Positions 1 to 64,000 of a stretch of 64,000 nt of DNA are shown in pieces. The notes below the pieces were generated by a model that was not told the DNA's origin, did no database searches, and saw nothing but the letters and a program-made list of their open reading frames with translations. The first letter of the stretch is position 1, and the number at the start of each line of letters is the position of its first letter. The translations under genes and the position numbers were made by a program. Origin of the DNA: Bacteroidales bacterium KHT7 (GTDB lineage: Bacteria > Bacteroidota > Bacteroidia > Bacteroidales > Bacteroidaceae); contig FNBQ01000005.1 of assembly GCA_900102385.1 (NCBI GenBank), positions 62,001 to 126,000 of the forward strand. Direction: 5' to 3'.

Positions 1-1
1 T

Positions 2-1180
2 CCGTTGATGAATGTCTTGGCGGCATTCTGTTCGCTCACGCTTGTAGGCTCGGCGGCTCAGGTGTCGGTAATGATGGGCGCAAACCAGCGCGACGATGCA
101 CAGAAGATATTTGGCAATATGCTTAGGCTTGAGATTGTGCTCGGACTGGCGGTAACGGTGTTGGGACTTGTTTTTCTCGACCCGTTGCTCGTGCTTTTCG
201 GTGCCACGGACAAGACATTGCCTTACGCGCGCGATTATATGCAGATATCGCTTTTGGGCACCGTGTTCGCTTACGCTTTTCAGGGAATGTCGGGGCAGCT
301 CAGAGCCACGGGTAGTCCGGCACAGGCAATGAAGGCGCAGATTATAGCCTTGATTTTCAATCTGGTACTCGATGTGCTGTTTATCTTTGTCTTCGATTGG
401 GGAATTAGGGGAGCAGCCATCGCCACCGTAATAGGACAGGTGTTTGCATTTGCATATTGCGTTGCGCTGTTCAAAGACAAGTCGCGCTATGTATATTTTA
501 CTAAAGAGGGCTTCAGGTACAGTTGGGAGAAGATAAAGGCTATTCTTTCAATCGGAGTTTCGCCTTTCTTGGTAAGCATCTGCGGATGTATAATTGTTGT
601 TTTCATAAACCGCGCGCTCATAGAGCAGGGCGGTAACGACTGCGACTTGTATATCGGTGCATACGGAATAGTAAACCGCATAACGCAGTTCATCATAATG
701 GCTGTTGCCGGGTTCTCTTCGGGATTGCAGCCTATAATCGGATTCAACAATGGAGCAGGACTCTACAAGCGCATAAAGGAGACATTGTACCAGTCAATCC
801 GCGGAGTAACAATATTCATGACACTCGGCTACGCTTTCGTGGCATCGTTTCCGGCGGCTTTGGCATCTCTGTTTACAAGCGACTATAAGATGATAATGTT
901 TAGTGTAACTGCCATGCGCATTGCATTGTGCACGTTTCCTATCATCGGAATACAGATGATGAGCATCGTGTTCTTTCAGGCAATACGAAAGCCGCTTTCT
1001 GCCATCATTATATCCCTTACAAGGCAGTTGCTCTTTCTCTTGCCTATGCTTGTTATCCTGCCCGAGATGTGGGGTGTTGATGGCGTGTGGTGGAGCATGG
1101 CTATTGCCGATGTGCTGAGTGTTACGCTCGCAACGGCAATGTTGTTTCGCGAAGTCAGAAACTTTAAGGAAAAAATATGA
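2..1180 (+). CDS. MATE family efflux transporter, 5' end cut by window edge
   Basis: The frame is open to the left edge of the window, so the true start lies outside; the first ATG visible is at position 8. About 390 residues remain of a family that usually has about 450, so the first one or two membrane helices are missing. The remainder is a series of hydrophobic helices separated by short loops. The repeats typical of MATE proteins are recognisable: the GQLRATGSP region near residue 98 and the GFSSGLQPIIGFNNGAG segment near residue 235. MATE proteins are inner-membrane antiporters that expel drugs or metabolites using a Na+ or H+ gradient. The substrate cannot be told. Its stop overlaps the next start (ATGA), so the two genes are translationally coupled. 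Confidence 0.9.
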   Translation, partial: PLMNVLAAFCSLTLVGSAAQVSVMMGANQRDDAQKIFGNMLRLEIVLGLAVTVLGLVFLDPLLVLFGATDKTLPYARDYMQISLLGTVFAYAFQGMSGQLRATGSPAQAMKAQIIALIFNLVLDVLFIFVFDWGIRGAAIATVIGQVFAFAYCVALFKDKSRYVYFTKEGFRYSWEKIKAILSIGVSPFLVSICGCIIVVFINRALIEQGGNDCDLYIGAYGIVNRITQFIIMAVAGFSSGLQPIIGFNNGAGLYKRIKETLYQSIRGVTIFMTLGYAFVASFPAALASLFTSDYKMIMFSVTAMRIALCTFPIIGIQMMSIVFFQAIRKPLSAIIISLTRQLLFLLPMLVILPEMWGVDGVWWSMAIADVLSVTLATAMLFREVRNFKEKI

Positions 1181-2064
1181 AAAAGATTTTTTTAGCTGTT
1201 TTTGCGGCTATTCTGATGCTTGTATCGTGCAACGATAAAGGCAGACAGAACGGAGCGCAGGGCGAGGTGGAGGTGAGTTTCGACTCGCTCGGAAACGTGA
1301 TGGGCGACACGGTAGTGTATGCCGACAGTTTCGTGGGTAAGTTCTTTAAGTTCCGCTATGCGCTGCTTGTTGAGATGCCTGTTGGCTCGGACGACATTCA
1401 CGACAGCATTGTAAAATGGGTTGCCGACGAGTACGACCCGGAGCATCTGTACAAGGGCGACAGAACAAGGCTCGACTCTCTCTTTCTTGTACGCGCCGAG
1501 CACATGAAGAAGGAGGTGAAGGACACCGATGACGAATTTGGCTCTGACGGCAGCGAGAACCCGGGATTTGGCGATGGCATCGACAGCACCTTGGTAGTAA
1601 AGATATGGGAGAACCGCGAGTTTGTAACCTACGGCTATTCTTGCGATTATTTCTTCCCCGGAGCGGCTCACGGCTCGTATGTGTTCTATGCCGCAACGTT
1701 TAACAAGCACGACGGCAGTCGCGTAAAGACAGAGGATATGTTTACCGACAACGCCAAACTGCTTTCGTATATAAAGCGCGGTTTGATGGAATATTTCGAG
1801 GCGCGCTCAATAGAGGAGCTTTATGATAATCTTCAGTTAAGCGATACCAAGGATGTTCCGCTGCCTCAGCATGGCTTGTGGATTGAGGACGGCAAGGTGG
1901 TATTCCAATATCAGCAGTACGAGATTGCGTGCTATGCTGCTGGACTTCCGGGCGGCTCGATTGATTTGAAGCTTATCTCTCCGGATATGGTTACGCCGTG
2001 GTTCAAGGATAATTTCTGTCCGTGGCTTAACGATGCCAGTTCTGCCAACAAAATTCCTAATTGA
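1177..2064 (+). CDS. DUF3298-type lipoprotein
   Basis: A 295-residue protein starting with a lipoprotein leader (MKKIFLAVFAAILMLVSC, lipobox LVSC), so it is probably anchored to a membrane after signal peptidase II cleavage. The region around residues 150-250 has the pattern of DUF3298 proteins (relatives of the extracytoplasmic part of RsiV): an aromatic-rich YGYSCDYFFPGAAHGSYV stretch followed by NKHDGSRVKTEDMF. Members of this group bind peptidoglycan or lysozyme in some bacteria, but the function here is unknown. The start overlaps the stop of the upstream MATE gene by four bases, which supports co-transcription. The gene ends at a 7-base-period repeat array followed by a strong terminator at 2217. 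Confidence 0.8.
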   Translation: MKKIFLAVFAAILMLVSCNDKGRQNGAQGEVEVSFDSLGNVMGDTVVYADSFVGKFFKFRYALLVEMPVGSDDIHDSIVKWVADEYDPEHLYKGDRTRLDSLFLVRAEHMKKEVKDTDDEFGSDGSENPGFGDGIDSTLVVKIWENREFVTYGYSCDYFFPGAAHGSYVFYAATFNKHDGSRVKTEDMFTDNAKLLSYIKRGLMEYFEARSIEELYDNLQLSDTKDVPLPQHGLWIEDGKVVFQYQQYEIACYAAGLPGGSIDLKLISPDMVTPWFKDNFCPWLNDASSANKIPN

Positions 2065-2105
2065 CAATTTTTTAAGTTAGAGAAAGTTGAAAATTGAAAA
2101 AATTG

Positions 2106-2168
2106 GATTATGAATTCAGAATTGACAATTGACAATTCATAATTGATAATTCACAATTCATAATTGGG
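2106..2168. repeat. Degenerate 7-base-period tandem array
   Basis: Nine consecutive seven-base units built on AATTGAC / AATTCAT / AATTGAT keep exact register from 2106 to 2168. The array sits between the DUF3298 gene and the terminator at 2217. The same unit recurs at 33745-33821, 34007-34062 and, inside a gene, at 44511-44587. It is not coding here. Confidence 0.75.
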
Positions 2169-2216
2169 CAATGGCTGGGTGAGTTTTGGCATTTAAATTC
2201 CATTTTTACCAGAAAG

Positions 2217-2258
2217 AAATATCCGCAATGTTCTTTGAAGAGGCATTGCGGATATTTT
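2217..2258. terminator. Bidirectional rho-independent terminator
   Basis: A perfect stem (AATATCCGCAATG pairing with CATTGCGGATATT, loop about 12 bases) is followed by a T run. It lies between the end of the plus-strand DUF3298 gene and the end of the minus-strand DUF4625 gene, so it can serve both. Confidence 0.85.
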
Positions 2259-2261
2259 TTG

Positions 2262-2732
2262 TTATTCAACAATCTTTATTGCTACCGATTTTATCTGTTG
2301 CCAGCCGGCTTTGTCGGTTAGTCTAATCATAAAATGATAGTCGCCCGTGTCGATGTTTGTCGGAATCTTTATGTCCTCGCTGGCAGAGAACGACTTTTGT
2401 CCGTCGGGAATGTTGAAATCTTGGTTAAACACCCACGGATTCTGCGCCTCCTTTACATCGTCCATGCTGCAAGTCGTTGCCGACGTGCTGTGCGTGTGGT
2501 GGTCGAAGTTGTGGTGAACCTCGATGTTGTACTTGCCAAGCTCGTCGTTGTCGGTAAAGACGTAGCAGAACGGAATCGTCTCGCCGCGGTGATACACTTG
2601 GCAGTCGATAGGGTTGGCTGTGATGCCCTGCTCCGATATCTCTGGATAGGTCATATCCTTCTCATCGTCGTCAGAACTGCCGCACGCACAGAGTGCGCAC
2701 AGCAGTGATACTGAAAAAAGTATTTTCTTCAT
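2262..2732 (-). CDS. DUF4625-like His-containing lipoprotein
   Basis: A 156-residue protein with a lipoprotein leader (lipobox region CALCACG). The mature part looks like one Ig/cadherin-like beta-sandwich of the DUF4625 type, with the closing strand pattern GDYHFMIRLTDKAGWQ. It carries a histidine cluster near residue 75 (HHNFDHHTHS) and an acidic patch after the lipid cysteine (SSDDDEKD), both plausible metal ligands. It is the last gene of a four-gene minus-strand run, 12 bases after the stop of a paralogue with the same leader type. Together with the TonB receptor upstream it probably forms a surface capture system; metal binding is an inference from composition only. Confidence 0.72.
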   Translation of the reverse strand: MKKILFSVSLLCALCACGSSDDDEKDMTYPEISEQGITANPIDCQVYHRGETIPFCYVFTDNDELGKYNIEVHHNFDHHTHSTSATTCSMDDVKEAQNPWVFNQDFNIPDGQKSFSASEDIKIPTNIDTGDYHFMIRLTDKAGWQQIKSVAIKIVE

Positions 2733-2744
2733 TATTTTCTATGT

Positions 2745-3215
2745 TTAGTCGTCGTGATGGTGGTCGTGCTCATCTTCATCATCGTCGCCGTCGTCCTCAA
2801 CAATGTTCAGCTCGCTCTCTACGGTTGTCTGCTGACCGTTCTTGTCGGTTACGGTAAAATGAAGGTGATATTCGCCCAGAGGAGCCTCGGCTGGAATGTC
2901 GATATGCTCGTGGAACTCGGTGTTGCGTATGCCGATGTATTTTCCGTCGGTGTAGCTCTTTTCAATCTTGAACGAGCCGCCGTTCTCTTCGTGAATCTCA
3001 ACGTCGATACGCTGAATCAAGCCCTCGGCAACAACATCAGCCTCAAGATGAAGGTCGTGTCCCGGATGGCAGTGCTTGGCGTTGTCGTGTCCCACTTCGG
3101 TAAGCGTTATTGATGGCTTTGCCGGAAGGTCGTCATCGTCGCCGCAAGAAGTTAGGAACATTGTTGATGCACACAGAAAAGCCATCAGAAAGCTCATGAA
3201 CTTTATATTTTTCAT
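2745..3215 (-). CDS. DUF4625-like His/Asp-rich lipoprotein
   Basis: A paralogue of the gene just downstream, also 156 residues, with leader and lipobox (FLTSCGDDDD). The single beta-sandwich domain ends in the pattern GEYHLHFTVTDKNGQQT. The extreme C-terminus is a flexible acidic and histidine tail (DDGDDDEDEHDHHHDD), and another His group (HDNAKHCHPGHDLH) lies near residue 45. Such tails bind Zn, Cu or Ni in many proteins. It follows the TonB receptor by 21 bases. Two adjacent copies of the same fold suggest duplication, with each copy perhaps holding the ligand at the cell surface for the receptor. The metal identity is not shown by the sequence. Confidence 0.72.
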   Translation of the reverse strand: MKNIKFMSFLMAFLCASTMFLTSCGDDDDLPAKPSITLTEVGHDNAKHCHPGHDLHLEADVVAEGLIQRIDVEIHEENGGSFKIEKSYTDGKYIGIRNTEFHEHIDIPAEAPLGEYHLHFTVTDKNGQQTTVESELNIVEDDGDDDEDEHDHHHDD

Positions 3216-3236
3216 TTTTCTTTCTTTAATAATTGT

Positions 3237-5327
3237 TTAAAAATCCAAGCCTATCATTGCCGACAGATTACGTCCTGGCTCGGGAACATCTATCAGGCGA
3301 TAGTAGCTTGTGTGGTTGTAATATCGCTTGTTCAGCAGATTGTCTGCATGCAAGGCGATTTTCAGTCTGTTTTTTCCTACCGCAAAGTGTTTGCCTGCCG
3401 ATGCGTTCAGCGTGCAGTAACCGTCGGTAGGCTTTTCGGGCGGAACAATCTCATTCTGCGCGCCCACAACGTGTATGCTGAGCTGCGCAAAGCCTTCGCC
3501 CTTCTTCTCGAACTGATATTTTATGCTCGCATCGCCCGACCACGGAGTAGAGAAGGGTAGAGTGTAGCCTTTCTTCGCACCCGATTTCTGACGGGCATAC
3601 AGATATTCGCCCTTCAGTTCGGCCTCCCAGTGCTTGCCGATGCTGTATGTAGCCTGAGCCTCGAATCCGTAGCGCAGAACTTTGGCTTGGGTGTACTGAT
3701 AGAGTTGCAGCCCCTCAACATAGTCGGCCGTAGGATTCAGATATATATAGTTCGGAAAAAAGTTGACGTAAGGGTCTATCTGTATTGCCAGACGCTTGTC
3801 AGACCAATGTATTCCGGCATCCAATTGATACGATTCTTCGGGATTGAGCGACTTGTTTCCTCGCTCGTATCTGAAAATGTGATAGTTGATGCCGTCGGCT
3901 CCCAGTTCCTTAGGTATAGGCACGCGGAAACTCTTGCCCACGTTAGCCTTCAGCACCCATCCGCCAACCGAATAGTTTATTCCGGCAGACCATGTGATGC
4001 TGTTGAAGTTGCGCGTGGCAGCCTCGGAACGTTGCTTGTAAACCGAGTCGGAAGCCGATACTGGCGTTTTGTACCAGTCGGAATAACTGTGTATGCGTGT
4101 GCGCGAGAAGTCGTAGCGCATTCCGGCGTTCAGCTTTAGATGCTCGCCGATGCTGTGCTTGTCGAACACGAACGCGCCCGTGCTCATCGATTCGAAGTCG
4201 GGAATGATGAAGCCCCAGCCGTCGCGTCGGTTATGCTGATATTCGCCGTTCACGCCAATGTTAAGTGTGTTCTGCTCGCTCAGAATCTTCTTCAGCGAGA
4301 TGGCTGCGGTGTATGTGCTCTTGTCGAACACTCTCTCGTCCGTTCCGTTGGGCTTGGGCATGTAGCCGTGCGAGATAGGCTCAGAACATTCCTTGCGGTG
4401 ATTGTTCTGGTATGCCAGACGGATGTCTAACGCCGAGTTTTCGCTTTGCCAAGCCGTGTGGCTGAGCACCTTCAGATGGTTCACGCTCTGTAGCGGCAGG
4501 TCGATGTCGCGACGGCTCTTGTCGTAGTCGATGTTGGATAGTCGCACCTCAAGACCATGCGCGTTGGCAAAGAATCCGCTTCGCGAATAGTTGTCGGATA
4601 TACGCACGTCGGTGTGGAAGTTATATCCGGCATAGCCAAGCGTGATGCTTCCGTCGCGCTCCGTTCCGGCAGTGTTGCGCAGTCGCTGCTTGTGCAGTTT
4701 AATATAGTACGAGTAGTACTGAATACTGTCTGCCGGAATCTTGTAGTCGGCATAGTCGATGAGCGTGGTGTTGGCACGATAGAAGAAACACCCTATGCGT
4801 CCGCCAATCTTTGCCGACAAGCCCATCTGCTCGTTGTTTGTGCGGCCAAACACCTGCACTGCTCCCTCGAAAGGCTTCATCGGAATGTGGTTGGTGTAGA
4901 GGCTCAGCACGCCGCCTATGGCATCGCTGCCGTAGAGTAGGGCAGCCGGACCTTTTATCACCTCAACGTGGTCTATGGCAAACTGGTCAATCTCCAGTCC
5001 GTGGTCGTCGCCCCACTGCTGTCCCTCGTGCTTTATGCCGTCTTCGGTCACCGCCAGACGGTTGAATCCCAAGCCCCTTATTGTTGGCTTAGACTGTCCG
5101 CTGCCAATGCTCATAGCCTTCACGCCCGGCACTCCCTCGAGTGTCTGCATAAGGCTTCCGGCAAAGTTATTCTCCAAAAAGTCACGGTTCACCTGCACAC
5201 TCGTCTGCGACGAACGCATAAGGTAATCTCTCTTCGATTGCCCTGTTATGGTTACGTCGTCGAGTGATACAATAGTATCGTTGGCAGCGCACGCAATAAG
5301 CGTCGCAGCCAATAAGTTTGCTATCAT
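3237..5327 (-). CDS. TonB-dependent outer-membrane receptor, probably for a metal or chelate
   Basis: A 696-residue protein with a short leader. A plug domain spans roughly residues 20-135 (VQVNRDFLENNFAGSLMQTL, VEVIKGPAALLYGSDAIGGV are classic plug motifs) and a 22-strand barrel follows, ending in the usual terminal aromatic (MIGLDF). TonB receptors import iron chelates, cobalamin, sugars or metals across the outer membrane using inner-membrane energy. It has no N-terminal carboxypeptidase-like extension, unlike sugar-importing SusC proteins, and no SusD partner nearby, which argues against glycans. Its neighbours are a His/Cys-rich membrane protein upstream and two His-rich lipoproteins downstream, pointing to a transition metal such as zinc or copper. 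That last step is inference. Confidence 0.88.
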   Translation of the reverse strand: MIANLLAATLIACAANDTIVSLDDVTITGQSKRDYLMRSSQTSVQVNRDFLENNFAGSLMQTLEGVPGVKAMSIGSGQSKPTIRGLGFNRLAVTEDGIKHEGQQWGDDHGLEIDQFAIDHVEVIKGPAALLYGSDAIGGVLSLYTNHIPMKPFEGAVQVFGRTNNEQMGLSAKIGGRIGCFFYRANTTLIDYADYKIPADSIQYYSYYIKLHKQRLRNTAGTERDGSITLGYAGYNFHTDVRISDNYSRSGFFANAHGLEVRLSNIDYDKSRRDIDLPLQSVNHLKVLSHTAWQSENSALDIRLAYQNNHRKECSEPISHGYMPKPNGTDERVFDKSTYTAAISLKKILSEQNTLNIGVNGEYQHNRRDGWGFIIPDFESMSTGAFVFDKHSIGEHLKLNAGMRYDFSRTRIHSYSDWYKTPVSASDSVYKQRSEAATRNFNSITWSAGINYSVGGWVLKANVGKSFRVPIPKELGADGINYHIFRYERGNKSLNPEESYQLDAGIHWSDKRLAIQIDPYVNFFPNYIYLNPTADYVEGLQLYQYTQAKVLRYGFEAQATYSIGKHWEAELKGEYLYARQKSGAKKGYTLPFSTPWSGDASIKYQFEKKGEGFAQLSIHVVGAQNEIVPPEKPTDGYCTLNASAGKHFAVGKNRLKIALHADNLLNKRYYNHTSYYRLIDVPEPGRNLSAMIGLDF

Positions 5328-5378
5328 AAGATATTGGTCTGTTTGAAAAAATCAAGAAATGAGATTATTCCCTTTTGA

Positions 5379-5738
5379 TTAAATCAGACAAACTGGAGGT
5401 GCGCGCGGATTTACGATGCCTTTGGCGCGGACGCAGACAAACGGTGCTGCATCAGTCTTGAAGGCAAGGATAAGATTTAGGTTGATGAAAAGAGCCACGG
5501 CTGTGCCCGTGAGGTAGGGCAGCGAGAAGAGTTGACACAGAAGACAGGTATGTGTGAAGCCCTGTGCGCTCGATATGTGCCCGGCGTGCGGAATGTGCTT
5601 TACGCACTCAACGCACTCGTCCTCATGGTGGTGTGTGTCGTGGTGATGAACGTGTATAGCCGACAGCAGGAGCATAGGCACGAATACTCCGAGAAGTATC
5701 CATGCTGATATTTTTCTGCGTGTCGTTATTTTTACCAT
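5379..5738 (-). CDS. Small His/Cys-rich membrane protein
   Basis: A 119-residue protein with a hydrophobic segment at residues 11-28, a second one around 80-95, and between them a striking metal-ligand region: HVHHHDTHHHEDECVECVKH, then HAGH, then a CLLC pair. The layout (membrane helix, histidine loop, cysteine pair) resembles small metal-handling or DUF2946-type proteins; I cannot name the family firmly. It is the first gene of the minus-strand run that continues into the TonB receptor and two His-rich lipoproteins, with a -7-like promoter element 31 bases upstream. A role in sensing or chaperoning a transition metal at the membrane is inferred. Confidence 0.7.
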   Translation of the reverse strand: MVKITTRRKISAWILLGVFVPMLLLSAIHVHHHDTHHHEDECVECVKHIPHAGHISSAQGFTHTCLLCQLFSLPYLTGTAVALFINLNLILAFKTDAAPFVCVRAKGIVNPRAPPVCLI

Positions 5739-5768
5739 GTTCTGATGCTATACCAAAATTCAGCGTGG

Positions 5769-5776
5769 CAAAGTTA
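5769..5776 (-). promoter_or_regulatory. Bacteroidetes -7 element
   Basis: TAACTTTG on the minus strand fits TAnnTTTG and lies 31 bases before the His/Cys-rich gene. No clear -33 TTTG is seen at the right distance, and I see no palindromic Fur or Zur-like site. Confidence 0.45.
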
Positions 5777-5868
5777 CTGCTTTTTTTGTTAAAATAATGC
5801 CTTCTGGCAGGTTTATTTCACTTTTTTCTTCTGCAAACATTGCTGTTGTTCGGATTGCCTTATAACAT

Positions 5869-6276
5869 CTAAGGCAATTCTATCGGTTTTTTCACTTTAA
5901 ACAAATAGCAGTCTTTTGTGAACCCTGTTTTTGTTACACAGAACAATTTCTTACCCCTTATCAGATATGCATCCCTACCTTCCAACTCGGTATGCTTATA
6001 TCGTGGAACAATTCCCAAAAAAGAATCGGGAGGCTGAGGCATATATTTATCTGAATACAATATTAGAGTATCCTTGTTAACCTCCCATGTTCCGAAAAAC
6101 TTCTCGCCAAAAAGATTCTTATGTGTAAAGGTTCCGTCTGAATTGAAATCTATCCTCAACTCTGGGAGTCCATAAGGTCTACAATGGCTAAAATAAGTGC
6201 CTACAATTTTATTAGGGCGCAATATACTGCAACCTGTACATAATAGTAAGGCACAATAAAGAATGATTTGTTTCAT
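5869..6276 (-). CDS. Hypothetical lipoprotein
   Basis: A 135-residue protein with a lipoprotein leader (MKQIILYCALLLCTGC). The mature part has the beta-rich pattern of small lipocalin-like domains: a GTYFSHCR start strand, IDFNSDGTFTHKN and GTWEVNKDTLILYSDK. This pattern is common in Bacteroidetes lipoproteins, where it is a fold hint and not a function. It is the 3'-most gene of an AT-rich group of small exported proteins (5869-8764) whose composition differs from the flanking GC-richer operons. Confidence 0.65.
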   Translation of the reverse strand: MKQIILYCALLLCTGCSILRPNKIVGTYFSHCRPYGLPELRIDFNSDGTFTHKNLFGEKFFGTWEVNKDTLILYSDKYMPQPPDSFLGIVPRYKHTELEGRDAYLIRGKKLFCVTKTGFTKDCYLFKVKKPIELP

Positions 6277-6288
6277 GTTTTTTATGTT

Positions 6289-6849
6289 TTATAACGAATC
6301 GATTTTTGTCAGAATACGTTCGATTTCTTTAAGAAATGTCGGTAAGTAATCCTTTGCGCATTTGCTTTTTGTTGAATGTTGCAGTTTCTTCTCATATTGA
6401 GTAAAACTGCTGTTGCTTAGATATAATTCGCTTGCAATCATATTTGCATAATCATTGGCAACGTCATGATGCTTGCTAAAATATTCCAATGCATAATCGG
6501 TATTCTCATTAACGTATTTGATACAATATCCTCCAAGCATTTCTGCAAGAGCTCCATCCGATTTCTTTATATTCTCGTTCAAGACATAGAAATAGAGCAT
6601 CCTTTTGTTTCCATTAGACGAAGAGCATAATGTGTCTAATATAGTCATAGTCAAATCGTTGTCTGATAATTTTATCTCATGCAAATATAGCTTCATGATA
6701 TTTTTATCAACATCAATAGTGTTGATGATTTCAGACTTCGAGTTTTCGTCAAGGTCATCCCAGTATCTATTCTCATCTGCGTGAGAAATACAACTGAAAA
6801 ATGCTAAAACTAATCCTAATAGCATCTTATTGATCTCTATTTTTCTCAT
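6289..6849 (-). CDS. Hypothetical exported protein
   Basis: I do not recognise this family. The start chosen at 6849 gives MRKIEINKMLLGLVLAFFSC, a good signal peptide; the longer frame starts at 6882, where it would overlap the first base of the upstream stop and add 11 residues that weaken the leader. The mature part (about 165 residues) is helical and charged, with YALEYFSKHHDVANDYANMI, and could be a helical-repeat fold. It sits between two other short exported proteins on the same strand. Confidence 0.6.
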   Translation of the reverse strand: MRKIEINKMLLGLVLAFFSCISHADENRYWDDLDENSKSEIINTIDVDKNIMKLYLHEIKLSDNDLTMTILDTLCSSSNGNKRMLYFYVLNENIKKSDGALAEMLGGYCIKYVNENTDYALEYFSKHHDVANDYANMIASELYLSNSSFTQYEKKLQHSTKSKCAKDYLPTFLKEIERILTKIDSL

Positions 6850-6881
6850 TTTTTCGGTGTTAACTATTCTATACACTATCA

Positions 6882-7430
6882 TTATGCCACCCCATTAATT
6901 TGTATTTCTATTATTTTTTTGTTTTTTAAGTCTATTGCAACAAAGAAATAACTAGTACCGCCATCATAAACATACGATATCACACCTTCCTTTATTTCCT
7001 CTATCATTCCCTCAATTAATTCTTCTGAGAATTGAATGCAAATAATTGAATCTCCTTTTGCTGATAGTGTTCCCCAATATTGACGTTTGTATTTCTTTAA
7101 CTTTCGCTTTTCTATTGCCTCTTTTTTCGAAAACAGACGTATGCTTAGATTTGTTATAGTATCAGCATTGGCAAGAAGTATTTTCTCGGCATCAACGATA
7201 TTGGCAGTTGAGGGAGTATAACGATATTCGATATTTGGCGGAAGTCCACAACTTGAACATTCTTTTGAAAATATATATCCTTCGAACTTCTTTCCCCGTA
7301 TGTGTTTTACAGAGCCTCCTTCCGAATATATATATCCTTCGGTATTACTGTCTTTAATAAGTTCAACTTTTTGCGAGTATGCAGCCAGATGAACCAACAA
7401 TAGTTGTAGGATAACAAAAATAATTCTCAT
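6882..7430 (-). CDS. Hypothetical exported protein
   Basis: A 182-residue protein with a signal peptide (MRIIFVILQLLLVHLAAYSQ). The remainder mixes beta segments and lysine-rich helices (KKEAIEKRKLKKYKRQYWGT) and contains one ECSSCG pair. No family recognised. It is AT-rich, like its neighbours, and immediately precedes the gene ending at 6289, so the two are probably co-transcribed. Confidence 0.6.
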   Translation of the reverse strand: MRIIFVILQLLLVHLAAYSQKVELIKDSNTEGYIYSEGGSVKHIRGKKFEGYIFSKECSSCGLPPNIEYRYTPSTANIVDAEKILLANADTITNLSIRLFSKKEAIEKRKLKKYKRQYWGTLSAKGDSIICIQFSEELIEGMIEEIKEGVISYVYDGGTSYFFVAIDLKNKKIIEIQINGVA

Positions 7431-7465
7431 AGTTTAAAAATTTATCTGATAAATTGTGTGACTGT

Positions 7466-7502
7466 TTCTCATGTTCTGCCGAATTTTCGGAATAGGATGA
7501 AC
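7466..7502. repeat. Short TTCTGCCGAA element, copy 1
   Basis: The stretch GTTCTGCCGAATTTTCGG followed by AATAGGA resembles the element at 8127 and the outer arms of the 70-base repeats at 41751, 42425 and 43238. It lies between two AT-rich small genes. Confidence 0.4.
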
Positions 7503-7516
7503 GTGAGAGTAAAAAT

Positions 7517-8077
7517 CTATTTACATTCCAATAAAAAGCGTGATAGCTCTTTGCTATATAACAACCTGTTGTATGAGAGATTTCCTCGGATGTTATGTGT
7601 TATCAGAAGATACTTTCCTTCAGTTTTTATTTTCGAGACAATTTCTCTAAAAACAAGGTATTCATTTTTTGAAGGATTATACAAAATATGCATCATGCCG
7701 TTTAGAAAACAACTGGGATAATGTTTGAACTGAAATATATAGTATTGGCATTTCCCGAAATTCGGCACATTTATTCTTTTTGTCTTGAACTTTATGTTCT
7801 TCTTGTCAAGCATAATAGACGGAAAGGAATCCATTTCTGCTATTTTGTAGGCTTCATCATAGCTTAGCCTCTTATGTGGGGACGTTGCGTTATAATAGCC
7901 ATGTATTGTAACCTCTGCATTAAGGAATTCAAGATGTTCAATGTTCAAAGAATCTGGGTTTACACAAGACAGTTTAATTCCTGGAACGCTGTCCTTAATG
8001 CAATTTGCAAAGCATGAAGGCATAAGTAGCGCACTTAGCGCAACAAACACAATCAATGTAAATAATCTATTTTTCAT
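7517..8077 (-). CDS. Hypothetical lipoprotein or exported protein
   Basis: A 186-residue protein with a hydrophobic leader and a candidate lipobox (LLMPSC). The mature part has VNVPNFGKCQYYIFQFKHYP-like aromatic beta strands and a repeated Cys content. No family recognised. It is separated from its neighbours on both sides by short TTCTGCCGAA repeat elements, which suggests that it is a separately mobile or recombining unit. Confidence 0.58.
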   Translation of the reverse strand: MKNRLFTLIVFVALSALLMPSCFANCIKDSVPGIKLSCVNPDSLNIEHLEFLNAEVTIHGYYNATSPHKRLSYDEAYKIAEMDSFPSIMLDKKNIKFKTKRINVPNFGKCQYYIFQFKHYPSCFLNGMMHILYNPSKNEYLVFREIVSKIKTEGKYLLITHNIRGNLSYNRLLYSKELSRFLLECK

Positions 8078-8126
8078 GTTTTAGCAGAAATTAAAACGAT
8101 AAAACTTCATTCTGATATTCATTACG

Positions 8127-8231
8127 TTCTGCCGAAATACCCGAATAGGACGGCATCGGGAATGTGATTTTTCCGCTCGGCCTTTTGGACTGCAATCGAA
8201 TGAAGTTCGGGCTGCAAATAGGGCAGAACCA
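8127..8231. repeat. TTCTGCCGAA element, copy 2, with structured interior
   Basis: Starts with TTCTGCCGAAATACCCGAAT and ends with AGGGCAGAACC, so the two ends are partly inverted. Inside are CGGCATCGGGAATG and GAATGAAGTTCGGGCTGC. It occupies most of the gap between two AT-rich genes and is related to, but not the same as, the 70-base repeats near 42 kb. Confidence 0.4.
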
Positions 8232-8314
8232 TGCTTGCTTCTTTGCGGTTACAAAAGTAAGAAAAGATTCTCAGATACTTTCAAAATTTAATTCGAAAGT
8301 GTCAATTGCATCAA

Positions 8315-8764
8315 TCATTCTTTTTTGAAAATTCCGTTGATGCTTGATGTGCGGTAGAGCATCTTTTTCTCGGGATTTTCGACTTTTAAGATATTGCCGT
8401 AATAGTCGAAATTTATATCGAGATAGTTAAACGGAACAATCGTTTCTACCCAAACACTATCCTCTGAAGTTACTTTCCATCCCGCCTGTTTCTTGAAATC
8501 AGCCAAAAATATCTGCTTTGTTTCGAGAAACGGCTCTATCTCCAACTCTATTTTGTCGTTACACTTAATCTTTTTTCCGGCATTTTTGCCAGCGTCGTAA
8601 TGCGAATATATGACGTACTTCTTGCCGTTACTTTTGGCTGTCAGCCTGTAGCAGTCGTTTTTTGCTTTCCTTATTTTCAGAATACTGAATGTATCGGTTA
8701 TCTGAGCCGAAACAGATGTGCAGACAGATAGCCACAAAAATATGAATGTCAGAAATTTCTTCAT
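8315..8764 (-). CDS. Hypothetical exported protein
   Basis: Start chosen at 8764, which gives a clean signal peptide (MKKFLTFIFLWLSVCTSVSA) and 149 residues; the frame is open further upstream, but the extra residues destroy the leader. The mature part is a small beta-rich domain (SHYDAGKNAGKKIKCNDKIE, then VPFNYLDINFDYYGN). No family recognised. It is the 5'-most gene of the AT-rich minus-strand group, transcribed divergently from the WG-repeat gene. Confidence 0.62.
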   Translation of the reverse strand: MKKFLTFIFLWLSVCTSVSAQITDTFSILKIRKAKNDCYRLTAKSNGKKYVIYSHYDAGKNAGKKIKCNDKIELEIEPFLETKQIFLADFKKQAGWKVTSEDSVWVETIVPFNYLDINFDYYGNILKVENPEKKMLYRTSSINGIFKKE

Positions 8765-8850
8765 GTTCTTGATTGTTATAGATTGCAGAAAACGTTGTAA
8801 AAATAACACAAAATATCTGTAACAGACAAGAAAGAAACAAATATATTTCT

Positions 8851-8858
8851 TATTTTTG
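8851..8858 (+). promoter_or_regulatory. Bacteroidetes -7 element for the WG-repeat gene
   Basis: TATTTTTG fits TAnnTTTG and lies 57 bases before the ATG at 8915. No good -33 element was found. Confidence 0.4.
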
Positions 8859-8914
8859 TGGTCAGATATTCTATTTTTTTAATATTAGAGTTAAACTTAA
8901 ATAATTCAGATAAA

Positions 8915-10012
8915 ATGAAAACAAGGTTGTCGATTTTCTGTCTGCTAGCTGTGTTGTGCAGTTCTGTTTTGGGCAAAACAGATGGAAGAGATAGTACCCT
9001 TTTTGGTGCAAAGGAGGGTGATAGATGGGGTTATATAGACCGCAACGGCAATTGGATTATCGAGCCGCGGTATGATTATGTTCAGAACTTTAATGAAGAT
9101 GGTATAGCTGAAGTTTCAATAAGACCAAGATGGTTTTATATTGATAGAACAGGAAAAAAGATAGAGAAACCGAAGTATTGTGAGTATGAATTAGTAGGGA
9201 ATTTTAGTAATGGTTTAGCTCCGTTTGAAAATAATTCTGGCAAGCGCGGATATGTAAACAAGTCTGGCAAGGTTGTTATAAAACCGAGGTTCTGTGTTGT
9301 TGGGAATTTTTCCACAAACGGTTTAGCTCCTGTAACACTAATCAAAAATAAACCATTACGCATTTCTTTCAAGAAACGGCATAATGAGTGTAAATCATGT
9401 TTGCGTAGAATGTCGAAAGCCTGTTATATCGATAGAACCGGCACTATTGTTATTGAACCAAAGTTCGATGATGCTGGCAGCTTTTCGGATAATGGTTTGG
9501 CTTGGGTTTGTTTGAATGAAAGATTTGGATACATTGACAAAACTGGAAACTTCGTTGTAGAACCGCGGTTTTATGATGCTTGTGATTTTGAACAAGATGG
9601 TTGGGCTTGTGTTTGTTTTGACGGAAAGTGGGGCTTCATCGACAGAACCGGTAAGTTTGTTATAGAACCTAAATTTGGTGCTGTTGAGAGTTTTGCCGAA
9701 AATGGTTTGGCGCATGTATCTTCGGTATTAGGAGTAGGGGATCATGGCTTCATCGACCGAACCGGTAATTATGTTATCGAGCCTAAATATCTTTTGGCTG
9801 AGAGCTTTTCAAACATCGGTTTGGCGCCTGTTTATGTTGATTACAAGTGGGGCTGTATAGACAGTAGCGGCAAGTTGGTTATCGAACCGCAGTATGACGA
9901 ATTAAAAATAGCAAGAGGGGTTATCTTCGTGCAACTGAATGAAAAGTGGGGCATTGTTGATAAAACGGGAAAAATCATCGTTGAACCGAAGTTTTCTGAT
10001 ATACACCCTTGA
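8915..10012 (+). CDS. WG-repeat protein, exported
   Basis: Start chosen at 8915 (MKTRLSIFCLLAVLCSSVLG), a signal peptide; 365 residues. The mature protein is nine tandem WG (KWG) repeats of about 30-40 residues, each of the form KWGFIDRTGKFVIEPKF with variations such as RWGYIDRNG, RFGYIDKTG, KWGCIDSSG and KWGIVDKTG. WG repeats are thought to form beta-propeller-like or solenoid structures that bind proteins or peptidoglycan; no enzymatic activity is known. The repeats near residues 55-170 are more degenerate than the C-terminal ones. Lower GC than the operons around it. Right after the stop begins a 286-base array of 11-base repeats. Confidence 0.88.
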   Translation: MKTRLSIFCLLAVLCSSVLGKTDGRDSTLFGAKEGDRWGYIDRNGNWIIEPRYDYVQNFNEDGIAEVSIRPRWFYIDRTGKKIEKPKYCEYELVGNFSNGLAPFENNSGKRGYVNKSGKVVIKPRFCVVGNFSTNGLAPVTLIKNKPLRISFKKRHNECKSCLRRMSKACYIDRTGTIVIEPKFDDAGSFSDNGLAWVCLNERFGYIDKTGNFVVEPRFYDACDFEQDGWACVCFDGKWGFIDRTGKFVIEPKFGAVESFAENGLAHVSSVLGVGDHGFIDRTGNYVIEPKYLLAESFSNIGLAPVYVDYKWGCIDSSGKLVIEPQYDELKIARGVIFVQLNEKWGIVDKTGKIIVEPKFSDIHP

Positions 10013-10032
10013 GATCTTTTCTCATCTCGAAT

Positions 10033-10318
10033 CTACCTCCTTGCTACCTCCTTGCTACCCCCTTGCTACCTCCTTGCTATCCCCTTGCTACTATCTTGCT
10101 ACCTTCTTCCTACTATCTTGTTACATACTTCCTTCTGGCTTCCTTGAACATACCCTTAATGTTGCTTCATCGTACCTTGGACGTACCTTGGATGTACCTT
10201 GGATGTACCTTGGATGTATCTTGGATGTACCTTGGATGTACCTTGGACGAACCTTGGACGTTCCTTGGACGTATCTTGAATGTACCTTGAATTTACCTTC
10301 CCTCTACCTTCCCACCAT
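10033..10318. repeat. 26-unit degenerate 11-base-period tandem array
   Basis: From 10033 to 10318 the sequence can be cut into 26 eleven-base units with no insertion or deletion. The first ones read CTACCTCCTTG and the later ones CTTGGATGTAC; the transition between the two types keeps register. Translation in any frame gives an 11-residue peptide repeat because 11 is not a multiple of 3, so the open frames here are a by-product. It lies between the convergent ends of the WG-repeat gene and the 10534 gene. Confidence 0.9.
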
Positions 10319-10435
10319 TTTGCATTTACCAAAAGGATAATTCGCGATATATCATAGTTTTTTGCCGATTCTGAATAGTTGGCAATTTGTGGGTAAACAG
10401 CGTTCAGAAGAACGGAGTTTTGGAAAAATAAACAG

Positions 10436-10467
10436 AAGAAAGCCGCAAATTTCCCTGCGGCTTTCTT
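10436..10467. terminator. Hairpin terminator between convergent genes
   Basis: AAGAAAGCCGCA pairs perfectly with TGCGGCTTTCTT across an eight-base loop. A T-rich stretch follows on the minus strand, where it would end the gene at 10534. Confidence 0.75.
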
Positions 10468-10533
10468 GTATCTTTGACTTGTCATCAAATAATAGAATCA
10501 GAAGAATGTCTTTTCAAGTCTAAAATCATGTGC

Positions 10534-11664
10534 TTATTTTCTGAGTTTAAGTGATCTTAAATTGTATGAGAGAGCAAGATTTATTGAAGCAACCTTGCCG
10601 ATGCCTCTGAAATAAGTATAAGAAACAGATGGGGTTAGGCGCAATATTTGATAGTTGCTGCAATGACCGAAGAGTTGACTGCCCGTCAGCATTACGCTTT
10701 TGGCTAAGACAAAGTCGATATTTATTCCGGCATTAAATTGTAAGCCGTTTTTTTCTCTGTTGTCATCTTTGTTTAGGGTTGTATAGTAGCCTTGAAATCC
10801 CAGTCCAAGGAATGGACAAAGTTTGACCCTGCTGCCGTTGTATGCTCTTGTTCCAAATCTGGCGGAAATCATGCACATGTTGAGTTTTTCGCCTTTTTCA
10901 ATCACTCCTTTGCTTGTATTGATATCTCTCTTTGCGTTGCCTCCTGTTTCTATTTGCATATCTGTGCAAACAAAGAATTTTTTGTTGAAATAAACTCCAA
11001 ATCCAAAGTCAATGCCAAAGGTATTGACAAGGACATCCGTGTTCTGAAAATTTCCGGCTGCTCCTATGTTTATATCAACACCTCCTTTTTCTGTAAATGT
11101 ATTGGCACATTCCACGGGGTCAAACTCTGTTCCTTCAAGGTCTTTTTCCGACATGGCATAGCGCTTTTCCAACTCTTCTGTGTCTTTGCCATACGATACG
11201 CTCTCTGAAAAATCCTTAGCGTATCTTTCGGCTCTGTCTGAATGAAAATTGTTTATTCCTCCATAATAACTCCATAGTTCATTGGCCTTTTCGGCTGTGG
11301 CAATACGGGCATATTTTTCATAAATATTCAGAATTGTCTGGGCATACATCTGTGCATGAAATCTGTCATGCTCTTCGGGATTAAGTTTGCAAAAATCATA
11401 GTCGATACAAGCTTCGGTGCCTGTGTAATAATATTTTACGCCTTTTACTTTTTTGCATCTCTCATGGGATGAAAACATGGAGGAAACTACTATGCTGGCA
11501 GTATCGGATTTTGGCTTGCCGCCCATGAAGCGGTCGAGGTCGACATCGCCTTGACTCCATCCGGCAATATTATTATGATACTTGCTTTGCCAATTTTGGG
11601 CACAAACGTAGTTTGATGCAGTTAACATACCAAAGCCAAGGGCAAATGAAAAAATTTTGTTCAT
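10534..11664 (-). CDS. Hypothetical outer-membrane beta-barrel protein
   Basis: Start chosen at 11664 (MNKIFSFALGFGMLTASNYV), a signal peptide; 376 residues. The first half is helical and charged, with DRFMGGKPKSDTASIVVSSM and a region from 70 to 170 rich in Tyr and Glu. From about residue 210 the pattern alternates as in a small outer-membrane barrel (GVYFNKKFFVCTDMQIETGG, CPFLGLGFQGYYTTLN), ending in NLALSYNLRSLKLRK. It looks like an unknown N-terminal domain fused to an eight-stranded barrel. No function can be given. It has a good promoter at 11733-11763. Confidence 0.6.
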   Translation of the reverse strand: MNKIFSFALGFGMLTASNYVCAQNWQSKYHNNIAGWSQGDVDLDRFMGGKPKSDTASIVVSSMFSSHERCKKVKGVKYYYTGTEACIDYDFCKLNPEEHDRFHAQMYAQTILNIYEKYARIATAEKANELWSYYGGINNFHSDRAERYAKDFSESVSYGKDTEELEKRYAMSEKDLEGTEFDPVECANTFTEKGGVDINIGAAGNFQNTDVLVNTFGIDFGFGVYFNKKFFVCTDMQIETGGNAKRDINTSKGVIEKGEKLNMCMISARFGTRAYNGSRVKLCPFLGLGFQGYYTTLNKDDNREKNGLQFNAGINIDFVLAKSVMLTGSQLFGHCSNYQILRLTPSVSYTYFRGIGKVASINLALSYNLRSLKLRK

Positions 11665-11732
11665 ACAGTTAAGTTTTTCCACCCTTTCGGGCGGTAATTT
11701 ATATTTTGATTTAAAATTATTTTAACGACAGC

Positions 11733-11763
11733 AAAGTTATACATAATTCGTGAGACATACAAC
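11733..11763 (-). promoter_or_regulatory. Bacteroidetes promoter for the 10534 gene
   Basis: On the minus strand TTG (complement of 11761-11763), 20 bases, then TAACTTTG (complement of 11733-11740). It lies 69 bases before the chosen ATG. Confidence 0.6.
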
Positions 11764-11856
11764 ATTATTTGTCAAAAGAACTGGCTGGATGCTATTCAGA
11801 ATTTTTCAAATTACCTTCGCAAAAAAATGATACATGACATTTCAAGTTTCAAAAAC

Positions 11857-11933
11857 TTCCCGAACGCATCCCGAAGGAATCCCGAACCTATCTCGATGCT
11901 ATCGGCTTGCTACCCACTTTCATCATACTTCGG
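11857..11933. repeat. 11-base-period tandem array, short copy
   Basis: Seven units in exact 11-base register: TTCCCGAACGC, ATCCCGAAGGA, ATCCCGAACCT, ATCTCGATGCT, ATCGGCTTGCT, then two weaker ones. It occupies the 421-base gap 11683-12103, which otherwise holds only the promoter at 11733 and the terminator at 12043. Confidence 0.75.
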
Positions 11934-12042
11934 ATATAATCCATTGAAAGTTGCTATTGGGACTCTTTTCTGCATAATGATTTACCTTTTTTGCTTATTA
12001 TTACGGACTGATGCCGAACTTGCGTATTTATTTTAGTTGTAT

Positions 12043-12073
12043 CAAAAAACGGCAGCGCAAAAAGCACTGCCGT
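12043..12073 (-). terminator. Terminator after the FMN-binding gene
   Basis: On the minus strand ACGGCAG-TGC, loop TTTTT, GCG-CTGCCGT, then a run of six Ts. Confidence 0.8.
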
Positions 12074-12103
12074 CGATGTTCCTTTTCAAATTAAAGTGTT
12101 ATC

Positions 12104-12538
12104 CTATTTCTTTCTTTTTCCTTTGCTATTTCCTTTGTTATTCTTAGCGTTCTTTGTGTAATAGTCGAGAGCCGCTGCGATGTTCTGCTGCGTTGCGTTG
12201 GCGCTGTAGGTAGCACCAGTAACGCCGTCGAGTTCGTCAACGCCGGCATTAGCGAGTTTCTTGGCTGCGCCCACCTTCTGGCCGGCATACTGCGGTAGAA
12301 GTTTCTTTTTTATTCTCTCGAAATAGCCCTTGCTCTCTTTGTTTGGCAAAGCCTCAATCTTTACAACCGTTCCGTTCTCGATATATACGAGCAGCGGCGT
12401 TGTAGCCTTGTAGCCCTTGGCAGAGCATAGTTCGGTTGTGTTAATGATGTATGTTTTGCCCTCGCGTTTCATTATGTCGTCGGCACTTGCGCAGAGCACA
12501 AAGAGCGAGAGGCATAGCGTAATTACTGTTTTTTTCAT
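12104..12538 (-). CDS. Periplasmic FMN-binding domain protein
   Basis: A 144-residue protein with a signal peptide (MKKTVITLCLSLFVLCASA) and one FMN_bind domain. The sequence DGVTGATYSANATQ near residue 108 fits the motif in which the threonine of S/TGATYT/S carries covalently linked FMN through a phosphodiester. Family members take part in electron transfer at or outside the inner membrane (as in NqrC and RnfG). The C-terminus is a lysine-rich tail (KNNKGNSKGKRKK). It lies 39 bases after the M16 peptidase stop, on the same strand, so it is probably the last gene of the TonB-receptor operon starting at 22857. The link to that system is inference. Confidence 0.85.
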   Translation of the reverse strand: MKKTVITLCLSLFVLCASADDIMKREGKTYIINTTELCSAKGYKATTPLLVYIENGTVVKIEALPNKESKGYFERIKKKLLPQYAGQKVGAAKKLANAGVDELDGVTGATYSANATQQNIAAALDYYTKNAKNNKGNSKGKRKK

Positions 12539-12577
12539 TTTTATTTTGTTTTTGAATGTAACGTATAAGGCGGTTTT

Positions 12578-15430
12578 TTATTGCCTCATTGTAACCTGAA
12601 TTCTATTTTTTTGCGACAGCAGGAGCTTGCAGAAATCCTGTATATCGCTGCAAGTGATGTTGTTAACCTTCTTCTCGTAATCTTTTCCGAAGTCGATATT
12701 TTCTGCCAAAACGTGGTAGCACAGATATTCCCACCAGCCGTTTGTCTCTACGGCACGCTTGTAATTCTTTATCTCGTACTCCTTCACTTTGTTGAGTTGC
12801 TCCTCGGTAGGGCCGTTCTGAGCCATCTTTTCGAGTTGCTCGTCGATGATTGGCAGAAGTTCGTCGAACTTGTTAGGGTCGCAGCGGAAGTTTACCGTCA
12901 TCGAGATGCCCTCGGTTGGCAGTTTCCAGCCTTGGCTGCTAACCGAAACGCCGTATGTTCCGCCTTTCTCCTCGCGTACGGTCTCGGTGTAGATGCCGCG
13001 CATAATCTGAGCAAGGAAGTCGGCCTTGAGGTCGTTGTCGGCATTGTAAGCCTCGCCGTTGCTTGTGTACGAGTAGATGATGTTGGTGATTGCCGAAGGC
13101 GTCTTCTGCTTGTATGTGAACACATTCTTGTGGTCGCCGCGCTTTATGTCGAGCAGATATTTTCCGCAGCGAGGCTCGTTCTTCTTGCTTGCCTTGCCCG
13201 GAAGCGATGCAACATACTGGCAAAGAAGTTCCTCGAACTCGTCGGTGCGGATGTCGCCCGTGACGATGAGATTCATGCCTGCCATGTTTGCAAAACGCTC
13301 CTTGTAAATCTGATAGATGCGGTCGTTTGAAACGCTGTCGAGACACTCGAGCGTGATAGGCATGCTGCGCTGGGTGTTGTCATAGAGCGTTGTGCGGATT
13401 GAGTCGTTGAACACTACGTTTGGCGATGCCTCGCGGTTCTTCAGTATTGAGCGCTGACGCTCGATGATGCTGTTGAAAATCTTGTCGTCGCGGCGAGGCT
13501 GGGTGATGTAGAGATGCGCAATCTGAAGCCATGTCTTGAAGTCGGATGCGGCACAAACGCCATTCACGCCTTCCTCCTCGCTGTCGATGAACGGAATTAC
13601 GCGCAGAGCCTTTCCGGCGCGTTTCTTCTCGAGTGTGAGAAAATCGAAATCGGCAGCTCCTGAAGTTCTTACAACAGTCTGCAACATTCGCAACGATGGA
13701 ACATCGCTGTCGGGGTAGAGCGACTGGCCGCCGGCTCTGAACATCTTTATCGTGAGGCGGTTAGGCTCAATGTCCGATGCTCTGCCATAGACTTTCATTC
13801 CGTTAGACAGAACGTATTCGGTATATCCGTTAGAGAAACTGTTCTTTGCAAGAATCTTGCCCTTTTTCGGCAGTTTCTTCATAAAAGTGCGGTCTACCGC
13901 CTTATATTCCTTGTTTTCGTAGTCGCGCTTTTCGGCATTGGCAACCCATTGCTCAAACTGCTTTTCGGTTGGCATAACGAAAGGCTTCTTGTTCCATGTC
14001 GTTGGGCCGTAAACCGTTATCACTCTGTTTGATGGAGCGGTGCTTTCTGGAGCAAGAACGATTTCTTTCAGGGCATTGTTCACATCGTCGAGCGTTACGC
14101 TTTCCATCAGCGCGTGCTCAATATCAGCCTCATCTTCGATTGACATAAGGTGAGTGGCGTTGCAGAAGTGGTTTATAATCTGACCAACGTATTCGCGGTT
14201 GCGCTCCTTGTCCTTGTTGTCTACGCGATGCTCGAGGTTTACGTTGTGCTGAAGTTTTGCGTGTTCCAGTTCAGCCTCGGTGAAGCCGTGCTTGCGCGCA
14301 TTCTCTACAACCGAGAAAACCTCGTTTATGCCCTCCTGAATGCGGTCGGGAAAGAGTCCGATGTTGAGCGAGAAGGCATCTTTCTCGTCGGTGATGAAGA
14401 AACTGCCGTCGCGGCACGATGCCGAGAGCACGAGCGGATGCTCTGCCATGGTGAGGTCGGACAGTCGCTGGCGAAGAATGAACATGGCGAGGCGCGACTT
14501 GTAATCGTCGGCAAACGCCTCGCGAGTGGCTCTCTGGCTTCGTGGCGAACTGTTACGCTTCATGTACATGCTGAAGTTGAGCGTAGGCTGCTCCTCGTCT
14601 GTCACGACATACGAAATTGTCTTCTGATTGTCGGGAACGGGGTAGTAGATGCGCTCGGCGGCATCGGGTGCGGCTGCCGGGATGTTGCCGAAAAACTTCT
14701 TGATTTTTCTTTCAACGTCGGCAACGTCAATATCGCCCACAACGATTACCGCCTGCAAATCGGGGCGATACCATTTGCGGTAATATCGTCTTAAATCCTC
14801 GTGGCGGAAGGTGTCGACAACCTCGATGCTTCCGATTGGAAGACAATCGGCATATTTCGAGCCTTGATACATCGTTGGCATGGCATCTTCCATTAGTCGC
14901 TGAATTGCACGGTTGGCGCGTCGCGTACGCCATTCTTCGTGAATAACGCCTCTTTCTTGGTCTATTTCGTTGTCGCGCAGCAGAAGTGCATGACTCCAGT
15001 CGCTCAGGATAAGGAGGCATGTATCTGTTACGCCCTCCTTGTTTACAGGCGCGTTGGCTATGTTGTATAGCGTGCGCTCGATAGCTGTAGATGCGTTGAG
15101 GTCGGCTCCGAACTTAATGCCGTTGCGTTCGCACCAGTTGCGTATTGAGTTCTTTCCGCCGTTGCCGTCGGGAAAATGCTCTGTTCCGTTAAAAGCCATG
15201 TGCTCGAGGAAGTGGGCGAGACCGCGCTGCTCTGGCTCTTCGAGAATTGAGCCTACGCGGTTGGCGATGTAGAAATCGGCCTGTCCCGGAGTCTGGCTGT
15301 TGTGGCGTATGAAGTATGTCATGCCGTTGGCAAGTCTGCCTTCGGTAACCGCCTTGTCTTTAGGCAACGGCTGCGCCTGTGCCGACAGAGTCAGCGCAAG
15401 CGCAGCTATTGCAGTTACTAGTTTAATCAT
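12578..15430 (-). CDS. M16 family zinc metallopeptidase (pitrilysin type), periplasmic
   Basis: A 950-residue protein with a signal peptide (MIKLVTAIAALALTLSAQAQ). The zinc site is the inverted HxxEH motif H73-FL-E76-H77 in GLAHFLEHMAFNG, with the third ligand probably in QERGVIHEEW about 80 residues on. The length, about 950, fits two M16 halves in one chain (active N-half, inactive C-half from about residue 510), as in PqqL. These enzymes cleave unfolded or small peptides inside a closed chamber. The start is only 3 bases after the stop of the secreted protein gene, so the two are in one operon with a TonB receptor. A peptide-processing step after uptake is a fair guess; E. coli PqqL has such a role with a TonB system. 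Confidence 0.92.
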   Translation of the reverse strand: MIKLVTAIAALALTLSAQAQPLPKDKAVTEGRLANGMTYFIRHNSQTPGQADFYIANRVGSILEEPEQRGLAHFLEHMAFNGTEHFPDGNGGKNSIRNWCERNGIKFGADLNASTAIERTLYNIANAPVNKEGVTDTCLLILSDWSHALLLRDNEIDQERGVIHEEWRTRRANRAIQRLMEDAMPTMYQGSKYADCLPIGSIEVVDTFRHEDLRRYYRKWYRPDLQAVIVVGDIDVADVERKIKKFFGNIPAAAPDAAERIYYPVPDNQKTISYVVTDEEQPTLNFSMYMKRNSSPRSQRATREAFADDYKSRLAMFILRQRLSDLTMAEHPLVLSASCRDGSFFITDEKDAFSLNIGLFPDRIQEGINEVFSVVENARKHGFTEAELEHAKLQHNVNLEHRVDNKDKERNREYVGQIINHFCNATHLMSIEDEADIEHALMESVTLDDVNNALKEIVLAPESTAPSNRVITVYGPTTWNKKPFVMPTEKQFEQWVANAEKRDYENKEYKAVDRTFMKKLPKKGKILAKNSFSNGYTEYVLSNGMKVYGRASDIEPNRLTIKMFRAGGQSLYPDSDVPSLRMLQTVVRTSGAADFDFLTLEKKRAGKALRVIPFIDSEEEGVNGVCAASDFKTWLQIAHLYITQPRRDDKIFNSIIERQRSILKNREASPNVVFNDSIRTTLYDNTQRSMPITLECLDSVSNDRIYQIYKERFANMAGMNLIVTGDIRTDEFEELLCQYVASLPGKASKKNEPRCGKYLLDIKRGDHKNVFTYKQKTPSAITNIIYSYTSNGEAYNADNDLKADFLAQIMRGIYTETVREEKGGTYGVSVSSQGWKLPTEGISMTVNFRCDPNKFDELLPIIDEQLEKMAQNGPTEEQLNKVKEYEIKNYKRAVETNGWWEYLCYHVLAENIDFGKDYEKKVNNITCSDIQDFCKLLLSQKNRIQVTMRQ

Positions 15431-15432
15431 TT

Positions 15433-17175
15433 TTATTTGTTCAGATATTTGCGTCCGTTAATAATCGTGATGCCCTTAGATGCTGGATTTACGCGCTGTC
15501 CGGCGATGTTGTATGCCTTTGCGCTTTCGGTGTCGGCTACGGCAGTCTTTTCAATTCCGGTTGTGCCGAAGTTGAGTGCGTAACTCATGTAAACAACGCC
15601 CCAGTACGTTTTGCTTCCAACGGCAAGAGGAGTGTTTTCGCTGCCGTTAAGAATTGTGGCTGTCTCGCCCTTTCCGCGGTTGCCAACAACGAATGTGTTG
15701 CCGTCCTGCAAAGGTGTTGCAATCATTGCTACCGAGCCGAATGTGTTGCAGACTGATATTGTCTCTTCTTTTGCGAGTGTTTCCTTGTTCAATACGGTAA
15801 ACACATGGCCTACTGCTGCATTCATGTCGAATCCAGTAGCAACAATCTTATCGCCAATCCAAGTGCCGTAGTATGCGCTGACCGACTTAGAATCGGCAAA
15901 GCAGTATGATGCCTCGATGTCGCCGGTTGTTGCATCTGCCTTAAGCACGAAGCCCTTCAGCAATGTTCCGTTGTTTGATGTAAAAGCTTCGGTGTTGCCT
16001 TCCTCGGCAAATCCGCCGTTTACAGAACCTGTGAAGTACAACTTTCCGTCGGCAAACTTAAGGTTCTTATTCTGGATAACCATCGAGCCCTTGCTGTTTG
16101 CAACTGACGCGAGAGTCTTGATGTAGTCGACTGTCATGTCGGCTGTGCTTGCTGCGCCGTAGAACATTGTCTGGAGCGATGCGCTTGCGTTGATGGTCTT
16201 GCCGTCGAGGCTCAGAACATCGGTATCGGTAGTCTTCTTTGCATGACCGCTGAAGTAGATTTTTCCGCTGGCGTATGTTATGTTATCAATGTAAGACAGT
16301 TCGCTTTTTCCGCTTGTAAGAAGTGACTTCTCGAAGAAACCGTTCTTGTTCAGTTTAACGATGAAAAGTTCGCCGGTAGCAGTCTGGATATCTCCGCTCC
16401 ACTCAGCCGTATTGCCGCAAACAAGGGTCTCTGTTGTGTTGTCGGCCTTAGGGATGTAGAGTTCTGAACGATAGTTTCCGGCAATGTAGATGTTGCCGTC
16501 TTCGTCTGTTGCCAGAGTGTTGAGGCTTGTGTTTGTAAGGCTTGGCGAGTTTGTGCGGTCTGTCAGAACCTTGCTGCGCAGAACTCTGCTCCACTCAATG
16601 CTGCCGTTGGCATCGAACTTAAGAATAACGTTTGCCGCCTCGGTGTTTGATGAACCGACGTAAAGTTCGGTGTCGAAAGCAATGTCGTAGTTACTGCCAT
16701 CAGCCTGAACAACAGAGAGCAGTTTCTTGTTGTTGAAATCCTTGGCTGGTACAAGGGCGCGCGCCTCGAATGTTGCAACAAATCCGCCGTCGGCAGTTGG
16801 CGACACGTGTGAGCAGCCAGAGTTGATGTATCCGTAGTTGCTGTAAACCGTCCAGAGAATGCTGCCGTCGGCAGGCGATGTTTTCTGTATGAGTGCGTTT
16901 GCGCTGTAGCTGTTGCCTGTGTATTCGCCGCCCTTGAATGATGTAGCGGCATTGTCGAAGTGCAGATATTCTGTGTCGGCATCGGACTTAGAGCCCCATT
17001 CGCTGAACACGATGTAGTTGCCGTCGGCAAGTTTGTTAATGCTGATTGGGCTGTTTCCAGAAGTTGTCTGTCCTTGAACCGAGTGTGCCCAATTGAGTGT
17101 TGCTGCAAGTTGTGCGCTTGCGCTGATGCTGAGAGCCAAGAGTGCTCCGACTAAAATAGTAAATTTTCTTTTCAT
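15433..17175 (-). CDS. Secreted protein with Por-tail-like C-terminus
   Basis: A 580-residue protein with a signal peptide (MKRKFTILVGALLALSISAS). The body is repetitive beta structure with recurring motifs such as DGNYIVFSEWG, GGFVATFEAR, GNIYIAGNYR and GKIYFSGHAKK spaced 60-80 residues apart, suggesting a beta-propeller. The C-terminus (AYNIAGQRVNPASKGITIIN, then GRKYLNK) has the layout of the C-terminal segments found on exported proteins of this phylum, often linked to type IX secretion. It lies between the DUF6850-type gene and the M16 peptidase. Role unknown; a surface binding protein working with the upstream TonB receptor is inferred from operon position. Confidence 0.7.
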   Translation of the reverse strand: MKRKFTILVGALLALSISASAQLAATLNWAHSVQGQTTSGNSPISINKLADGNYIVFSEWGSKSDADTEYLHFDNAATSFKGGEYTGNSYSANALIQKTSPADGSILWTVYSNYGYINSGCSHVSPTADGGFVATFEARALVPAKDFNNKKLLSVVQADGSNYDIAFDTELYVGSSNTEAANVILKFDANGSIEWSRVLRSKVLTDRTNSPSLTNTSLNTLATDEDGNIYIAGNYRSELYIPKADNTTETLVCGNTAEWSGDIQTATGELFIVKLNKNGFFEKSLLTSGKSELSYIDNITYASGKIYFSGHAKKTTDTDVLSLDGKTINASASLQTMFYGAASTADMTVDYIKTLASVANSKGSMVIQNKNLKFADGKLYFTGSVNGGFAEEGNTEAFTSNNGTLLKGFVLKADATTGDIEASYCFADSKSVSAYYGTWIGDKIVATGFDMNAAVGHVFTVLNKETLAKEETISVCNTFGSVAMIATPLQDGNTFVVGNRGKGETATILNGSENTPLAVGSKTYWGVVYMSYALNFGTTGIEKTAVADTESAKAYNIAGQRVNPASKGITIINGRKYLNK

Positions 17176-17209
17176 TGTTATTTTGTTTTGTTCTTATTTT
17201 TCTGTCCTT

Positions 17210-18754
17210 TCAGAAGTGACATCCAACCGAAATAGTTATCATGTCCTGATGATGCAACTTTCTGTAATGCTGATAATTATATTGCAGGTTTGTGTATATC
17301 GAGACCATCTTTTGTGTGTCGTATTCGACTGATGCCTCGGCACTTATTTCGCGACGGCTGTTGCCCAGATATTCGGTTCGCCAGAGCCATGCGCCGTAGA
17401 TTTCGTCGTTGTTGAAGTCCTGCTTTCCGCCTTCGGTATCGTTTTTCAAACTCGACAGAAACTTGGCTTCCGCGCCGATGCTGTACATCATTCTGCCGCT
17501 GATGCGGTTTCCGCCAACGGCGAGGTGAGATGACAAAATATCGGCCTTGAACCTTCGGCTTGGCGATGATTCGTATTTCTCTTCTTGGACGATATTGCCG
17601 ATGCCAGTCGAAGCGTAGAGCGACCCTTTGCCGTAGCGGTGCTGAATGGTTGCGCTCAGATTTGTTTCGAACGTGAAATCGCCGTACATCTGCTGCTGTG
17701 CAATTTGTGGATATATGTTGTCTTGTGCGCTTCCGAAGATGTTTTCCGTGCCTTTGGTGTTCTTTATCTTGGCTGATGCCGCCACGCCCCACTCGGTGCG
17801 CTCGCCTCGGGTCGTGAAGCCGACTTTTGCGTTTGCCTCGGCGTTTTTTTTCTTCGCAAGCGGAAGTTGGTTTAACGATGTAATAATCTTTTCTACATCA
17901 GAAAAGACCGCGCCAGCCGATGCAAATAGCCCTATGTTGTCTTTCCGTCCCCAAGTCAGGGTTGCGCCAATGTTCTTGCCATTGTAGTACGAACTTGTGT
18001 TGTCGCCACGGAAGCGATAATAGTCGTTTCCTGCGCCCGTGAGATGGAAGAACGTAGGCGTTGACACTTGGTCGTAAGTCTTTATGCTGCTCGTCTGTTT
18101 GTACTTGCCAAGTGCTATGTCGATGGCATAGAAATACTTTTCCTTCATCAGTCCGAAGCCGAAGCCGATTTTGAAGTCGCTCGACAGATTATTCGGGCGT
18201 GGGTCGATGGTTCGGTAGGCCAGCCGTGCCGAATATTCGCCCTCGATGGCGTATGTCATTTCAGAGTTCAGTTTCTCGCTGAATTTTGTGTAGCTTGCAC
18301 CGCCCTTGAATTTGTAAAGTTCCGATTTCAGCCAACCGCCAATGCAGTCTGCCGTGATGTAAGGGTAGACGATGTCCGCGTCGTTTGTCTCGGCAAAGCG
18401 GATGTTTTCGGTCTTGCTGTGCTCGTAACTTGCGCCTCCCCAAAGGGTTGTTGAACTCAGGTTGACATTCATGTTCTTGATGTACGAATCTATGCCTATG
18501 CCAGCCGTTTTTTCACTGTCGCCAGCCTCCGGAACGGTGGCAGACGACGCGCTACGGTGCGAATATCCGGCGCGAATGTCGTTGAGCGATTTGTTGCTGC
18601 GCAGAACCTGAAGCGATGGCGCATCGAACAGATAACTGCGCATCTGCCTTACGCGGTTATCGTGCTCGGCAATGTTAAGCAGCAGACTGCTTTCTTGAGC
18701 CGAGATGTGCGTGCTGCACGCCGTGAATAATATGTAGAGTAACTTTCTGTGCAT
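17210..18754 (-). CDS. DUF6850-like outer-membrane beta-barrel protein
   Basis: Start chosen at 18754 (MHRKLLYILFTACSTHISAQ), a signal peptide, 8 bases after the stop of the DUF4876 gene; 514 residues. The sequence is a long run of amphipathic strands with aromatic ends (GKNIGATLTWGRKDNIGLFA, LYASTGIGNIVQEEKYESSP) and ends in ITISVGCHF, a proper barrel C-terminus. I match it to DUF6850 by its usual partner, a DUF4876 lipoprotein, and by the pattern LRSNKSLNDIRAGYSHRSAS near the N-terminus; the assignment is from memory. A second outer-membrane barrel in an operon that already has a TonB receptor is unusual. Confidence 0.7.
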   Translation of the reverse strand: MHRKLLYILFTACSTHISAQESSLLLNIAEHDNRVRQMRSYLFDAPSLQVLRSNKSLNDIRAGYSHRSASSATVPEAGDSEKTAGIGIDSYIKNMNVNLSSTTLWGGASYEHSKTENIRFAETNDADIVYPYITADCIGGWLKSELYKFKGGASYTKFSEKLNSEMTYAIEGEYSARLAYRTIDPRPNNLSSDFKIGFGFGLMKEKYFYAIDIALGKYKQTSSIKTYDQVSTPTFFHLTGAGNDYYRFRGDNTSSYYNGKNIGATLTWGRKDNIGLFASAGAVFSDVEKIITSLNQLPLAKKKNAEANAKVGFTTRGERTEWGVAASAKIKNTKGTENIFGSAQDNIYPQIAQQQMYGDFTFETNLSATIQHRYGKGSLYASTGIGNIVQEEKYESSPSRRFKADILSSHLAVGGNRISGRMMYSIGAEAKFLSSLKNDTEGGKQDFNNDEIYGAWLWRTEYLGNSRREISAEASVEYDTQKMVSIYTNLQYNYQHYRKLHHQDMITISVGCHF

Positions 18755-18761
18755 GGTGGTG

Positions 18762-20072
18762 TTAGTTGACTGAAGTTGCGCCGTCGAGAGTCGTTGTCTC
18801 AGCCTTTGTGCCGTCTGTGGCAATTACTGATTTCTGAAGTTCGATAACCGATGGAATACAATCGGCATTGAAATCGTCGGTCGAGTTGTTCGTATCCTTC
18901 AGATGGCGCGTGCCGTCGCTGTTGATGTACTGAACCTTTCGTCGCACCGACTTGAAGAAGCGCGTCTTGTCGTTGTCGGTCGTTCCGCAATGCGTCCATC
19001 CTGCATCAACCGACGGTGGAAGTACGTTCCATAGGCGTGCAGCCTCAACGCTAAGATTCACTCCGTCGAGAATCCAGTTGTTTGGCATCTTGAATGCCTG
19101 CTGCTGCATCGGAAATGCGCCTGCCGCGGTGTATACGGTATAGTCGTACGAGTACCAGAAATCTTTCAGATACGTCTGCTTGTCAATCGGAACCCTTACG
19201 AGCGCGATTGATGTGAATCCGCGGTTGTGAAGGGTGTAGAACGACTCGGTGTAGCAGTACCATTTGTCGAGGTTCGGCACGGTTTCGCTGTCAATGTCGA
19301 GCGTAGACGGATTTTGCGACACGTCGTACCACTCAAAGTCTGCCGCGCTTAGGTCGAACGAGTTCGTATTGGCGTTGCGATGGTCTATGCCCGTGTCGCA
19401 AAGCAGCAGCGACTGCCCCGGAAGAACGGGATGGTCGTGCCCAGAACCGGGAATGATGTAGAGCGACTGAATCGTCATCGTGTCCTTGCGGATGTCGGGC
19501 GAATATTCGGTGTTGGCGGTCGATTTGAATTTCGACTCGCAGAAGCCCACGCCATCGGCATAGAGCACATGGTCGGTATTGTTGAAGATTTTTATGTATC
19601 CGTCGCCGTAATATGCCGAGCCCGAAGGACGGAGCGTTCCGGTGAAGAAAATCTCCTCGATGATGAAGTCGTCGTTCTCTGCGCTTAGGAACGTCTCGAT
19701 ATTCACGTTGCACGAACTTTGCGTTATGCTCACGTTTTCAGCCTTTCCCGACAGAGTGCCTTTCATGGTGCTCGTCTCCGTTCCGTTTGACGAAGAAAAC
19801 CGGACTTCGGCAGAGTAGATGAAGTCGTACAGACCGCTAACGATGTCAATCTTGCTTTTCGATGGCAGAATCTGTGTCTGTCCGGTCGAAAGATTCACAG
19901 CCTTAATCTCCTCGCTTACGATTGTCAACCCTTCGGCATTGGCGGGGTATGTGATGCTCACCTCTGTCTGAGTGCGGCTGATTTCGTTGTCGGAGCACGA
20001 ACAGAGCAGAGCCACAACCAACGCCGTGGCAATGCCTGCCGATTCTATGTATTTAAAAATTCTGTTCATCAT
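18762..20072 (-). CDS. DUF4876-like lipoprotein
   Basis: Start chosen at 20072 (MM pair, 20072 or 20069), 5 bases after the TonB receptor stop; 436 residues. The leader has a lipobox (LLCSCSDN). The N-terminal 120 residues form a beta domain, and the middle contains FIIEEIFFTGTLRPSGSAYY and GDGYIKIFNNTDHVLYADGV, the lamin-tail-like pattern of DUF4876. Such lipoproteins sit at the surface beside TonB receptors and are presumed ligand-capture partners, like SusD but unrelated in fold. Strong translational coupling to the receptor supports a complex. Confidence 0.75.
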   Translation of the reverse strand: MMNRIFKYIESAGIATALVVALLCSCSDNEISRTQTEVSITYPANAEGLTIVSEEIKAVNLSTGQTQILPSKSKIDIVSGLYDFIYSAEVRFSSSNGTETSTMKGTLSGKAENVSITQSSCNVNIETFLSAENDDFIIEEIFFTGTLRPSGSAYYGDGYIKIFNNTDHVLYADGVGFCESKFKSTANTEYSPDIRKDTMTIQSLYIIPGSGHDHPVLPGQSLLLCDTGIDHRNANTNSFDLSAADFEWYDVSQNPSTLDIDSETVPNLDKWYCYTESFYTLHNRGFTSIALVRVPIDKQTYLKDFWYSYDYTVYTAAGAFPMQQQAFKMPNNWILDGVNLSVEAARLWNVLPPSVDAGWTHCGTTDNDKTRFFKSVRRKVQYINSDGTRHLKDTNNSTDDFNADCIPSVIELQKSVIATDGTKAETTTLDGATSVN

Positions 20073-20076
20073 CTTC

Positions 20077-22857
20077 TTACAAATAAATATTCGCCTCCAT
20101 GCCGAAGTAAGGGCTCGCGCTGCGGCGGATAATTCTGCCGTTGGCGGTGTATGTTGGCAGATAGTCGAGTATCTTGTTGGCAAACATCGACAGTTTAAGA
20201 TTCTTGCCGATTGATTTCGTAACCTTCAGGTTAACCAATGTTGACATCGGCACGGTGAATGTCTTGAACAAATCGATATTGTAAGTCTTTACAAGTTGCT
20301 GAAGATAAGCATCTTTTGCACTCTGCTCGTCAAACTCGTGCATCTTGCCGTCTGCTGCGCTGATGTAGGCCACCGGTGTTCCGTTCTTCCACATCGTCTT
20401 GGTACTGATAAACCAGACTGTCTGTACCGAGGTCGTAAAAATCAGACTGAATTTTGGAATCTGCGTGTCGAACGTGATGTTGGTGTTGGCGCGCTGGTTT
20501 ATCTTGCCGTCGTTCCAGTCGTAAAGACCTACGAACTGCGAACTGATAGTCGTGTCGTCAATCACTCCCGAAACCGATTCGAACATCGGCTGCGAGTTCA
20601 GGTATTGCGTTCTGAACCACGCTCCGGTTACGTTTACCGCCGTCTGGATAGCCTTTATTCGGCCGAAGTTCAGCGTAAGTTCAACGCCTTGCTTTATAAT
20701 CTTGCTGCCGTTTGTAACCTGCGTGTAGCCGTCGAGCGTGCTACATTCCTTGTTGTCGGTCATCGACTTGTCTGAATACTTGTTGTAGCTGTAAGCGTTG
20801 TACACGTTGCTGTATCTGAAACCGTCGTTCATCTTCTCGTAGAAGAGCTTTACGGTGGCATTTCCGCCGTTTCCGTAGTAGGCGGCGAGCGACAGTTCCC
20901 ACTTCTGGTTGCGTGCCGGCTTAAGATTGTAGTTTGTTGGGTCTTGTACGAAGGTTGTTACAACGAATTTCGAGTTCTCCGTCGGATTTTCTTGGTCGTA
21001 GTAAACCAACGAGTTGAAGTTGCTATAACTCTTGTCGGGATACAGATAATTGAGTGTCGGCATCTTTGTTGTAAGCCCGAAGCCGGCATTCACAATCAGT
21101 TTAACATCGCCGATTTCTTTGGCCTGAAACGAGAGATTTACTCGCGGATCGGCATAAAATTTTCCTGCCATATCGAACTTCGAGTTCAGCCCCGGCAGAG
21201 TGTTCAGACGCACGCCGGCTGTTAGTTTGAACGTGTTTTTCTTTATCGGAAACTCACGGTTCAGTTCGGCATAGGCAGATAGATTCTGCAATGCCGGAAT
21301 ATCTGAATATTTGCGCGGACGCGATGTCCAGCCAGTAAGCGAAAGCGGGCGTTCCATGTCGTAAACCTGTCCGTCGCCGAAGTTCTTGGCATAGTCCCAC
21401 TGCGTGCCGAACATTATGTAGTTGTTGTCGTTGTGCGTAATTGTTCGCTTTGCCTTTGTAGATATGCTTGCGCTGAACGGTTTTCCGTCGCACAGGTAAG
21501 AAGCCACGTATTCGCCGAAAACCGCGTGAGCCTCTTGCTCGCCTTCGTCATATCCCGTAGGCACGATGCCGTATCGCTGCGGAGCCACGAGGCGCGTCTG
21601 CTTCAGTCTGTCGAACTGAATCGAAGCCGAGGTGTTCACGTCGAAACTCCATGTTTCGAATTTCTTCAGGTGCAGATTGTTCGTTAGCATCACGCGGCTG
21701 TAGTTAGACTGATAGTCGTCGATTCTGCCGTAATTTAGGTTTGGGTCGGTCTTCGACTTGTCGAAAGTGCCTGTATAGTCTATTGCCGACTGAAATTTGT
21801 TTCTGTCCTTCTGCCTTGTGTATCGGGCTGATGCAGTTATGCGCTTGTAGTTTTCAAGATTGTTCGTCGGGTCTACTTTAGAGTCCAGCCATCCGAGGTC
21901 TATATTCAGAATATGGCTGTTGTAGTGAGAGTTATGCTTGCTCAGGTCTATGCCTTTTCCGATTCCGAAGAGTTTGCTATATCCATCAGCCTTCAGTCTT
22001 ACAATTACCGGTGTGGCTCGTCTGATCTTTTTAATCAGTACCATTCCGCTCGTAAGGTTTCCATATTCAGCCGAAGGAATTCCTTGAACAACTTCAACGT
22101 TCTCGATGTCGTCGGTGCCGATGCTTCGCATATCTACGCCGCGATTCGTCGTGTTTCGGCTGTCCTCGGCAGATGTGCCGGTTGTTGTGCTCTGTGTTGA
22201 CGATAGGGGAGAATATTGCATGTTGGCATCGGTGCTTATCGGCGCACCATCGACCACAAACAGAGTGCCAAGAGCCGATGTGCCGTAATTGTTGTTCGTC
22301 GCGCTCTGACCGTAGGCATTCATTGCGCCAGTCTCGCGCATTGCTATGGTGTTGGCGGCTCCCATGTTAGGGTCTTTGGCAAATCCGCCGGGCAGAAGTT
22401 CGGTGAGGTCGGCAATGCTTGTTGGCTGGAGATGTTCCATCGCGCTGCGTACAATGGATTCGTGCTTTGTGTTGGTCTGTGCGGCGGTAACGACCACCTC
22501 GTTAATCTCGGCATTGTTTTGCAGAATGAAGTCTATTTTCTGCTCCTTAATGCCTCTTTCTGTTATCTTAACGCTTTTTTTGTAGCCTATTCTCGACACC
22601 GTGATGCGATAGAGCGATGTATCGGGCAGACTCACGGCATAGCCATTGTTGTTTGTGGCGGTAATTGGCTGTCCCGAAGGTTTGGAGTGCGCACCTCTAA
22701 CAGGTTCGAAAACGACGGTTGCATCGGTCAAAACTTCTCCGTTGTTGTTTGTAACCGTTCCCGTGAATCGAATCTGCGTGTTCTGTGCATGTAATACGTT
22801 TGTTGCAAATGCCATTATTAAAAGCATTGCAGAAAAATATAAACCTCTACTTTTCAT
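20077..22857 (-). CDS. TonB-dependent receptor with carboxypeptidase-like N-terminal domain
   Basis: A 926-residue protein with a signal peptide (MKSRGLYFSAMLLIMAFATN). Domains: a CarboxypepD_reg-like beta sandwich at about 28-115 (FTGTVTNNNGEVLTDATVVF), a plug at about 118-260 (INEVVVTA, then VEVVQGIPSAEYGNLTSG), then a barrel. It is the first gene of a minus-strand operon: receptor, DUF4876 lipoprotein, DUF6850-type barrel, secreted protein, M16 peptidase, FMN-binding protein, with gaps of only 3-40 bases. It lacks a SusD partner. The ligand may be a peptide or peptide-bound cofactor, given the peptidase; this is inference. A near-perfect promoter lies at 22968-22999. Confidence 0.92.
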   Translation of the reverse strand: MKSRGLYFSAMLLIMAFATNVLHAQNTQIRFTGTVTNNNGEVLTDATVVFEPVRGAHSKPSGQPITATNNNGYAVSLPDTSLYRITVSRIGYKKSVKITERGIKEQKIDFILQNNAEINEVVVTAAQTNTKHESIVRSAMEHLQPTSIADLTELLPGGFAKDPNMGAANTIAMRETGAMNAYGQSATNNNYGTSALGTLFVVDGAPISTDANMQYSPLSSTQSTTTGTSAEDSRNTTNRGVDMRSIGTDDIENVEVVQGIPSAEYGNLTSGMVLIKKIRRATPVIVRLKADGYSKLFGIGKGIDLSKHNSHYNSHILNIDLGWLDSKVDPTNNLENYKRITASARYTRQKDRNKFQSAIDYTGTFDKSKTDPNLNYGRIDDYQSNYSRVMLTNNLHLKKFETWSFDVNTSASIQFDRLKQTRLVAPQRYGIVPTGYDEGEQEAHAVFGEYVASYLCDGKPFSASISTKAKRTITHNDNNYIMFGTQWDYAKNFGDGQVYDMERPLSLTGWTSRPRKYSDIPALQNLSAYAELNREFPIKKNTFKLTAGVRLNTLPGLNSKFDMAGKFYADPRVNLSFQAKEIGDVKLIVNAGFGLTTKMPTLNYLYPDKSYSNFNSLVYYDQENPTENSKFVVTTFVQDPTNYNLKPARNQKWELSLAAYYGNGGNATVKLFYEKMNDGFRYSNVYNAYSYNKYSDKSMTDNKECSTLDGYTQVTNGSKIIKQGVELTLNFGRIKAIQTAVNVTGAWFRTQYLNSQPMFESVSGVIDDTTISSQFVGLYDWNDGKINQRANTNITFDTQIPKFSLIFTTSVQTVWFISTKTMWKNGTPVAYISAADGKMHEFDEQSAKDAYLQQLVKTYNIDLFKTFTVPMSTLVNLKVTKSIGKNLKLSMFANKILDYLPTYTANGRIIRRSASPYFGMEANIYL

Positions 22858-22967
22858 CGCCGCCGTGCGAAAAATGATGTTTGCAAAAAAGTTATTCTAT
22901 AATATTTCTTTAAGCCTTATCCCGTGTGTTTTTGGTCGGGGGTAAATATAGATTTAAACTAATTCTG

Positions 22968-22999
22968 CAAATATAAATCATTTCCGAATGTTATACAAA
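22968..22999 (-). promoter_or_regulatory. Bacteroidetes promoter of the TonB/M16 operon
   Basis: On the minus strand TTTG (complement of 22996-22999), 20 bases, TATATTTG (complement of 22968-22975). It lies 111 bases before the receptor start, leaving a leader of about 100 bases. This is one of the best promoter matches in the window. Confidence 0.7.
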
Positions 23000-23135
23000 A
23001 AACTTTGCAAAATTATGCAGTTTTCTTTAGTCATGCAATCACTAATATTAGTGAATGATATGTTCAGAGTATAGCCAAAATTAGTGATTTTTGCTACTGG
23101 TTGGATTTTTATGTAGAATTTTTTGAAGAATAACG

Positions 23136-23633
23136 TTAGTCGTCGATAATCTGCCGTGCTATCCATGCGCAGGCTTCGGCATCGGCAAGGGCGTTGTGAT
23201 GGTTGGTTAGCTGATATCCGCAGGCGGCGGCAACCGTGTGCAACTGATGGTTAGGCAACTTCGGAAGCTTGCGGCGCGATGCGTACAGAGTGTCGAAGAA
23301 AATATAGTCGGGATAGTCCATCTGATACGTTCTGAAAACGGCCTTCAGACAGCCTTCGTCGAAGGCTTTGTTGTGTGCCACAAGCGGAAGCCCTTTAATC
23401 AGAGGTTCAATCTGTGCCCACACCTTTGGAAATACGGGCGCGTTGTCGGTGTCCTTTCGGCAGAGTCCGTGAACAATCGAGCAACGGTAGTTGTAGTAGT
23501 TTGGCTCGGGCTGGATAAGAGAGTAGAACGAATCGGTAATCTCGCCGTGGCGAACCACGACGATGCCAACAGAGCAGACCGATGTTCGCTCGTAGTTTGC
23601 CGTCTCAAAATCTATGGCTGCAAAGTCTTTCAT
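23136..23633 (-). CDS. DnaQ-like 3'-5' exonuclease (DEDDh)
   Basis: A 165-residue single-domain protein with the exonuclease motifs in order: DFETA at residues 8-12 (Exo I, Asp and Glu), HNKAFDEGCL near residue 88 (Exo II), and HNALADAEACA near residue 145 (Exo III, DEDDh type with catalytic His). These coordinate two metal ions that hydrolyse single-stranded 3' ends. Stand-alone versions like this are common in Bacteroidetes and may serve as polymerase proofreading, RNA trimming or repair nucleases. The gene is alone on the minus strand between the TonB operon leader and the plus-strand barrel gene. Confidence 0.88.
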   Translation of the reverse strand: MKDFAAIDFETANYERTSVCSVGIVVVRHGEITDSFYSLIQPEPNYYNYRCSIVHGLCRKDTDNAPVFPKVWAQIEPLIKGLPLVAHNKAFDEGCLKAVFRTYQMDYPDYIFFDTLYASRRKLPKLPNHQLHTVAAACGYQLTNHHNALADAEACAWIARQIIDD

Positions 23634-23688
23634 CTCATTTCTTCTGAAAAAATCACGTAAAATTAGTCATTTTTTTGTCTGAAAAAGA

Positions 23689-23715
23689 CAAAATTATAAT
23701 TTTTTATTAAATTTG
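23689..23715. promoter_or_regulatory. Two back-to-back -7 elements
   Basis: CAAAATTA at 23689-23696 is TAATTTTG on the minus strand (for the exonuclease gene), and TAAATTTG at 23708-23715 fits the plus strand (for the gene at 23804). Neither has a convincing -33 element. Confidence 0.4.
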
Positions 23716-23803
23716 CGGCGATTTTTTCAGTTTAGAGTATTAAAAAGAAGAAACTATCTCGAAGAGGCTCTGGCTTCTTTGCAAAAACAAAATTTAAAAG
23801 ATT

Positions 23804-24403
23804 ATGAAGAAACTATTGTTAAGTATCGCCCTCGTCTTGGGCATGAACAGCGTCGCTCAGGCGCAGACAAAGAAATTCGAACACAACATCTATTTGTCTG
23901 CTGGAATGGTTACAGAAGCTTCGCATTACGGAAGTACAAACGGGTATTCATTCCGTATTGGTTACGGACTGAACTATTATTTCAGCGAGAAATTCTCTCT
24001 GATGCCGTGTATCACGCTTCGCCAAGAATCAGAAACATTGTCTTCTCCAGAAGTTGGTGGCGATCCTTTTAGCTATGGTTTTGTAGATGTTCCCGTGCTG
24101 GCACAGTTTCATCTTCCGGCAGGCAAATGCAAATGGGTGTTTGGTGTAGGACCGATGTTTTCTTATTGCATCGGAAAAGATTCGTACTATATCGATGCCG
24201 TCCCCGATCATTGGCTAAACGGCAAAGAAAAGCTCAACGATTTCTCCGTAGGAGTGCAGCCAAGCATCATGTTCGAGTTCTGGAAAATGCGCATTGGTGT
24301 TGAGGGCAACATCGGACTCACAAATGTACGCAAAAAGTACGATCCAAGTTTTGAAAATACTTATATCCACGGTATTGTAGGCACGGTGAATTTTCATTTC
24401 TAA
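23804..24403 (+). CDS. Small outer-membrane beta-barrel protein
   Basis: A 199-residue protein with a signal peptide ending AQAQ (MKKLLLSIALVLGMNSVAQA). The rest alternates as in an eight-stranded barrel of the OMP_b-brl type common in this phylum: FRIGYGLNYYFSEKFSLMPC, KWVFGVGPMFSYCIG, FSVGVQPSIMFEFWK, ending GIVGTVNFHF with terminal Phe. The fold is OmpX/OmpA-like; the function is unknown. It is a single gene with its own probable promoter. Confidence 0.82.
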   Translation: MKKLLLSIALVLGMNSVAQAQTKKFEHNIYLSAGMVTEASHYGSTNGYSFRIGYGLNYYFSEKFSLMPCITLRQESETLSSPEVGGDPFSYGFVDVPVLAQFHLPAGKCKWVFGVGPMFSYCIGKDSYYIDAVPDHWLNGKEKLNDFSVGVQPSIMFEFWKMRIGVEGNIGLTNVRKKYDPSFENTYIHGIVGTVNFHF

Positions 24404-24544
24404 CATTGCAAAGTGTAAAAAAATATGCAAAAATGGTCAAAAAATGTGTAAAAACGGATTTTTCTCTGGCTGATTTTACTAAAAAAAACGAAAAAAGTAT
24501 TTTCTTTGCGCTGCAGATTAAAATTCATTCGTAAAAAATAAAGT

Positions 24545-25618
24545 ATGATTGGTAAGAAAGAGAGAGATTTTTCTCTTGATGTATTGAGGGTTTTAGCATG
24601 TTTTTTGGTCATCTTGTTGCATGTTGGTGTTTTCTATTATCAGACAAAAGATGATAGCAATCATGTGGTAATTGTAAGAGACAGCTCAGCTTATGTGGTT
24701 GGATATATGGTAAGTTGGTGTCGTACGTCAGTTCCATTGTTCTTTTTGATGTCTGGATATTTATTGTTGCCAGTGAAAATGTCTCTTGGCGATTTCTTCC
24801 ACCGTCGTTTTTCCAGAATATTGTATCCGTTTTTGTTTTGGTGCGTGGCGTATGCCGTGGGCTATGCTGTGATAAAGGGCAGTAGTCTGACTCAGTTCCT
24901 TACAAATATTATGATGATTCCTGTAGACTATGGAACCAGAATAGGACATTTGTGGTATGTTTACACACTGTCGGGACTGTATTTGCTTGCGCCAATCATT
25001 TCGCCATGGCTCGAAAATGTCAGCAAAAAGGTTTTGCAGGCTTATCTCGGATTTTGGTTTATTTCAACATTTGTGCCATACGCGCATCATTTTTGGCCAA
25101 GCATCTGGGGCGAGACTTTCTGGAACGAAAATCCTATGCATTATTACTTTTCTGGCTTTATAGGATATTTTGTGCTGGGCTTCTACTTCAAGAAATACGG
25201 TGCTCCTTCGCTAAAATATTCCTTGCCGATGTTTATTGTAGGATATGCTGCGACAGCGTATCTGTTTAACATGCGCATACCAACGGCAACGTCTGTTCCC
25301 GATTTGGAACTTGGCTGGTTGCCATGCACTCCAAATGTTGCAATCATGACAATTGGACTTTTCGGACTTGTACGTTCTGTAAATTGGAATGGTAAAGGTC
25401 TTTTCGGTCGTATCGTTTCGGAATTTGCCGCAAAAAGTTATGCTGTATTCATGGTGCACATGATGGTTGTGCGTGGAATTATGTTAGTGGCAGGCAGTTA
25501 TATTTCGTCGGCAATTGTTGGAATTCTGGCTTATTCTGCAATTTCAATTCTAATATCGTACATCGTGGTTGTAATTCTGGCTTGTTTGCCTAAGAGCAAT
25601 AAATGGCTTGGAGCTTAG
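24545..25618 (+). CDS. Acyltransferase family 3 membrane protein (O-acetyltransferase)
   Basis: A 357-residue protein with about ten hydrophobic helices, beginning DFSLDVLRVLACFLVILLHV, where R and H match the conserved positions of acyltransferase family 3 (OafA, WecH, NodX type). A second conserved block is SVPLFFLMSGYLLLPVK with FFHRRFSRILYPFLFW. These inner-membrane enzymes transfer acetyl or other acyl groups onto surface polysaccharides, lipids or peptidoglycan. No glycan genes are adjacent, so the acceptor cannot be told. The gene ends at a terminator that also contains the promoter of the next operon. Confidence 0.88.
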   Translation: MIGKKERDFSLDVLRVLACFLVILLHVGVFYYQTKDDSNHVVIVRDSSAYVVGYMVSWCRTSVPLFFLMSGYLLLPVKMSLGDFFHRRFSRILYPFLFWCVAYAVGYAVIKGSSLTQFLTNIMMIPVDYGTRIGHLWYVYTLSGLYLLAPIISPWLENVSKKVLQAYLGFWFISTFVPYAHHFWPSIWGETFWNENPMHYYFSGFIGYFVLGFYFKKYGAPSLKYSLPMFIVGYAATAYLFNMRIPTATSVPDLELGWLPCTPNVAIMTIGLFGLVRSVNWNGKGLFGRIVSEFAAKSYAVFMVHMMVVRGIMLVAGSYISSAIVGILAYSAISILISYIVVVILACLPKSNKWLGA

Positions 25619-25640
25619 AAAAAACGTTCCGAATATTTAA

Positions 25641-25669
25641 TTGAAATCACTTTATTCTGTGTATTTTTG
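25641..25669 (+). promoter_or_regulatory. Promoter of the 25694-29195 gene run
   Basis: TTG (25641-25643), 18 bases, TATTTTTG (25662-25669). The thioesterase ATG follows 24 bases later, so the 5' leader would be very short. The -7 box sits inside the loop of the terminator hairpin of the upstream gene. Confidence 0.5.
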
Positions 25670-25693
25670 TACGCTGAATAAAGTGTTTTTTTT
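25649..25693 (+). terminator. Terminator of the acyltransferase gene
   Basis: CACTTTATTC pairs with GAATAAAGTG and is followed directly by eight Ts that run into the ATG of the next gene. Confidence 0.7.
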
Positions 25694-26167
25694 ATGGATA
25701 TGAAGAAAATAATAAATCCGTGGTGCGATCATCCGCAGTACAACTGCTTTGGTTGCAGCCCAAAGAATCCGTTCGGACTGCACATGGAGTTCTACGAGGA
25801 CGGCGATTATATTGTTAGCAAGTGGCATCCCGAGCGCAATTTTCAGGGCTGGGTAGATACGATGCACGGCGGAATACTGAGCACGCTCATCGACGAGACT
25901 TGCGGCTGGGTGGTTACGCGAAAGATGCAGACAAGCGGATTCACCGCCAATCTAAGCGTTAAGTTCCGCAAGGCTGTGGCTACAACCGAGCCTCAGTTAA
26001 CCATTCGTGCCAACATTGTTAAGCAGATGCGAAACCTCTTGTTCATCCATGCCGAGATAACAAACTCGCAGGGCGAGGTCTGCACCGAGGGCGAAGCCAC
26101 ATATTTCATGATGAACAAGGAGAAGGCCGAGGAGATGGGCTTCAGACGTTGTGAGGTTGAAGAATAA
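25694..26167 (+). CDS. PaaI-like hotdog-fold thioesterase
   Basis: A 157-residue protein; the start at 25694 (MDMKK) is used, with 25700 as an alternative. The hotdog signature is GWVDTMHGGILSTLIDETCG, with the HGG and the catalytic acidic residue in DE. An N-terminal CFGCSPKNPFGLHMEF segment is typical of the PaaI/YiiD-like subgroup. Such enzymes hydrolyse acyl-CoA thioesters, often of aromatic or fatty acids. It is the first gene of a plus-strand run of eight small genes; the run looks like an assembly of unrelated single-gene functions. Confidence 0.85.
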   Translation: MDMKKIINPWCDHPQYNCFGCSPKNPFGLHMEFYEDGDYIVSKWHPERNFQGWVDTMHGGILSTLIDETCGWVVTRKMQTSGFTANLSVKFRKAVATTEPQLTIRANIVKQMRNLLFIHAEITNSQGEVCTEGEATYFMMNKEKAEEMGFRRCEVEE

Positions 26168-26176
26168 AAGAAGAGG

Positions 26177-26536
26177 ATGATTAAGGATTTGTTACTCGTC
26201 GGGGCAGGAAGTTGCCTTGGCGGAATGGCTCGCTACATGGTGGCGCAGTTCATAAAAAGTTCGGATTTTCCGTGGGCTACGATGACGGCAAATATCGTAG
26301 GCTGTCTGCTCATCGGAATGTTGTGGGCAGGATTGCAGCGCCTCAGTTCGCCCGTGCAGCTGAATCTGTTTCTCGTAACCGGATTTTGCGGCGGATTCAC
26401 TACGTTTTCAACCTTCTCTAAAGAGAGTCTTGCGCTGTTGCTGTCGGGCTGTTATCAGTCGTTCTGCCTCTATGCCGCAGGCAGCGTGTTACTCGGCATT
26501 TCTGCCGTATTTGTTGGATTCTTTATAATGAAATAA
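26177..26536 (+). CDS. crcB: Fluoride channel CrcB/Fluc
   Basis: A 119-residue protein with four membrane helices. It shows the family features GGMARYMVAQF at residues 15-25, NIVGCLLIGMLWA in helix 2 (conserved Asn) and GFCGGFTTFSTFSKE in helix 3 (the GGFTTFS box with the Phe residues that line the pore). Fluc channels form antiparallel dimers that let F- leave the cytoplasm. Ten bases separate it from the thioesterase, so there is no room for its own fluoride riboswitch, and none is seen at the start of the run. Confidence 0.95.
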   Translation: MIKDLLLVGAGSCLGGMARYMVAQFIKSSDFPWATMTANIVGCLLIGMLWAGLQRLSSPVQLNLFLVTGFCGGFTTFSTFSKESLALLLSGCYQSFCLYAAGSVLLGISAVFVGFFIMK

Positions 26537-26546
26537 CTGAAAAAAT

Positions 26547-27056
26547 ATGGAAGACATTAAAATTTTCAAGTCTCAGAATCTGAACATAATTCTTTTTTTG
26601 TGCACTTTCGCTTTGTTTCTCGTTTGTGTGGCTGCCTATTTCTACGGCATAATAGTGATGGGATGGACAAACAAATTGTATGGCATCGGCGTATTTGTGT
26701 TTGGCGTCTGTATGCTTGATCCTCTTTTCAATTTTATGAGAAGCAAGATTCATGGGAAGCCTTATGCTGTTTTGTCATCCGATGAAGTCGTGATTGAAGG
26801 CGGAAAGATGACGGTTCAGTATGCGTATGTCGATAGTTTCTTGACAGATGGCGGTAATATTGTCGTGAATTTCAAATCAGCCGAAGAGTTGAACCGAATA
26901 CTCGAAAGCGGTGGCTGCGTTACTCGCGAAAAGATAAAGGAACTTGCCGACGGACAGATTTCGTTTTCTGCCAAAGGTCTGACGGTTAGTCCCGAAGTGC
27001 TCTGCACTCTTCTTCGCGGAAGGCTTGCTGCATTCCAACTCTCACAAAATAACTGA
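26547..27056 (+). CDS. Membrane protein with two N-terminal helices and a cytoplasmic domain
   Basis: A 169-residue protein. Two hydrophobic helices lie at about residues 15-35 and 42-60 (FLCTFALFLVCVAAYFYGII, GIGVFVFGVCMLDPLF). A soluble C-terminal domain of about 100 residues follows, with a strand pattern like a PH-type fold (YAVLSSDEVVIEGGKMTVQY). This layout is common in uncharacterised Bacteroidetes proteins. The family is not recognised. The gene starts 10 bases after crcB and its stop overlaps the start of the next gene (TGATG). Confidence 0.6.
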   Translation: MEDIKIFKSQNLNIILFLCTFALFLVCVAAYFYGIIVMGWTNKLYGIGVFVFGVCMLDPLFNFMRSKIHGKPYAVLSSDEVVIEGGKMTVQYAYVDSFLTDGGNIVVNFKSAEELNRILESGGCVTREKIKELADGQISFSAKGLTVSPEVLCTLLRGRLAAFQLSQNN

Positions 27057-27364
27057 TGAAGAAAGTACGAATTACGGCAGTCCGCCAGACCGTTTATCCC
27101 GACCTCATGGCGCGGTTTGAGAATCCGATAGACCATACATGCGATGTTCGTGAAGGTCAGCAATGGATTTCGACAGATGGCAAGTGTCCCGATGGGTTGT
27201 GTCCTTCGGCATGGCAGTCTATGCGCCCGTTTGTTGAGTCGCTGTCGCAAGGCAAGGGCAACTTCTTCGACGGATGGATGCAGAATCCGATGAGTGCCAT
27301 GATTAGTTGCAACGACGGCTTTCGTCCCTTCAGTTTTTATATCGAGGTTATTGAAGAAAATTAG
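27056..27364 (+). CDS. TIGR04076-like small protein
   Basis: A 102-residue protein of the TIGR04076 type. The family pattern is KVRITAVRQTVYPDLMARFE near the start, then CDVREGQQWIS, PDGLCPSAWQSMRPFVESL and SCNDGFRPFSFYIEV at the end. The four conserved cysteines (CDV, CPDGLCP, ISCNDG) could bind a metal. Function is unknown. It overlaps the upstream stop by one base and runs into the PNPOx-like gene. Confidence 0.82.
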   Translation: MKKVRITAVRQTVYPDLMARFENPIDHTCDVREGQQWISTDGKCPDGLCPSAWQSMRPFVESLSQGKGNFFDGWMQNPMSAMISCNDGFRPFSFYIEVIEEN

Positions 27365-27371
27365 GAAAACA

Positions 27372-27776
27372 ATGAAAAAGGCATTACAATTCTTGCAGAG
27401 TCATGTAGATGTGGCTTTTGCAACGTGCTCGGACAATCTTCCGAAGCTGCGCGTGTTCAGAATAATGAAGCAGGACGACAGCGTGCTGTACTTCGCCACG
27501 TCGGCGCAGAAAGCCGTCTATCGCGAGCTGAAGCAGAATCCGCATGTCGAACTTCTGGCAAGCGAGGGCGACATTTCCGTCCGCTGCTCCGGAACTGTAA
27601 GTTTCGATGTTGATGAGGCTACGAAACGCTGGATTTACGAGCATAACAACGTTTTGTCGCGACTTTACGACAGTTACGACAAAATGGAATATTTCTGCGT
27701 GCCGATTGCCGAGATGGACTATTACGACCTTGCGCCTACGCCGCCGCTGATTCAGCATTTCGACCTCAGAAAGTGA
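27372..27776 (+). CDS. Pyridoxamine 5'-phosphate oxidase-like FMN protein
   Basis: Start chosen at 27372 (MKKALQFLQSHVDVAFATC), 7 bases after the upstream stop; 134 residues. It has the split-barrel flavin-binding pattern: VDVAFATCSDNLPKLRVFRI for the first strands, VLYFATSAQKAVYRELKQNP, then a GTVSFD strand. Small members of this family bind FMN, F420 or heme and reduce various substrates; the true PNPOx substrate residues cannot be judged. Its stop overlaps the next start (TGATG). Confidence 0.82.
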   Translation: MKKALQFLQSHVDVAFATCSDNLPKLRVFRIMKQDDSVLYFATSAQKAVYRELKQNPHVELLASEGDISVRCSGTVSFDVDEATKRWIYEHNNVLSRLYDSYDKMEYFCVPIAEMDYYDLAPTPPLIQHFDLRK

Positions 27777-28501
27777 TGGACGGCGTTGTGTGGAACTTGT
27801 GGCACGGATGCCACAAAAAGAGCGAGGGCTGCCAGCATTGCTACGTTTACCGTCGCGATGCCGAGTTCGACAAAAATCCCGACGAGGTGCGCCGTACGTC
27901 TCTGTTCAATCTGCCCGTAAGACGAACGCGTCAGGGCGAATGGAAGATTCCGCCCGGAACGTTGATGTGGACGTGCTTCACCTCCGATTTCTTTATCGAA
28001 GAGGCCGACGAATGGCGCGCCGAGGCATGGCAGATGATGAAGTTGCGTGGCGACCTCAGTTTCTTCATAGTAACAAAGCGTCCTGAGCGGATTCTCCAAT
28101 CCCTGCCCGACGATTGGAACGATGGATATGAAAATGTAACTATCTGTTGCACAATGGAGAATCAACGTCGCGTAGATGAACGCCTGCCTCTGTTCCGCTC
28201 GCTGCCCATCTGTCACAAATCGGTAATCTGCGAGCCGTTGCTCGAGCCTGTCGATTTTCGTGGCGGACTTGCTGGCTGGTGCGAGAAGGTAACCGTTGGC
28301 GGAGAGTCGGGCAACGATGCGCGCGTATGCGACTACGATTGGGTTCTCGACATCCGCCGCCAATGCGAGGAATCGGGCGTTTCGTTCTTCTTCAAGCAGA
28401 CTGGCGCACGTTTCCGCAAAGATGGCAGAATCTACAACATTCCACGACGTTTGCAGATGAGACAGGCAAAGAAATCGGGCATAAGTTTTAAGTTAGAATA
28501 G
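27776..28501 (+). CDS. DUF5131 (phage Gp37/Gp68-like) protein
   Basis: 241 residues from the ATG at 27776 that overlaps the upstream TGA (an in-frame GTG lies three bases earlier). Signature: WNLWHGCHKKSEGCQHCYVY, with a CxxxxxxxCxxCY cysteine cluster reminiscent of radical-SAM iron-sulfur sites. Later come FFIVTKRPERI, TICCTMENQ and VTVGGESG. DUF5131 proteins are frequent in phages and in bacterial accessory regions and are suspected radical-SAM-like enzymes of unknown product. Here it is embedded in a chromosomal operon. Confidence 0.85.
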   Translation: MDGVVWNLWHGCHKKSEGCQHCYVYRRDAEFDKNPDEVRRTSLFNLPVRRTRQGEWKIPPGTLMWTCFTSDFFIEEADEWRAEAWQMMKLRGDLSFFIVTKRPERILQSLPDDWNDGYENVTICCTMENQRRVDERLPLFRSLPICHKSVICEPLLEPVDFRGGLAGWCEKVTVGGESGNDARVCDYDWVLDIRRQCEESGVSFFFKQTGARFRKDGRIYNIPRRLQMRQAKKSGISFKLE

Positions 28502-28504
28502 ATT

Positions 28505-28843
28505 ATGAATATTGAGGAATATCGCGAATTCTGCCTCTCGCTGGGCGATGATGTAGAAGAAAAGATGCCTTTTACGGCATTCCCCCGTGCCGGTTCGGTG
28601 CTTGTGTTCTATGTGCATGGACACATGTTCTCTTTCTTCGACTGTGACAAGTTCGAGGTCATCACGCTAAAACATCAGCCCGAGAATATAGACGAGTTGC
28701 GAGCCGAGCACGACTGCGTTGTAAAGCCCTTCAATATGTCGCCGAAATATTGGATAGGCGTCGCCACAGCCGATGCTCCCGATGAACTTTTGCGCAGTCT
28801 TACGCGCAATTCTTATGAGATTGTGAAGGCAAAATACTCTTAA
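28505..28843 (+). CDS. MmcQ/YjbR family protein
   Basis: A 112-residue protein with the family pattern: EYREFCLSLGDDVEEKMPF at the N-terminus, then YVHGHMFSFFDCDK, KHQPENIDELRAEHD and SPKYWIGVATAD. The fold (CyaY-like / MmcQ) has been called DNA-binding, but its role is not established. It starts 3 bases after the DUF5131 stop. Confidence 0.85.
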   Translation: MNIEEYREFCLSLGDDVEEKMPFTAFPRAGSVLVFYVHGHMFSFFDCDKFEVITLKHQPENIDELRAEHDCVVKPFNMSPKYWIGVATADAPDELLRSLTRNSYEIVKAKYS

Positions 28844-28886
28844 TATAGCTGTGGTGTTTCGTAAAATAAATAACTCAACAAGAAAA

Positions 28887-29195
28887 ATGAGCAGAATTGA
28901 AAATGAAAAGCAGATTGTCCGCAAGATGATTGGCTTGTATTGCCGTCATCGGTTGCATCAGAATACGTTGCCCGAAGAGTATCAGCATCTGGCAGATTTT
29001 GCCTGCCGTCGCCTTGACCATTGTCGATATGGCGAGAAGAAAACGGCGTGCAAGGATTGTCCTACACATTGTTACGCTCCAAAAGAACGCGCCCAGATTC
29101 GTGAGGTTATGCGCTGGGTTGGGCCGAGAATGATTTTCTATTCGCCAAAAGATGCCGTTGTGCATATCTTTCAGAAGGTAATGACGAAGTTTTAG
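28887..29195 (+). CDS. Nitrous oxide-stimulated promoter family protein
   Basis: Start chosen at 28887 (MSRIENEKQIVRKMIGLYCR); 102 residues. The family has a conserved cysteine/histidine core, here YCRHRLHQNTLPEEYQHLAD, then CRYGEKKTACKDCPTHCYAP with five cysteines likely to bind zinc or an iron-sulfur cluster, and the tail VMRWVGPRMIFYSP. The name comes from sequence context in other bacteria; the biochemical role is unknown. It is the last gene of the plus-strand run, converging on the RtcB locus. Confidence 0.85.
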   Translation: MSRIENEKQIVRKMIGLYCRHRLHQNTLPEEYQHLADFACRRLDHCRYGEKKTACKDCPTHCYAPKERAQIREVMRWVGPRMIFYSPKDAVVHIFQKVMTKF

Positions 29196-29251
29196 CCGCT
29201 TTTGCCTCCGCTTACACAAAATCCCGATTTCTTTCAGAATAAATCAGGAAA

Positions 29252-29290
29252 AAGCGCGTTGCCTAAAAAGTTCAAAAAAGCAACGCGCTT
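29252..29290 (-). terminator. Strong hairpin at the end of the RtcB locus
   Basis: An 11-base perfect stem (AAGCGCGTTGC with GCAACGCGCTT, loop of 17) is followed on the minus strand by TTTTTCC. It lies beyond the tRNA-like element at 29339 and probably ends the minus-strand transcript. On the plus strand it follows the 28887 gene without a T run. Confidence 0.65.
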
Positions 29291-29338
29291 CGCATCAGTT
29301 ATTCATATTGGATAGTGTAAGTTTTTGTCAGAAAAAAG

Positions 29339-29435
29339 AAAATGCAAGACTGTCGGATTCTAACCGACGTATGGGGTAAATCCCAGCTTGAACTTATCGC
29401 GCCTCCTTTAAACACTTGGGTAAATCTTGCATTTT
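29339..29435 (-). ncRNA. tRNA-like RNA with long variable arm, downstream of the TerD-like gene
   Basis: Read on the minus strand, this 97-base element is closed by an 11-base perfect stem (AAAATGCAAGA with TCTTGCATTTT). Inside is a class II tRNA shape: an acceptor-like helix (CAAGATT with AGTCTTG), a D-arm-like ACCCAAGTGTTTAAAGGAG, a variable-arm hairpin (TGGG-ATTTAC-CCCA) and a good T arm (GTCGG, loop TTAGAAT, CCGAC). The region where the anticodon arm should be (GCGCGATAAGTTCAAGC) does not form a 5-base stem, with only three of five pairs. It starts 6 bases after the stop of the TerD-like gene, so it is very likely on the same transcript. A translating tRNA is unlikely; a tRNA mimic or pseudo-tRNA fits better. 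Confidence 0.6.
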
Positions 29436-29440
29436 TTTGT

Positions 29441-31702
29441 TTATATATTCAGAAGTTTCGACACATCGGCTGGATTTAAAGCCCATTCGTAGTTGTAAAC
29501 CTCGTCGGCTTCTTCGTACTTTTCTGTTCTGACGATATTCTGAGCCTTTGCTTTCATTTCAATAAGTTCGCCAACTGTAAGCTTTGCTTCTAGTTTTCTG
29601 AGCAAAGACTCTATCGATTCATTGTCTGCTCCGCGCAGAGTCTGTGCCGTGAAAGGCATCTCAAGCCATACAATTTCGCGTCTTGCTACATCGAGGATAC
29701 CAAAGACAAGTCCTTTTGACAGATTTCCTTCGCTAATCCTGACCATGTGTTGCACGCACGATGGGTCGTATGCTACACCGTTCTTTTCTGAAATCTTCAT
29801 TTCGTAGGCAGATTTCATCCAGCCCACAACGAGGTTTGGCGATAGTGAGCCGCACGAGTAAGCGTTGCAGGTGAATGTGACGTATTTTGCCCCAGCTGCA
29901 TCAAGTTCAGGCAGTGACAACTCTATGTATTCGGCTGTGCCAACCATTTCGGGAATATGCTGGATGTCGCCCGAATGTTTTGCTCCGACGCAGTTCAGAC
30001 TGTAAAAGGCGCACTCGGCAGTTTTGTTGTTTGGTAGCGCGATGCGACAACTCAAATCCATGTCGAGCCATTGTGCGTGCAAGCCTTTTCCCCATTGCAG
30101 AAACAGACGCACGGCATCGCCTTCTATAGGGAATCGCGTACCCATTAAGGCGCACGATGTGTCTTGAATTGTTGTCGACCGGTTGCCCACATTTACTGGA
30201 ATGCTGAACAGTTTAGGGTCGATGAAAACACTTTTTGCATCGTTTTTTTGCTTAGCAAAGCGACGCTCCATTGACGCTTTGTAGATGTTGTTCACATCCT
30301 CAACCATCTTTCGACGCGAATTTTCGTCGTATAGATTGAGCAGTTTGTTCGGCTCAATTTTGTATGTCACACCAGTTATTGGATGCGCCAATCGGGTTTG
30401 ATTAATGTCGAAATACGATTCTGCTGCATTGCCGAGCGATAAGAGCAGACGTGCTGGAAGATTGTCGGCAACGTTATCGAAGGCTTCAAGAACTTTGTCG
30501 CTGCCGAAGCGCAGCATTGATGCAAACAGACTGCGTGCGAAAAGCCCCGGACGCTCCTTGAGCAGTGCTAGAGTCTTGTCGGCATTGTTTTCCTTGCGAG
30601 CCTTGTCTACAGTTCCCAGCCATGTTTCGTAGTCGTTTTTGTAGAACACATCGAGTATTTCAGACAAATGCTCCATTCCTTTCTTTCGTGAATATTCTCC
30701 TAATCGTAGGGCGCGAATCATTCTGACCCACATTCCTCGCTTCGGATTCATATTCTCTGCGGCTTGCTTTGCCGTCATCGGAATGGCATTGAGCCATCGG
30801 GCTACGCAAAGGCAGGTCTTTCTGTCGTATTTCAGCATCAGTTTTTGTTTCATTACCTTTGCGGCATCGGCACTTTTGTCGAGTGGTCCGAACATGTGAT
30901 GGTACATTTTCTTCGAGTGTGTCATCAGTGTTTTCGGCTCAATAATCTGCACGAATCCGGTTTTCTTGTACCAGAGGTATCGAAGCACGTCGGTTGGTGT
31001 TTTAAAGAACCTTGTCGCTTCATCACCTTTACTTTTCTCTATCATCGCTTCAATTATGAGCATTGTTGTTTCCTTCATGCCGATGTTTGTATCTTCTGAA
31101 AGCGGAAACTCGTTGAGCATCAGTTTGAGGGAATCTTTCTGTGTCTCGTCGAGTGGGGTGACAGATGAAAGAAGAGAGTCGAAAATTTTCTTCAAGTCGT
31201 GTCGTGTGAACAATCTGAGTTCTTTCTGTTTGCTTGTCTGACCTTTATACACAAAATTGCTCGTCTCGAACGGAGTTCCACAGAACGGACAGCCGTTGTA
31301 TCTCTCCAACGGAAATATTCCTTCGGGAATGAAGCAGCCGCACGGAAGTGTTGTTCCTTTGAATAAGTTTTCCATACCGAAAATGTTGGCAATCCATGTA
31401 ATCAGATGGTCGGTGTTCGTCTCTTTTGTAGGCTTGTCCCAGCCTTTTACGAGCGATGCCCAGTTAAGATTTACGCCCATAATATTGTTTATGCACTCAA
31501 CAGTATCGGCAAGTGTGTCGGTAGAAACCATGTCGAGTGCATGAAGCAGTTCTTCGCTCAAACTGAAGCCGTTTTCCATAAGACGAGCGGCGAATGCTCT
31601 TGTCATTACTGATGTGTTTGACTTCATGTCGATGTCCTCTCGCTTGATGTCGAGGAACAGTGCGCGATAGCGCAGGGCTACTTTTGTCAGATTCTTGTTC
31701 AT
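29441..31702 (-). CDS. RtcB-linked protein with zinc ribbon, helical core and TerD-like domain
   Basis: Start chosen at 31702 (MNKNLTKVALRYRALFLDIK), 753 residues; the frame is open 48 bases further. A helical N-terminus is followed by a CxC-x14-CxxC zinc ribbon (C121, C123, C138, C141). A long helical region has the motifs TPTDVLRYLW (near 236), LRLGEYSRKKGMEHLSEIL and LKERPGLFARSLFASMLRFG, which recall long TerD-linked proteins of ter-type stress systems. The C-terminal third (about 555-690) is TerD-like: RLFLQWGKGLHAQWLDMDLS with the DxD calcium-site pattern, HSGDIQ, and GTAEYIELSLPEL. No signal peptide, so cytoplasmic. It lies between RNA modules upstream and a tRNA-like RNA downstream, in the same direction as rtcB. 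An RNA-binding scaffold comparable to Ro60/TROVE proteins is an inference. Confidence 0.7.
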   Translation of the reverse strand: MNKNLTKVALRYRALFLDIKREDIDMKSNTSVMTRAFAARLMENGFSLSEELLHALDMVSTDTLADTVECINNIMGVNLNWASLVKGWDKPTKETNTDHLITWIANIFGMENLFKGTTLPCGCFIPEGIFPLERYNGCPFCGTPFETSNFVYKGQTSKQKELRLFTRHDLKKIFDSLLSSVTPLDETQKDSLKLMLNEFPLSEDTNIGMKETTMLIIEAMIEKSKGDEATRFFKTPTDVLRYLWYKKTGFVQIIEPKTLMTHSKKMYHHMFGPLDKSADAAKVMKQKLMLKYDRKTCLCVARWLNAIPMTAKQAAENMNPKRGMWVRMIRALRLGEYSRKKGMEHLSEILDVFYKNDYETWLGTVDKARKENNADKTLALLKERPGLFARSLFASMLRFGSDKVLEAFDNVADNLPARLLLSLGNAAESYFDINQTRLAHPITGVTYKIEPNKLLNLYDENSRRKMVEDVNNIYKASMERRFAKQKNDAKSVFIDPKLFSIPVNVGNRSTTIQDTSCALMGTRFPIEGDAVRLFLQWGKGLHAQWLDMDLSCRIALPNNKTAECAFYSLNCVGAKHSGDIQHIPEMVGTAEYIELSLPELDAAGAKYVTFTCNAYSCGSLSPNLVVGWMKSAYEMKISEKNGVAYDPSCVQHMVRISEGNLSKGLVFGILDVARREIVWLEMPFTAQTLRGADNESIESLLRKLEAKLTVGELIEMKAKAQNIVRTEKYEEADEVYNYEWALNPADVSKLLNI

Positions 31703-31728
31703 TGTTTTAAAATCATAAAAGGTAATTA

Positions 31729-31788
31729 GCCGGCATCGGCAGGGTCGCATAGTCTGCCTCAGAGAAGGAGCGAGAAGTATGCCGGCTT
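31729..31788 (-). ncRNA. Stem-closed RNA module before the TerD-like gene
   Basis: AGCCGGCAT at 31729-31737 and ATGCCGGCT at 31780-31788 form a 9-base closing stem. Inside, on the minus strand, GGCAG pairs with CTGCC (loop of 11). It ends 26 bases before the chosen start of the TerD-like gene, so it could be a separate small RNA or a 5'-leader structure controlling that gene. Confidence 0.5.
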
Positions 31789-31850
31789 TTGACCTTGTTA
31801 ATAATCAGAAAGATGAGGTAATTGAACTGCTAAACGAGTTTCTTGTATAA
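31779..31850 (+). CDS. Possible 23-residue ORF antisense to the RNA cluster
   Basis: ATG at 31779 is preceded by AAGGAG, nine bases away, and encodes MPAFDLVNNQKDEVIELLNE plus three residues before TAA. The peptide looks protein-like, but it overlaps a stem module and has no known relatives. It could be a gene remnant. Low confidence. Confidence 0.2.
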   Translation: MPAFDLVNNQKDEVIELLNEFLV

Positions 31851-31891
31851 ACTATGGAAGTAAGCTGTTCTTGACCTTATCTTCTTTTAGA

Positions 31892-32084
31892 GGCGCGGGG
31901 CAGAATCGAACTGCCGACAAATGAGGTGAAGTATGTGCCGATTGTCCTTGCTTTTTTTTAATATTAGAAAAATCACTTAATCAGTTCCACTGGAACTACA
32001 GTCCAATTTACGCTAATCGGATTCTCTGTATGGAAGAAAATTTCTGCACAAAATTCATCGCTCTACCAGCTGAGCTACCGCGCC
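31892..32084 (-). tRNA. tRNA gene with an insertion of about 121 bases in the anticodon loop
   Basis: Minus strand, 193 bases. The tRNA body is perfect: acceptor GGCGCGG with CCGCGCC (7 of 7), U8-A9, D arm GCTC-AGCTGGTA-GAGC with G18G19, and T arm GGCAG, loop TTCGATT, CTGCC. The anticodon stem is ATGAA with CTCAT (4 of 5), and the variable loop is TTGTC. The loop holds 128 bases instead of 7. It starts TTTTGTGC and ends GGCACATACTTCAC. Removing about 121 bases so that the Ts join gives TTTTCAC: U33, anticodon UUC (Glu), A37, C38. GTGC and GCAC flank the junctions and can pair. Inside, CCGATT pairs with AATCGG, and AGTTCC-AGT-GGAACT forms a hairpin. It is too short for a typical group I intron. 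Not a normal translating tRNA unless processed. Confidence 0.75.
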
Positions 32085-32091
32085 GTTTTTT

Positions 32092-32176
32092 GAAAGACGG
32101 AAAGTACGAAATCTATCTAAAAAGCCCGTAAAGGTTTTGAGCCAATCAGTAGTAAGACTTGTTTTGTCCGTCTTTC
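32092..32176 (-). ncRNA. Stem-closed RNA module between two tRNA genes
   Basis: GAAAGACGGA (32092-32101) and TCCGTCTTTC (32167-32176) form a perfect 10-base closing stem around 65 bases. It fills the space between the tRNA-Phe-like gene and the insertion-bearing tRNA. I cannot fold the interior as a tRNA. It may be a processing spacer or an independent small RNA. Confidence 0.5.
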
Positions 32177-32180
32177 TTAG

Positions 32181-32253
32181 TGGAACCTCGTGGATTCGAA
32201 CCACGTTCTCGGGATTTTCAGTCCTGCGCATACACCATGTCTGCCAAGGTTCC
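32181..32253 (-). tRNA. tRNA-Phe(GAA)-like gene
   Basis: Minus strand, 73 bases. Acceptor GGAACCT with AGGTTCC (7 of 7), discriminator A, no encoded CCA. The T arm is CGTGG, loop TTCGAAT, CCACG. The anticodon arm is CAGGA, loop CTGAAAA, TCCCG (4 of 5 pairs, A-C mismatch), so the anticodon is GAA (Phe) with A37. The D arm is weak (GCA with TGC, loop GACATGGTGTA) but keeps A14 and G18G19; positions 15 and 21 are not the usual bases, and the variable loop has only four bases. It may be functional, but these oddities and its place inside the RtcB locus make a repair substrate or decoy possible. Confidence 0.75.
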
Positions 32254-32258
32254 AAAAA

Positions 32259-32342
32259 TGGTCTCGTGGAGGAGGGATTTGATCCTTCTCATCTGTGTCA
32301 GAAAAACCACCGTTTTGCTATCGTGTCTCTGCTGCGAGACCA
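32259..32342 (-). ncRNA. Degenerate tRNA-like stem-closed RNA next to rtcB
   Basis: Minus strand. TGGTCTCG and CGAGACCA form a perfect 8-base closing stem. Near the 3' end, GAGAAGG, loop ATCAAAT and CCCTCCTC resemble a T arm with an extended stem. The 5' part can alternatively form the hairpin GTCTC-GCAGCA-GAGAC. No anticodon arm can be recognised. It lies 69 bases after the rtcB stop, as the first of the RNA modules. A tRNA mimic or decayed tRNA are both possible. Confidence 0.5.
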
Positions 32343-32410
32343 TTATTAAGATATCTGTTTGCAAATTTCGAGGTGTCTTGTTTCAAATCATGGGACAACA
32401 TCGAAAATTT

Positions 32411-33583
32411 TTATCCCTTAATTACTGCCACCGGAAGTAGTCGTGTTTTTATTTTTACCAAATCCAGTTCGTTTGCAATAACTTCTTCAATGTTCTTGTA
32501 TGCTCCCGATGCCTCTTGCATATCGTCTTGACAATGAATGGCATGAACTATGCCCTTGGCTTCGAGTCGCGCAACTTCTTCTGCCATGCTGAGCGACTGG
32601 ATTGCCGCCTTGCGCGAGAGCACTCTGCCTGCGCCGTGAGAGCACGAACAGAACGATTCGGCATTTCCAAGTCCCTCGACAATATACGATGCCGTGCCCT
32701 GCGAGCCGGGAATGATGCCCACTACTCCTTTTCGGGCAAGCGTTGCGCCCTTGCGATGTACAAATACGTCGTGTCCGAAGTGATTCTCGAAGGCGGCATA
32801 GTTGTGCGCGATGTTTATCATCGGCTCAAATTCTATGCCTTTAAGCGAGTCTGCAAGGACTTCTTCGATGCGCATCATCATAAGACGGCGGTTGCAGAGA
32901 GCGAAGTCTACGCAATACTTCATTTCTTCCCAGTACATGCCGAACTCCTTTGTGCCGCGCGGCAGAAAAGCCAGATTGATGTCGGGCGATACAGCCGAAT
33001 GCCATTGGGCGTTGAGCTTCTCTGCCATGTTGTTGTAATATGCCCCGACCCTTGCCCCGAGGTTGCGCGAACCCGAGTGAATCATTATCCACAGATTGTC
33101 TTCCTCATCTTTTTGCAGTTCTATGAAGTGGTTTCCGCCGCCAAGCGTGCCAATCTCGTGCAAAGCAGAGTGCTGCCGAGTCTTAACCACCGCCATCTTG
33201 TCGATGTCGTAGCCTTGCGGCAGATATCTGGCGTCTTGTGCCTCTTCGTGGTGGCTCATTCCCAGCGGAATGCGTTGTCGGATGCCATTTATTATCTCGT
33301 TTTTCAGAATGTCCGACGGAATGTCGCCCACCTTCCAGTTTGTCTTTACGGCGCACATTCCGCAGCCGATGTCAACTCCCACGGCATTGGGAACAACGGC
33401 GTCTTTGCATGCCAGAACTCCGCCTATTGGCATTCCCTTTCCAGCGTGCACATCGGGCATTATGGCAAGGTGGTGGAAGAGGAACGGCAAGGTGGTGAGG
33501 TTCTCAATCTGCTGCATTGCCGATGACTCAACATTATCCGTCCAAATCTTTACTATTCGATTATTTATAGTCTTAATTTCCAT
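32411..33583 (-). CDS. rtcB: RNA-splicing ligase RtcB
   Basis: A 390-residue protein with the complete RtcB motif set. DIGCGM carries D71 and C74 (Mn site), GGGNHF has N151 and H152, IHSGSR has H169, INIAHN has H260, and CSHGAGR has H316, the expected guanylylated histidine. RtcB joins RNA ends bearing 2',3'-cyclic phosphate or 3'-phosphate to 5'-OH ends, using GTP and Mn2+. In archaea and animals it seals tRNA exons; in bacteria it repairs RNA cut by ribonuclease toxins. This short form (about 390 residues) lacks the insertions of longer RtcB proteins. No RtcA or archease gene is nearby. It is the first gene of a minus-strand unit continuing into tRNA-like RNAs and a TerD-like protein, and it diverges from a WYL regulator. 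Confidence 0.95.
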   Translation of the reverse strand: MEIKTINNRIVKIWTDNVESSAMQQIENLTTLPFLFHHLAIMPDVHAGKGMPIGGVLACKDAVVPNAVGVDIGCGMCAVKTNWKVGDIPSDILKNEIINGIRQRIPLGMSHHEEAQDARYLPQGYDIDKMAVVKTRQHSALHEIGTLGGGNHFIELQKDEEDNLWIMIHSGSRNLGARVGAYYNNMAEKLNAQWHSAVSPDINLAFLPRGTKEFGMYWEEMKYCVDFALCNRRLMMMRIEEVLADSLKGIEFEPMINIAHNYAAFENHFGHDVFVHRKGATLARKGVVGIIPGSQGTASYIVEGLGNAESFCSCSHGAGRVLSRKAAIQSLSMAEEVARLEAKGIVHAIHCQDDMQEASGAYKNIEEVIANELDLVKIKTRLLPVAVIKG

Positions 33584-33625
33584 AATTTCGTTTTGTTTCT
33601 GAATTGTGGTTGCAAAATAAAGATA

Positions 33626-33652
33626 CTACTGCGCAGTCTTTTTGCGTAGCAG
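33626..33652. promoter_or_regulatory. Imperfect palindrome upstream of rtcB
   Basis: CTACTGCGCA and TGCGTAGCAG form an almost perfect inverted repeat (8 of 10 Watson-Crick, the rest wobble or mismatch) about 45 bases before the rtcB start. It could be an operator for one of the WYL regulators or a leader hairpin. On the plus strand it is followed by a T run. Confidence 0.35.
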
Positions 33653-33744
33653 AATTTTTTTTGATGAAAAGAACGTCTTTTTTCAGAAATGCTTGGCCTA
33701 TACCTATTTATACGCGAGTTCGGCATGAATAATTCTGCTATACA

Positions 33745-33821
33745 AACTTGAAAGTTGAGAATTCTTTTTAATTGACAATGAACAAAGTTAAAACTTGAAA
33801 AACTTTCTGAATTGTGAATTG
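33745..33821. repeat. 7-base-period degenerate tandem array
   Basis: Eleven units in 7-base register such as AACTTGA, AAGTTGA, TGACAAT and TGAATTG. It lies on the rtcB side of the 11-base array. Confidence 0.55.
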
Positions 33822-33840
33822 TTCCGTTTTTTTCAAGCAA

Positions 33841-33994
33841 GCCGATAGTAAGGAGGTAGCAAGGGGATAGTAAGCCGCAAGTAAGCCGGAAGTAAGCCGC
33901 AAGGTTCGGGCAAGGTACGTTGTAGGTACGGGGTAGCAACGGGGTAGGAACGGGGTAGGAACGGAGTAGCTACGGGGAAGGTTCGGGGAAGATA
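33841..33994. repeat. 14-unit 11-base-period tandem array between rtcB and the WYL gene
   Basis: Fourteen units in exact 11-base register: GCCGCAAGTAA, GCCGGAAGTAA, CGGGCAAGGTA, CGGGGTAGGAA and so on, with no insertion or deletion. The unit is the complement-related form of the one at 10176-10296 (CGTCCAAGGTA). It lies in the 731-base gap between the divergent rtcB and WYL genes and is flanked by two 7-base arrays. Confidence 0.88.
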
Positions 33995-34006
33995 CGGACG
34001 ATATTT

Positions 34007-34062
34007 AATTGAAACTTGAAAGTTGAAAGTCGAAAATTTAAAGTTGAAACTTGAAATTTCGA
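34007..34062. repeat. 7-base-period degenerate tandem array
   Basis: Eight units in 7-base register: AATTGAA, ACTTGAA, AGTTGAA, AGTCGAA, AATTTAA, AGTTGAA, ACTTGAA, ATTTCGA. It lies on the WYL side of the 11-base array. Confidence 0.75.
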
Positions 34063-34273
34063 CAGAATCGGCTCAAAAAATAAAACTGACGAATATATCC
34101 GTGGAGATTGCAAATCTCCAGCTCGCTCGGATTCCCACCTCAGTAGAGATTGTCAAGACAAGGCTATTCAGAATCTCCGAGATTTATTTCGGTTCCTTTG
34201 TTTCGCCATACGGCATATAAATTTTGTTTTGAGTTTTTTTCTATCCGCAACCCGATTGCGCAGAAAAAATGTG

Positions 34274-34281
34274 TATTTTTG
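34274..34281 (+). promoter_or_regulatory. -7 element of the WYL gene
   Basis: TATTTTTG lies 33 bases before the ATG at 34315; no -33 element at the right distance. Confidence 0.45.
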
Positions 34282-34314
34282 TATCGGTTTAGTTTTCTGA
34301 AAAATGTAAATAAA

Positions 34315-35358
34315 ATGCCAGCAAACAAAAATGCGCTTATCCGTTATAAGACGATAGACAACTGCCTGCGCAACAGATATCGCCGATGGACGCTCGATGA
34401 CCTTGTAGAGGCGTGCTGCAACGCCATTTACGATATGGAGGGCATCAGCAAAGGCGTGTCGGTTCGTACCGTGCAGGGCGATATTCAGATTATGCGTTCG
34501 GACAAGCTGGGCTACAATGCGCCCATCGAGGTGTACGACCACAAATTCTATCGCTATTCCGACCCCGACTATTCGATAACCAACATGCCAATGTCGCAAA
34601 ACGACTACGAGGTTTTGCAAGAGGCGATAGACATGCTCCGCCAGCTCGAAGATTTTGAACAGTTTGCCGAGATGACCGATGTTGTGCGCCGCTTGCAAGA
34701 CAAACTTGCCATAAGCAAGAACCAGCGCAAGCCGATAGTCCACTTCGACAGCGTGCCCGACCTGAAAGGACTCAAACTGCTCAATCCGCTCTATGGTTAC
34801 ATCGTGCGCCGGCAGACGGTAAGGCTGTTGTATCAGTCGTTCAACGCCTCGTCTCCAACCGAATATGTTCTGTTTCCTTATCTTCTGAAAGAATTTCGCA
34901 ACCGCTGGTTTCTGTTTGGCGGCCGCTCGTCGGATATGCATATTTTCAATCTGCCATTAGACCGCATCGTGAGCGTTGAGCCTTCGGATGTTCCATTCCG
35001 AGAGAATCCCGAATTCAACCCGGAGAAATTCTTCGATGATGTCATTGGTGTTAGCAAGAATATAAAAAGCACGCCGCGTCGGATAAAGTTCTGGGCATCA
35101 GCCGAGCAGAGCAAATACATCAAAACCAAGCCGATACACCATTCGCAGAAACTGAAGAGCGAAAATCCCGACGACGGCAGTTGTATCTTCCAGATAGAGG
35201 TCGTTGTCAACTTCGAGATGTATTCAGTTTTTATGAGTTACGGTCCGGGAGTGCGTATTATCTATCCTCGCAACGTCGTAGCGTATATGCGAGATATGCT
35301 TCGCAGGGCTGCCGACTCGTACGATGAGGCTGATATCGAAGAATCTTCTGAACTTTAA
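34315..35358 (+). CDS. WYL-domain transcriptional regulator
   Basis: Start chosen at 34315 (MPANKNALIRYKTIDNCLRN); 347 residues. The N-terminal winged-helix region is RRWTLDDLVEACCNAIYDME with VSVRTVQGDIQIMRS. The WYL domain lies at about residues 155-235, with NPLYGYIVRRQTVRLLYQSF and FPYLLKEFRNRWFLFGGRSS, then LPLDRIVSVEP; a WCX-like C-terminal domain follows. WYL domains sense ligands, often nucleic acids or nucleotides, and control DNA-damage, phage-defence and CRISPR functions. It is divergent from rtcB, whose control by a ligand-sensing regulator has a parallel in RtcR of Proteobacteria. That it controls rtcB is inference. Confidence 0.85.
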   Translation: MPANKNALIRYKTIDNCLRNRYRRWTLDDLVEACCNAIYDMEGISKGVSVRTVQGDIQIMRSDKLGYNAPIEVYDHKFYRYSDPDYSITNMPMSQNDYEVLQEAIDMLRQLEDFEQFAEMTDVVRRLQDKLAISKNQRKPIVHFDSVPDLKGLKLLNPLYGYIVRRQTVRLLYQSFNASSPTEYVLFPYLLKEFRNRWFLFGGRSSDMHIFNLPLDRIVSVEPSDVPFRENPEFNPEKFFDDVIGVSKNIKSTPRRIKFWASAEQSKYIKTKPIHHSQKLKSENPDDGSCIFQIEVVVNFEMYSVFMSYGPGVRIIYPRNVVAYMRDMLRRAADSYDEADIEESSEL

Positions 35359-35368
35359 TCTGAAAAAT

Positions 35369-36196
35369 ATGCGGAAAAGCGGATTTTTTATTGTCTTCTT
35401 TTTGATGGCAAACGTCGTTTGCGTGATGGCACAATGCAACATGCTGATAAAATATTCGTTGGATGAAAAATTGACGGATGTACGCGCAAGGTTGAGCCTT
35501 GTCTCGCCCGACGGCAAGAACTGTGTTCTGCTTAACGATACAGCAAGGCGCACCGATAGGCAATATCGTTTGGAACAACTTGGCGAATATCGGCTTATGG
35601 CATCTTTTTATAGCGATAAATACGGCTGCGATTCGCTGGAGAGAAGTTTCTGGCTTAGGGGCGATGAATTGGAGGTTGCTACGGATTTGAGTTTCGCTCG
35701 TGGAAGGAAGAATTTATCAGATTGGAAATGCCGCGACTCCCTCAATTCGTGCAGATTTACAATAGAAAAGCGTTATCAGTCATCTCCGCAGGTGAAAATC
35801 AGATATTTGTGCAACCAGAAAGGCGAAAGCGGAGGTCCGCATTTCAGCATAAAGAACGAAAGCAGCGACACGTTGTATGGCGAGTGGCTTCCGGGCTTTT
35901 TCTGGGGCACGCTGTCGTATAATGTGAATGGGAAGTATGTTGGAAATTACAAGGGGCAGATTTGCACAAGTTGGGCGCCTGCTCCTCCGTTGTATCCCGA
36001 TTCTGTTAAGTCTGCATGGGTAAGCAGTTTCAGAGTGTTGCAGCTAAAGTCTGGCAAGTTCCGTTTTAATGTGTGGTATTCTACAACCGAGGAAATGAGA
36101 AATTCTGTACCTCTTGCTTGCGAAAGAGAAAAGTTTAGGTGGTGGAGCAAGGTGCAAGACTGGTATCTGCTTCAATGCGAGTTTGAAGTTAAATAG
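35369..36196 (+). CDS. Hypothetical exported protein
   Basis: Start chosen at 35369 (MRKSGFFIVFFLMANVVCVM), a signal peptide; 275 residues. The body is beta-rich with several cysteines and tryptophans (GEWLPGFFWGTLSYNVNGKY, VLQLKSGKFRFNVWYSTTEE). The family is not recognised. It lies 10 bases after the WYL gene and is probably co-transcribed with it, although an exported product does not fit an RNA-repair role. Confidence 0.6.
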   Translation: MRKSGFFIVFFLMANVVCVMAQCNMLIKYSLDEKLTDVRARLSLVSPDGKNCVLLNDTARRTDRQYRLEQLGEYRLMASFYSDKYGCDSLERSFWLRGDELEVATDLSFARGRKNLSDWKCRDSLNSCRFTIEKRYQSSPQVKIRYLCNQKGESGGPHFSIKNESSDTLYGEWLPGFFWGTLSYNVNGKYVGNYKGQICTSWAPAPPLYPDSVKSAWVSSFRVLQLKSGKFRFNVWYSTTEEMRNSVPLACEREKFRWWSKVQDWYLLQCEFEVK

Positions 36197-36253
36197 GGTG
36201 TAAAATATATGCCATAAATATTTTTCGTCCAAAAGTATTCTGTAAAAAATGTT

Positions 36254-36261
36254 TAACTTTG
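36254..36261 (+). promoter_or_regulatory. -7 element of the second WYL gene
   Basis: TAACTTTG lies 34 bases before the ATG at 36296; no clear -33 element. Confidence 0.45.
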
Positions 36262-36295
36262 CAGAATAACATAACCTAAATATCAAGAAGAAACT

Positions 36296-37243
36296 ATGAC
36301 AGTACCGTCGCTTTTCAGAGAATACATCTGGCTCGTAAACACCATTAAGCGGGCTGGTAGAATATCGTTTGCCGAGATTCAGAAAAAATGGCTCGAAACC
36401 GAACTGAGCGAGGGCGTAGAACTTGCCCGTTCAACCTTTAACCGTCACAAAGATGCCATCGAAGATATATTCGGCATATACATAGACTGCGACCGCAAGG
36501 GCGGATACAAGTATTTTATTGGCAACGAGCGCGTTCTGCACGAGGATACGGTGCAGAACTGGGTAATCTCAACGCTCTCGGTAAACGAGATTATTGCCGA
36601 AAGCAAGTCGCTGCACGAGCGCATCTTGTTGCAGCAGATTCCTTGCGACGACTATCTGCAAAAGGTTATCGATGCCATGAAGAAGAAGGTTCGCGTGGCG
36701 GTGAAATACCGCCGTTATGGCAGCGATGCCGTGTCGGACGTGGATTTTGAGCCTTATTGCCTGAAACTCTTCGACCAGCGGTGGTATGTTCTGGCTCATT
36801 TTCATCGCGATGCCGCTCCGGGCAAGGACGAGCGCGACTATTATGCCGTCTATTCGTTCGACCGCATTCAGGAGATGAGGCTTACCGACGTTAAGTTCGA
36901 GGTGCGTCCCGATTTCGATGCCAAGGAATATTTTGGCGAGTGCTTCGGCGTTGTTGCAGGCGACGGCACTCCGGCAGAGCGCGTGAGGCTACGCGTCTAT
37001 GGCAATCAGCGGTATTATCTGAGCGACTTGCCACTGCATCACAGTCAGAAGGCGGTGGGGCAGGGCGACGACTGGATTGACTTCGAACTGTATCTGCGCC
37101 CAACCTACGACTTCTGCGGGCATCTGCTGAGCCTTTCAAACCAAGTAAAGGTGCTCGAACCGCTTTGGCTTGCCGATAAACTCTGCCAGATGATGGCTGA
37201 ATCGCTTAAAAGTTACGGATTCGACATAAAACTTGAAAAATAG
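36296..37243 (+). CDS. WYL-domain transcriptional regulator, second copy
   Basis: A 315-residue protein, not a close copy of the one at 34315. N-terminal HTH: RISFAEIQKKWLETELSEGV with LARSTFNRHKDAIEDIFGI. The WYL domain is KVRVAVKYRRYGSDAVSDVD, then FEPYCLKLFDQRWYVLAHF and YAVYSFDRIQEMRL; the C-terminal WCX part includes LRVYGNQRYYLSDLPLHHSQ. Two WYL regulators within 3 kb might sense different ligands or act together as PafB/PafC do. It may control the genes downstream (HD protein, serpin) instead of rtcB. Confidence 0.85.
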   Translation: MTVPSLFREYIWLVNTIKRAGRISFAEIQKKWLETELSEGVELARSTFNRHKDAIEDIFGIYIDCDRKGGYKYFIGNERVLHEDTVQNWVISTLSVNEIIAESKSLHERILLQQIPCDDYLQKVIDAMKKKVRVAVKYRRYGSDAVSDVDFEPYCLKLFDQRWYVLAHFHRDAAPGKDERDYYAVYSFDRIQEMRLTDVKFEVRPDFDAKEYFGECFGVVAGDGTPAERVRLRVYGNQRYYLSDLPLHHSQKAVGQGDDWIDFELYLRPTYDFCGHLLSLSNQVKVLEPLWLADKLCQMMAESLKSYGFDIKLEK

Positions 37244-37249
37244 TGCAGG

Positions 37250-37297
37250 CTTGTACCACGATTCGGGACAGCCGTTTGTTTTCTTTGCATCCCGAAT
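37250..37297. repeat. CCACG...TTTCTTTGCATC intergenic element, copy 1
   Basis: CTTGTACCACGATTCGGGAC then TTTTCTTTGCATCCCGAAT. The ends ATTCGGGA and TCCCGAAT form an 8-base hairpin. A related copy lies at 37894. Both are directly downstream of one gene and upstream of the next. Confidence 0.5.
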
Positions 37298-37378
37298 ATC
37301 CCTGTCAGCCGGTGTCTCTCGGCTTTGGCAGAAGGATTTCAGCAAGAATGTTTAATCAAAACTAATTTTCTCAGGTTT

Positions 37379-37882
37379 ATGAAATTTAAGTTCGAAATTC
37401 CGCTGACTATCGGTTTGTATATCGATACGTCCGACAACAACGGTCCGGTAACTCAGGACACAATCGAGCAATGTATCAGAATTGCGTCGAAGGCTCTCGA
37501 CGGAAAGCGCGACCTCGACGGAAACGCCGCAATCCTTCATTCTCTGACGGTTGGAATGATGGGCATTACCGATACCGAAAAATGCGTAGGATTTCTGCAC
37601 GATGTGATTGAGGACGGCGACATGTCTCTTAACGAATTGCATTTCGAGAATATCCCGGAAGAAATTCTTGAGGCGGTAGATTTGTGTACCCACGACTGTT
37701 CTCTTTCCTACGACGAGTACATTCAGCGTATAATAGACTCGGGCAACACTGCAGCCATAAACGTAAAGCTGAACGACCTCCGCCATAATCTGGCGCGTGC
37801 AAAGGCTGGCAGTCACCTCGATTTGGTCGAGAAATACGAGTCTGCTCTGGCAAAAATAGAAAAATCTCTGCCCGAGAGATAA
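37379..37882 (+). CDS. HD-domain-like phosphohydrolase (Mesh1/SpoT-like fold)
   Basis: Start chosen at 37379 (MKFKFEIPLTIGLYIDTSDN); 167 residues. The core shows ILHSLTVGM, then FLHDVIEDGDMSLNELHFEN (the HD pair followed by an ED pair) and VKLNDLRHNLARAK, where ND closes the metal site. This order H, HD, ED, ND matches the (p)ppGpp hydrolase branch of the HD superfamily, but at this length it is a stand-alone enzyme like Mesh1. It could hydrolyse alarmones or another nucleotide. No partner synthetase is seen here. Confidence 0.72.
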   Translation: MKFKFEIPLTIGLYIDTSDNNGPVTQDTIEQCIRIASKALDGKRDLDGNAAILHSLTVGMMGITDTEKCVGFLHDVIEDGDMSLNELHFENIPEEILEAVDLCTHDCSLSYDEYIQRIIDSGNTAAINVKLNDLRHNLARAKAGSHLDLVEKYESALAKIEKSLPER

Positions 37883-37893
37883 AAAAACTTTGG

Positions 37894-37935
37894 CTTGTCC
37901 CACGCTTTGGAACAACCAACGGATTTCTTTGCATC
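37894..37935. repeat. CCACG...TTTCTTTGCATC intergenic element, copy 2, facing the serpin start
   Basis: GCTTGTCCCACGCTTTGGAA then GGATTTCTTTGCATC at 37921-37935. The last 15 bases are complementary, with one wobble, to GATGCAAAGAAATTC at 37976-37990, right at the serpin start. An mRNA hairpin of 14-15 pairs would sequester that start. Confidence 0.55.
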
Positions 37936-37971
37936 ATAAATTGAAGTAAACCCTTTAAAATCAATAGAATT

Positions 37972-39168
37972 ATGGATGCAAAGAAATTCTTTTATATGGA
38001 AAGCCAAGAAGGCGGTTGCAATCTGCCGCAGAAGTCTTATGCCGAGGTTGCCTCTGCCTTCAACTACAAACTTCTCTCGGCCATTGCCGCAAACGATGGC
38101 GGAGAAAAGGACAACATCTTTGTTTCGCCTTGCCGTTTGCAGGCGTTGCTCGTTCTGCTTAGTAACTGGGCTGGCGGCAGCGTTCGCAATCAGATTAGGC
38201 AGGCAATATGTTGCGACGATATTGATTGCCGCGAACTAAACAGAATGTTTGCCGACGAACGTTTCCTCATTCCCAACGTAAACAAAAAGGATTTGGAAGA
38301 GTATCTCGTTCCAACCATCGACCTGTCTACAATGATGCTGTATCAGAAGGAGTTAGCCGTAAATAAGCGCACCATCGCCGACACCAAGGATTTTTTCGAT
38401 GTTCACTACCGTAGTGTAGATTTCTCTGTTCCGTCGCTGTCTGCCGAGCTTTCGATAGAAGTGGAGAAGGCATCGCACGGCATGATTGCTAACCTTCAGA
38501 TAGATGTGAATGAGGCTGTTCGTGCCCTTCTGCTCGATGTCTTCTATTTCAAGGCTTGTTGGGTGAACTATTTCGACGAGGAGCAGACTCAGCGCAGCAG
38601 TTTCTATCATAACGACGGCGTTTCTGAGGTCGATATGATGAGCGTTACCGATGTTATGCGCTATCACGAGAACGATGTCCTCCAGTCCGTCTGTTTGGAC
38701 TATTGGGCATATATGCTTACAAAACGTTACTCTATGTGGATTCATCTGCCAAAGAAGGGGCACGGCATCGACGAAGTTCTGTCTCTTCTTGCCGATGAAG
38801 ACGTGTATTCCAAGTACGAAGACGCTGAAGTTCATCTCAATCTGCCTCGCTTTGAGATTGAGAAGCGCACAAACCTCACCGAGGTCCTCAGACAGATGGG
38901 TATGGACGAATTATTCTCAGCCACCGACGGCATTCCTAATCTTATTCCCGGTGTTTCTTTTGCCGATGTTATTCAGCAAGGCAAGATAAAGGTCGATGAG
39001 TACGGCGCAGAGTCAGCCGTTACAACATATTGTGCTTTTGCAACGAGCTGTTGTCCCGACGAGGAGCCCGAGCCGGTAGAGATGAACGTAAACCGCAACT
39101 TCGTCTTCGAGATTGTAGAGACCAGCAGCGGCAGCCGTCTCTTTTCGGGTGTGGTTAATAAGTTGTAG
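37972..39168 (+). CDS. Serpin family protease inhibitor
   Basis: A 398-residue protein with the full serpin layout: NIFVSPCRLQALLVLLSNWA at the start, AVRALLLDVFYFKACWVNYF in the middle (breach region), LNLPRFEIEKRTNLTEVLRQ, GVSFADVIQQGKIKVDEYGA for the hinge, and NRNFVFEIVETSSGSRLFSG at the end. The reactive loop hinge (GAESAVTTY) is of the small-residue, inhibitory type. Counting from the hinge, P1 falls near the TSCC residues. No signal peptide is seen, so it is probably cytoplasmic, unusual for Bacteroidales serpins. Its targets are unknown. The start codon lies within a predicted mRNA hairpin. Confidence 0.92.
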   Translation: MDAKKFFYMESQEGGCNLPQKSYAEVASAFNYKLLSAIAANDGGEKDNIFVSPCRLQALLVLLSNWAGGSVRNQIRQAICCDDIDCRELNRMFADERFLIPNVNKKDLEEYLVPTIDLSTMMLYQKELAVNKRTIADTKDFFDVHYRSVDFSVPSLSAELSIEVEKASHGMIANLQIDVNEAVRALLLDVFYFKACWVNYFDEEQTQRSSFYHNDGVSEVDMMSVTDVMRYHENDVLQSVCLDYWAYMLTKRYSMWIHLPKKGHGIDEVLSLLADEDVYSKYEDAEVHLNLPRFEIEKRTNLTEVLRQMGMDELFSATDGIPNLIPGVSFADVIQQGKIKVDEYGAESAVTTYCAFATSCCPDEEPEPVEMNVNRNFVFEIVETSSGSRLFSGVVNKL

Positions 39169-39178
39169 TTTTCTCGCA

Positions 39179-39208
39179 GAAAAGGTTGCGTCTCTACAAC
39201 CTTTTTTG
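39179..39208 (+). terminator. Serpin terminator
   Basis: AAAAGGTTG, loop CGTCTCTA, CAACCTTTTTT. Confidence 0.85.
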
Positions 39209-39216
39209 TAATTTTG
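39186..39216 (+). promoter_or_regulatory. Promoter of the flavin reductase gene
   Basis: TTG (39186-39188), 20 bases, TAATTTTG (39209-39216), overlapping the serpin terminator; the ATG follows 36 bases later. Confidence 0.5.
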
Positions 39217-39251
39217 CTTAGTTGAAAACCATACTTAAAAGCAAGTAAAAT

Positions 39252-39824
39252 ATGAAAAGTTTCAAGTCGAATCCGTGGATTCTTCCTCAGCCTGTGCTGG
39301 TTATCGGCACATACGACAAAAACGGCAAGCCCAACGCCATGAATGCTGCTTGGGGCGGCCAGTGGGATGCGCACGAGATAATGATTTCGCTCGGTTCACA
39401 TGCCACTACCGACAATCTTGCCGCTTGTCCCGAGTTTACCGTTGCCTTTGCAACCGTCGAGACAATGGTTGCAGCCGACTTTGTTGGCATTGTGAGCGGA
39501 CGTAATATGCCCGACAAAATTCAGAAGACGGGCTGGACGGCTGAGAAAGCCGCCAATGTTAATGCGCCTGTATTCAAAGAGTTCCCGATGACGCTCGAAT
39601 GTAGGGTAAAGCAGAAGATAGACGAGAGCGAGACTGGCTATTATCTGGTTGCCGAAATCGTAAACATTCTGTGCGATGAGAAGTATCTGTCGGCAGACGG
39701 CAAGCCCGATGTAGAGAAGATGAACCTCATCACTTACAATCCAATAAACCATACATACGTTGCGCTCGGCAAGACCGTCGGCAAGGCTTTTTCCGACGGC
39801 AAGAGCCTCGGCTCGGCTGAATAG
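39252..39824 (+). CDS. Flavin reductase family protein
   Basis: A 190-residue protein with the FMN-binding split-barrel of the flavin reductase-like family: QPVLVIGTYDKNGKPNAMNA, then AWGGQWDAHEIMISLGSHAT, FTVAFATVETMVAADFVGIV, and EFPMTLECRVKQKID. Relatives bind FMN and reduce it with NAD(P)H or store it; the substrate is unknown. It is a single gene, convergent with the metallo-hydrolase. Confidence 0.88.
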   Translation: MKSFKSNPWILPQPVLVIGTYDKNGKPNAMNAAWGGQWDAHEIMISLGSHATTDNLAACPEFTVAFATVETMVAADFVGIVSGRNMPDKIQKTGWTAEKAANVNAPVFKEFPMTLECRVKQKIDESETGYYLVAEIVNILCDEKYLSADGKPDVEKMNLITYNPINHTYVALGKTVGKAFSDGKSLGSAE

Positions 39825-39830
39825 AACGAA

Positions 39831-39868
39831 TGTGGCGAAAAGAAGTCCGAAACGCTCTTTTCGCCACA
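39831..39868. terminator. Hairpin between convergent genes
   Basis: TGTGGCGAAAAGA pairs perfectly with TCTTTTCGCCACA over a 12-base loop; no long T run, but position and stem suggest a bidirectional terminator. Confidence 0.6.
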
Positions 39869-39880
39869 CTCATGCAAGGC

Positions 39881-40618
39881 TTATTCGTAGTGCCTTATTC
39901 TAACATCAATTTTCTCGCCTTTAAGTAGCGATGGAATTACGCTCACGTCGGTCTGCCCGTAGTGGTACGGAAACAGCACCTTTGGCTTTATTGTCTTAGC
40001 GGCGCGCGCAAGTTGCTCGGGCGTCATGGTGTAAGGCTGGTTGCATGGCAGAAAGGCGATGTCGATATTCTTTATTTTCTTCAACTCCTCAATATTCTCC
40101 GTGTCGCCTGCAATGTATATGCGCAAGCCGTCGATTGTCAGGATATAGCCGTTGTCACGACCCTTTGGGTGGAATTGCAGATGCCCCTCGGTTGTGTTGT
40201 AGGCTGGCACGGCTTCGATGGTTATGTCGTTAGAAAGCTTCATCTTGTCGCCGTTTTTCATGGCCTTCTCCGAGCCATACTTATCAACACACCTCTGGTT
40301 CATAATTAGTTGCGTCTTTTCGGCTGAGAGCAGTTTGAGCGTAGGCGCATCGTAATGGTCGCCGTGCTCGTGGGTAACCAGAATGTAGTCGGCCTTTGGC
40401 ATTGCGGTATAGTCAACCGTTTTGTTGCCGAGTTTCGAGCAGGGGTCAATCTCAATCTCCTTGCCGTCGTACTCAATGCGTATGCTGGCATGCATAAGCG
40501 CGTGCATCTTAACGGTCTTGCCGCTTTTTGTCTTGAACTCGTCGGTCTCGTAATTGCCTTGTGCGCAGACTGTTGTCAGTCCGATGATAGCCAGAAGGCA
40601 TGCGATGATTTTTTTCAT
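39881..40618 (-). CDS. MBL-fold metallo-hydrolase, exported
   Basis: Start chosen at 40618 (MKKIIACLLAIIGLTTVCAQ), a signal peptide; 245 residues. The upstream extension of the frame runs through an 11-base repeat array and is not coding. The metal motif is VTHEHGDHYDA (HxHxDH), with GHLQFHPKGR for the third His site and AGDTEN for the bridging Asp. It resembles the UlaG-like group of beta-lactamase-fold hydrolases. Exported versions may cleave lactones or phosphodiesters; the substrate is unknown. Confidence 0.88.
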   Translation of the reverse strand: MKKIIACLLAIIGLTTVCAQGNYETDEFKTKSGKTVKMHALMHASIRIEYDGKEIEIDPCSKLGNKTVDYTAMPKADYILVTHEHGDHYDAPTLKLLSAEKTQLIMNQRCVDKYGSEKAMKNGDKMKLSNDITIEAVPAYNTTEGHLQFHPKGRDNGYILTIDGLRIYIAGDTENIEELKKIKNIDIAFLPCNQPYTMTPEQLARAAKTIKPKVLFPYHYGQTDVSVIPSLLKGEKIDVRIRHYE

Positions 40619-40779
40619 GTTTATTAAGTCTTTGGTTTGTATAATCTTAATTTTGTGTTTCGGACTGCAAAATAGCAGAAAAACTTCTAAAAGAGTACGT
40701 CTTCCGTCAGATTTTTCAAAGCTAAAGCCTCGTAAAGGACAATTATAGTATGAAATATTCTTTTGGTAAATACAAAGTG

Positions 40780-40922
40780 GTGGGAAGGAAGAAGGTAGAA
40801 AGAAGGAAGGAAGAAGGAAGATAGATTCAAGGTACGTCGTAGGAACGTCCAAAGTACGCCTAAGGAACATCCAAGGTATAGGGAAGCTATATGCAAGGTA
40901 TATGATGGATATATGAGAGGGG
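40780..40922. repeat. 13-unit 11-base-period tandem array
   Basis: Thirteen units in exact 11-base register: GAAGGAAGGAA, GATTCAAGGTA, CGTCGTAGGAA, CGTCCAAAGTA, CATCCAAGGTA, TATGCAAGGTA and others. The best units equal the complement of those at 10176-10296. It lies in the 450-base gap between the divergent genes at 40618 and 41069, which otherwise shows no feature. Confidence 0.88.
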
Positions 40923-41068
40923 AGTGACGAAATATGGGCGACCGCATCAAAATTGCGTTTTTCGGCAGCGAAAATCGGTACGCTTCGTAAATAAAGAACA
41001 GAAATATTGCGTTTTGAAAACTTTTTCTTAATTTTACGGCGGTATATTGCAAAATTTAGGATAAGACT

Positions 41069-41533
41069 ATGAGAGCGATGTTTATACTACTGATGTGCCT
41101 GCTAGCACAGATTGCTTATTCTCAAGACTGTAATCTGATGACAAGCGATTTGGAGATAAGGATTAAGCATGTTCCCGGACGCAATTATGATGATTTTCTT
41201 GGTGCATATACAATAGTTTCTGTGTGTTCTGATAAAATTGAAATCAGAACACACAGAAAAAAGTTTTTCGTTATCACGGACAAGGATTCTGTTGCTACGG
41301 TAAGAGGTCTTATTTCTGATTTGTTTATCGAAAAAAATACGCCTGTGATATTGTCGAAGATTGAAAGAGACGAAAACTGGAAAATTGCCGATTATTATCC
41401 TACGGGATTTTCTATATATGTACCTAAGAGCAAGACACAGAGTCTGAATGTTATAGCTGCGTATTCGTACGATACATGGAGGTATGTTTATAGTGAGAAG
41501 TTCAGAACTCTAATGAGTCTGCTGGATAAGTAA
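41069..41533 (+). CDS. Hypothetical exported protein
   Basis: A 154-residue protein with a signal peptide (MRAMFILLMCLLAQIAYSQD). The rest is beta-rich and charged (RIKHVPGRNYDDFLGAYTIV, SDKIEIRTHRKKFFVITDKD) with one possible disulfide. No family recognised. AT-rich; it marks the left end of the AT-rich cassette-like region. Confidence 0.6.
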   Translation: MRAMFILLMCLLAQIAYSQDCNLMTSDLEIRIKHVPGRNYDDFLGAYTIVSVCSDKIEIRTHRKKFFVITDKDSVATVRGLISDLFIEKNTPVILSKIERDENWKIADYYPTGFSIYVPKSKTQSLNVIAAYSYDTWRYVYSEKFRTLMSLLDK

Positions 41534-41536
41534 AAA

Positions 41537-41693
41537 GTTGTATTCTTGTCAAAATTTGAAAGCATTACAAATAGAGGAAGCTGTACAGATGCTCAACAGC
41601 ACAAATGTTGTTTATTCAAGAGCTGGAGGTGGCGCTGGTAGCATCTTATTAGTAAAAACGGATAATAACAATTCAATTTTTCTATTGCGCTAG
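41537..41693 (+). pseudogene. Possible gene remnant without a good start
   Basis: A frame open from about 41537 to the TAG at 41691-41693 reads LQIEEAVQMLNSTNVVYSRA, then GGGAGSILLVKTD and FLLR. It looks like the C-terminal part of a small protein, but there is no upstream start or RBS; the only ATG is internal (QMLN). It sits just before the first 70-base palindromic repeat. Confidence 0.4.
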
Positions 41694-41750
41694 AGCAAAA
41701 AAGTTATTATTTTTGCCAATTGTTTACAAAAAAGGATTGCAACAAATTTT

Positions 41751-41820
41751 ATGCTGCCGAATTCTTGCGTCCCTTCGGTAGCAAGCGACCATAGGTCGAG
41801 CGCGGAAATTCGGCAGAATG
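41751..41820. repeat. 70-base palindromic repeat, copy 1
   Basis: Outer arms TGCCGAATT and AATTCGGCA enclose two hairpins: CTTGC-GTCCCTTCGGTA-GCAAG and CGACC-ATA-GGTCG. This gives a three-way-junction shape. Near-identical copies lie at 42425 and 43238, one between each pair of AT-rich genes. Confidence 0.85.
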
Positions 41821-41859
41821 TAGTTGTTTTAAATTCAAACATATTTCATACTGAAGAAT

Positions 41860-42390
41860 ATGGTAAAAAAAATTTTCAAACAAATTATAAAGTATATCGA
41901 CGAACACGATATACTTTATGATTATGAATCGTGTGAGGCAATGTCTGTCTTTTGTTTGCCAGACTTAAACAGTCTGTCTGGTTTTGTAAATAAAGAAGAT
42001 TATATTCCTTTTTGCATAAACATGGCAATAATGTATGTAAACCAAGGCTTGCTGCATGCCAAAAGTAAACTTTCAAAGAAAGACTACGATAATTACATTC
42101 TATACTTTAATGTGGACCTCAATATTGATAATGAAAGCGATTATGGTGATTATATAACTGTTGATGTTTGCTTTTCAAGAAAGGCAAAAGAACATCTGAA
42201 CTATTTTAACGAACAAATAGACTACAAAGACACGGAAATTTGCAAATATGTCGAGGATGTAATAGGTATTTCCGAATTCACATGCTACTATACTGAGTTT
42301 TTTAAGGATGATGAGGACGATGATGAGCTATACTTTAAACGATATTCGTTTATTCCAAAGAAGATAGAACAGCGAATTCGTCAATTCTAA
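41860..42390 (+). CDS. Hypothetical cytoplasmic protein, cassette 1
   Basis: A 176-residue acidic protein without a signal peptide (MVKKIFKQIIKYIDEHDILY). It has alternating strands and helices (YILYFNVDLNIDNESDYGDY, ITVDVCFSRKAKEHLNYF). No family recognised. It is flanked on both sides by copies of the 70-base repeat and is AT-rich. Small acidic proteins in repeat-bounded arrays are often immunity proteins of toxin systems, but no toxin is visible here. Confidence 0.6.
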   Translation: MVKKIFKQIIKYIDEHDILYDYESCEAMSVFCLPDLNSLSGFVNKEDYIPFCINMAIMYVNQGLLHAKSKLSKKDYDNYILYFNVDLNIDNESDYGDYITVDVCFSRKAKEHLNYFNEQIDYKDTEICKYVEDVIGISEFTCYYTEFFKDDEDDDELYFKRYSFIPKKIEQRIRQF

Positions 42391-42424
42391 TTTTACATCC
42401 AGCACTCGTGGTTGAAATATTTCC

Positions 42425-42494
42425 ATTTTGTCAAATTCTTGCGTCTCTTCGGTAGCAAGCGACCATAGGTCGAGTGCGGAAATTCGGCAGAACG
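42425..42494. repeat. 70-base palindromic repeat, copy 2
   Basis: As copy 1, but the left outer arm reads TGTCAAATT instead of TGCCGAATT, and it has CGAGTGCGG instead of CGAGCGCGG. The inner hairpins are unchanged. Confidence 0.85.
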
Positions 42495-42528
42495 AGGTAA
42501 AAATATATTCATTATATGATAATTCGCA

Positions 42529-43185
42529 ATGAAGAAAGAATTGTTTAAGACAATCGTTTCAGATATTTTATCAGATGATTTCTTTTCTGATTATAAATTC
42601 ATAAAATCAGAATGCACTCTGTTCTTTCATAATGGCAATGATGCTTTTTCTGTTATTTTAGACCATTGGAGGGATTATGAGGATGAAGCATGTGTAATTC
42701 GCCCAATATATGGACGGCATTTTGATGTTCTTGCTAAGTGGTTCGAGAAATATAGTTTTCTGCCACTTAAGATGCAAAGATTAGACCCACAAATAATGCA
42801 GTATAGTTTTTCAGAAGAGGAACAGGAGATTTCTTTTAAATATGATTTTTCTGATTACGATAAAAAAATTCAGTTGCTGTGTTCTATAATAAAAAAGAAT
42901 ACGGCTGAGATATATGTAAAATATTCAAAACTGAATAATTTTTATAATGGAATTGTAGCTCCGATAGTAAAGGAAGATAAAGAATTACCAGAATCTGGAG
43001 TAGACTGGATTTTTGTGTATCTTACTTTAGGCTATTTGGTTGACAGAGATAACTATCCCACACTTAAGAAAAAAGTACTTGAACGTGCAGAATGGTTGCT
43101 TCATCAGCATGAACTTAATGTTGCTAAGTATTATAACAGACTGGACGAGATTATTTCATATATGGAAAACAATGTGAAATTATAA
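42529..43185 (+). CDS. DUF4304-like hypothetical protein, cassette 2
   Basis: A 218-residue protein beginning MKKELFKTIVSDILSDDFFS, which resembles DUF4304-type proteins found near polymorphic toxins; the match is weak and from memory. The middle has HNGNDAFSVILDHWRDYEDE and the C-terminal half is helical, ending RLDEIISYMENNVKL. No signal peptide. AT-rich and bounded by 70-base repeats on both sides. A toxin-immunity role is a guess. Confidence 0.55.
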   Translation: MKKELFKTIVSDILSDDFFSDYKFIKSECTLFFHNGNDAFSVILDHWRDYEDEACVIRPIYGRHFDVLAKWFEKYSFLPLKMQRLDPQIMQYSFSEEEQEISFKYDFSDYDKKIQLLCSIIKKNTAEIYVKYSKLNNFYNGIVAPIVKEDKELPESGVDWIFVYLTLGYLVDRDNYPTLKKKVLERAEWLLHQHELNVAKYYNRLDEIISYMENNVKL

Positions 43186-43237
43186 GAATACTTTTCCCGT
43201 ATCTCATCTCTTTAGGATGTGAAGGAATCTACTATTC

Positions 43238-43307
43238 CATTCTGTCAAATTCTTGCGTCCCTTCGGTAGCAAGCGACCATAGGTCGAGCGCGGAAATTCG
43301 GCAGAAT
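43238..43307. repeat. 70-base palindromic repeat, copy 3
   Basis: Same core as copy 1 and the same altered left arm as copy 2 (TGTCAAATT). It marks the right end of the AT-rich array. Confidence 0.85.
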
Positions 43308-43322
43308 AGGTATAAGCAATCC

Positions 43323-43372
43323 GAGCGGCAAAAACGAAGAATCAACTATTTCGTTTTTCCGCTCTTGTTTTT
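43323..43372 (+). terminator. Terminator after the cassette array
   Basis: GAGCGGCAAAAACGAA pairs with TTCGTTTTTCCGCTC (one bulge), then TTGTTTTTTG. Confidence 0.8.
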
Positions 43373-43396
43373 TGGGGGTGTTTATCTGTTGCATAA

Positions 43397-43433
43397 GAAA
43401 AACGGCCATCGCAAGGGAGATGCGACGACCGTT
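43397..43433 (-). terminator. Terminator of the DUF5107/TPR gene
   Basis: On the minus strand AACGG, TCGTCGCATCTC, then CTTGCGATGG and CCGTT, followed by TTTCTT. A two-part stem with one internal mismatch. Confidence 0.7.
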
Positions 43434-43509
43434 AACAAAAAGAAAGTCGAGTTGAAATATAATTCGTTTTACGTTATATTTAACCTTTCATTTTTGAGAA
43501 TAAATTCGT

Positions 43510-46500
43510 TTATATCAGTCCGCTTTTTAGCAGCGTGCGCAAAGCCTGAACACCCTGATGGTTGATGTCGAGACCCTCCACCTCGCGCAGATAACGTTCT
43601 CCGTGCTCTCTGTCGCCCAAGCCGAAGTAGCCGAGGGCGAGCATATAGAGGCAGTGGATGCGGTTCTTTGTGTCGAGCGAGTCGTCCCAGATGAGAAGGT
43701 CGGGCAGCGATACGGCAAAATAGTCCATCGTTACATGGTCGAACAGATGCTGTTTGCCGTAGTTCACGAGTTTGAAGAACAGACCGCGCGCCTTGTCCTC
43801 CTTGCCTAACTTGCGGTAGCAGAGGGCGGCATAGAAAATCTTGTCGGGCTTGGCATCGTTGTAGTACATGGCTGCGGCCGGTTCTGTTGGTCCGGCTGTG
43901 CCCTCGTCGTAACGCTCAAGAAAGTAGAGGAAGTCGTTGTCCTGTGCGCCGTACAGCTTGCCTTCGCCCAAGTGACTTGGGAATACCAGACATTCTTCGA
44001 GCAGACGCTTCGCTTCCGCCTTTTCCGAACCGCCCGTGAGCATCTTCTTAGCCAGTTCAAGACGGCAAATCTGGTATTGACTGCTAACCTTGCCTTCGCC
44101 TCCCTCCCAAGGGTGGAAGATGTGGCTGTCGAGTTTCTGCATTGCCTCTTCGTATCGTCCAAGCTGATTCAGCAAGGTTATCTCTTCCAGAACGAGGTCG
44201 TCGCGTCGCTGTATAAGATGCGGATATTTCTGAAGGAAGGCGAGACGCTCGTCATGCGGTTTCTGCAGACGCTTGTAGAGCTGGTCGAGCTCCATCAGAA
44301 TGCGCTCGTCGTCCTCGTTGAGACGGAAGGCGCGCTCCATGTATTCCAACGCCTCTTGCTGTCGGTTCTGCTTGTTGAAGCGCGCAAGGGCGAGGTTGCG
44401 CCACACGGTAGGAAAGTCGGGATTCGCTTTTGCCGACTGTTCCCAGTTCTCGATGGCAAGGTCGTACTGACGCGCGGCGTAGTAGAGACAGCCGAGGTAG
44501 TAAGGTGCTTTTGACAATTGACAATTGACAATTGACAGTTGACAATTAGGACTTGAAAATTGAGAATTGAAAGTTGAGAGTTGAGAGTTGACGATGTTTT
44601 TGGCTGCGTTGAGGGCGATGACATCTTCGGCGCGGTTTGGGAAACAGTATGCGCTGTCGGCTTGTTCGGCTTTCATTAGCGCATCAGCTTCGCCGCAGAA
44701 GGCAAATAGATAGTACCACGTCATTGGCGAAACGGCATCCTCGCCGATGGCGATGTGCCAGATGTCGCGAGCCTCGTCGGTCAGACCGGCGGCGCAGTAG
44801 TCGAGTGCTATTTCGTCGTAGTTCTGAGCCGAGCGGCGCATCATCTGCTTCATCTCTGCCAGAACCTTATCGTCTTTCTCTAACAGATATTTCTCGTAGC
44901 GGCATCCGTAGTTAAACTGGTCGCATTCAAGCGATTCGTCAATGAGACTGATGGCTTCGGAATGCTTTCCGAGTTTTCGCATGATGGCAGCCTTCAGCGC
45001 GCGCGCCTTGTGGTTGTGCCAGTTGTTGTTCAGACAGCGGTCCACCTCGTCGAGAGCGTCTTCGAATCTGCCTTGCATTGTGCTTATCTTTGCCGCCTCG
45101 AAATATCCGGCATCAGCCCAAGCCTTGTTCCAAGTGGCTTTCCAGAACAGTTCGTAAGCCTCTGCTGTTTTGCCCTGATATTTCAGCGCGAGAGCGAGAT
45201 TGTAAATAGGCTCGCCGTCGTAAGGGTTATGGTTGCGCTTCTGCGACAGTCTGACAGCCTTGCGCAGATAATCCTCGGCTTTGGCAAAACGCCCCTTGCG
45301 TATGTACCACAGACCGAGAGCGTTAAGACAACGGATGTCGTTAGGGTCGCGGCGTAGAGCCTCCTCGTAGTAGTCTGTTGCCTGCCATGTGGCGTGGCGG
45401 TACTGCTCCAAGTGCAGACCGGTGAGGTAGAGCTGCTCGTTAGTCTTAATCTGTTCGGGCAGAAGGGCTGCCTCTGCGCTGTCTGGGATAGGACGAATTT
45501 CATCGTCTTCGGCATGCCAGCAGAGAACAGTGCGCTTGCCATAGACGAATGTCTTTACAGCCTCGAATGTTATCTCGCCGAACTTTGCGCCCTTAACATC
45601 GACGGTCTCGACAAGCACATTCTCGGGCGACAGAGTGACATCCTTTGCGTAGTAAACCTCGCCGTTGTCGTTGCGCAGAATCAGACTGACATTCTGCTTG
45701 TTCGTTGCAAATAGTTTGAACTCAACTTTTCCGCTGCCAGCCTCGTTTATGTTGAAAATGAGGTCTTTTGAAGCCTCTTTTACAACGCCCAGCTCGCGAT
45801 ACGGCATAAAGTACTGCGTGAACGTCTTCTCCTCGTAAGGCATAAGCCATGCAAAGTCCGGCTGATTCTCGGTATAGACGCCAGCCATCAGCTCGATGTA
45901 AGGACGGAATCCCAGTCTGAGCTGCTCTTTTATGGCAGAAAAACTGAATTCATCTCTATCAGAAGCCGAACTGTGTCCATTGCCAGTTACCTCGTCAGTC
46001 AGATTTCTGTCCCATGCGCGTCCGAAATCACCGTTTCCCCATGTCCATTGCTTCTTTCCCGGCGAGAAGTGATGCGACGCAACGTGCAACATTCCAGCCT
46101 GCGTGTCATTCTCGTATCCGCCCTCGAAGTTGAAGCGCGAGTTTACGCCCATGTAAGATGTCGGCACATAGATATTCTTGTAGTTCGAAATGTCAACGCC
46201 AGCCGAATAGTCCATCTTGTAGTACGTTCCGGTGGCGATTGGGAAACTGCTTACAGCACGCTTTCCGTGGTCGAAAACCGCGTTTATGTCGGGCGGAAAT
46301 ACACTCTGGTAGGCATCGTTCACCTCTACGGCAGGGTTTGCCCACCAAAGGAAAGTCTGAGGCACGTCGGTGCGGTTGTATAGCCTTCCCTTTATCTCAA
46401 GATAGGCGCATCCCGGACGCAGCGTAAAGCCAGCCATTCCCTTCTGATGGAACATTTTCTCCATCTCGCTAACCCAAACCGTTATGCTGCCGTCGTCGCC

Positions 46501-46905
46501 TTCTTCTATGCAGGTATCTACGGGCATGAAGGTGGTAGGACGGTGATGCTGAGGCCAGTTGAACTCAATGCCGCCGCTAATCCACGGACCAGCCAAGCCC
46601 ACGAGAGCCGGCTTTACAACGTGGTTGTAGTAGATGAAGTGACGCTTCTTAATCTTGTCGTATGCCATCTGCACGCGACCGCCAAGCTCGGGCAGAACCA
46701 TCACCTTAATGTATTCGTTTTCGAGCCAGATAGCCAGATAGTCCTTGTCGGTCTTCTCGTCGCTTATCGACTCGATGACGGGGTAGGGATATACCACTCC
46801 GCTCGAACCCTGATAGACTCGTTTTTCCAAGAACATAGGATTCTTCTCGGGCTTTCCAACCTCGTATGTAGGAATTGTTATGATATCTCTCCAGACTTTT
46901 ACCAT
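43510..46905 (-). CDS. DUF5107 and TPR-repeat protein
   Basis: A 1131-residue cytoplasmic protein. Residues 1-400 form a DUF5107 domain with a galactose-mutarotase/supersandwich-like pattern (ENEYIKVMVLPELGGRVQMA, SGGIEFNWPQHHRPTTFMPV, CAYLEIKGRLYNRTDVPQTF). From about residue 520 there are many TPR repeats (DIRCLNALGLWYIRKGRFAK, YNLALALKYQGKTAEAYELF). Such proteins occur in sugar-utilisation loci of this phylum and may bind or process a sugar. An odd feature is an in-frame 77-base insertion of seven-base repeats (44511-44587), giving a NSQLSTF/NCQLSIV seven-residue peptide repeat between TPR units. It is followed downstream by no partner, and upstream by a sugar transporter gene in the same orientation. 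Confidence 0.85.
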   Translation of the reverse strand: MVKVWRDIITIPTYEVGKPEKNPMFLEKRVYQGSSGVVYPYPVIESISDEKTDKDYLAIWLENEYIKVMVLPELGGRVQMAYDKIKKRHFIYYNHVVKPALVGLAGPWISGGIEFNWPQHHRPTTFMPVDTCIEEGDDGSITVWVSEMEKMFHQKGMAGFTLRPGCAYLEIKGRLYNRTDVPQTFLWWANPAVEVNDAYQSVFPPDINAVFDHGKRAVSSFPIATGTYYKMDYSAGVDISNYKNIYVPTSYMGVNSRFNFEGGYENDTQAGMLHVASHHFSPGKKQWTWGNGDFGRAWDRNLTDEVTGNGHSSASDRDEFSFSAIKEQLRLGFRPYIELMAGVYTENQPDFAWLMPYEEKTFTQYFMPYRELGVVKEASKDLIFNINEAGSGKVEFKLFATNKQNVSLILRNDNGEVYYAKDVTLSPENVLVETVDVKGAKFGEITFEAVKTFVYGKRTVLCWHAEDDEIRPIPDSAEAALLPEQIKTNEQLYLTGLHLEQYRHATWQATDYYEEALRRDPNDIRCLNALGLWYIRKGRFAKAEDYLRKAVRLSQKRNHNPYDGEPIYNLALALKYQGKTAEAYELFWKATWNKAWADAGYFEAAKISTMQGRFEDALDEVDRCLNNNWHNHKARALKAAIMRKLGKHSEAISLIDESLECDQFNYGCRYEKYLLEKDDKVLAEMKQMMRRSAQNYDEIALDYCAAGLTDEARDIWHIAIGEDAVSPMTWYYLFAFCGEADALMKAEQADSAYCFPNRAEDVIALNAAKNIVNSQLSTFNSQFSSPNCQLSIVNCQLSKAPYYLGCLYYAARQYDLAIENWEQSAKANPDFPTVWRNLALARFNKQNRQQEALEYMERAFRLNEDDERILMELDQLYKRLQKPHDERLAFLQKYPHLIQRRDDLVLEEITLLNQLGRYEEAMQKLDSHIFHPWEGGEGKVSSQYQICRLELAKKMLTGGSEKAEAKRLLEECLVFPSHLGEGKLYGAQDNDFLYFLERYDEGTAGPTEPAAAMYYNDAKPDKIFYAALCYRKLGKEDKARGLFFKLVNYGKQHLFDHVTMDYFAVSLPDLLIWDDSLDTKNRIHCLYMLALGYFGLGDREHGERYLREVEGLDINHQGVQALRTLLKSGLI
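44511..44587. repeat. 7-base-period array inside a coding sequence
   Basis: Eleven seven-base units in register: TTGACAA four times or nearly so, then TTAGGAC, TTGAAAA, TTGAGAA, TTGAAAG, TTGAGAG twice. It equals the array at 2106-2168 in type. On the minus strand it stays open in the frame of the DUF5107/TPR gene and encodes a seven-residue repeat. Confidence 0.88.
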
Positions 46906-46918
46906 GATAGTATCTTAA

Positions 46919-48214
46919 TTATTTGTTTATCAATTTGTTTTCGAGTTCTTCCAGACTCTGACCCTTTGTCTCGGGACATCTCTTCAGAAGGAAGATGAAG
47001 GCGCAGAGACAGATGCCGCTGTAAATCCAGAATGTGCCGCTGCTGCCAAGTGCCGCGTTCATCGACGGGAATGAGAAGGTGAGCGTGCAGCAGCCCACCC
47101 AGAGCGCGAAGGTGCATGTAGCCATAGCCACGCCGCGTATGCGGTTAGGGAATATCTCAGCCAGAAGCGTCCATGTAACAGGACCGAGCGTCATGGCATA
47201 TACCGATATTGCCATCACCACCAGCGCAACCATCATAAAGCCCTTTACCTCGAAGAAGTAGCACGTTCCGAGCGTGAGGTAGATGAGTCCCAATCCGCTT
47301 GCGCCGATAAGAATGAGCGTGCGACGTCCCCACTTCTCGATGGTGTAGAGAGCCACGACGGTAAACACCACGTTGGCAATGCCCGTTATGACTATGTTGA
47401 TGAACATTCCGTCAACGTCGAAGCCTGCGCCTGCAAAAATCTCCTGAGCGTAGTTGAAGATAACGTTCGTGCCGCACCATTGCTGGAACACGGCTATGAC
47501 AAGTCCGAGCAGCAGAACCTTCCAGTATTTGCGCTGAAATACCTCGCTCTGCCCAGCCTCTTTCTCGTGCGTTTCAGACTTCTCGGTCTTCATTCTCAGA
47601 AACACCGGACTCTCGGTAATGAACAGACTCATGGCGAGGAACAGAGCCGCCGGAACGGTTTCTGCCCAGAACATCCATCGCCAGCCCCATTCAATGTTCC
47701 AAGTCTGATTTTCTGCAACAGATGTATCTTTTGCTAGAAGCATATTAACCACCTGCGCACCAAGGATTCCGAGCACGATTGTCATCTGGTTTAGCGAGAC
47801 CATTCTGCCGCGAATCGGTGCAGGGCTGACCTCGGCTATGTAAATGGGCGACAATGCCGATGCCACGCCAATTCCCACGCCGCCGATGAAGCGCGCAATG
47901 TTAAACAGCGTGAAGTCGTTGAACAGCCCTGTTCCTATTGCCGACACGGTAAACAGCACCGCCGATGTGGTGAGCAGAGGCTTTCTGCCGTAGCGGTCGG
48001 CAAGAGCACCGGCAACCATTGCTCCGGCAAGGCATCCAATAAGTGCCGTTGTCATGGCAACGCCCTGCATAACAGGCGATTCGGATATGCCGAAATACAA
48101 CTCGTAGAAAGGCTTTGCACCGCCAATCACTACCCAGTCGTAGCCAAAGAGCAGTCCGCCCATGGCCGACACCATACAGACGAAATACAGAAAAGTATTA
48201 CTATTTTTATTCAT
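46919..48214 (-). CDS. MFS sugar:H+ symporter (sugar porter family)
   Basis: Start chosen at 48214 (MNKNSNTFLYFVCMVSAMGG); 431 residues, 12 helices. Sugar-porter signatures: GGLLFGYDWVVIGGAKPF in helix 1, DRYGRKPLL after helix 2, PESPVFLRMK after helix 6 and PETKGQSLEELE after helix 12. Members carry xylose, arabinose, glucose or galactose with protons. The stop is 13 bases before the DUF5107/TPR gene, so the two are co-transcribed, which suggests import followed by binding or conversion of the sugar inside the cell. An AraC regulator is upstream. Confidence 0.92.
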   Translation of the reverse strand: MNKNSNTFLYFVCMVSAMGGLLFGYDWVVIGGAKPFYELYFGISESPVMQGVAMTTALIGCLAGAMVAGALADRYGRKPLLTTSAVLFTVSAIGTGLFNDFTLFNIARFIGGVGIGVASALSPIYIAEVSPAPIRGRMVSLNQMTIVLGILGAQVVNMLLAKDTSVAENQTWNIEWGWRWMFWAETVPAALFLAMSLFITESPVFLRMKTEKSETHEKEAGQSEVFQRKYWKVLLLGLVIAVFQQWCGTNVIFNYAQEIFAGAGFDVDGMFINIVITGIANVVFTVVALYTIEKWGRRTLILIGASGLGLIYLTLGTCYFFEVKGFMMVALVVMAISVYAMTLGPVTWTLLAEIFPNRIRGVAMATCTFALWVGCCTLTFSFPSMNAALGSSGTFWIYSGICLCAFIFLLKRCPETKGQSLEELENKLINK

Positions 48215-48244
48215 GTAAACACGGTAATTAAAGGTTATATATTG

Positions 48245-48252
48245 CAAATATA
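48245..48252 (-). promoter_or_regulatory. -7 element of the sugar transporter operon
   Basis: TATATTTG on the minus strand lies 30 bases before the ATG at 48214; no -33 element at the right spacing, which would be expected if an activator such as the adjacent AraC protein is required. Confidence 0.45.
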
Positions 48253-48344
48253 AATTATCTGCACAAATAAAAACATGTACTTTTCTGTCAAAGAATATGG
48301 ACTATTTTATCATTGCAGGTTTTAGGCTGAATTTTGTAGGAGTG

Positions 48345-49253
48345 CTATTTTCTGATGCTGTTCTTCTTTCTATATTCCAGCGGCGACATGCCTGCGATTT
48401 TCGAGAACAGTCGCGAGAAGTAGAGCGGGTCGTCAATGCCCACTTTGTAGCATATCATGTTGATTTTCATAGTGGTAGAGCTAAGCAGATGACAAGCCCG
48501 CTCCACCTTCATCTTGTTGATGAAAGCCAGCGGACTCAGCCCTGTCTTCTTCTTGAATTCTCTTGAAAAATGGCTTTGCGAATAGCCCACATAGCGCAGT
48601 ACATCGTTTATGCTGATGCGATTTTCGATGTTCTCGCGCATAAAGTGAATGGCGAGTTCAACGATGTCGAAGCACTCTTCCGAGCCGATAGCAGGAGCGG
48701 ATTTGCGGCGGAACTGAGCCAGATAGCGCATCGATGCCAGAAAGTAGTGGAGCAGACTGCTGGCATAGCGGAGGTCGTCTATTCCGTTGGCAAGGTGCAG
48801 GGTAGACATTATCTCCTCGAAGATGTTTATGCGGTCGCCTATGCGCGAGTTCATCGTAACGTCTACCGACTGCGGCGTGGCTGCCCCTTCGGCAAAGATG
48901 TGGGCGCACGTTCCGCGAAAGTGCAGCCAGTAGATAGTCCAGTAGCCGTCGGCATTCTCGGCAGCCCCGTACTCGTGCGGCTTGCCTATGGGCAGTACGA
49001 AGAACTGGTTCTTCTCCACCTCGTGACGCTTGCCGTCTACCGCAAAGAATCCGCTGCCGTCAACGCAATAGATAAGCACGTACTGGTCGGCTCCCTGCTG
49101 CCTTACGCGGTGGTGATGCTCTGCGCGAGGGTAGTAGCCTATGTCGGTGATGAACAGACTCTGGCACAGTTCGTCGTCTTCTTCCATCCCGACGAGTGCC
49201 GGCGGCAGAATAACGCTGCGTTCGCCCTGAAATCCGTCCTTCTTCCAAATCAT
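48345..49253 (-). CDS. AraC family transcriptional regulator
   Basis: A 302-residue protein. The N-terminal half is a cupin-like AraC ligand domain (YYPRAEHHHRVRQQGADQYV, FVLPIGKPHEYGAAENADGY). The C-terminal half has two helix-turn-helix units: ISINDVLRYVGYSQSHFSRE and MICYKVGIDDPLYFSRLFSK. It is a sugar-responsive activator in most cases. It lies upstream of, and in the same direction as, the sugar transporter and DUF5107/TPR genes, which it probably controls. Confidence 0.92.
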   Translation of the reverse strand: MIWKKDGFQGERSVILPPALVGMEEDDELCQSLFITDIGYYPRAEHHHRVRQQGADQYVLIYCVDGSGFFAVDGKRHEVEKNQFFVLPIGKPHEYGAAENADGYWTIYWLHFRGTCAHIFAEGAATPQSVDVTMNSRIGDRINIFEEIMSTLHLANGIDDLRYASSLLHYFLASMRYLAQFRRKSAPAIGSEECFDIVELAIHFMRENIENRISINDVLRYVGYSQSHFSREFKKKTGLSPLAFINKMKVERACHLLSSTTMKINMICYKVGIDDPLYFSRLFSKIAGMSPLEYRKKNSIRK

Positions 49254-49274
49254 AGTGCTACATTCATTGTGCTG

Positions 49275-49739
49275 TTACAACTTTATGTCGTCTATTCGCA
49301 GTTGCATTGTTCCGGCAGGGACTTTAACCTCTACCACGTCGCCCACTTTCTTTCCTAAGAGAGCCTGAGCGATAGGCGATTTTATCGAAATCTTCTTTTC
49401 CTGAATGTTTGCCTCGTGAGGACTTACGATGGTGTAACTAATCTTGCCGTTGTTTCCGAGATTGGTGATATCTACGGTGTTAAGCAGTCCTACGGTGTCG
49501 GAATTCAGTTTCTGCGAGTCTAAGACTCTGGCATGTTCAAGCACTCTCTGCTTAAAGCGGATACGGCTTATCAGCTTTGCCTGCTCTCGCTTTGCGGCAT
49601 GATACTCGAAATTCTCGCTAAGGTCACCCTTCTCGCGAGCCTCAACGAGTGCTTCCTTTACCTTTGGGTATTCAACGTGTTCTAATTGGTATAGTTCGGC
49701 TACAAGTTTGTCGTAGCCTTCTTGTGACATATATTCCAT
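49275..49739 (-). CDS. greA: Transcription elongation factor GreA
   Basis: A 154-residue protein with the N-terminal coiled-coil and the catalytic tip GDLSENFEYHAAKREQAKLI (Asp and Glu that stimulate transcript cleavage by RNA polymerase), then the C-terminal globular part ending VKVPAGTMQLRIDDIKL. Gre factors rescue backtracked RNA polymerase. It lies 21 bases before the AraC gene on the same strand and has its own -7 element. Confidence 0.95.
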   Translation of the reverse strand: MEYMSQEGYDKLVAELYQLEHVEYPKVKEALVEAREKGDLSENFEYHAAKREQAKLISRIRFKQRVLEHARVLDSQKLNSDTVGLLNTVDITNLGNNGKISYTIVSPHEANIQEKKISIKSPIAQALLGKKVGDVVEVKVPAGTMQLRIDDIKL

Positions 49740-49758
49740 TACTGATGTTTTTTGTCTG

Positions 49759-49766
49759 CAAATTTA
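49759..49766 (-). promoter_or_regulatory. -7 element of greA
   Basis: TAAATTTG on the minus strand, 20 bases before the ATG; no convincing -33 element. Confidence 0.45.
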
Positions 49767-49879
49767 AGGATAAAATTTTTAAGAAGCCATTTTGCGCATG
49801 GATAAAAACGACTTTTGGGATGTTTTTAGGTTTTGGGGTAAGATGATTTTTGATTGTTTTTTTGATTTTTTTCTGTAGT

Positions 49880-49912
49880 TTTGTTATTTTCTCGATAAAA
49901 AGTATATATTTG
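49880..49912 (+). promoter_or_regulatory. Promoter of the FMN reductase gene
   Basis: TTTG (49880-49883), 21 bases, TATATTTG (49905-49912); the ATG lies at 49960. Confidence 0.65.
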
Positions 49913-49959
49913 CAGCGAGATGAATTACAGATATTTAAACTATTAAAAATCTACTCATT

Positions 49960-50505
49960 ATGAAAAAAGTGTTATTTGTTGTTGGCTCGTTGCGAAAGCA
50001 GAGTTTCAACCGTCAGGTGAGCGAGTTTGTAAAGACTTTGCTCGATGGAAAAGTGCAGGTCTCTGAACTCGACTATGCCGACATTCCCTTTGTGAATCAG
50101 GATATTGAGTTCCCAACTCCGTCGTCGGTTGCCCGCGTGCGCAAGCAGATAACGGAGGCTGATGCCATCTGGGTTTTCACACCCGAGTACAACTACAGCT
50201 ATCCTTCGGTGGTGAAGAATCTCTTCGACTGGCTTTCTCGCCCTATGACTCAGGAGCGCGACAGTGCCACAGCCATTCGCGGCAGCAAGGTTGCCGTAAC
50301 CGGAATTGGCGGAAAGAACAAGACGAAAGACTGCCGCGCGAAACTAACCTCGCTCCTTCAGTTCATCGGGGCAGAGGTGATGGAGAATCAAGTGGGATTG
50401 GCGGTCAATGTAGAGGCATGGACCTCGGACAAGGTTATTCTCGACGATTCGCAGAAGGCAGAGTTGCAGCATCAAGTGGCTGATTTCTTGAATTTTGTTA
50501 ACTGA
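49960..50505 (+). CDS. NADPH-dependent FMN reductase-like protein
   Basis: A 181-residue flavodoxin-fold protein: VLFVVGSLRKQSFNRQVSEF (phosphate loop of FMN binding), EADAIWVFTPEYNYSYPSVV (PEYN motif) and FDWLSRP. Family members reduce quinones, chromate, azo dyes or iron using NAD(P)H and FMN. The gene lies 13 bases before the GH5 start, but the products do not suggest a common pathway. Confidence 0.9.
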   Translation: MKKVLFVVGSLRKQSFNRQVSEFVKTLLDGKVQVSELDYADIPFVNQDIEFPTPSSVARVRKQITEADAIWVFTPEYNYSYPSVVKNLFDWLSRPMTQERDSATAIRGSKVAVTGIGGKNKTKDCRAKLTSLLQFIGAEVMENQVGLAVNVEAWTSDKVILDDSQKAELQHQVADFLNFVN

Positions 50506-50518
50506 TGATTCTTGCAGT

Positions 50519-51865
50519 ATGAGAAAAACTCTGATAATGATAGGCTTGCTGCTGACGATGACATCGGCAAAGGCACAGGACGGACTCGACAAGACTGCTA
50601 CCGAAATAGCATCGGAGATGATGCCGGGCTGGAATCTGGGCAACACAATGGAGGCTGCCGTTACTTGGGGAGACAATCCGGTGACGACGTTCAGCAATGC
50701 CGGCGGTCTGGATTCCGAAACGGCATGGCAGGGAACAACCACAACGCAGGAGATAATAGACTATGTGAAATCGTGCGGATTCCGCTCTGTCAGAATTCCG
50801 TGCGCATGGGTTTACGGACACATCAGCGATGCCTCGACATACACCATCGACCCCGAATGGATGGCGAGGGTGAAGGAGGTCGTTGATTACTGCATAAACG
50901 ATGGACTCTACGTTGTTCTGAACGACCATTGGGATGGCGGATGGCTCGAAGAAAATATTACGGCAACGGGCGCAGACAAGGAGAAGAACAAGGCGGTGCT
51001 CGATGCCATCTGGACGCAGATTGCCAACACGTTCAAGGACTACGACGAGCATCTGGTCTTTGCCGGACTAAACGAGCCGTCTGTGGAAAATTCGTCGCAG
51101 ATGACTAATCTAATTGAGTATGAGCAGGTTTTTATTGATGCTGTACGAGCAACTGGCGGAAACAACGCTCGCAGATTGTTGGTTGTTCAAGGTCCTTCGA
51201 CCGATGCCGAGAAGACTTGCAACTGGATGACAGACAATATGCCGTCTGACCCCGTTGGCAACAAACTTGCCGTTGAGATTCACTTCTACTATCCGTGGAA
51301 TTTCTGGGGAATGACCGAAGATGCCAGCTGGGGCAATATGTTCTACTACTGGGGCAGCGAGAATCATGTTAGCGGCTCGAAGCATAACGCCACATGGGGC
51401 GAGGAAGCAGCCATGACAACTATTGCCAACCAGCTAAAGCAGTCGTTCGTAGACAAAGGTATTCCGGTAATAAACGGCGAATACGGAGTAATCTGGCGAA
51501 AAATAACGGGCAGTGGCGAGAGTCAGGACAAGCACAACGCCTCGATACGCTACTACTACAAGTTTATGAACAAACTCTGCATGGAGCGCGGCATCGTGCC
51601 TTTTGCATGGGATACCAACAGTCTTGGCGAAAACTCCATGACCATCATAAACCGTGCAAACCTGACAATCTACAACTCGTACATGATGGACGGAATCCGC
51701 GATGCCGTCAGCGAATTGCAGTCAACTGCGGTAGAAAGCCCTGTGCTGCACGACGATGCCACATCTCCAGCCATCTATCGTCTTGACGGTAAGAAGGTTG
51801 ATGGCAGAAATCTTCAGCCCGGAATATATATAAGCAACGGAAAGAAATTTGTTGTAGGCAGATAA
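50519..51865 (+). CDS. GH5 family endoglucanase, secreted
   Basis: Start chosen at 50519 (MRKTLIMIGLLLTMTSAKAQ), a signal peptide; 448 residues. GH5 landmarks: MMPGWNLGNTMEA near the start, RSVRIPCAWVYG, VVLNDHWDGGWLEE, HLVFAGLNEPSV (acid/base Glu) and VINGEYGVIW (nucleophile Glu). The enzyme cuts beta-1,4 links in cellulose, mixed-linkage glucan, mannan or xyloglucan. The C-terminus (IYRLDGKKVDGRNLQPGIYI, then SNGKKFVVGR) is a Por-tail-like segment, suggesting export by type IX secretion. It fits with the CE1-GH3-CE1 operon 3.7 kb away. Confidence 0.9.
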   Translation: MRKTLIMIGLLLTMTSAKAQDGLDKTATEIASEMMPGWNLGNTMEAAVTWGDNPVTTFSNAGGLDSETAWQGTTTTQEIIDYVKSCGFRSVRIPCAWVYGHISDASTYTIDPEWMARVKEVVDYCINDGLYVVLNDHWDGGWLEENITATGADKEKNKAVLDAIWTQIANTFKDYDEHLVFAGLNEPSVENSSQMTNLIEYEQVFIDAVRATGGNNARRLLVVQGPSTDAEKTCNWMTDNMPSDPVGNKLAVEIHFYYPWNFWGMTEDASWGNMFYYWGSENHVSGSKHNATWGEEAAMTTIANQLKQSFVDKGIPVINGEYGVIWRKITGSGESQDKHNASIRYYYKFMNKLCMERGIVPFAWDTNSLGENSMTIINRANLTIYNSYMMDGIRDAVSELQSTAVESPVLHDDATSPAIYRLDGKKVDGRNLQPGIYISNGKKFVVGR

Positions 51866-51891
51866 TTTCAGAAACGTGCAGTTTATTTATA

Positions 51892-51950
51892 ACAATGGTG
51901 CATCTTTAAGTCGTAAAACTTAGGGATGCACCTATTGTTGTATTCTTTTT
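51892..51950 (+). terminator. GH5 terminator
   Basis: ACAATGGTGCATC pairs with GATGCACCTATTGT (one small bulge), then TATTCTTTTTG. It lies between the convergent GH5 and P-ATPase genes. Confidence 0.75.
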
Positions 51951-51956
51951 GAGGTG

Positions 51957-54900
51957 CTATTTCTTGAATAGTCTGATGATTTCACCAACCCATAGCACCA
52001 AAGATGTTGCACCGACGATAATCAGCCAGTCTATAACCTTGATACCGCCTCTGGCAACATTGAACATCTCTTGCAGACCCGGCATCTCGGTTATCAGAAC
52101 CTGACCTGCAAATATAACGATGGCAATGATGATGAACCATTTTGTGTTACTCCATGATATGCCTTTGAAGGCCGAGTCGCTTGTCATGAATGCCTTTGCA
52201 TTGAAGAGATTCCAGAACTGGAGCATTACGAAAATAGTGAAGAACAGTCCAAGTTCGTATGACGACAAACCGTTATTCTCGCCCCATGCGGCATTACCGT
52301 TGAAGATGTCGGCAAGGCAGACAATATCAGTGTGCTGGAAGTAAATGCAGATTCCGAGCAAGACTGCTGTAAATAAGCCGCCAACGCCAAGAATTCCGGT
52401 TCCCATGCCATTAAGAATATGCTCGTAAACAGAGCGTGGCTTGTCTTCCATCACCTTCTTTGTCGGAGGCAGAGACGCCAAAGCCAATGCTGCAAACGTA
52501 TCCATAATCAGGTTTACCCAAAGCATCTGAGTAACTGTAAGAGGCGATTCTTCTCCGATGAATGCTCCGATGGCAACGATGAGACATGCTGCAACGTTTA
52601 CTGTCATCTGGAACAAGATGAAACGCTTGATGTTTTTGTAGAGCGAACGTCCCCACATCACGGCATTTGCAATTGTACTGAATGAGTTGTCGATGATAGT
52701 CATATCACTTGCCTCTTTTGCTACGGCTGTACCGTCGCCCATAGACAGACCAACGTTGGCAGCGTTAAGGGCTGGAGCATCGTTTGTACCGTCTCCTGTA
52801 ACGGCTACGATATAATTCAGTTCTTTCAGAATGCGTACCGCACGCTCTTTGTCGTTTGGTCGGGCGCGTGAGATAATCTTAACCTTAGGAAGACGGTTTT
52901 TCAGTTCCTCGTCAGACATAGATGCGAGGTCTGTACCGATAAGAATGTTCTCGTCGGTATCTTCAGGCTTCCACAGTTCGAGCTGACGGCCAATCTCCTT
53001 GGCTGTTCCTGGAGCATCACCAGTTACAATCTTTACTTGTATTCCTGCATTCAGACAGTCGGCGATGGCTGCTGGCACATCTGTGCGGACAGGGTCTTCA
53101 ATGCCCACAATGCCCATCATGTTCAAGTCGTTGATGTTCAGTCTGCCGTTTGTAAAGATGTCGTCAGTATCGTTCAACTCCTTGTATGCAAAAGCAAGGG
53201 TTCTGTTGGCATGACTCTGATATTCAGCCAGTTTTTCGTTGTAGTTCTTTATCTCGTCATCTGTTATGTTGCAGAGGCTCATAAGGATATCCGGAGCACC
53301 CTTGACGTAAACAACGCGCTTTCCGGTAACTTCTGATTTAACGATTGTTGCCATATATTTCAGTTCGGTAGTGAACTGCAAACGGTCTATGACAGAAAGC
53401 GATTCGCGAATGTCGAGATAGTTAACTCCGTGGTTGTTCAGCCACAGAAGAAGAGCACCTTCGGTTGGGTTACCGATAGCCTTAATTTTGCTTGTGTCGG
53501 CAAAGTCGAGGTTGGCTGTCGTGTTTATGGCGATACACTCTTTCAGGAGTGAAGAGAATTTATCGTCGGTTAGTTCCTGATTGTTCAGCTCAGGGAACGC
53601 TGTGCCAACAACCTTCATCTGGTTTTGTGTAAGAGTTCCTGTTTTATCAGAGCAGATAACAGAAACGGCACCCATCGTTTCGCAAGCGTGCATGGTGCGA
53701 GGCAGAGTGTTCTGTTTCATCAGTCTCTTCATACTGAATGCCAGACTTAGCGTAACAGCCATCGGCAATCCTTCAGGAACGGCAACCACGATAAGAGTAA
53801 CTGCAATCATTACGGTGTCTAAGGCATATTGTATGAATACAGGCCAGTTCATGTCGCCAGAGGCTTCGGTTGCAAAGTATATGAAGATTCCGATTATAGG
53901 AATAATCATGAATGCAAGAACCTGCCACAATTCCACTTTCTCTTCATTGTCTTCGTTCTTTTTTTTGTTAAGACCGAAGTGAACAGCGGCTGCAATAGCC
54001 AATGAGCCTACAAGGTATCCGGCTAACGTAAGGAAGTTTGTTCCCGGAAGCATGATGGCATGGCGTACAAGTCTGCCAAGCACGATGAGTATTGCCAGAC
54101 CGTAACTTGTTTTGGTGATGAGACCTGCAAGTTCGTCAAGTTTTTCGCTAAGAGGAGTAGCCTCTCCGTCCTTTACCTGAGCCGCCTCAAATACCTTACC
54201 GCAGGCAGTAGCATCTCCAACGGCAAAGACTTTGGCAACACAGTCGCCTTCCATAACCGTACAGCCTTTCATGATGTGGTTTGAAGGGTAGGTAGCATCC
54301 TTGTCAAAATCCTCAGGATTTGTGGTCTTGGCACATAGAGGCTCACCTGTCAGCGACGATTCGTTTACAGTGAGGTTCATACATTCGAGAAGTTCTGCAT
54401 CTGCTGGAATCTCGGCACCAGTCTCAAGCAAGATGATATCGCCAACAACAATGTCTTTTCTTGGCACATCGCATACGTTGTTGTTGCGTATTACGTGCAC
54501 AAGAGTGTTGTCGTTGTCCTTGTTCAGGCTCTTGAATGTTTTTTCGTTCTGCGATTCGAGGATGTGTGCTACCGTTGTTGCCAAAAGCACAGCCGCAGCA
54601 ATACCAATCAGTTCAAGATATGGTTCCCAGCCTTCAACGCCTCCATAAACTCCGTTGTAGAAGGCAATAGAACCAGAAAGAAGAAGCGCAAAGAGCAAAA
54701 TAGTATATAGTGAGTCGATGTCGAATTCCTCTTCTTTTTCGTTCCATTTGCCACCAAGGAAAGTTACGAGATATGTAAGACTGGAGAGAATGAATGACAG
54801 GACTGGTGCAATCCATAGTCCTTCGTGGTTGTAGATACCAGCGAGAGGCAATACTGTGGCTGCAAGTGCCGTGATTGCTGAAATTACGAGATACACTTTC

Positions 54901-55043
54901 AGCAGCCAGAAATGCATACAGTCTTTAATCTGTTGCCAGAAAGACGTCTCCTCTGGCGGAGTAAGTACGTTTGTTCCATACTTAGCGCGGCTTTCGAGCA
55001 CCTGAGCGTCGGTTAAGCCTGTGTAATGATGATTTGTTGCCAT
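51957..55043 (-). CDS. Calcium-type P-type ATPase (P2B-like)
   Basis: A 1028-residue protein. The actuator motif is NESSLTGEPLC (TGE), the phosphorylation site is ICSDKTGTLTQNQMK (Asp phosphorylated), the nucleotide domain has VYVKGAPDIL, and the hinge is MVTGDGTNDAPALNAANVG-like (TGDGTNDAPALNAANVG). About ten membrane helices, with the helix-4 pattern VAVPEGLPMAVTL, matching PMCA/SERCA-type Ca2+ pumps. It expels Ca2+ or a similar ion from the cytoplasm. The N-terminal part is longer than in SPCA pumps, without an obvious calmodulin-like tail. It stands alone on the minus strand. Confidence 0.93.
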   Translation of the reverse strand: MATNHHYTGLTDAQVLESRAKYGTNVLTPPEETSFWQQIKDCMHFWLLKVYLVISAITALAATVLPLAGIYNHEGLWIAPVLSFILSSLTYLVTFLGGKWNEKEEEFDIDSLYTILLFALLLSGSIAFYNGVYGGVEGWEPYLELIGIAAAVLLATTVAHILESQNEKTFKSLNKDNDNTLVHVIRNNNVCDVPRKDIVVGDIILLETGAEIPADAELLECMNLTVNESSLTGEPLCAKTTNPEDFDKDATYPSNHIMKGCTVMEGDCVAKVFAVGDATACGKVFEAAQVKDGEATPLSEKLDELAGLITKTSYGLAILIVLGRLVRHAIMLPGTNFLTLAGYLVGSLAIAAAVHFGLNKKKNEDNEEKVELWQVLAFMIIPIIGIFIYFATEASGDMNWPVFIQYALDTVMIAVTLIVVAVPEGLPMAVTLSLAFSMKRLMKQNTLPRTMHACETMGAVSVICSDKTGTLTQNQMKVVGTAFPELNNQELTDDKFSSLLKECIAINTTANLDFADTSKIKAIGNPTEGALLLWLNNHGVNYLDIRESLSVIDRLQFTTELKYMATIVKSEVTGKRVVYVKGAPDILMSLCNITDDEIKNYNEKLAEYQSHANRTLAFAYKELNDTDDIFTNGRLNINDLNMMGIVGIEDPVRTDVPAAIADCLNAGIQVKIVTGDAPGTAKEIGRQLELWKPEDTDENILIGTDLASMSDEELKNRLPKVKIISRARPNDKERAVRILKELNYIVAVTGDGTNDAPALNAANVGLSMGDGTAVAKEASDMTIIDNSFSTIANAVMWGRSLYKNIKRFILFQMTVNVAACLIVAIGAFIGEESPLTVTQMLWVNLIMDTFAALALASLPPTKKVMEDKPRSVYEHILNGMGTGILGVGGLFTAVLLGICIYFQHTDIVCLADIFNGNAAWGENNGLSSYELGLFFTIFVMLQFWNLFNAKAFMTSDSAFKGISWSNTKWFIIIAIVIFAGQVLITEMPGLQEMFNVARGGIKVIDWLIIVGATSLVLWVGEIIRLFKK

Positions 55044-55417
55044 ATTTCAAAATGAATCTGAAGTGTTACTGTACATAAAAAGTTAAGATTTAACAATTGA
55101 CTTTTGCGCATTGTGCCATATAAATGGCATAATGGCTTGGCTGTTGTTGCAAAAAACTCAAAGGCTTTTGCATTTCGGATTTTTGCACGACTGAACGCAA
55201 TTTCTTAATAATACATTGAATTTGGGAACAAATATATATTTTTTTTTGTAAATGACAGCCAAAACGTCGTTTTTTATCTAATGGCATAATTGATATCGGT
55301 GCTTACTCTGCAGCTTTTGGACTTTCTGCATCCGCTCTGTTAAGGCAAACGAAAAATATTTCCAAATTAGCGGTTCAATTTTTTTGTCTTTTTTATTCGT
55401 AGTACAGAAAAATATCG

Positions 55418-55425
55418 TAGCTTTG
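55418..55425 (+). promoter_or_regulatory. -7 element of the CE1-GH3-CE1 operon
   Basis: TAGCTTTG lies 150 bases before the ATG at 55575; no -33 element at the right spacing. The 531-base gap 55044-55574 is otherwise AT-rich without other recognisable features. Confidence 0.4.
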
Positions 55426-55511
55426 TCATTGGTGATTATTGCATATCTATATTGTAACCAACTTGTTTTTCAACTATAACAATACAAATAGCGAGGTTTA
55501 CCTTTTTTTGA

Positions 55512-56783
<1,272 letters not shown>

Positions 56784-56789
56784 TAGCTT

Positions 56790-60396
<3,607 letters not shown>

Positions 60397-60418
60397 GAAT
60401 CACTTGTTCTGATATAAT

Positions 60419-60454
60419 AAATCCGCAGGCTCTTAAGTGAGCTTGCGGATTTTT
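60419..60454 (+). terminator. Terminator of the CE1-GH3-CE1 operon
   Basis: AAATCCGCA-GGCTC, loop, GAGCT-TGCGGATTT, then TTG and further T-rich sequence. Confidence 0.85.
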
Positions 60455-60552
60455 GTTAATAAAAATTTTTACACGTTCTTCTCTGCTATGTCTTGAAATT
60501 TGACAAGGAATGCTGTGGATGACAGTATGAATTGATTAAAGAACTGAAAGGA

Positions 60553-60584
60553 TTTGTATATACCAGAAAAAAGTCGTACTTTTG
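60553..60584 (+). promoter_or_regulatory. Promoter of the second MATE gene
   Basis: TTTG (60553-60556), 20 bases, TACTTTTG (60577-60584). It leaves a 5' leader of about 108 bases. Confidence 0.75.
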
Positions 60585-60619
60585 CACTCGTGTTCATCGG
60601 AGGGCACTTTTGGAAACTG

Positions 60620-60675
60620 TGCTGGATAAGATGATGATGCCTTTGTGGCTCATTGTTTTATCCAGCATATTTTTT
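60620..60675 (+). promoter_or_regulatory. Terminator-like hairpin in the leader of the second MATE gene
   Basis: TGCTGGATAA (60620-60629) pairs perfectly with TTATCCAGCA (60658-60667), followed by TATTTTTTATT. Upstream in the leader GCAC at 60604 can pair with GTGC overlapping the hairpin arm, giving a possible alternative fold. The layout suggests attenuation, but the ligand, if any, is unknown. Confidence 0.5.
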
Positions 60676-60698
60676 ATTGAAATCTAAAAACAAGAAAT

Positions 60699-62051
60699 AT
60701 GCAGAGAGACGCTATTGATTTCGGGAGGACAAGTGTTCCGCAGTTGTTTGTTAGGTTGTTTATCCCTACACTGACGGGATTGTTGTTTGGGTCGTTGCTC
60801 AACGTTACCGATGGCATCTTCGTGGGGCGTGGTGTGGGCAGCGATGCTTTGGCGGCGGTGAATATCGTAGCACCGCTTTTTCTGCTAACTACCGGTGTGG
60901 TGCTGATGTTTGCCAGCGGTGTAAGCATTGTTGCCGCTATTCATCTGTCGAAAGGCAATGTTAAGGCGGCCAATATTAACGTTACGCAGGCGTTGACTAT
61001 CCCTTTTGTACTCATCGCTCTGCTGTTGAGCGTGGTAGTGCTCATGCCACGCGAAGTAACTATACTCTTCGGAGGTTCTGAGCGGCTTGTTCCCTATGTG
61101 ACCGATTATCTGCGCTGTGCAGCAATTGGAATTCTGATGTGCGTGCCGTTGTTTGTCGGGATGTTCGTGGTGCGACTGGATGGCTCGCCCAATTTTGCCA
61201 TGATGGTAAATATCATCAACTCGCTTCTTAACATAGGGCTCGACTATCTTTTTGTGTTCCCGCTTGAGATGGGTATCAAGGGGGCTGCCATTGCTACAAG
61301 TATGGCCAGCACGGTATCGGCCTTGGTAATGATGGGCTATTTCGTGTTCCGTAGCAGGCAGATACGGTTTTATCATCCCAAGTTCTCGCATAAAGCCATT
61401 CGCCTGACAATGCGTAATGCCGGCTATATGGTGAAGTTGGGAGTCTCTACTTTCTTAGGCGAGACAGCCCTATCGTGCATGATGATTGTTGGCAACTATA
61501 TGTTCATGAGTCGATTACAGGAGGATGGCGTGGCTGCTTTTTCGGTGGCTTGTTATCTGTTTCCTTTGGTATTCATGGTGGGCAATGCCATAGCTCAGTC
61601 GGCTCTGCCAATCATCAGTTATAATCATGGTTTGGGACGGCATGACCGTATCGCTCACACGTTCCGTCTGTCTATGACCGTAGCTGCTACTGCAGGCACG
61701 CTCATCACGCTGCTCGGAATCTTTGGCGGTCATTTGCTGGCTGGCCTCTTTCTCGAGCCCGGCATACATTCGTGGGAGATAGCCGCCCAAGGGCTTCCGC
61801 TCTATGCCTTGAGTTTCGTATTCTTCACACTAAATCTGGTACTGATAGGCTACTATCAGGCATTGGAGAAGCCGCAACCTGCCACCGTATTTATGCTGCT
61901 GCGCGGTTATGTGCTTATCATCCCGATATTTATTATTCTGCCCAACATTTTTGGCGATGAAGGTCTGTGGCTTGCCACTCCGATTAGCGAGGCTCTGACA
62001 TTCATTGTCATCGTGGGATATTATTTAAGAAAGAAGACGTTGATACGCTAA
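60699..62051 (+). CDS. MATE family efflux transporter
   Basis: A complete 450-residue MATE protein with 12 helices. Both family repeats are clear: NVTDGIFVGRGVGSDALAAV in helix 1-2 and AIAQSALPIISYNHGLGRHD in the second half. Members pump out cationic drugs, dyes or bacitracin-like compounds in exchange for Na+ or H+. It has its own promoter and a structured leader. Its last 27 bases overlap the convergent GNAT gene on the other strand. Confidence 0.95.
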   Translation: MQRDAIDFGRTSVPQLFVRLFIPTLTGLLFGSLLNVTDGIFVGRGVGSDALAAVNIVAPLFLLTTGVVLMFASGVSIVAAIHLSKGNVKAANINVTQALTIPFVLIALLLSVVVLMPREVTILFGGSERLVPYVTDYLRCAAIGILMCVPLFVGMFVVRLDGSPNFAMMVNIINSLLNIGLDYLFVFPLEMGIKGAAIATSMASTVSALVMMGYFVFRSRQIRFYHPKFSHKAIRLTMRNAGYMVKLGVSTFLGETALSCMMIVGNYMFMSRLQEDGVAAFSVACYLFPLVFMVGNAIAQSALPIISYNHGLGRHDRIAHTFRLSMTVAATAGTLITLLGIFGGHLLAGLFLEPGIHSWEIAAQGLPLYALSFVFFTLNLVLIGYYQALEKPQPATVFMLLRGYVLIIPIFIILPNIFGDEGLWLATPISEALTFIVIVGYYLRKKTLIR

Positions 62052-62522
62052 CCGTTCGTCTCCTGAGGACAGATAGATTATGCCGCAATAGGTGAAACCG
62101 TGTTTCAGAAGATTGTGCTGCATAATCTTGTTGTCCTTGTGAGTGTCTACGCGGATGTTTGCATCGTGGGAGAAACAGAAGTCCATGATGCTGCTGAAAA
62201 TTCCATGTGTGTGGGGATAACTGGCGATGCGATGAATGACATGGTAAGACCGCTCATCATCAAGCCATTCTCCTTCGTATATCTTTGCGTAAGTAGGGTC
62301 GGGCGAGGGTAGAAAGGCGAAGTAGCCTACAGGCTTTCCATCATCTTCGACCACAAATCCGCCATTCTTTTGTATATCTGAGGTAATTACTGTTTCAGAC
62401 GGATAGTTGCCTTCCCATTGGTGCATATTGCCCGACTGACGCATTATCTTCTTTGCGACATCTATTACTGACATTATGGCTGCCACATCCTCAAACTTCG
62501 CTTTTCTTACAACTCTTTTCAT
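62025..62522 (-). CDS. GNAT family N-acetyltransferase, copy 3
   Basis: Start chosen at 62522 (MKRVVRKAKFEDVAAIMSVI); 165 residues. GNAT pattern: the N-terminal strand and helix, then GGFVVEDDGKPVGYFAFLPS, HRIASYPHTHGIFSSIMDFC (acetyl-CoA loop region, without the canonical Q/RxxGxG/A) and ANIRVDTHKDNKIMQHNLLK with a C-terminal GFTYCGI strand. Substrate unknown. It is the last of three tandem GNAT genes and overlaps the 3' end of the convergent MATE gene. Confidence 0.85.
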   Translation of the reverse strand: MKRVVRKAKFEDVAAIMSVIDVAKKIMRQSGNMHQWEGNYPSETVITSDIQKNGGFVVEDDGKPVGYFAFLPSPDPTYAKIYEGEWLDDERSYHVIHRIASYPHTHGIFSSIMDFCFSHDANIRVDTHKDNKIMQHNLLKHGFTYCGIIYLSSGDERLAYQRLLS

Positions 62523-62545
62523 AAATGTCGTGGTGATATGCTTGT

Positions 62546-62977
62546 TTATAAGTTCTTTTCCATTCTGAAGCAGGTGAAAGTAACGCCTTCGATTTTTTTG
62601 TCGAGGTTTGCCACATAGCCCATAGTCTCGTAAAAGTGAATCTTGTTGTCGCGGCTCTCCAATACTGATATTTTGTAGCCCAGTTCTCTTGCCCACATCT
62701 CGGCTTCTCTGACAACGAGCGTTCCAAGTCCCTGACGCCGATATTCAGGCAGAACTACGATTCTTCCAAGCATCACCCGTTCGTCGTCAATGCCATACAG
62801 ACGGCATGTGGCAACAGGCAAGTAGTTGTCTACGATTACGATATATTTTGTATCGGGCGTGTCGTGTTCGTCGAACTCTTCGTACAGCGTAATCTGGTGT
62901 TTCCGCGCCATTGCCTGTATGCGTACATAATAGGCTCCGGCCTGTTCGGCAGTCTTTGTTGCTCTTATTATTTCCAT
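62546..62977 (-). CDS. GNAT family N-acetyltransferase, copy 2
   Basis: Start chosen at 62977 (MEIIRATKTAEQAGAYYVRI), with a longer frame six codons upstream; 143 residues. ElaA/YjdJ-like GNAT with the canonical acetyl-CoA loop VLPEYRRQGLGTLVVREAEM and the C-terminal segment RDNKIHFYETMGYVAN. The start EYVRIQAMARKHQ-like region is typical of the ElaA group. Substrate unknown. Confidence 0.88.
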   Translation of the reverse strand: MEIIRATKTAEQAGAYYVRIQAMARKHQITLYEEFDEHDTPDTKYIVIVDNYLPVATCRLYGIDDERVMLGRIVVLPEYRRQGLGTLVVREAEMWARELGYKISVLESRDNKIHFYETMGYVANLDKKIEGVTFTCFRMEKNL

Positions 62978-63005
62978 GTTTTGTTTCTTTTGCACCGACG
63001 GTTTA

Positions 63006-63551
63006 TTAAATCAGTTGTCTCATTCTTTTCTCAAACTTGAAGAGTCCATCTTCTTGTTCGAACTGCTCAGGCATGTTTGGGTCGGGATGATGCTCGTTGA
63101 AGAATTCGACGGCGTGGAAACCGCAGCTGTTAATGTAGAAATGGATGTTGCGGCGGTTAAAATAAGGGGTGAAGGTTTCCCAAACTTCTATCTCGGGATG
63201 AATGGCCTCTATCGTTTTCCAGATGGACTGGCCGATGCCTTTGCTCTGAACGCCTGTCTTTACATAGAGGAATGCGAGCTCACCAGAATTGCCATTCACG
63301 ATAATGATTGCGCCGCCCACGCGCTGACCATCTTCGCTGATGGCTTCGTATGCTTCGGCCCCTTCAGCCTCTAATGACTGATAGAAGTCCTTGTCGGGCA
63401 ATATCTGCCATTGGCTTGAAGCGTCGTCGGCATCCGTTTTTTCATGACTGTGAGATTTGAAGCCATGCTCAAAAGCCATCTGCATCTCTTCTTTGAAAGC
63501 AATGGTATGCTCTTCTGATAGTCTTGTGAGTTGAATTCTGTTTTTTGTCAT
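63006..63551 (-). CDS. GNAT family N-acetyltransferase, copy 1
   Basis: A 181-residue GNAT protein: VGGAIIIVNGNSGELAFLYV (strand 4), KTGVQSKGIGQSIWKTIEAI (acetyl-CoA loop QSKGIG) and FNRRNIHFYINSCGFHAVEF. The N-terminal half is longer than in the other two. It is the first of the three-gene minus-strand run, with a -7 element at 63649. The three are only distantly similar, so this looks like recruitment of unrelated GNATs and not recent duplication. Confidence 0.88.
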   Translation of the reverse strand: MTKNRIQLTRLSEEHTIAFKEEMQMAFEHGFKSHSHEKTDADDASSQWQILPDKDFYQSLEAEGAEAYEAISEDGQRVGGAIIIVNGNSGELAFLYVKTGVQSKGIGQSIWKTIEAIHPEIEVWETFTPYFNRRNIHFYINSCGFHAVEFFNEHHPDPNMPEQFEQEDGLFKFEKRMRQLI

Positions 63552-63648
63552 GTTTGTAAATTCCTAATTGTTAGTTTTGTGCTTGTGAGGCGAATTTCTG
63601 ATGTCGTTTTTTTGAGAAGAATTTCTTTGTTCTTCTTTTCAAATGTTG

Positions 63649-63656
63649 CAAAGGTA
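63649..63656 (-). promoter_or_regulatory. -7 element of the GNAT run
   Basis: TACCTTTG on the minus strand, 98 bases before the ATG at 63551; no -33 element at the standard spacing. Confidence 0.45.
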
Positions 63657-63815
63657 CTATTTTTTTGCCGCCAAAAAGAAAAGATTAGATTGTTTGTTCT
63701 CTTTTTGCTGTTTTTCATCTGGTTTAAGATTGTTGATGTTGGGAGCAAATTAAATTCTTTTACTGCTTGCTTTTTGTTGCCCCCAAAAAAATTAGAATAT
63801 GTTTGTGTAATAAAG

Positions 63816-63847
63816 TTTGGTCAGACAGAACAAAAAGTGTACTTTTG
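63816..63847 (+). promoter_or_regulatory. Promoter near the right edge
   Basis: TTTG (63816-63819), 20 bases, TACTTTTG (63840-63847). It drives an unknown gene or leader to the right. Confidence 0.7.
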
Positions 63848-63879
63848 TTTCCGTAAGATTTTTAAGACGGCTACCGTAC

Positions 63880-63951
63880 ATGGCAGAAAAGGCCGTTCAT
63901 TCTTGGCTTAAGGCATTGAATCTCGATAATATCATCTTGATACATCAATAA
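63880..63951 (+). CDS. Possible 23-residue leader ORF
   Basis: ATG at 63880, 33 bases after the promoter, encodes MAEKAVHSWLKALNLDNIIL plus three residues, then TAA at 63949-63951. A second tiny frame (MLTEKSV) overlaps its stop. It may be a leader peptide or the decayed start of a gene that continues beyond the window. The rest of 63552-64000 is AT-rich. Confidence 0.25.
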   Translation: MAEKAVHSWLKALNLDNIILIHQ

Positions 63952-64000
63952 TGCTTACAGAAAAAAGTGTATAGACAAATATAGCATTGACAAACTATAA

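Follow-up and report, generated by a model that had tools for sequence, protein, structure and literature searches.

On the minus strand of the window, by which the whole analysed stretch of 64,000 nucleotides is meant, a gene with the acceptor, D and T arms of a tRNA lies next to a gene for the RNA ligase RtcB, and a long insert takes the place of its anticodon loop. The question raised by this locus is whether the insert is an intron, cut from a tRNA precursor whose halves RtcB would then join, as a preliminary description of this DNA had proposed; whether it marks a tRNA gene that has been broken; or whether it is a functional part of an RNA of another kind.

The tRNA body and its interrupted anticodon arm

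The RNA gene comprises the parts given below, where R1 denotes a covariance model built from A4, an alignment of 31 such RNAs of relatives (T-type RNAs) from which the window copy was deliberately left out.

31892..32084, minus strand: tRNA-shaped RNA (T-type), complete gene of 193 nt (sequence; R1 88.1 bits, E=1.8e-23)
32078..32084, minus strand: acceptor stem 5' strand GGCGCGG, 7/7 pairs with 31892-31898
31892..31898, minus strand: acceptor stem 3' strand CCGCGCC (sequence)
32060..32075, minus strand: D arm GCUC-AGCUGGUA-GAGC (sequence; R1 alignment)
32055..32058, minus strand: anticodon stem 5' strand AUGA, partner 31921-31924 (R1 alignment; 95.0% paired in relatives)
32043..32049, minus strand: core helix h2 5' strand GUGCAGA, partner 31935-31941, 6/7 paired (alignments)
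32039..32042, minus strand: core internal loop, AAUU side (AUU invariant in A4)
32034..32038, minus strand: core helix h1 5' strand UUCUU, partner 31945-31949, weak in the window
31950..32033, minus strand: apical loop, 84 nt, most relatives having a much shorter one; not repeated elsewhere in the genome
31928..31944, minus strand: core 3' strand, with CAA, h2 UCGGCAC and the motif AUACUUC (alignments)
31899..31915, minus strand: T arm GGCAG-UUCGAUU-CUGCC (sequence; 100% paired in relatives)

The claim that the acceptor, D and T arms are intact is borne out: 7/7, 4/4 and 5/5 positions pair, respectively, and U8-A9 and the GG of the D loop are present. The anticodon stem consists of four pairs (AUGA/UCAU), with an A.C pair as the would-be fifth. 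The 128-base loop first described is correct if that A.C pair is counted; otherwise, a four-pair stem encloses approximately 130 nt. Similarly, the GTGC/GCAC helix reported at the junctions is real, but is part of a seven-position helix, GUGCAGA/UCGGCAC, of which 6/7 positions are paired. The proposed 7-base loop with anticodon UUC hangs on the splice points chosen, and receives no support from relatives, in which the flanks of the insert, as judged by eye, contain no constant anticodon.

R1 identifies the RNA as its sole match at E<=1 in the 64 kb, and the RNA gene is real, far beyond chance. In a search of its own genome, the same model returns the window copy at only 36.3 bits, as a cut-down stretch that ranks below 32 ordinary tRNAs; folded alone, the RNA is mildly more stable than its shuffles (z -1.75, with 8/200 shuffles as stable). 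The suggested search for a tRNA gene in the unspliced form had a divided outcome, in that neither ARAGORN in standard mode nor the Rfam tRNA model calls the gene, but ARAGORN with introns allowed reports a tRNA-SeC whose anticodon would be UCA, and not a tRNA-Glu. Several T-type RNAs of relatives are called plain tRNAs by Rfam, the window T-type not among them; Rfam holds no family of their own for T-type RNAs or for the hairpins described below. The view that the insert is not a group I intron stands, as cmscan with 4,227 Rfam families finds no group I intron in the insert, either at gathering or at E<=5. The apical loop was also considered as a mobile repeat, and this was rejected, since it has no second copy in its own genome and no copy in one genus relative.

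The core in relatives, with and without a tRNA

A scan of the collection found 421 stretches encoding relatives of the 753-aa protein whose gene follows the RNA. The best 80 of these 421 constitute loci L036-L115, which by title are mostly from Prevotella, Prevotellaceae, Bacteroidaceae and other Bacteroidales. Protein matches occur in 18/301 genomes of the family, and seven distant homologues, at 49.9-51.7% protein identity, belong to another family of the same class.

In 32 RNAs, those of the 31 relatives and the window, the anticodon arm of a tRNA body is broken by a common module, which runs through a seven-position helix, AAUU or a near variant, a second helix with its loop, C(C)AA, the return strand of the helix, and AUACUUC or similar. 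The T-type candidates had numbered 33, one of which (L044_426, an M type as defined below) was dropped. In the alignment of related loci that had been called for, A4, 93.2% of cells form standard pairs, as compared to 36-39% with the partner slid, and the insert is conserved, with changes on both sides of a pair in 25/30 pairs across the RNA, in at least one sequence each. In these relatives, the acceptor and T helices, whose uncompensated mutation the preliminary description had named as grounds for refutation, are 99.5% and 100% paired; the corresponding values for the D helix and anticodon stem are 97.6% and 95.0%. The core helix is 87.1% and the inner helix 73.1% paired, in counts that, for A4 as for the hairpin alignment A5 below, are inflated at h2 by the picking of members with patterns requiring at least five paired h2 positions, and are off by one column at h1 where the internal loop is one base longer or shorter. 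Both-side changes are found in 7/7 pairs of h2 among relatives. Taken alone, the core has 82.9% of its cells paired, versus 26-48% slid; its count of both-side-changed pairs was reached by 27/500 shuffles, and no other measure was reached by more than one. Unaided, RNAalifold recovers four of the helices (acceptor, D, T and core), and not the anticodon stem or the inner helix.

The supposed intron is the conserved part of the RNA. Furthermore, the earlier argument against a decaying pseudogene gains force from the relatives, in which the acceptor, D, anticodon and T helices are 95-100% paired with both-side changes. These comparisons support the assignment of the window RNA to a functional RNA type as opposed to a decaying tRNA.

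Applied to 88 sources, R1 yields 37 matches of at least 79.8 bits in 30/88 sources, and all others score at most 63.0. The 37 lie in 23/80 loci (best 80 of 421), in 6/7 distant loci and in the window; 31 of them are training sequences, the others being the window RNA, L036 4411-4532, and RNAs of L077, L078, L081 and L083. Locus L204, which contributed to the training of neither R1 nor the hairpin model R2, carries two T-types (102.1 and 88.1 bits with R1), and up to three occur per locus. Because no T-type at this level is found in 57 of the best 80 of 421 protein loci, some of which extend less than 600 nt upstream, the tRNA form appears to be optional. All 301 family genomes match R1 at E<=0.001, as ordinary tRNAs swamp the search; therefore, among the 12 candidates scored per genome, only those above 70 bits were used. 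Such T-types occur in 3/301 genomes, and the protein gene follows in all three, in one of which (G047) it is cut by the contig end and its first codons were recognised by eye.

Several variants of these RNAs were observed. In M-type RNAs, the core replaces the D and anticodon arms, next to an acceptor stem and a T arm; examples are L036 4116-4203 and RNAs of L044, L047, L077, L105 and others, at roughly 31-49 bits with R1, some of them recognised by eye. In L077, L078, L081 and L083, T-types of 187 nt contain, by eye, two tandem cores in one tRNA body, while L114 (about 4466-4772) contains, in addition to the 37, a T-type that appears by eye to carry an inverted-repeat insertion of approximately 220 nt, MITE-like, in its anticodon arm.

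The same core also occurs in hairpins that contain no tRNA, of which the window holds the following.

31814..31879, minus strand: tRNA-free hairpin H1, same core (R2 47.8 bits)
31718..31796, minus strand: tRNA-free hairpin H2, same core, its end 15 nt short of the inferred start of the protein (R2 28.2 bits)
32096..32172, minus strand: possible divergent third hairpin H0, weak (pattern; only 7.6 bits, with R2 filters off)

The ends of the hairpins are held by the outer helix of the core, and the hairpins are located upstream of the protein gene. R2 was built from A5, which comprises 29 hairpins, some from genomes that recur among the 80 loci. In A5, 84.6% of cells are paired, compared to 38-48% slid; the count of both-side-changed pairs was reached by 110/500 shuffles, and each of the remaining measures by at most one. 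R2 gives 145 matches at E<=0.1 in 892 kb from 81 sources, two of them in the window. The other 143 lie in 74/80 loci (best 80 of 421), all on the strand of the protein, with none downstream of its start, 142 within 1,100 nt upstream and one at 1,349. R2 has no match in L049 (only 210 nt upstream), L070, L071, L079, L100 or L104, the last two of which have pattern matches nonetheless. In the window's own genome (3.79 Mb), R2 matches H1 and H2 only. Canonical TROVE loci were considered as carriers of this core and rejected, as 0/18 have an R2 match and their R1 scores, of up to 45.5 bits, are below the T-type range. As R2 matches lie upstream of this protein, and are absent from the rest of its own genome and from the TROVE loci, the module goes with this protein.

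In 63/74 loci, a gap of 11-27 nt separates the final hairpin from the first residue of the protein match, which is not always the start codon; a hairpin directly before the start codon could be a cis-regulatory element only. Hairpins are present in 7/7 distant loci (in part training sequences), and in five of these (L131-L134, L136) one R2 hairpin has, by eye, a T-arm-like stretch in its distal loop; among the 80 loci (best 80 of 421), a pattern finds a T arm in the loop of a single hairpin, in L110. The loop of another hairpin, L036 4781-4868 (plus strand), matches positions 1074-1162 of the bacterial 23S rRNA model (70.9 bits, E=3e-18) and is 81-82% identical to the rRNA of relatives; we take it to be a mimic of the GTPase-associated centre. 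As a general trait of the hairpins, rRNA mimicry was rejected, with only L036 above the shuffled controls (1/146 hairpins).

The neighbouring protein, RtcB and the WYL regulator

The genes and elements that surround the RNA are as follows.

29441..31702, minus strand: RING-like/helical-repeat/TerD protein, 753 aa, likely RNA partner (start placed by homologues)
32180..32253, minus strand: tRNA-Phe(GAA)-like gene (ARAGORN; Rfam 53.6 bits; similar in L042, L102, L204)
32260..32341, minus strand: second tRNA-like element (X-type), with a long acceptor stem and T arm (by eye)
32411..33583, minus strand: RtcB RNA ligase (PF01139, E=7.9e-108)
34315..35358, plus strand: divergent WYL-domain regulator (WYL/WCX; associated with T-type loci)

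Along the minus strand, the order is RtcB, X-type element, tRNA-Phe-like gene, T-type RNA, H1, H2 and 753-aa protein; the WYL regulator lies beyond RtcB in the opposite direction. The X-type element has no core, and counterparts were seen by eye in L035, L020/L036 and L204. The tRNA-Phe(GAA)-like gene is present in four cassettes, those of the window, L042, L102 and L204, and two ordinary tRNA-Phe genes elsewhere in its own genome score 68.4 bits as against 53.6 in the cassette. In L020/L036, a tRNA array is found downstream of the protein gene on the other strand, with eleven members according to ARAGORN (L020) and ten according to Rfam (L036).

The link to RtcB that had been suggested from its adjacency holds well beyond the window. 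In 68 loci with at least 2,000 nt upstream, a T or M type is present in 16/16 RtcB-adjacent loci versus 11/52 others (P=8.9e-9), where M stands for weaker R1 matches that lie upstream of the protein, only some of them inspected by eye, and L114 counts as T by eye; the T-type alone is present in 13/16 versus 9/52 (P=5.4e-6). Similarly, in 61 loci with at least 3,500 nt upstream, the WYL regulator accompanies 15/19 T-type loci versus 6/42 others (P=1.7e-6). The P values for both genes take no account of phylogeny, and the loci include several near-copies of one another. The distant loci, at approximately 50% protein identity, have the same cassette, with a T-type in 6/7. In G023, one other genome of the genus, RtcB and an X-type element are present, the T-type and hairpins were not found, and the protein is reduced to a 43-residue match; the RNA and the protein are missing together. 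Ten neighbouring ORFs at 24.5-40.9 kb contain no Pfam match to an RNA cyclase (RtcA) family.

RtcB is matched in 14/18 genomes with such loci, and not in G121, G596, G597 and G600; the 18 are 16 genomes without RtcB beside the locus together with G000 and G116, and G063 and L114 are the same locus, counted twice. Since four of the 18 lack an RtcB match, some genomes retain the RNA although they have no RtcB, insofar as draft assemblies can show this (G121 is 99% complete, and two of G596, G597 and G600 are close relatives of each other). The tRNA-splicing endonuclease family PF01974 is found in 0/8 genomes, with four archaeal controls positive. The tRNAs of the window's own genome include tRNA-Glu(UUC), two Glu(CUC) and the two ordinary tRNA-Phe.

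The 753-aa protein is likely to be the partner of the RNAs. It is similar along most of its length to NF041916, the MXAN_6230/SCO0854 RING family (E=2.2e-40), with a score of 138.6 bits where the curated cut-off is 600; a literature search on the names MXAN_6230/SCO0854 returned no mention of either. When the AF2 model is compared to PDB structures, residues 524-700 match TerD (Z 11-13). The helical-repeat part (155-500) was modelled with 45 sequences (A2, from 44/80 loci and the window) at a mean pLDDT of 83.6. Its widest cover is by human Ro60, with 9nen at Z 6.8, rmsd 9.9 over 263/346 residues and 9nfa at Z 6.6, rmsd 11.4 over 265/346, and its top Z is that of another repeat protein (7.8 over 134 residues); the whole model gives 9l5y at Z 6.3 over 303 and 9nen at Z 5.1 over 312 residues. 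As Z values below 8 can reflect a mere shared arrangement, the predicted likeness to the Ro60 fold is suggestive, a hint. The protein has no Pfam TROVE match, hhalign comparison of its profile with TROVE gives probabilities of 0.3 and 0.1 (no signal), and a TROVE search of its own genome has no match; the protein set A1 contained 14 sequences (L020, L025, truncated L029 and remnant L035 left out) and the TROVE alignment A3 contained 15. Foldseek returns nothing at E<=0.001 for either protein model, and the protein sequence against solved structures gives nothing useful (best E 0.25).

Possible roles and known counterparts

The explanation that we favour, and consider probable, is that the window RNA is a two-module RNA, a tRNA body with a docking core for the neighbouring protein, in an RNA-repair operon of the rsr-yrlBA-rtcBA type. 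The first module would be a complete tRNA-like body whose ends are natural tRNA ends. The second, which replaces the anticodon loop, would be a protein-docking core (h1, AAUU/C(C)AA loop, seven-position h2, UACUUC), bound by the adjacent RING-like/helical-repeat/TerD protein much as Ro60 binds the Y stem. The RNA would then be a stable scaffold with a role in repair, and its tRNA body would be the effector end, recruiting a tRNA-handling factor or acting as a decoy for it, be it RtcB, a nuclease or a tRNA enzyme. By analogy, the WYL regulator may stand for RtcR, the RING-TerD protein for Rsr and the T-type RNA for YrlA.

This explanation is favoured because the tRNA body and the core alike contain pairs in which both partners have changed, because the window RNA and the two T-types of L204 are detected by models made without them, and because the same core recurs in tRNA-free hairpins tied to the protein gene. 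The association of RtcB and WYL with T-type loci, the persistence of T-types (6/7) and hairpins (7/7) at approximately 50% protein identity, the protein gene that follows the T-type in 3/3 family genomes above 70 bits, and the joint absence from G023 of the RNAs and all but a remnant of the protein point the same way, as do the parts of YrlA, which form the same circle cut elsewhere, and the Ro60 structures that cover most of the helical domain. Conversely, it is weakened by the lack of a TROVE match and of an Rfam YrlA match and by the differing core sequences; by the 57/80 loci without a T-type at R1 level; by the weak h1, unusually long apical loop and 36.3 bits genome-wide of the window copy; and by the counts of both-side changes that 27/500 (core) and 110/500 (hairpin) shuffles reached.

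Other explanations of the same locus give the RNA a different task. It could be a decoy, an uncuttable tRNA mimic with its anticodon replaced that is held on the protein by the core and occupies anticodon nucleases or tRNA-targeting toxins. A decoy of this kind is in keeping with the setting of RNA repair, where RtcB and a WYL regulator are neighbours, and with the 23S rRNA-like fragment displayed by one L036 hairpin, and a role of this type has been proposed for YrlA in Salmonella (PMC7790460). However, the rRNA mimic is 1/146 hairpins, and we regard the decoy as rather unlikely; it overlaps the two-module explanation, from which it differs only in the job of the tRNA body. It is more improbable still that the hairpins and tRNA-like stretches act only in cis, as one leader by which the protein gene is controlled, and that no separate RNA exists: the place of the last hairpin, 11-27 nt before the protein match, is what a leader would have, yet complete tRNA bodies, with as many as three T-types and several hairpins to a locus, seem excessive for one.

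The intron with which the question began, where an endonuclease would cut around the insert and RtcB would join the halves into a tRNA, draws on the perfect tRNA body, on the position of the insert in the anticodon loop, and on the adjacency and statistical linkage of RtcB. Against this stand an insert whose sequence and structure are both conserved and which is found again where there is no tRNA, flanks without a constant anticodon (by eye), the 4/18 genomes with such loci where RtcB is not matched, the absence of PF01974 from 8/8 genomes with all four archaeal controls positive, and a normal tRNA-Glu(UUC) already in the genome. The window RNA is thus probably not an intron-bearing tRNA, an RtcB-joined intron being highly improbable. 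Lastly, a tRNA pseudogene broken by insertion is scarcely credible: the long extra loop of the window copy and the inverted repeat seen by eye in that of L114 are what an insertion might leave, but each of the four tRNA helices has pairs in which both partners have changed among the 31 relatives, and the supposed insertion contains a conserved core.

The two-module explanation can be extended, tentatively and with more doubt than confidence, to a second, independent Ro60/Y-RNA-like system, in which a RING-TerD protein has its own Y-type core and the tRNA mimic is the un-permuted counterpart of YrlA, a circular permutant. Its target mimics would be interchangeable (whole tRNA, acceptor-T minihelix, T arm in a hairpin loop, one 23S rRNA fragment), and would steer repair by RtcB or trap RNA-cutting toxins. 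On the two-module explanation itself, a tRNA mimic that works with an RNA-binding protein and RtcB would be known in more than one topology, and named strains such as Prevotella ruminicola KHT3 (L105) would be suited to testing what Y RNAs do in RNA repair, a role that is poorly understood. The locus is also a warning about tRNA finders: where introns are allowed, they will take RNAs of this sort for bacterial tRNAs with introns, the error made here by ARAGORN.

Among known systems, the intron-containing tRNAs of archaea and eukaryotes share with the window RNA an insert in the anticodon loop, and differ in that the insert here is a conserved module that is found without a tRNA and PF01974 was not found. 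The MXAN_6230/SCO0854 RING family resembles the window protein over most of its length, far below the 600-bit cut-off. A closer counterpart is the Salmonella rsr-yrlBA-rtcBA operon, which, according to PMC7790460, comprises an RNA-binding protein, a tRNA-mimicking RNA, a second Y-type RNA, RtcB and a regulator. The window cassette has the same parts list, with the RING-TerD protein for Rsr and WYL for RtcR (CARF/sigma-54); PMC4012209 describes WYL domains as predicted ligand-binding regulators and a CARF domain in RtcR. Further papers state that YrlA tethers Rsr to PNPase (PMC8394870), and that ROT/TROVE with a tRNA-like partner is a platform for RNA repair (PMC7824862). In YrlA of Salmonella, the tRNA-like domain might compete for a nuclease (PMC7790460), and the same source places YrlA in the neighbourhood of RtcB in some bacteria, a neighbour that the window RNA shares. 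YrlA sits beside a TROVE (Ro60/Rsr) gene, in contrast to the window RNA, whose neighbour has no TROVE match.

The Rfam YrlA model has no match at gathering, nor at E<=5 in 31700-32480. The same model matches 15/18 TROVE loci (L138-L155) at E<=0.5, all below the gathering score, and Rfam may therefore under-report YrlA in this phylum. Like the window RNA, YrlA (RF02553) possesses a T arm, a D arm and an acceptor-like stem, and its core of h1, internal loop, 7-bp h2 and UAC is likewise present in the T-type, although the core sequences differ. The hairpins of distant loci with a T-arm-like distal loop are nearer to its arrangement. The Rfam YrlA alignment runs h1, loop, h2 (7 bp), CUAC, T arm, closed acceptor, D arm, h2, loop, h1, and YrlA is reported to superpose on tRNA as a circular permutation (PMC11472068). 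The ends of YrlA pair in the Ro60-binding core stem, whereas those of the T-type pair in the acceptor stem and its core is closed by a loop. Followed around the circle, the parts of the T-type and of YrlA come in the same order; in the T-type, the break lies at the acceptor stem, and the outer helix is where the circle is closed.
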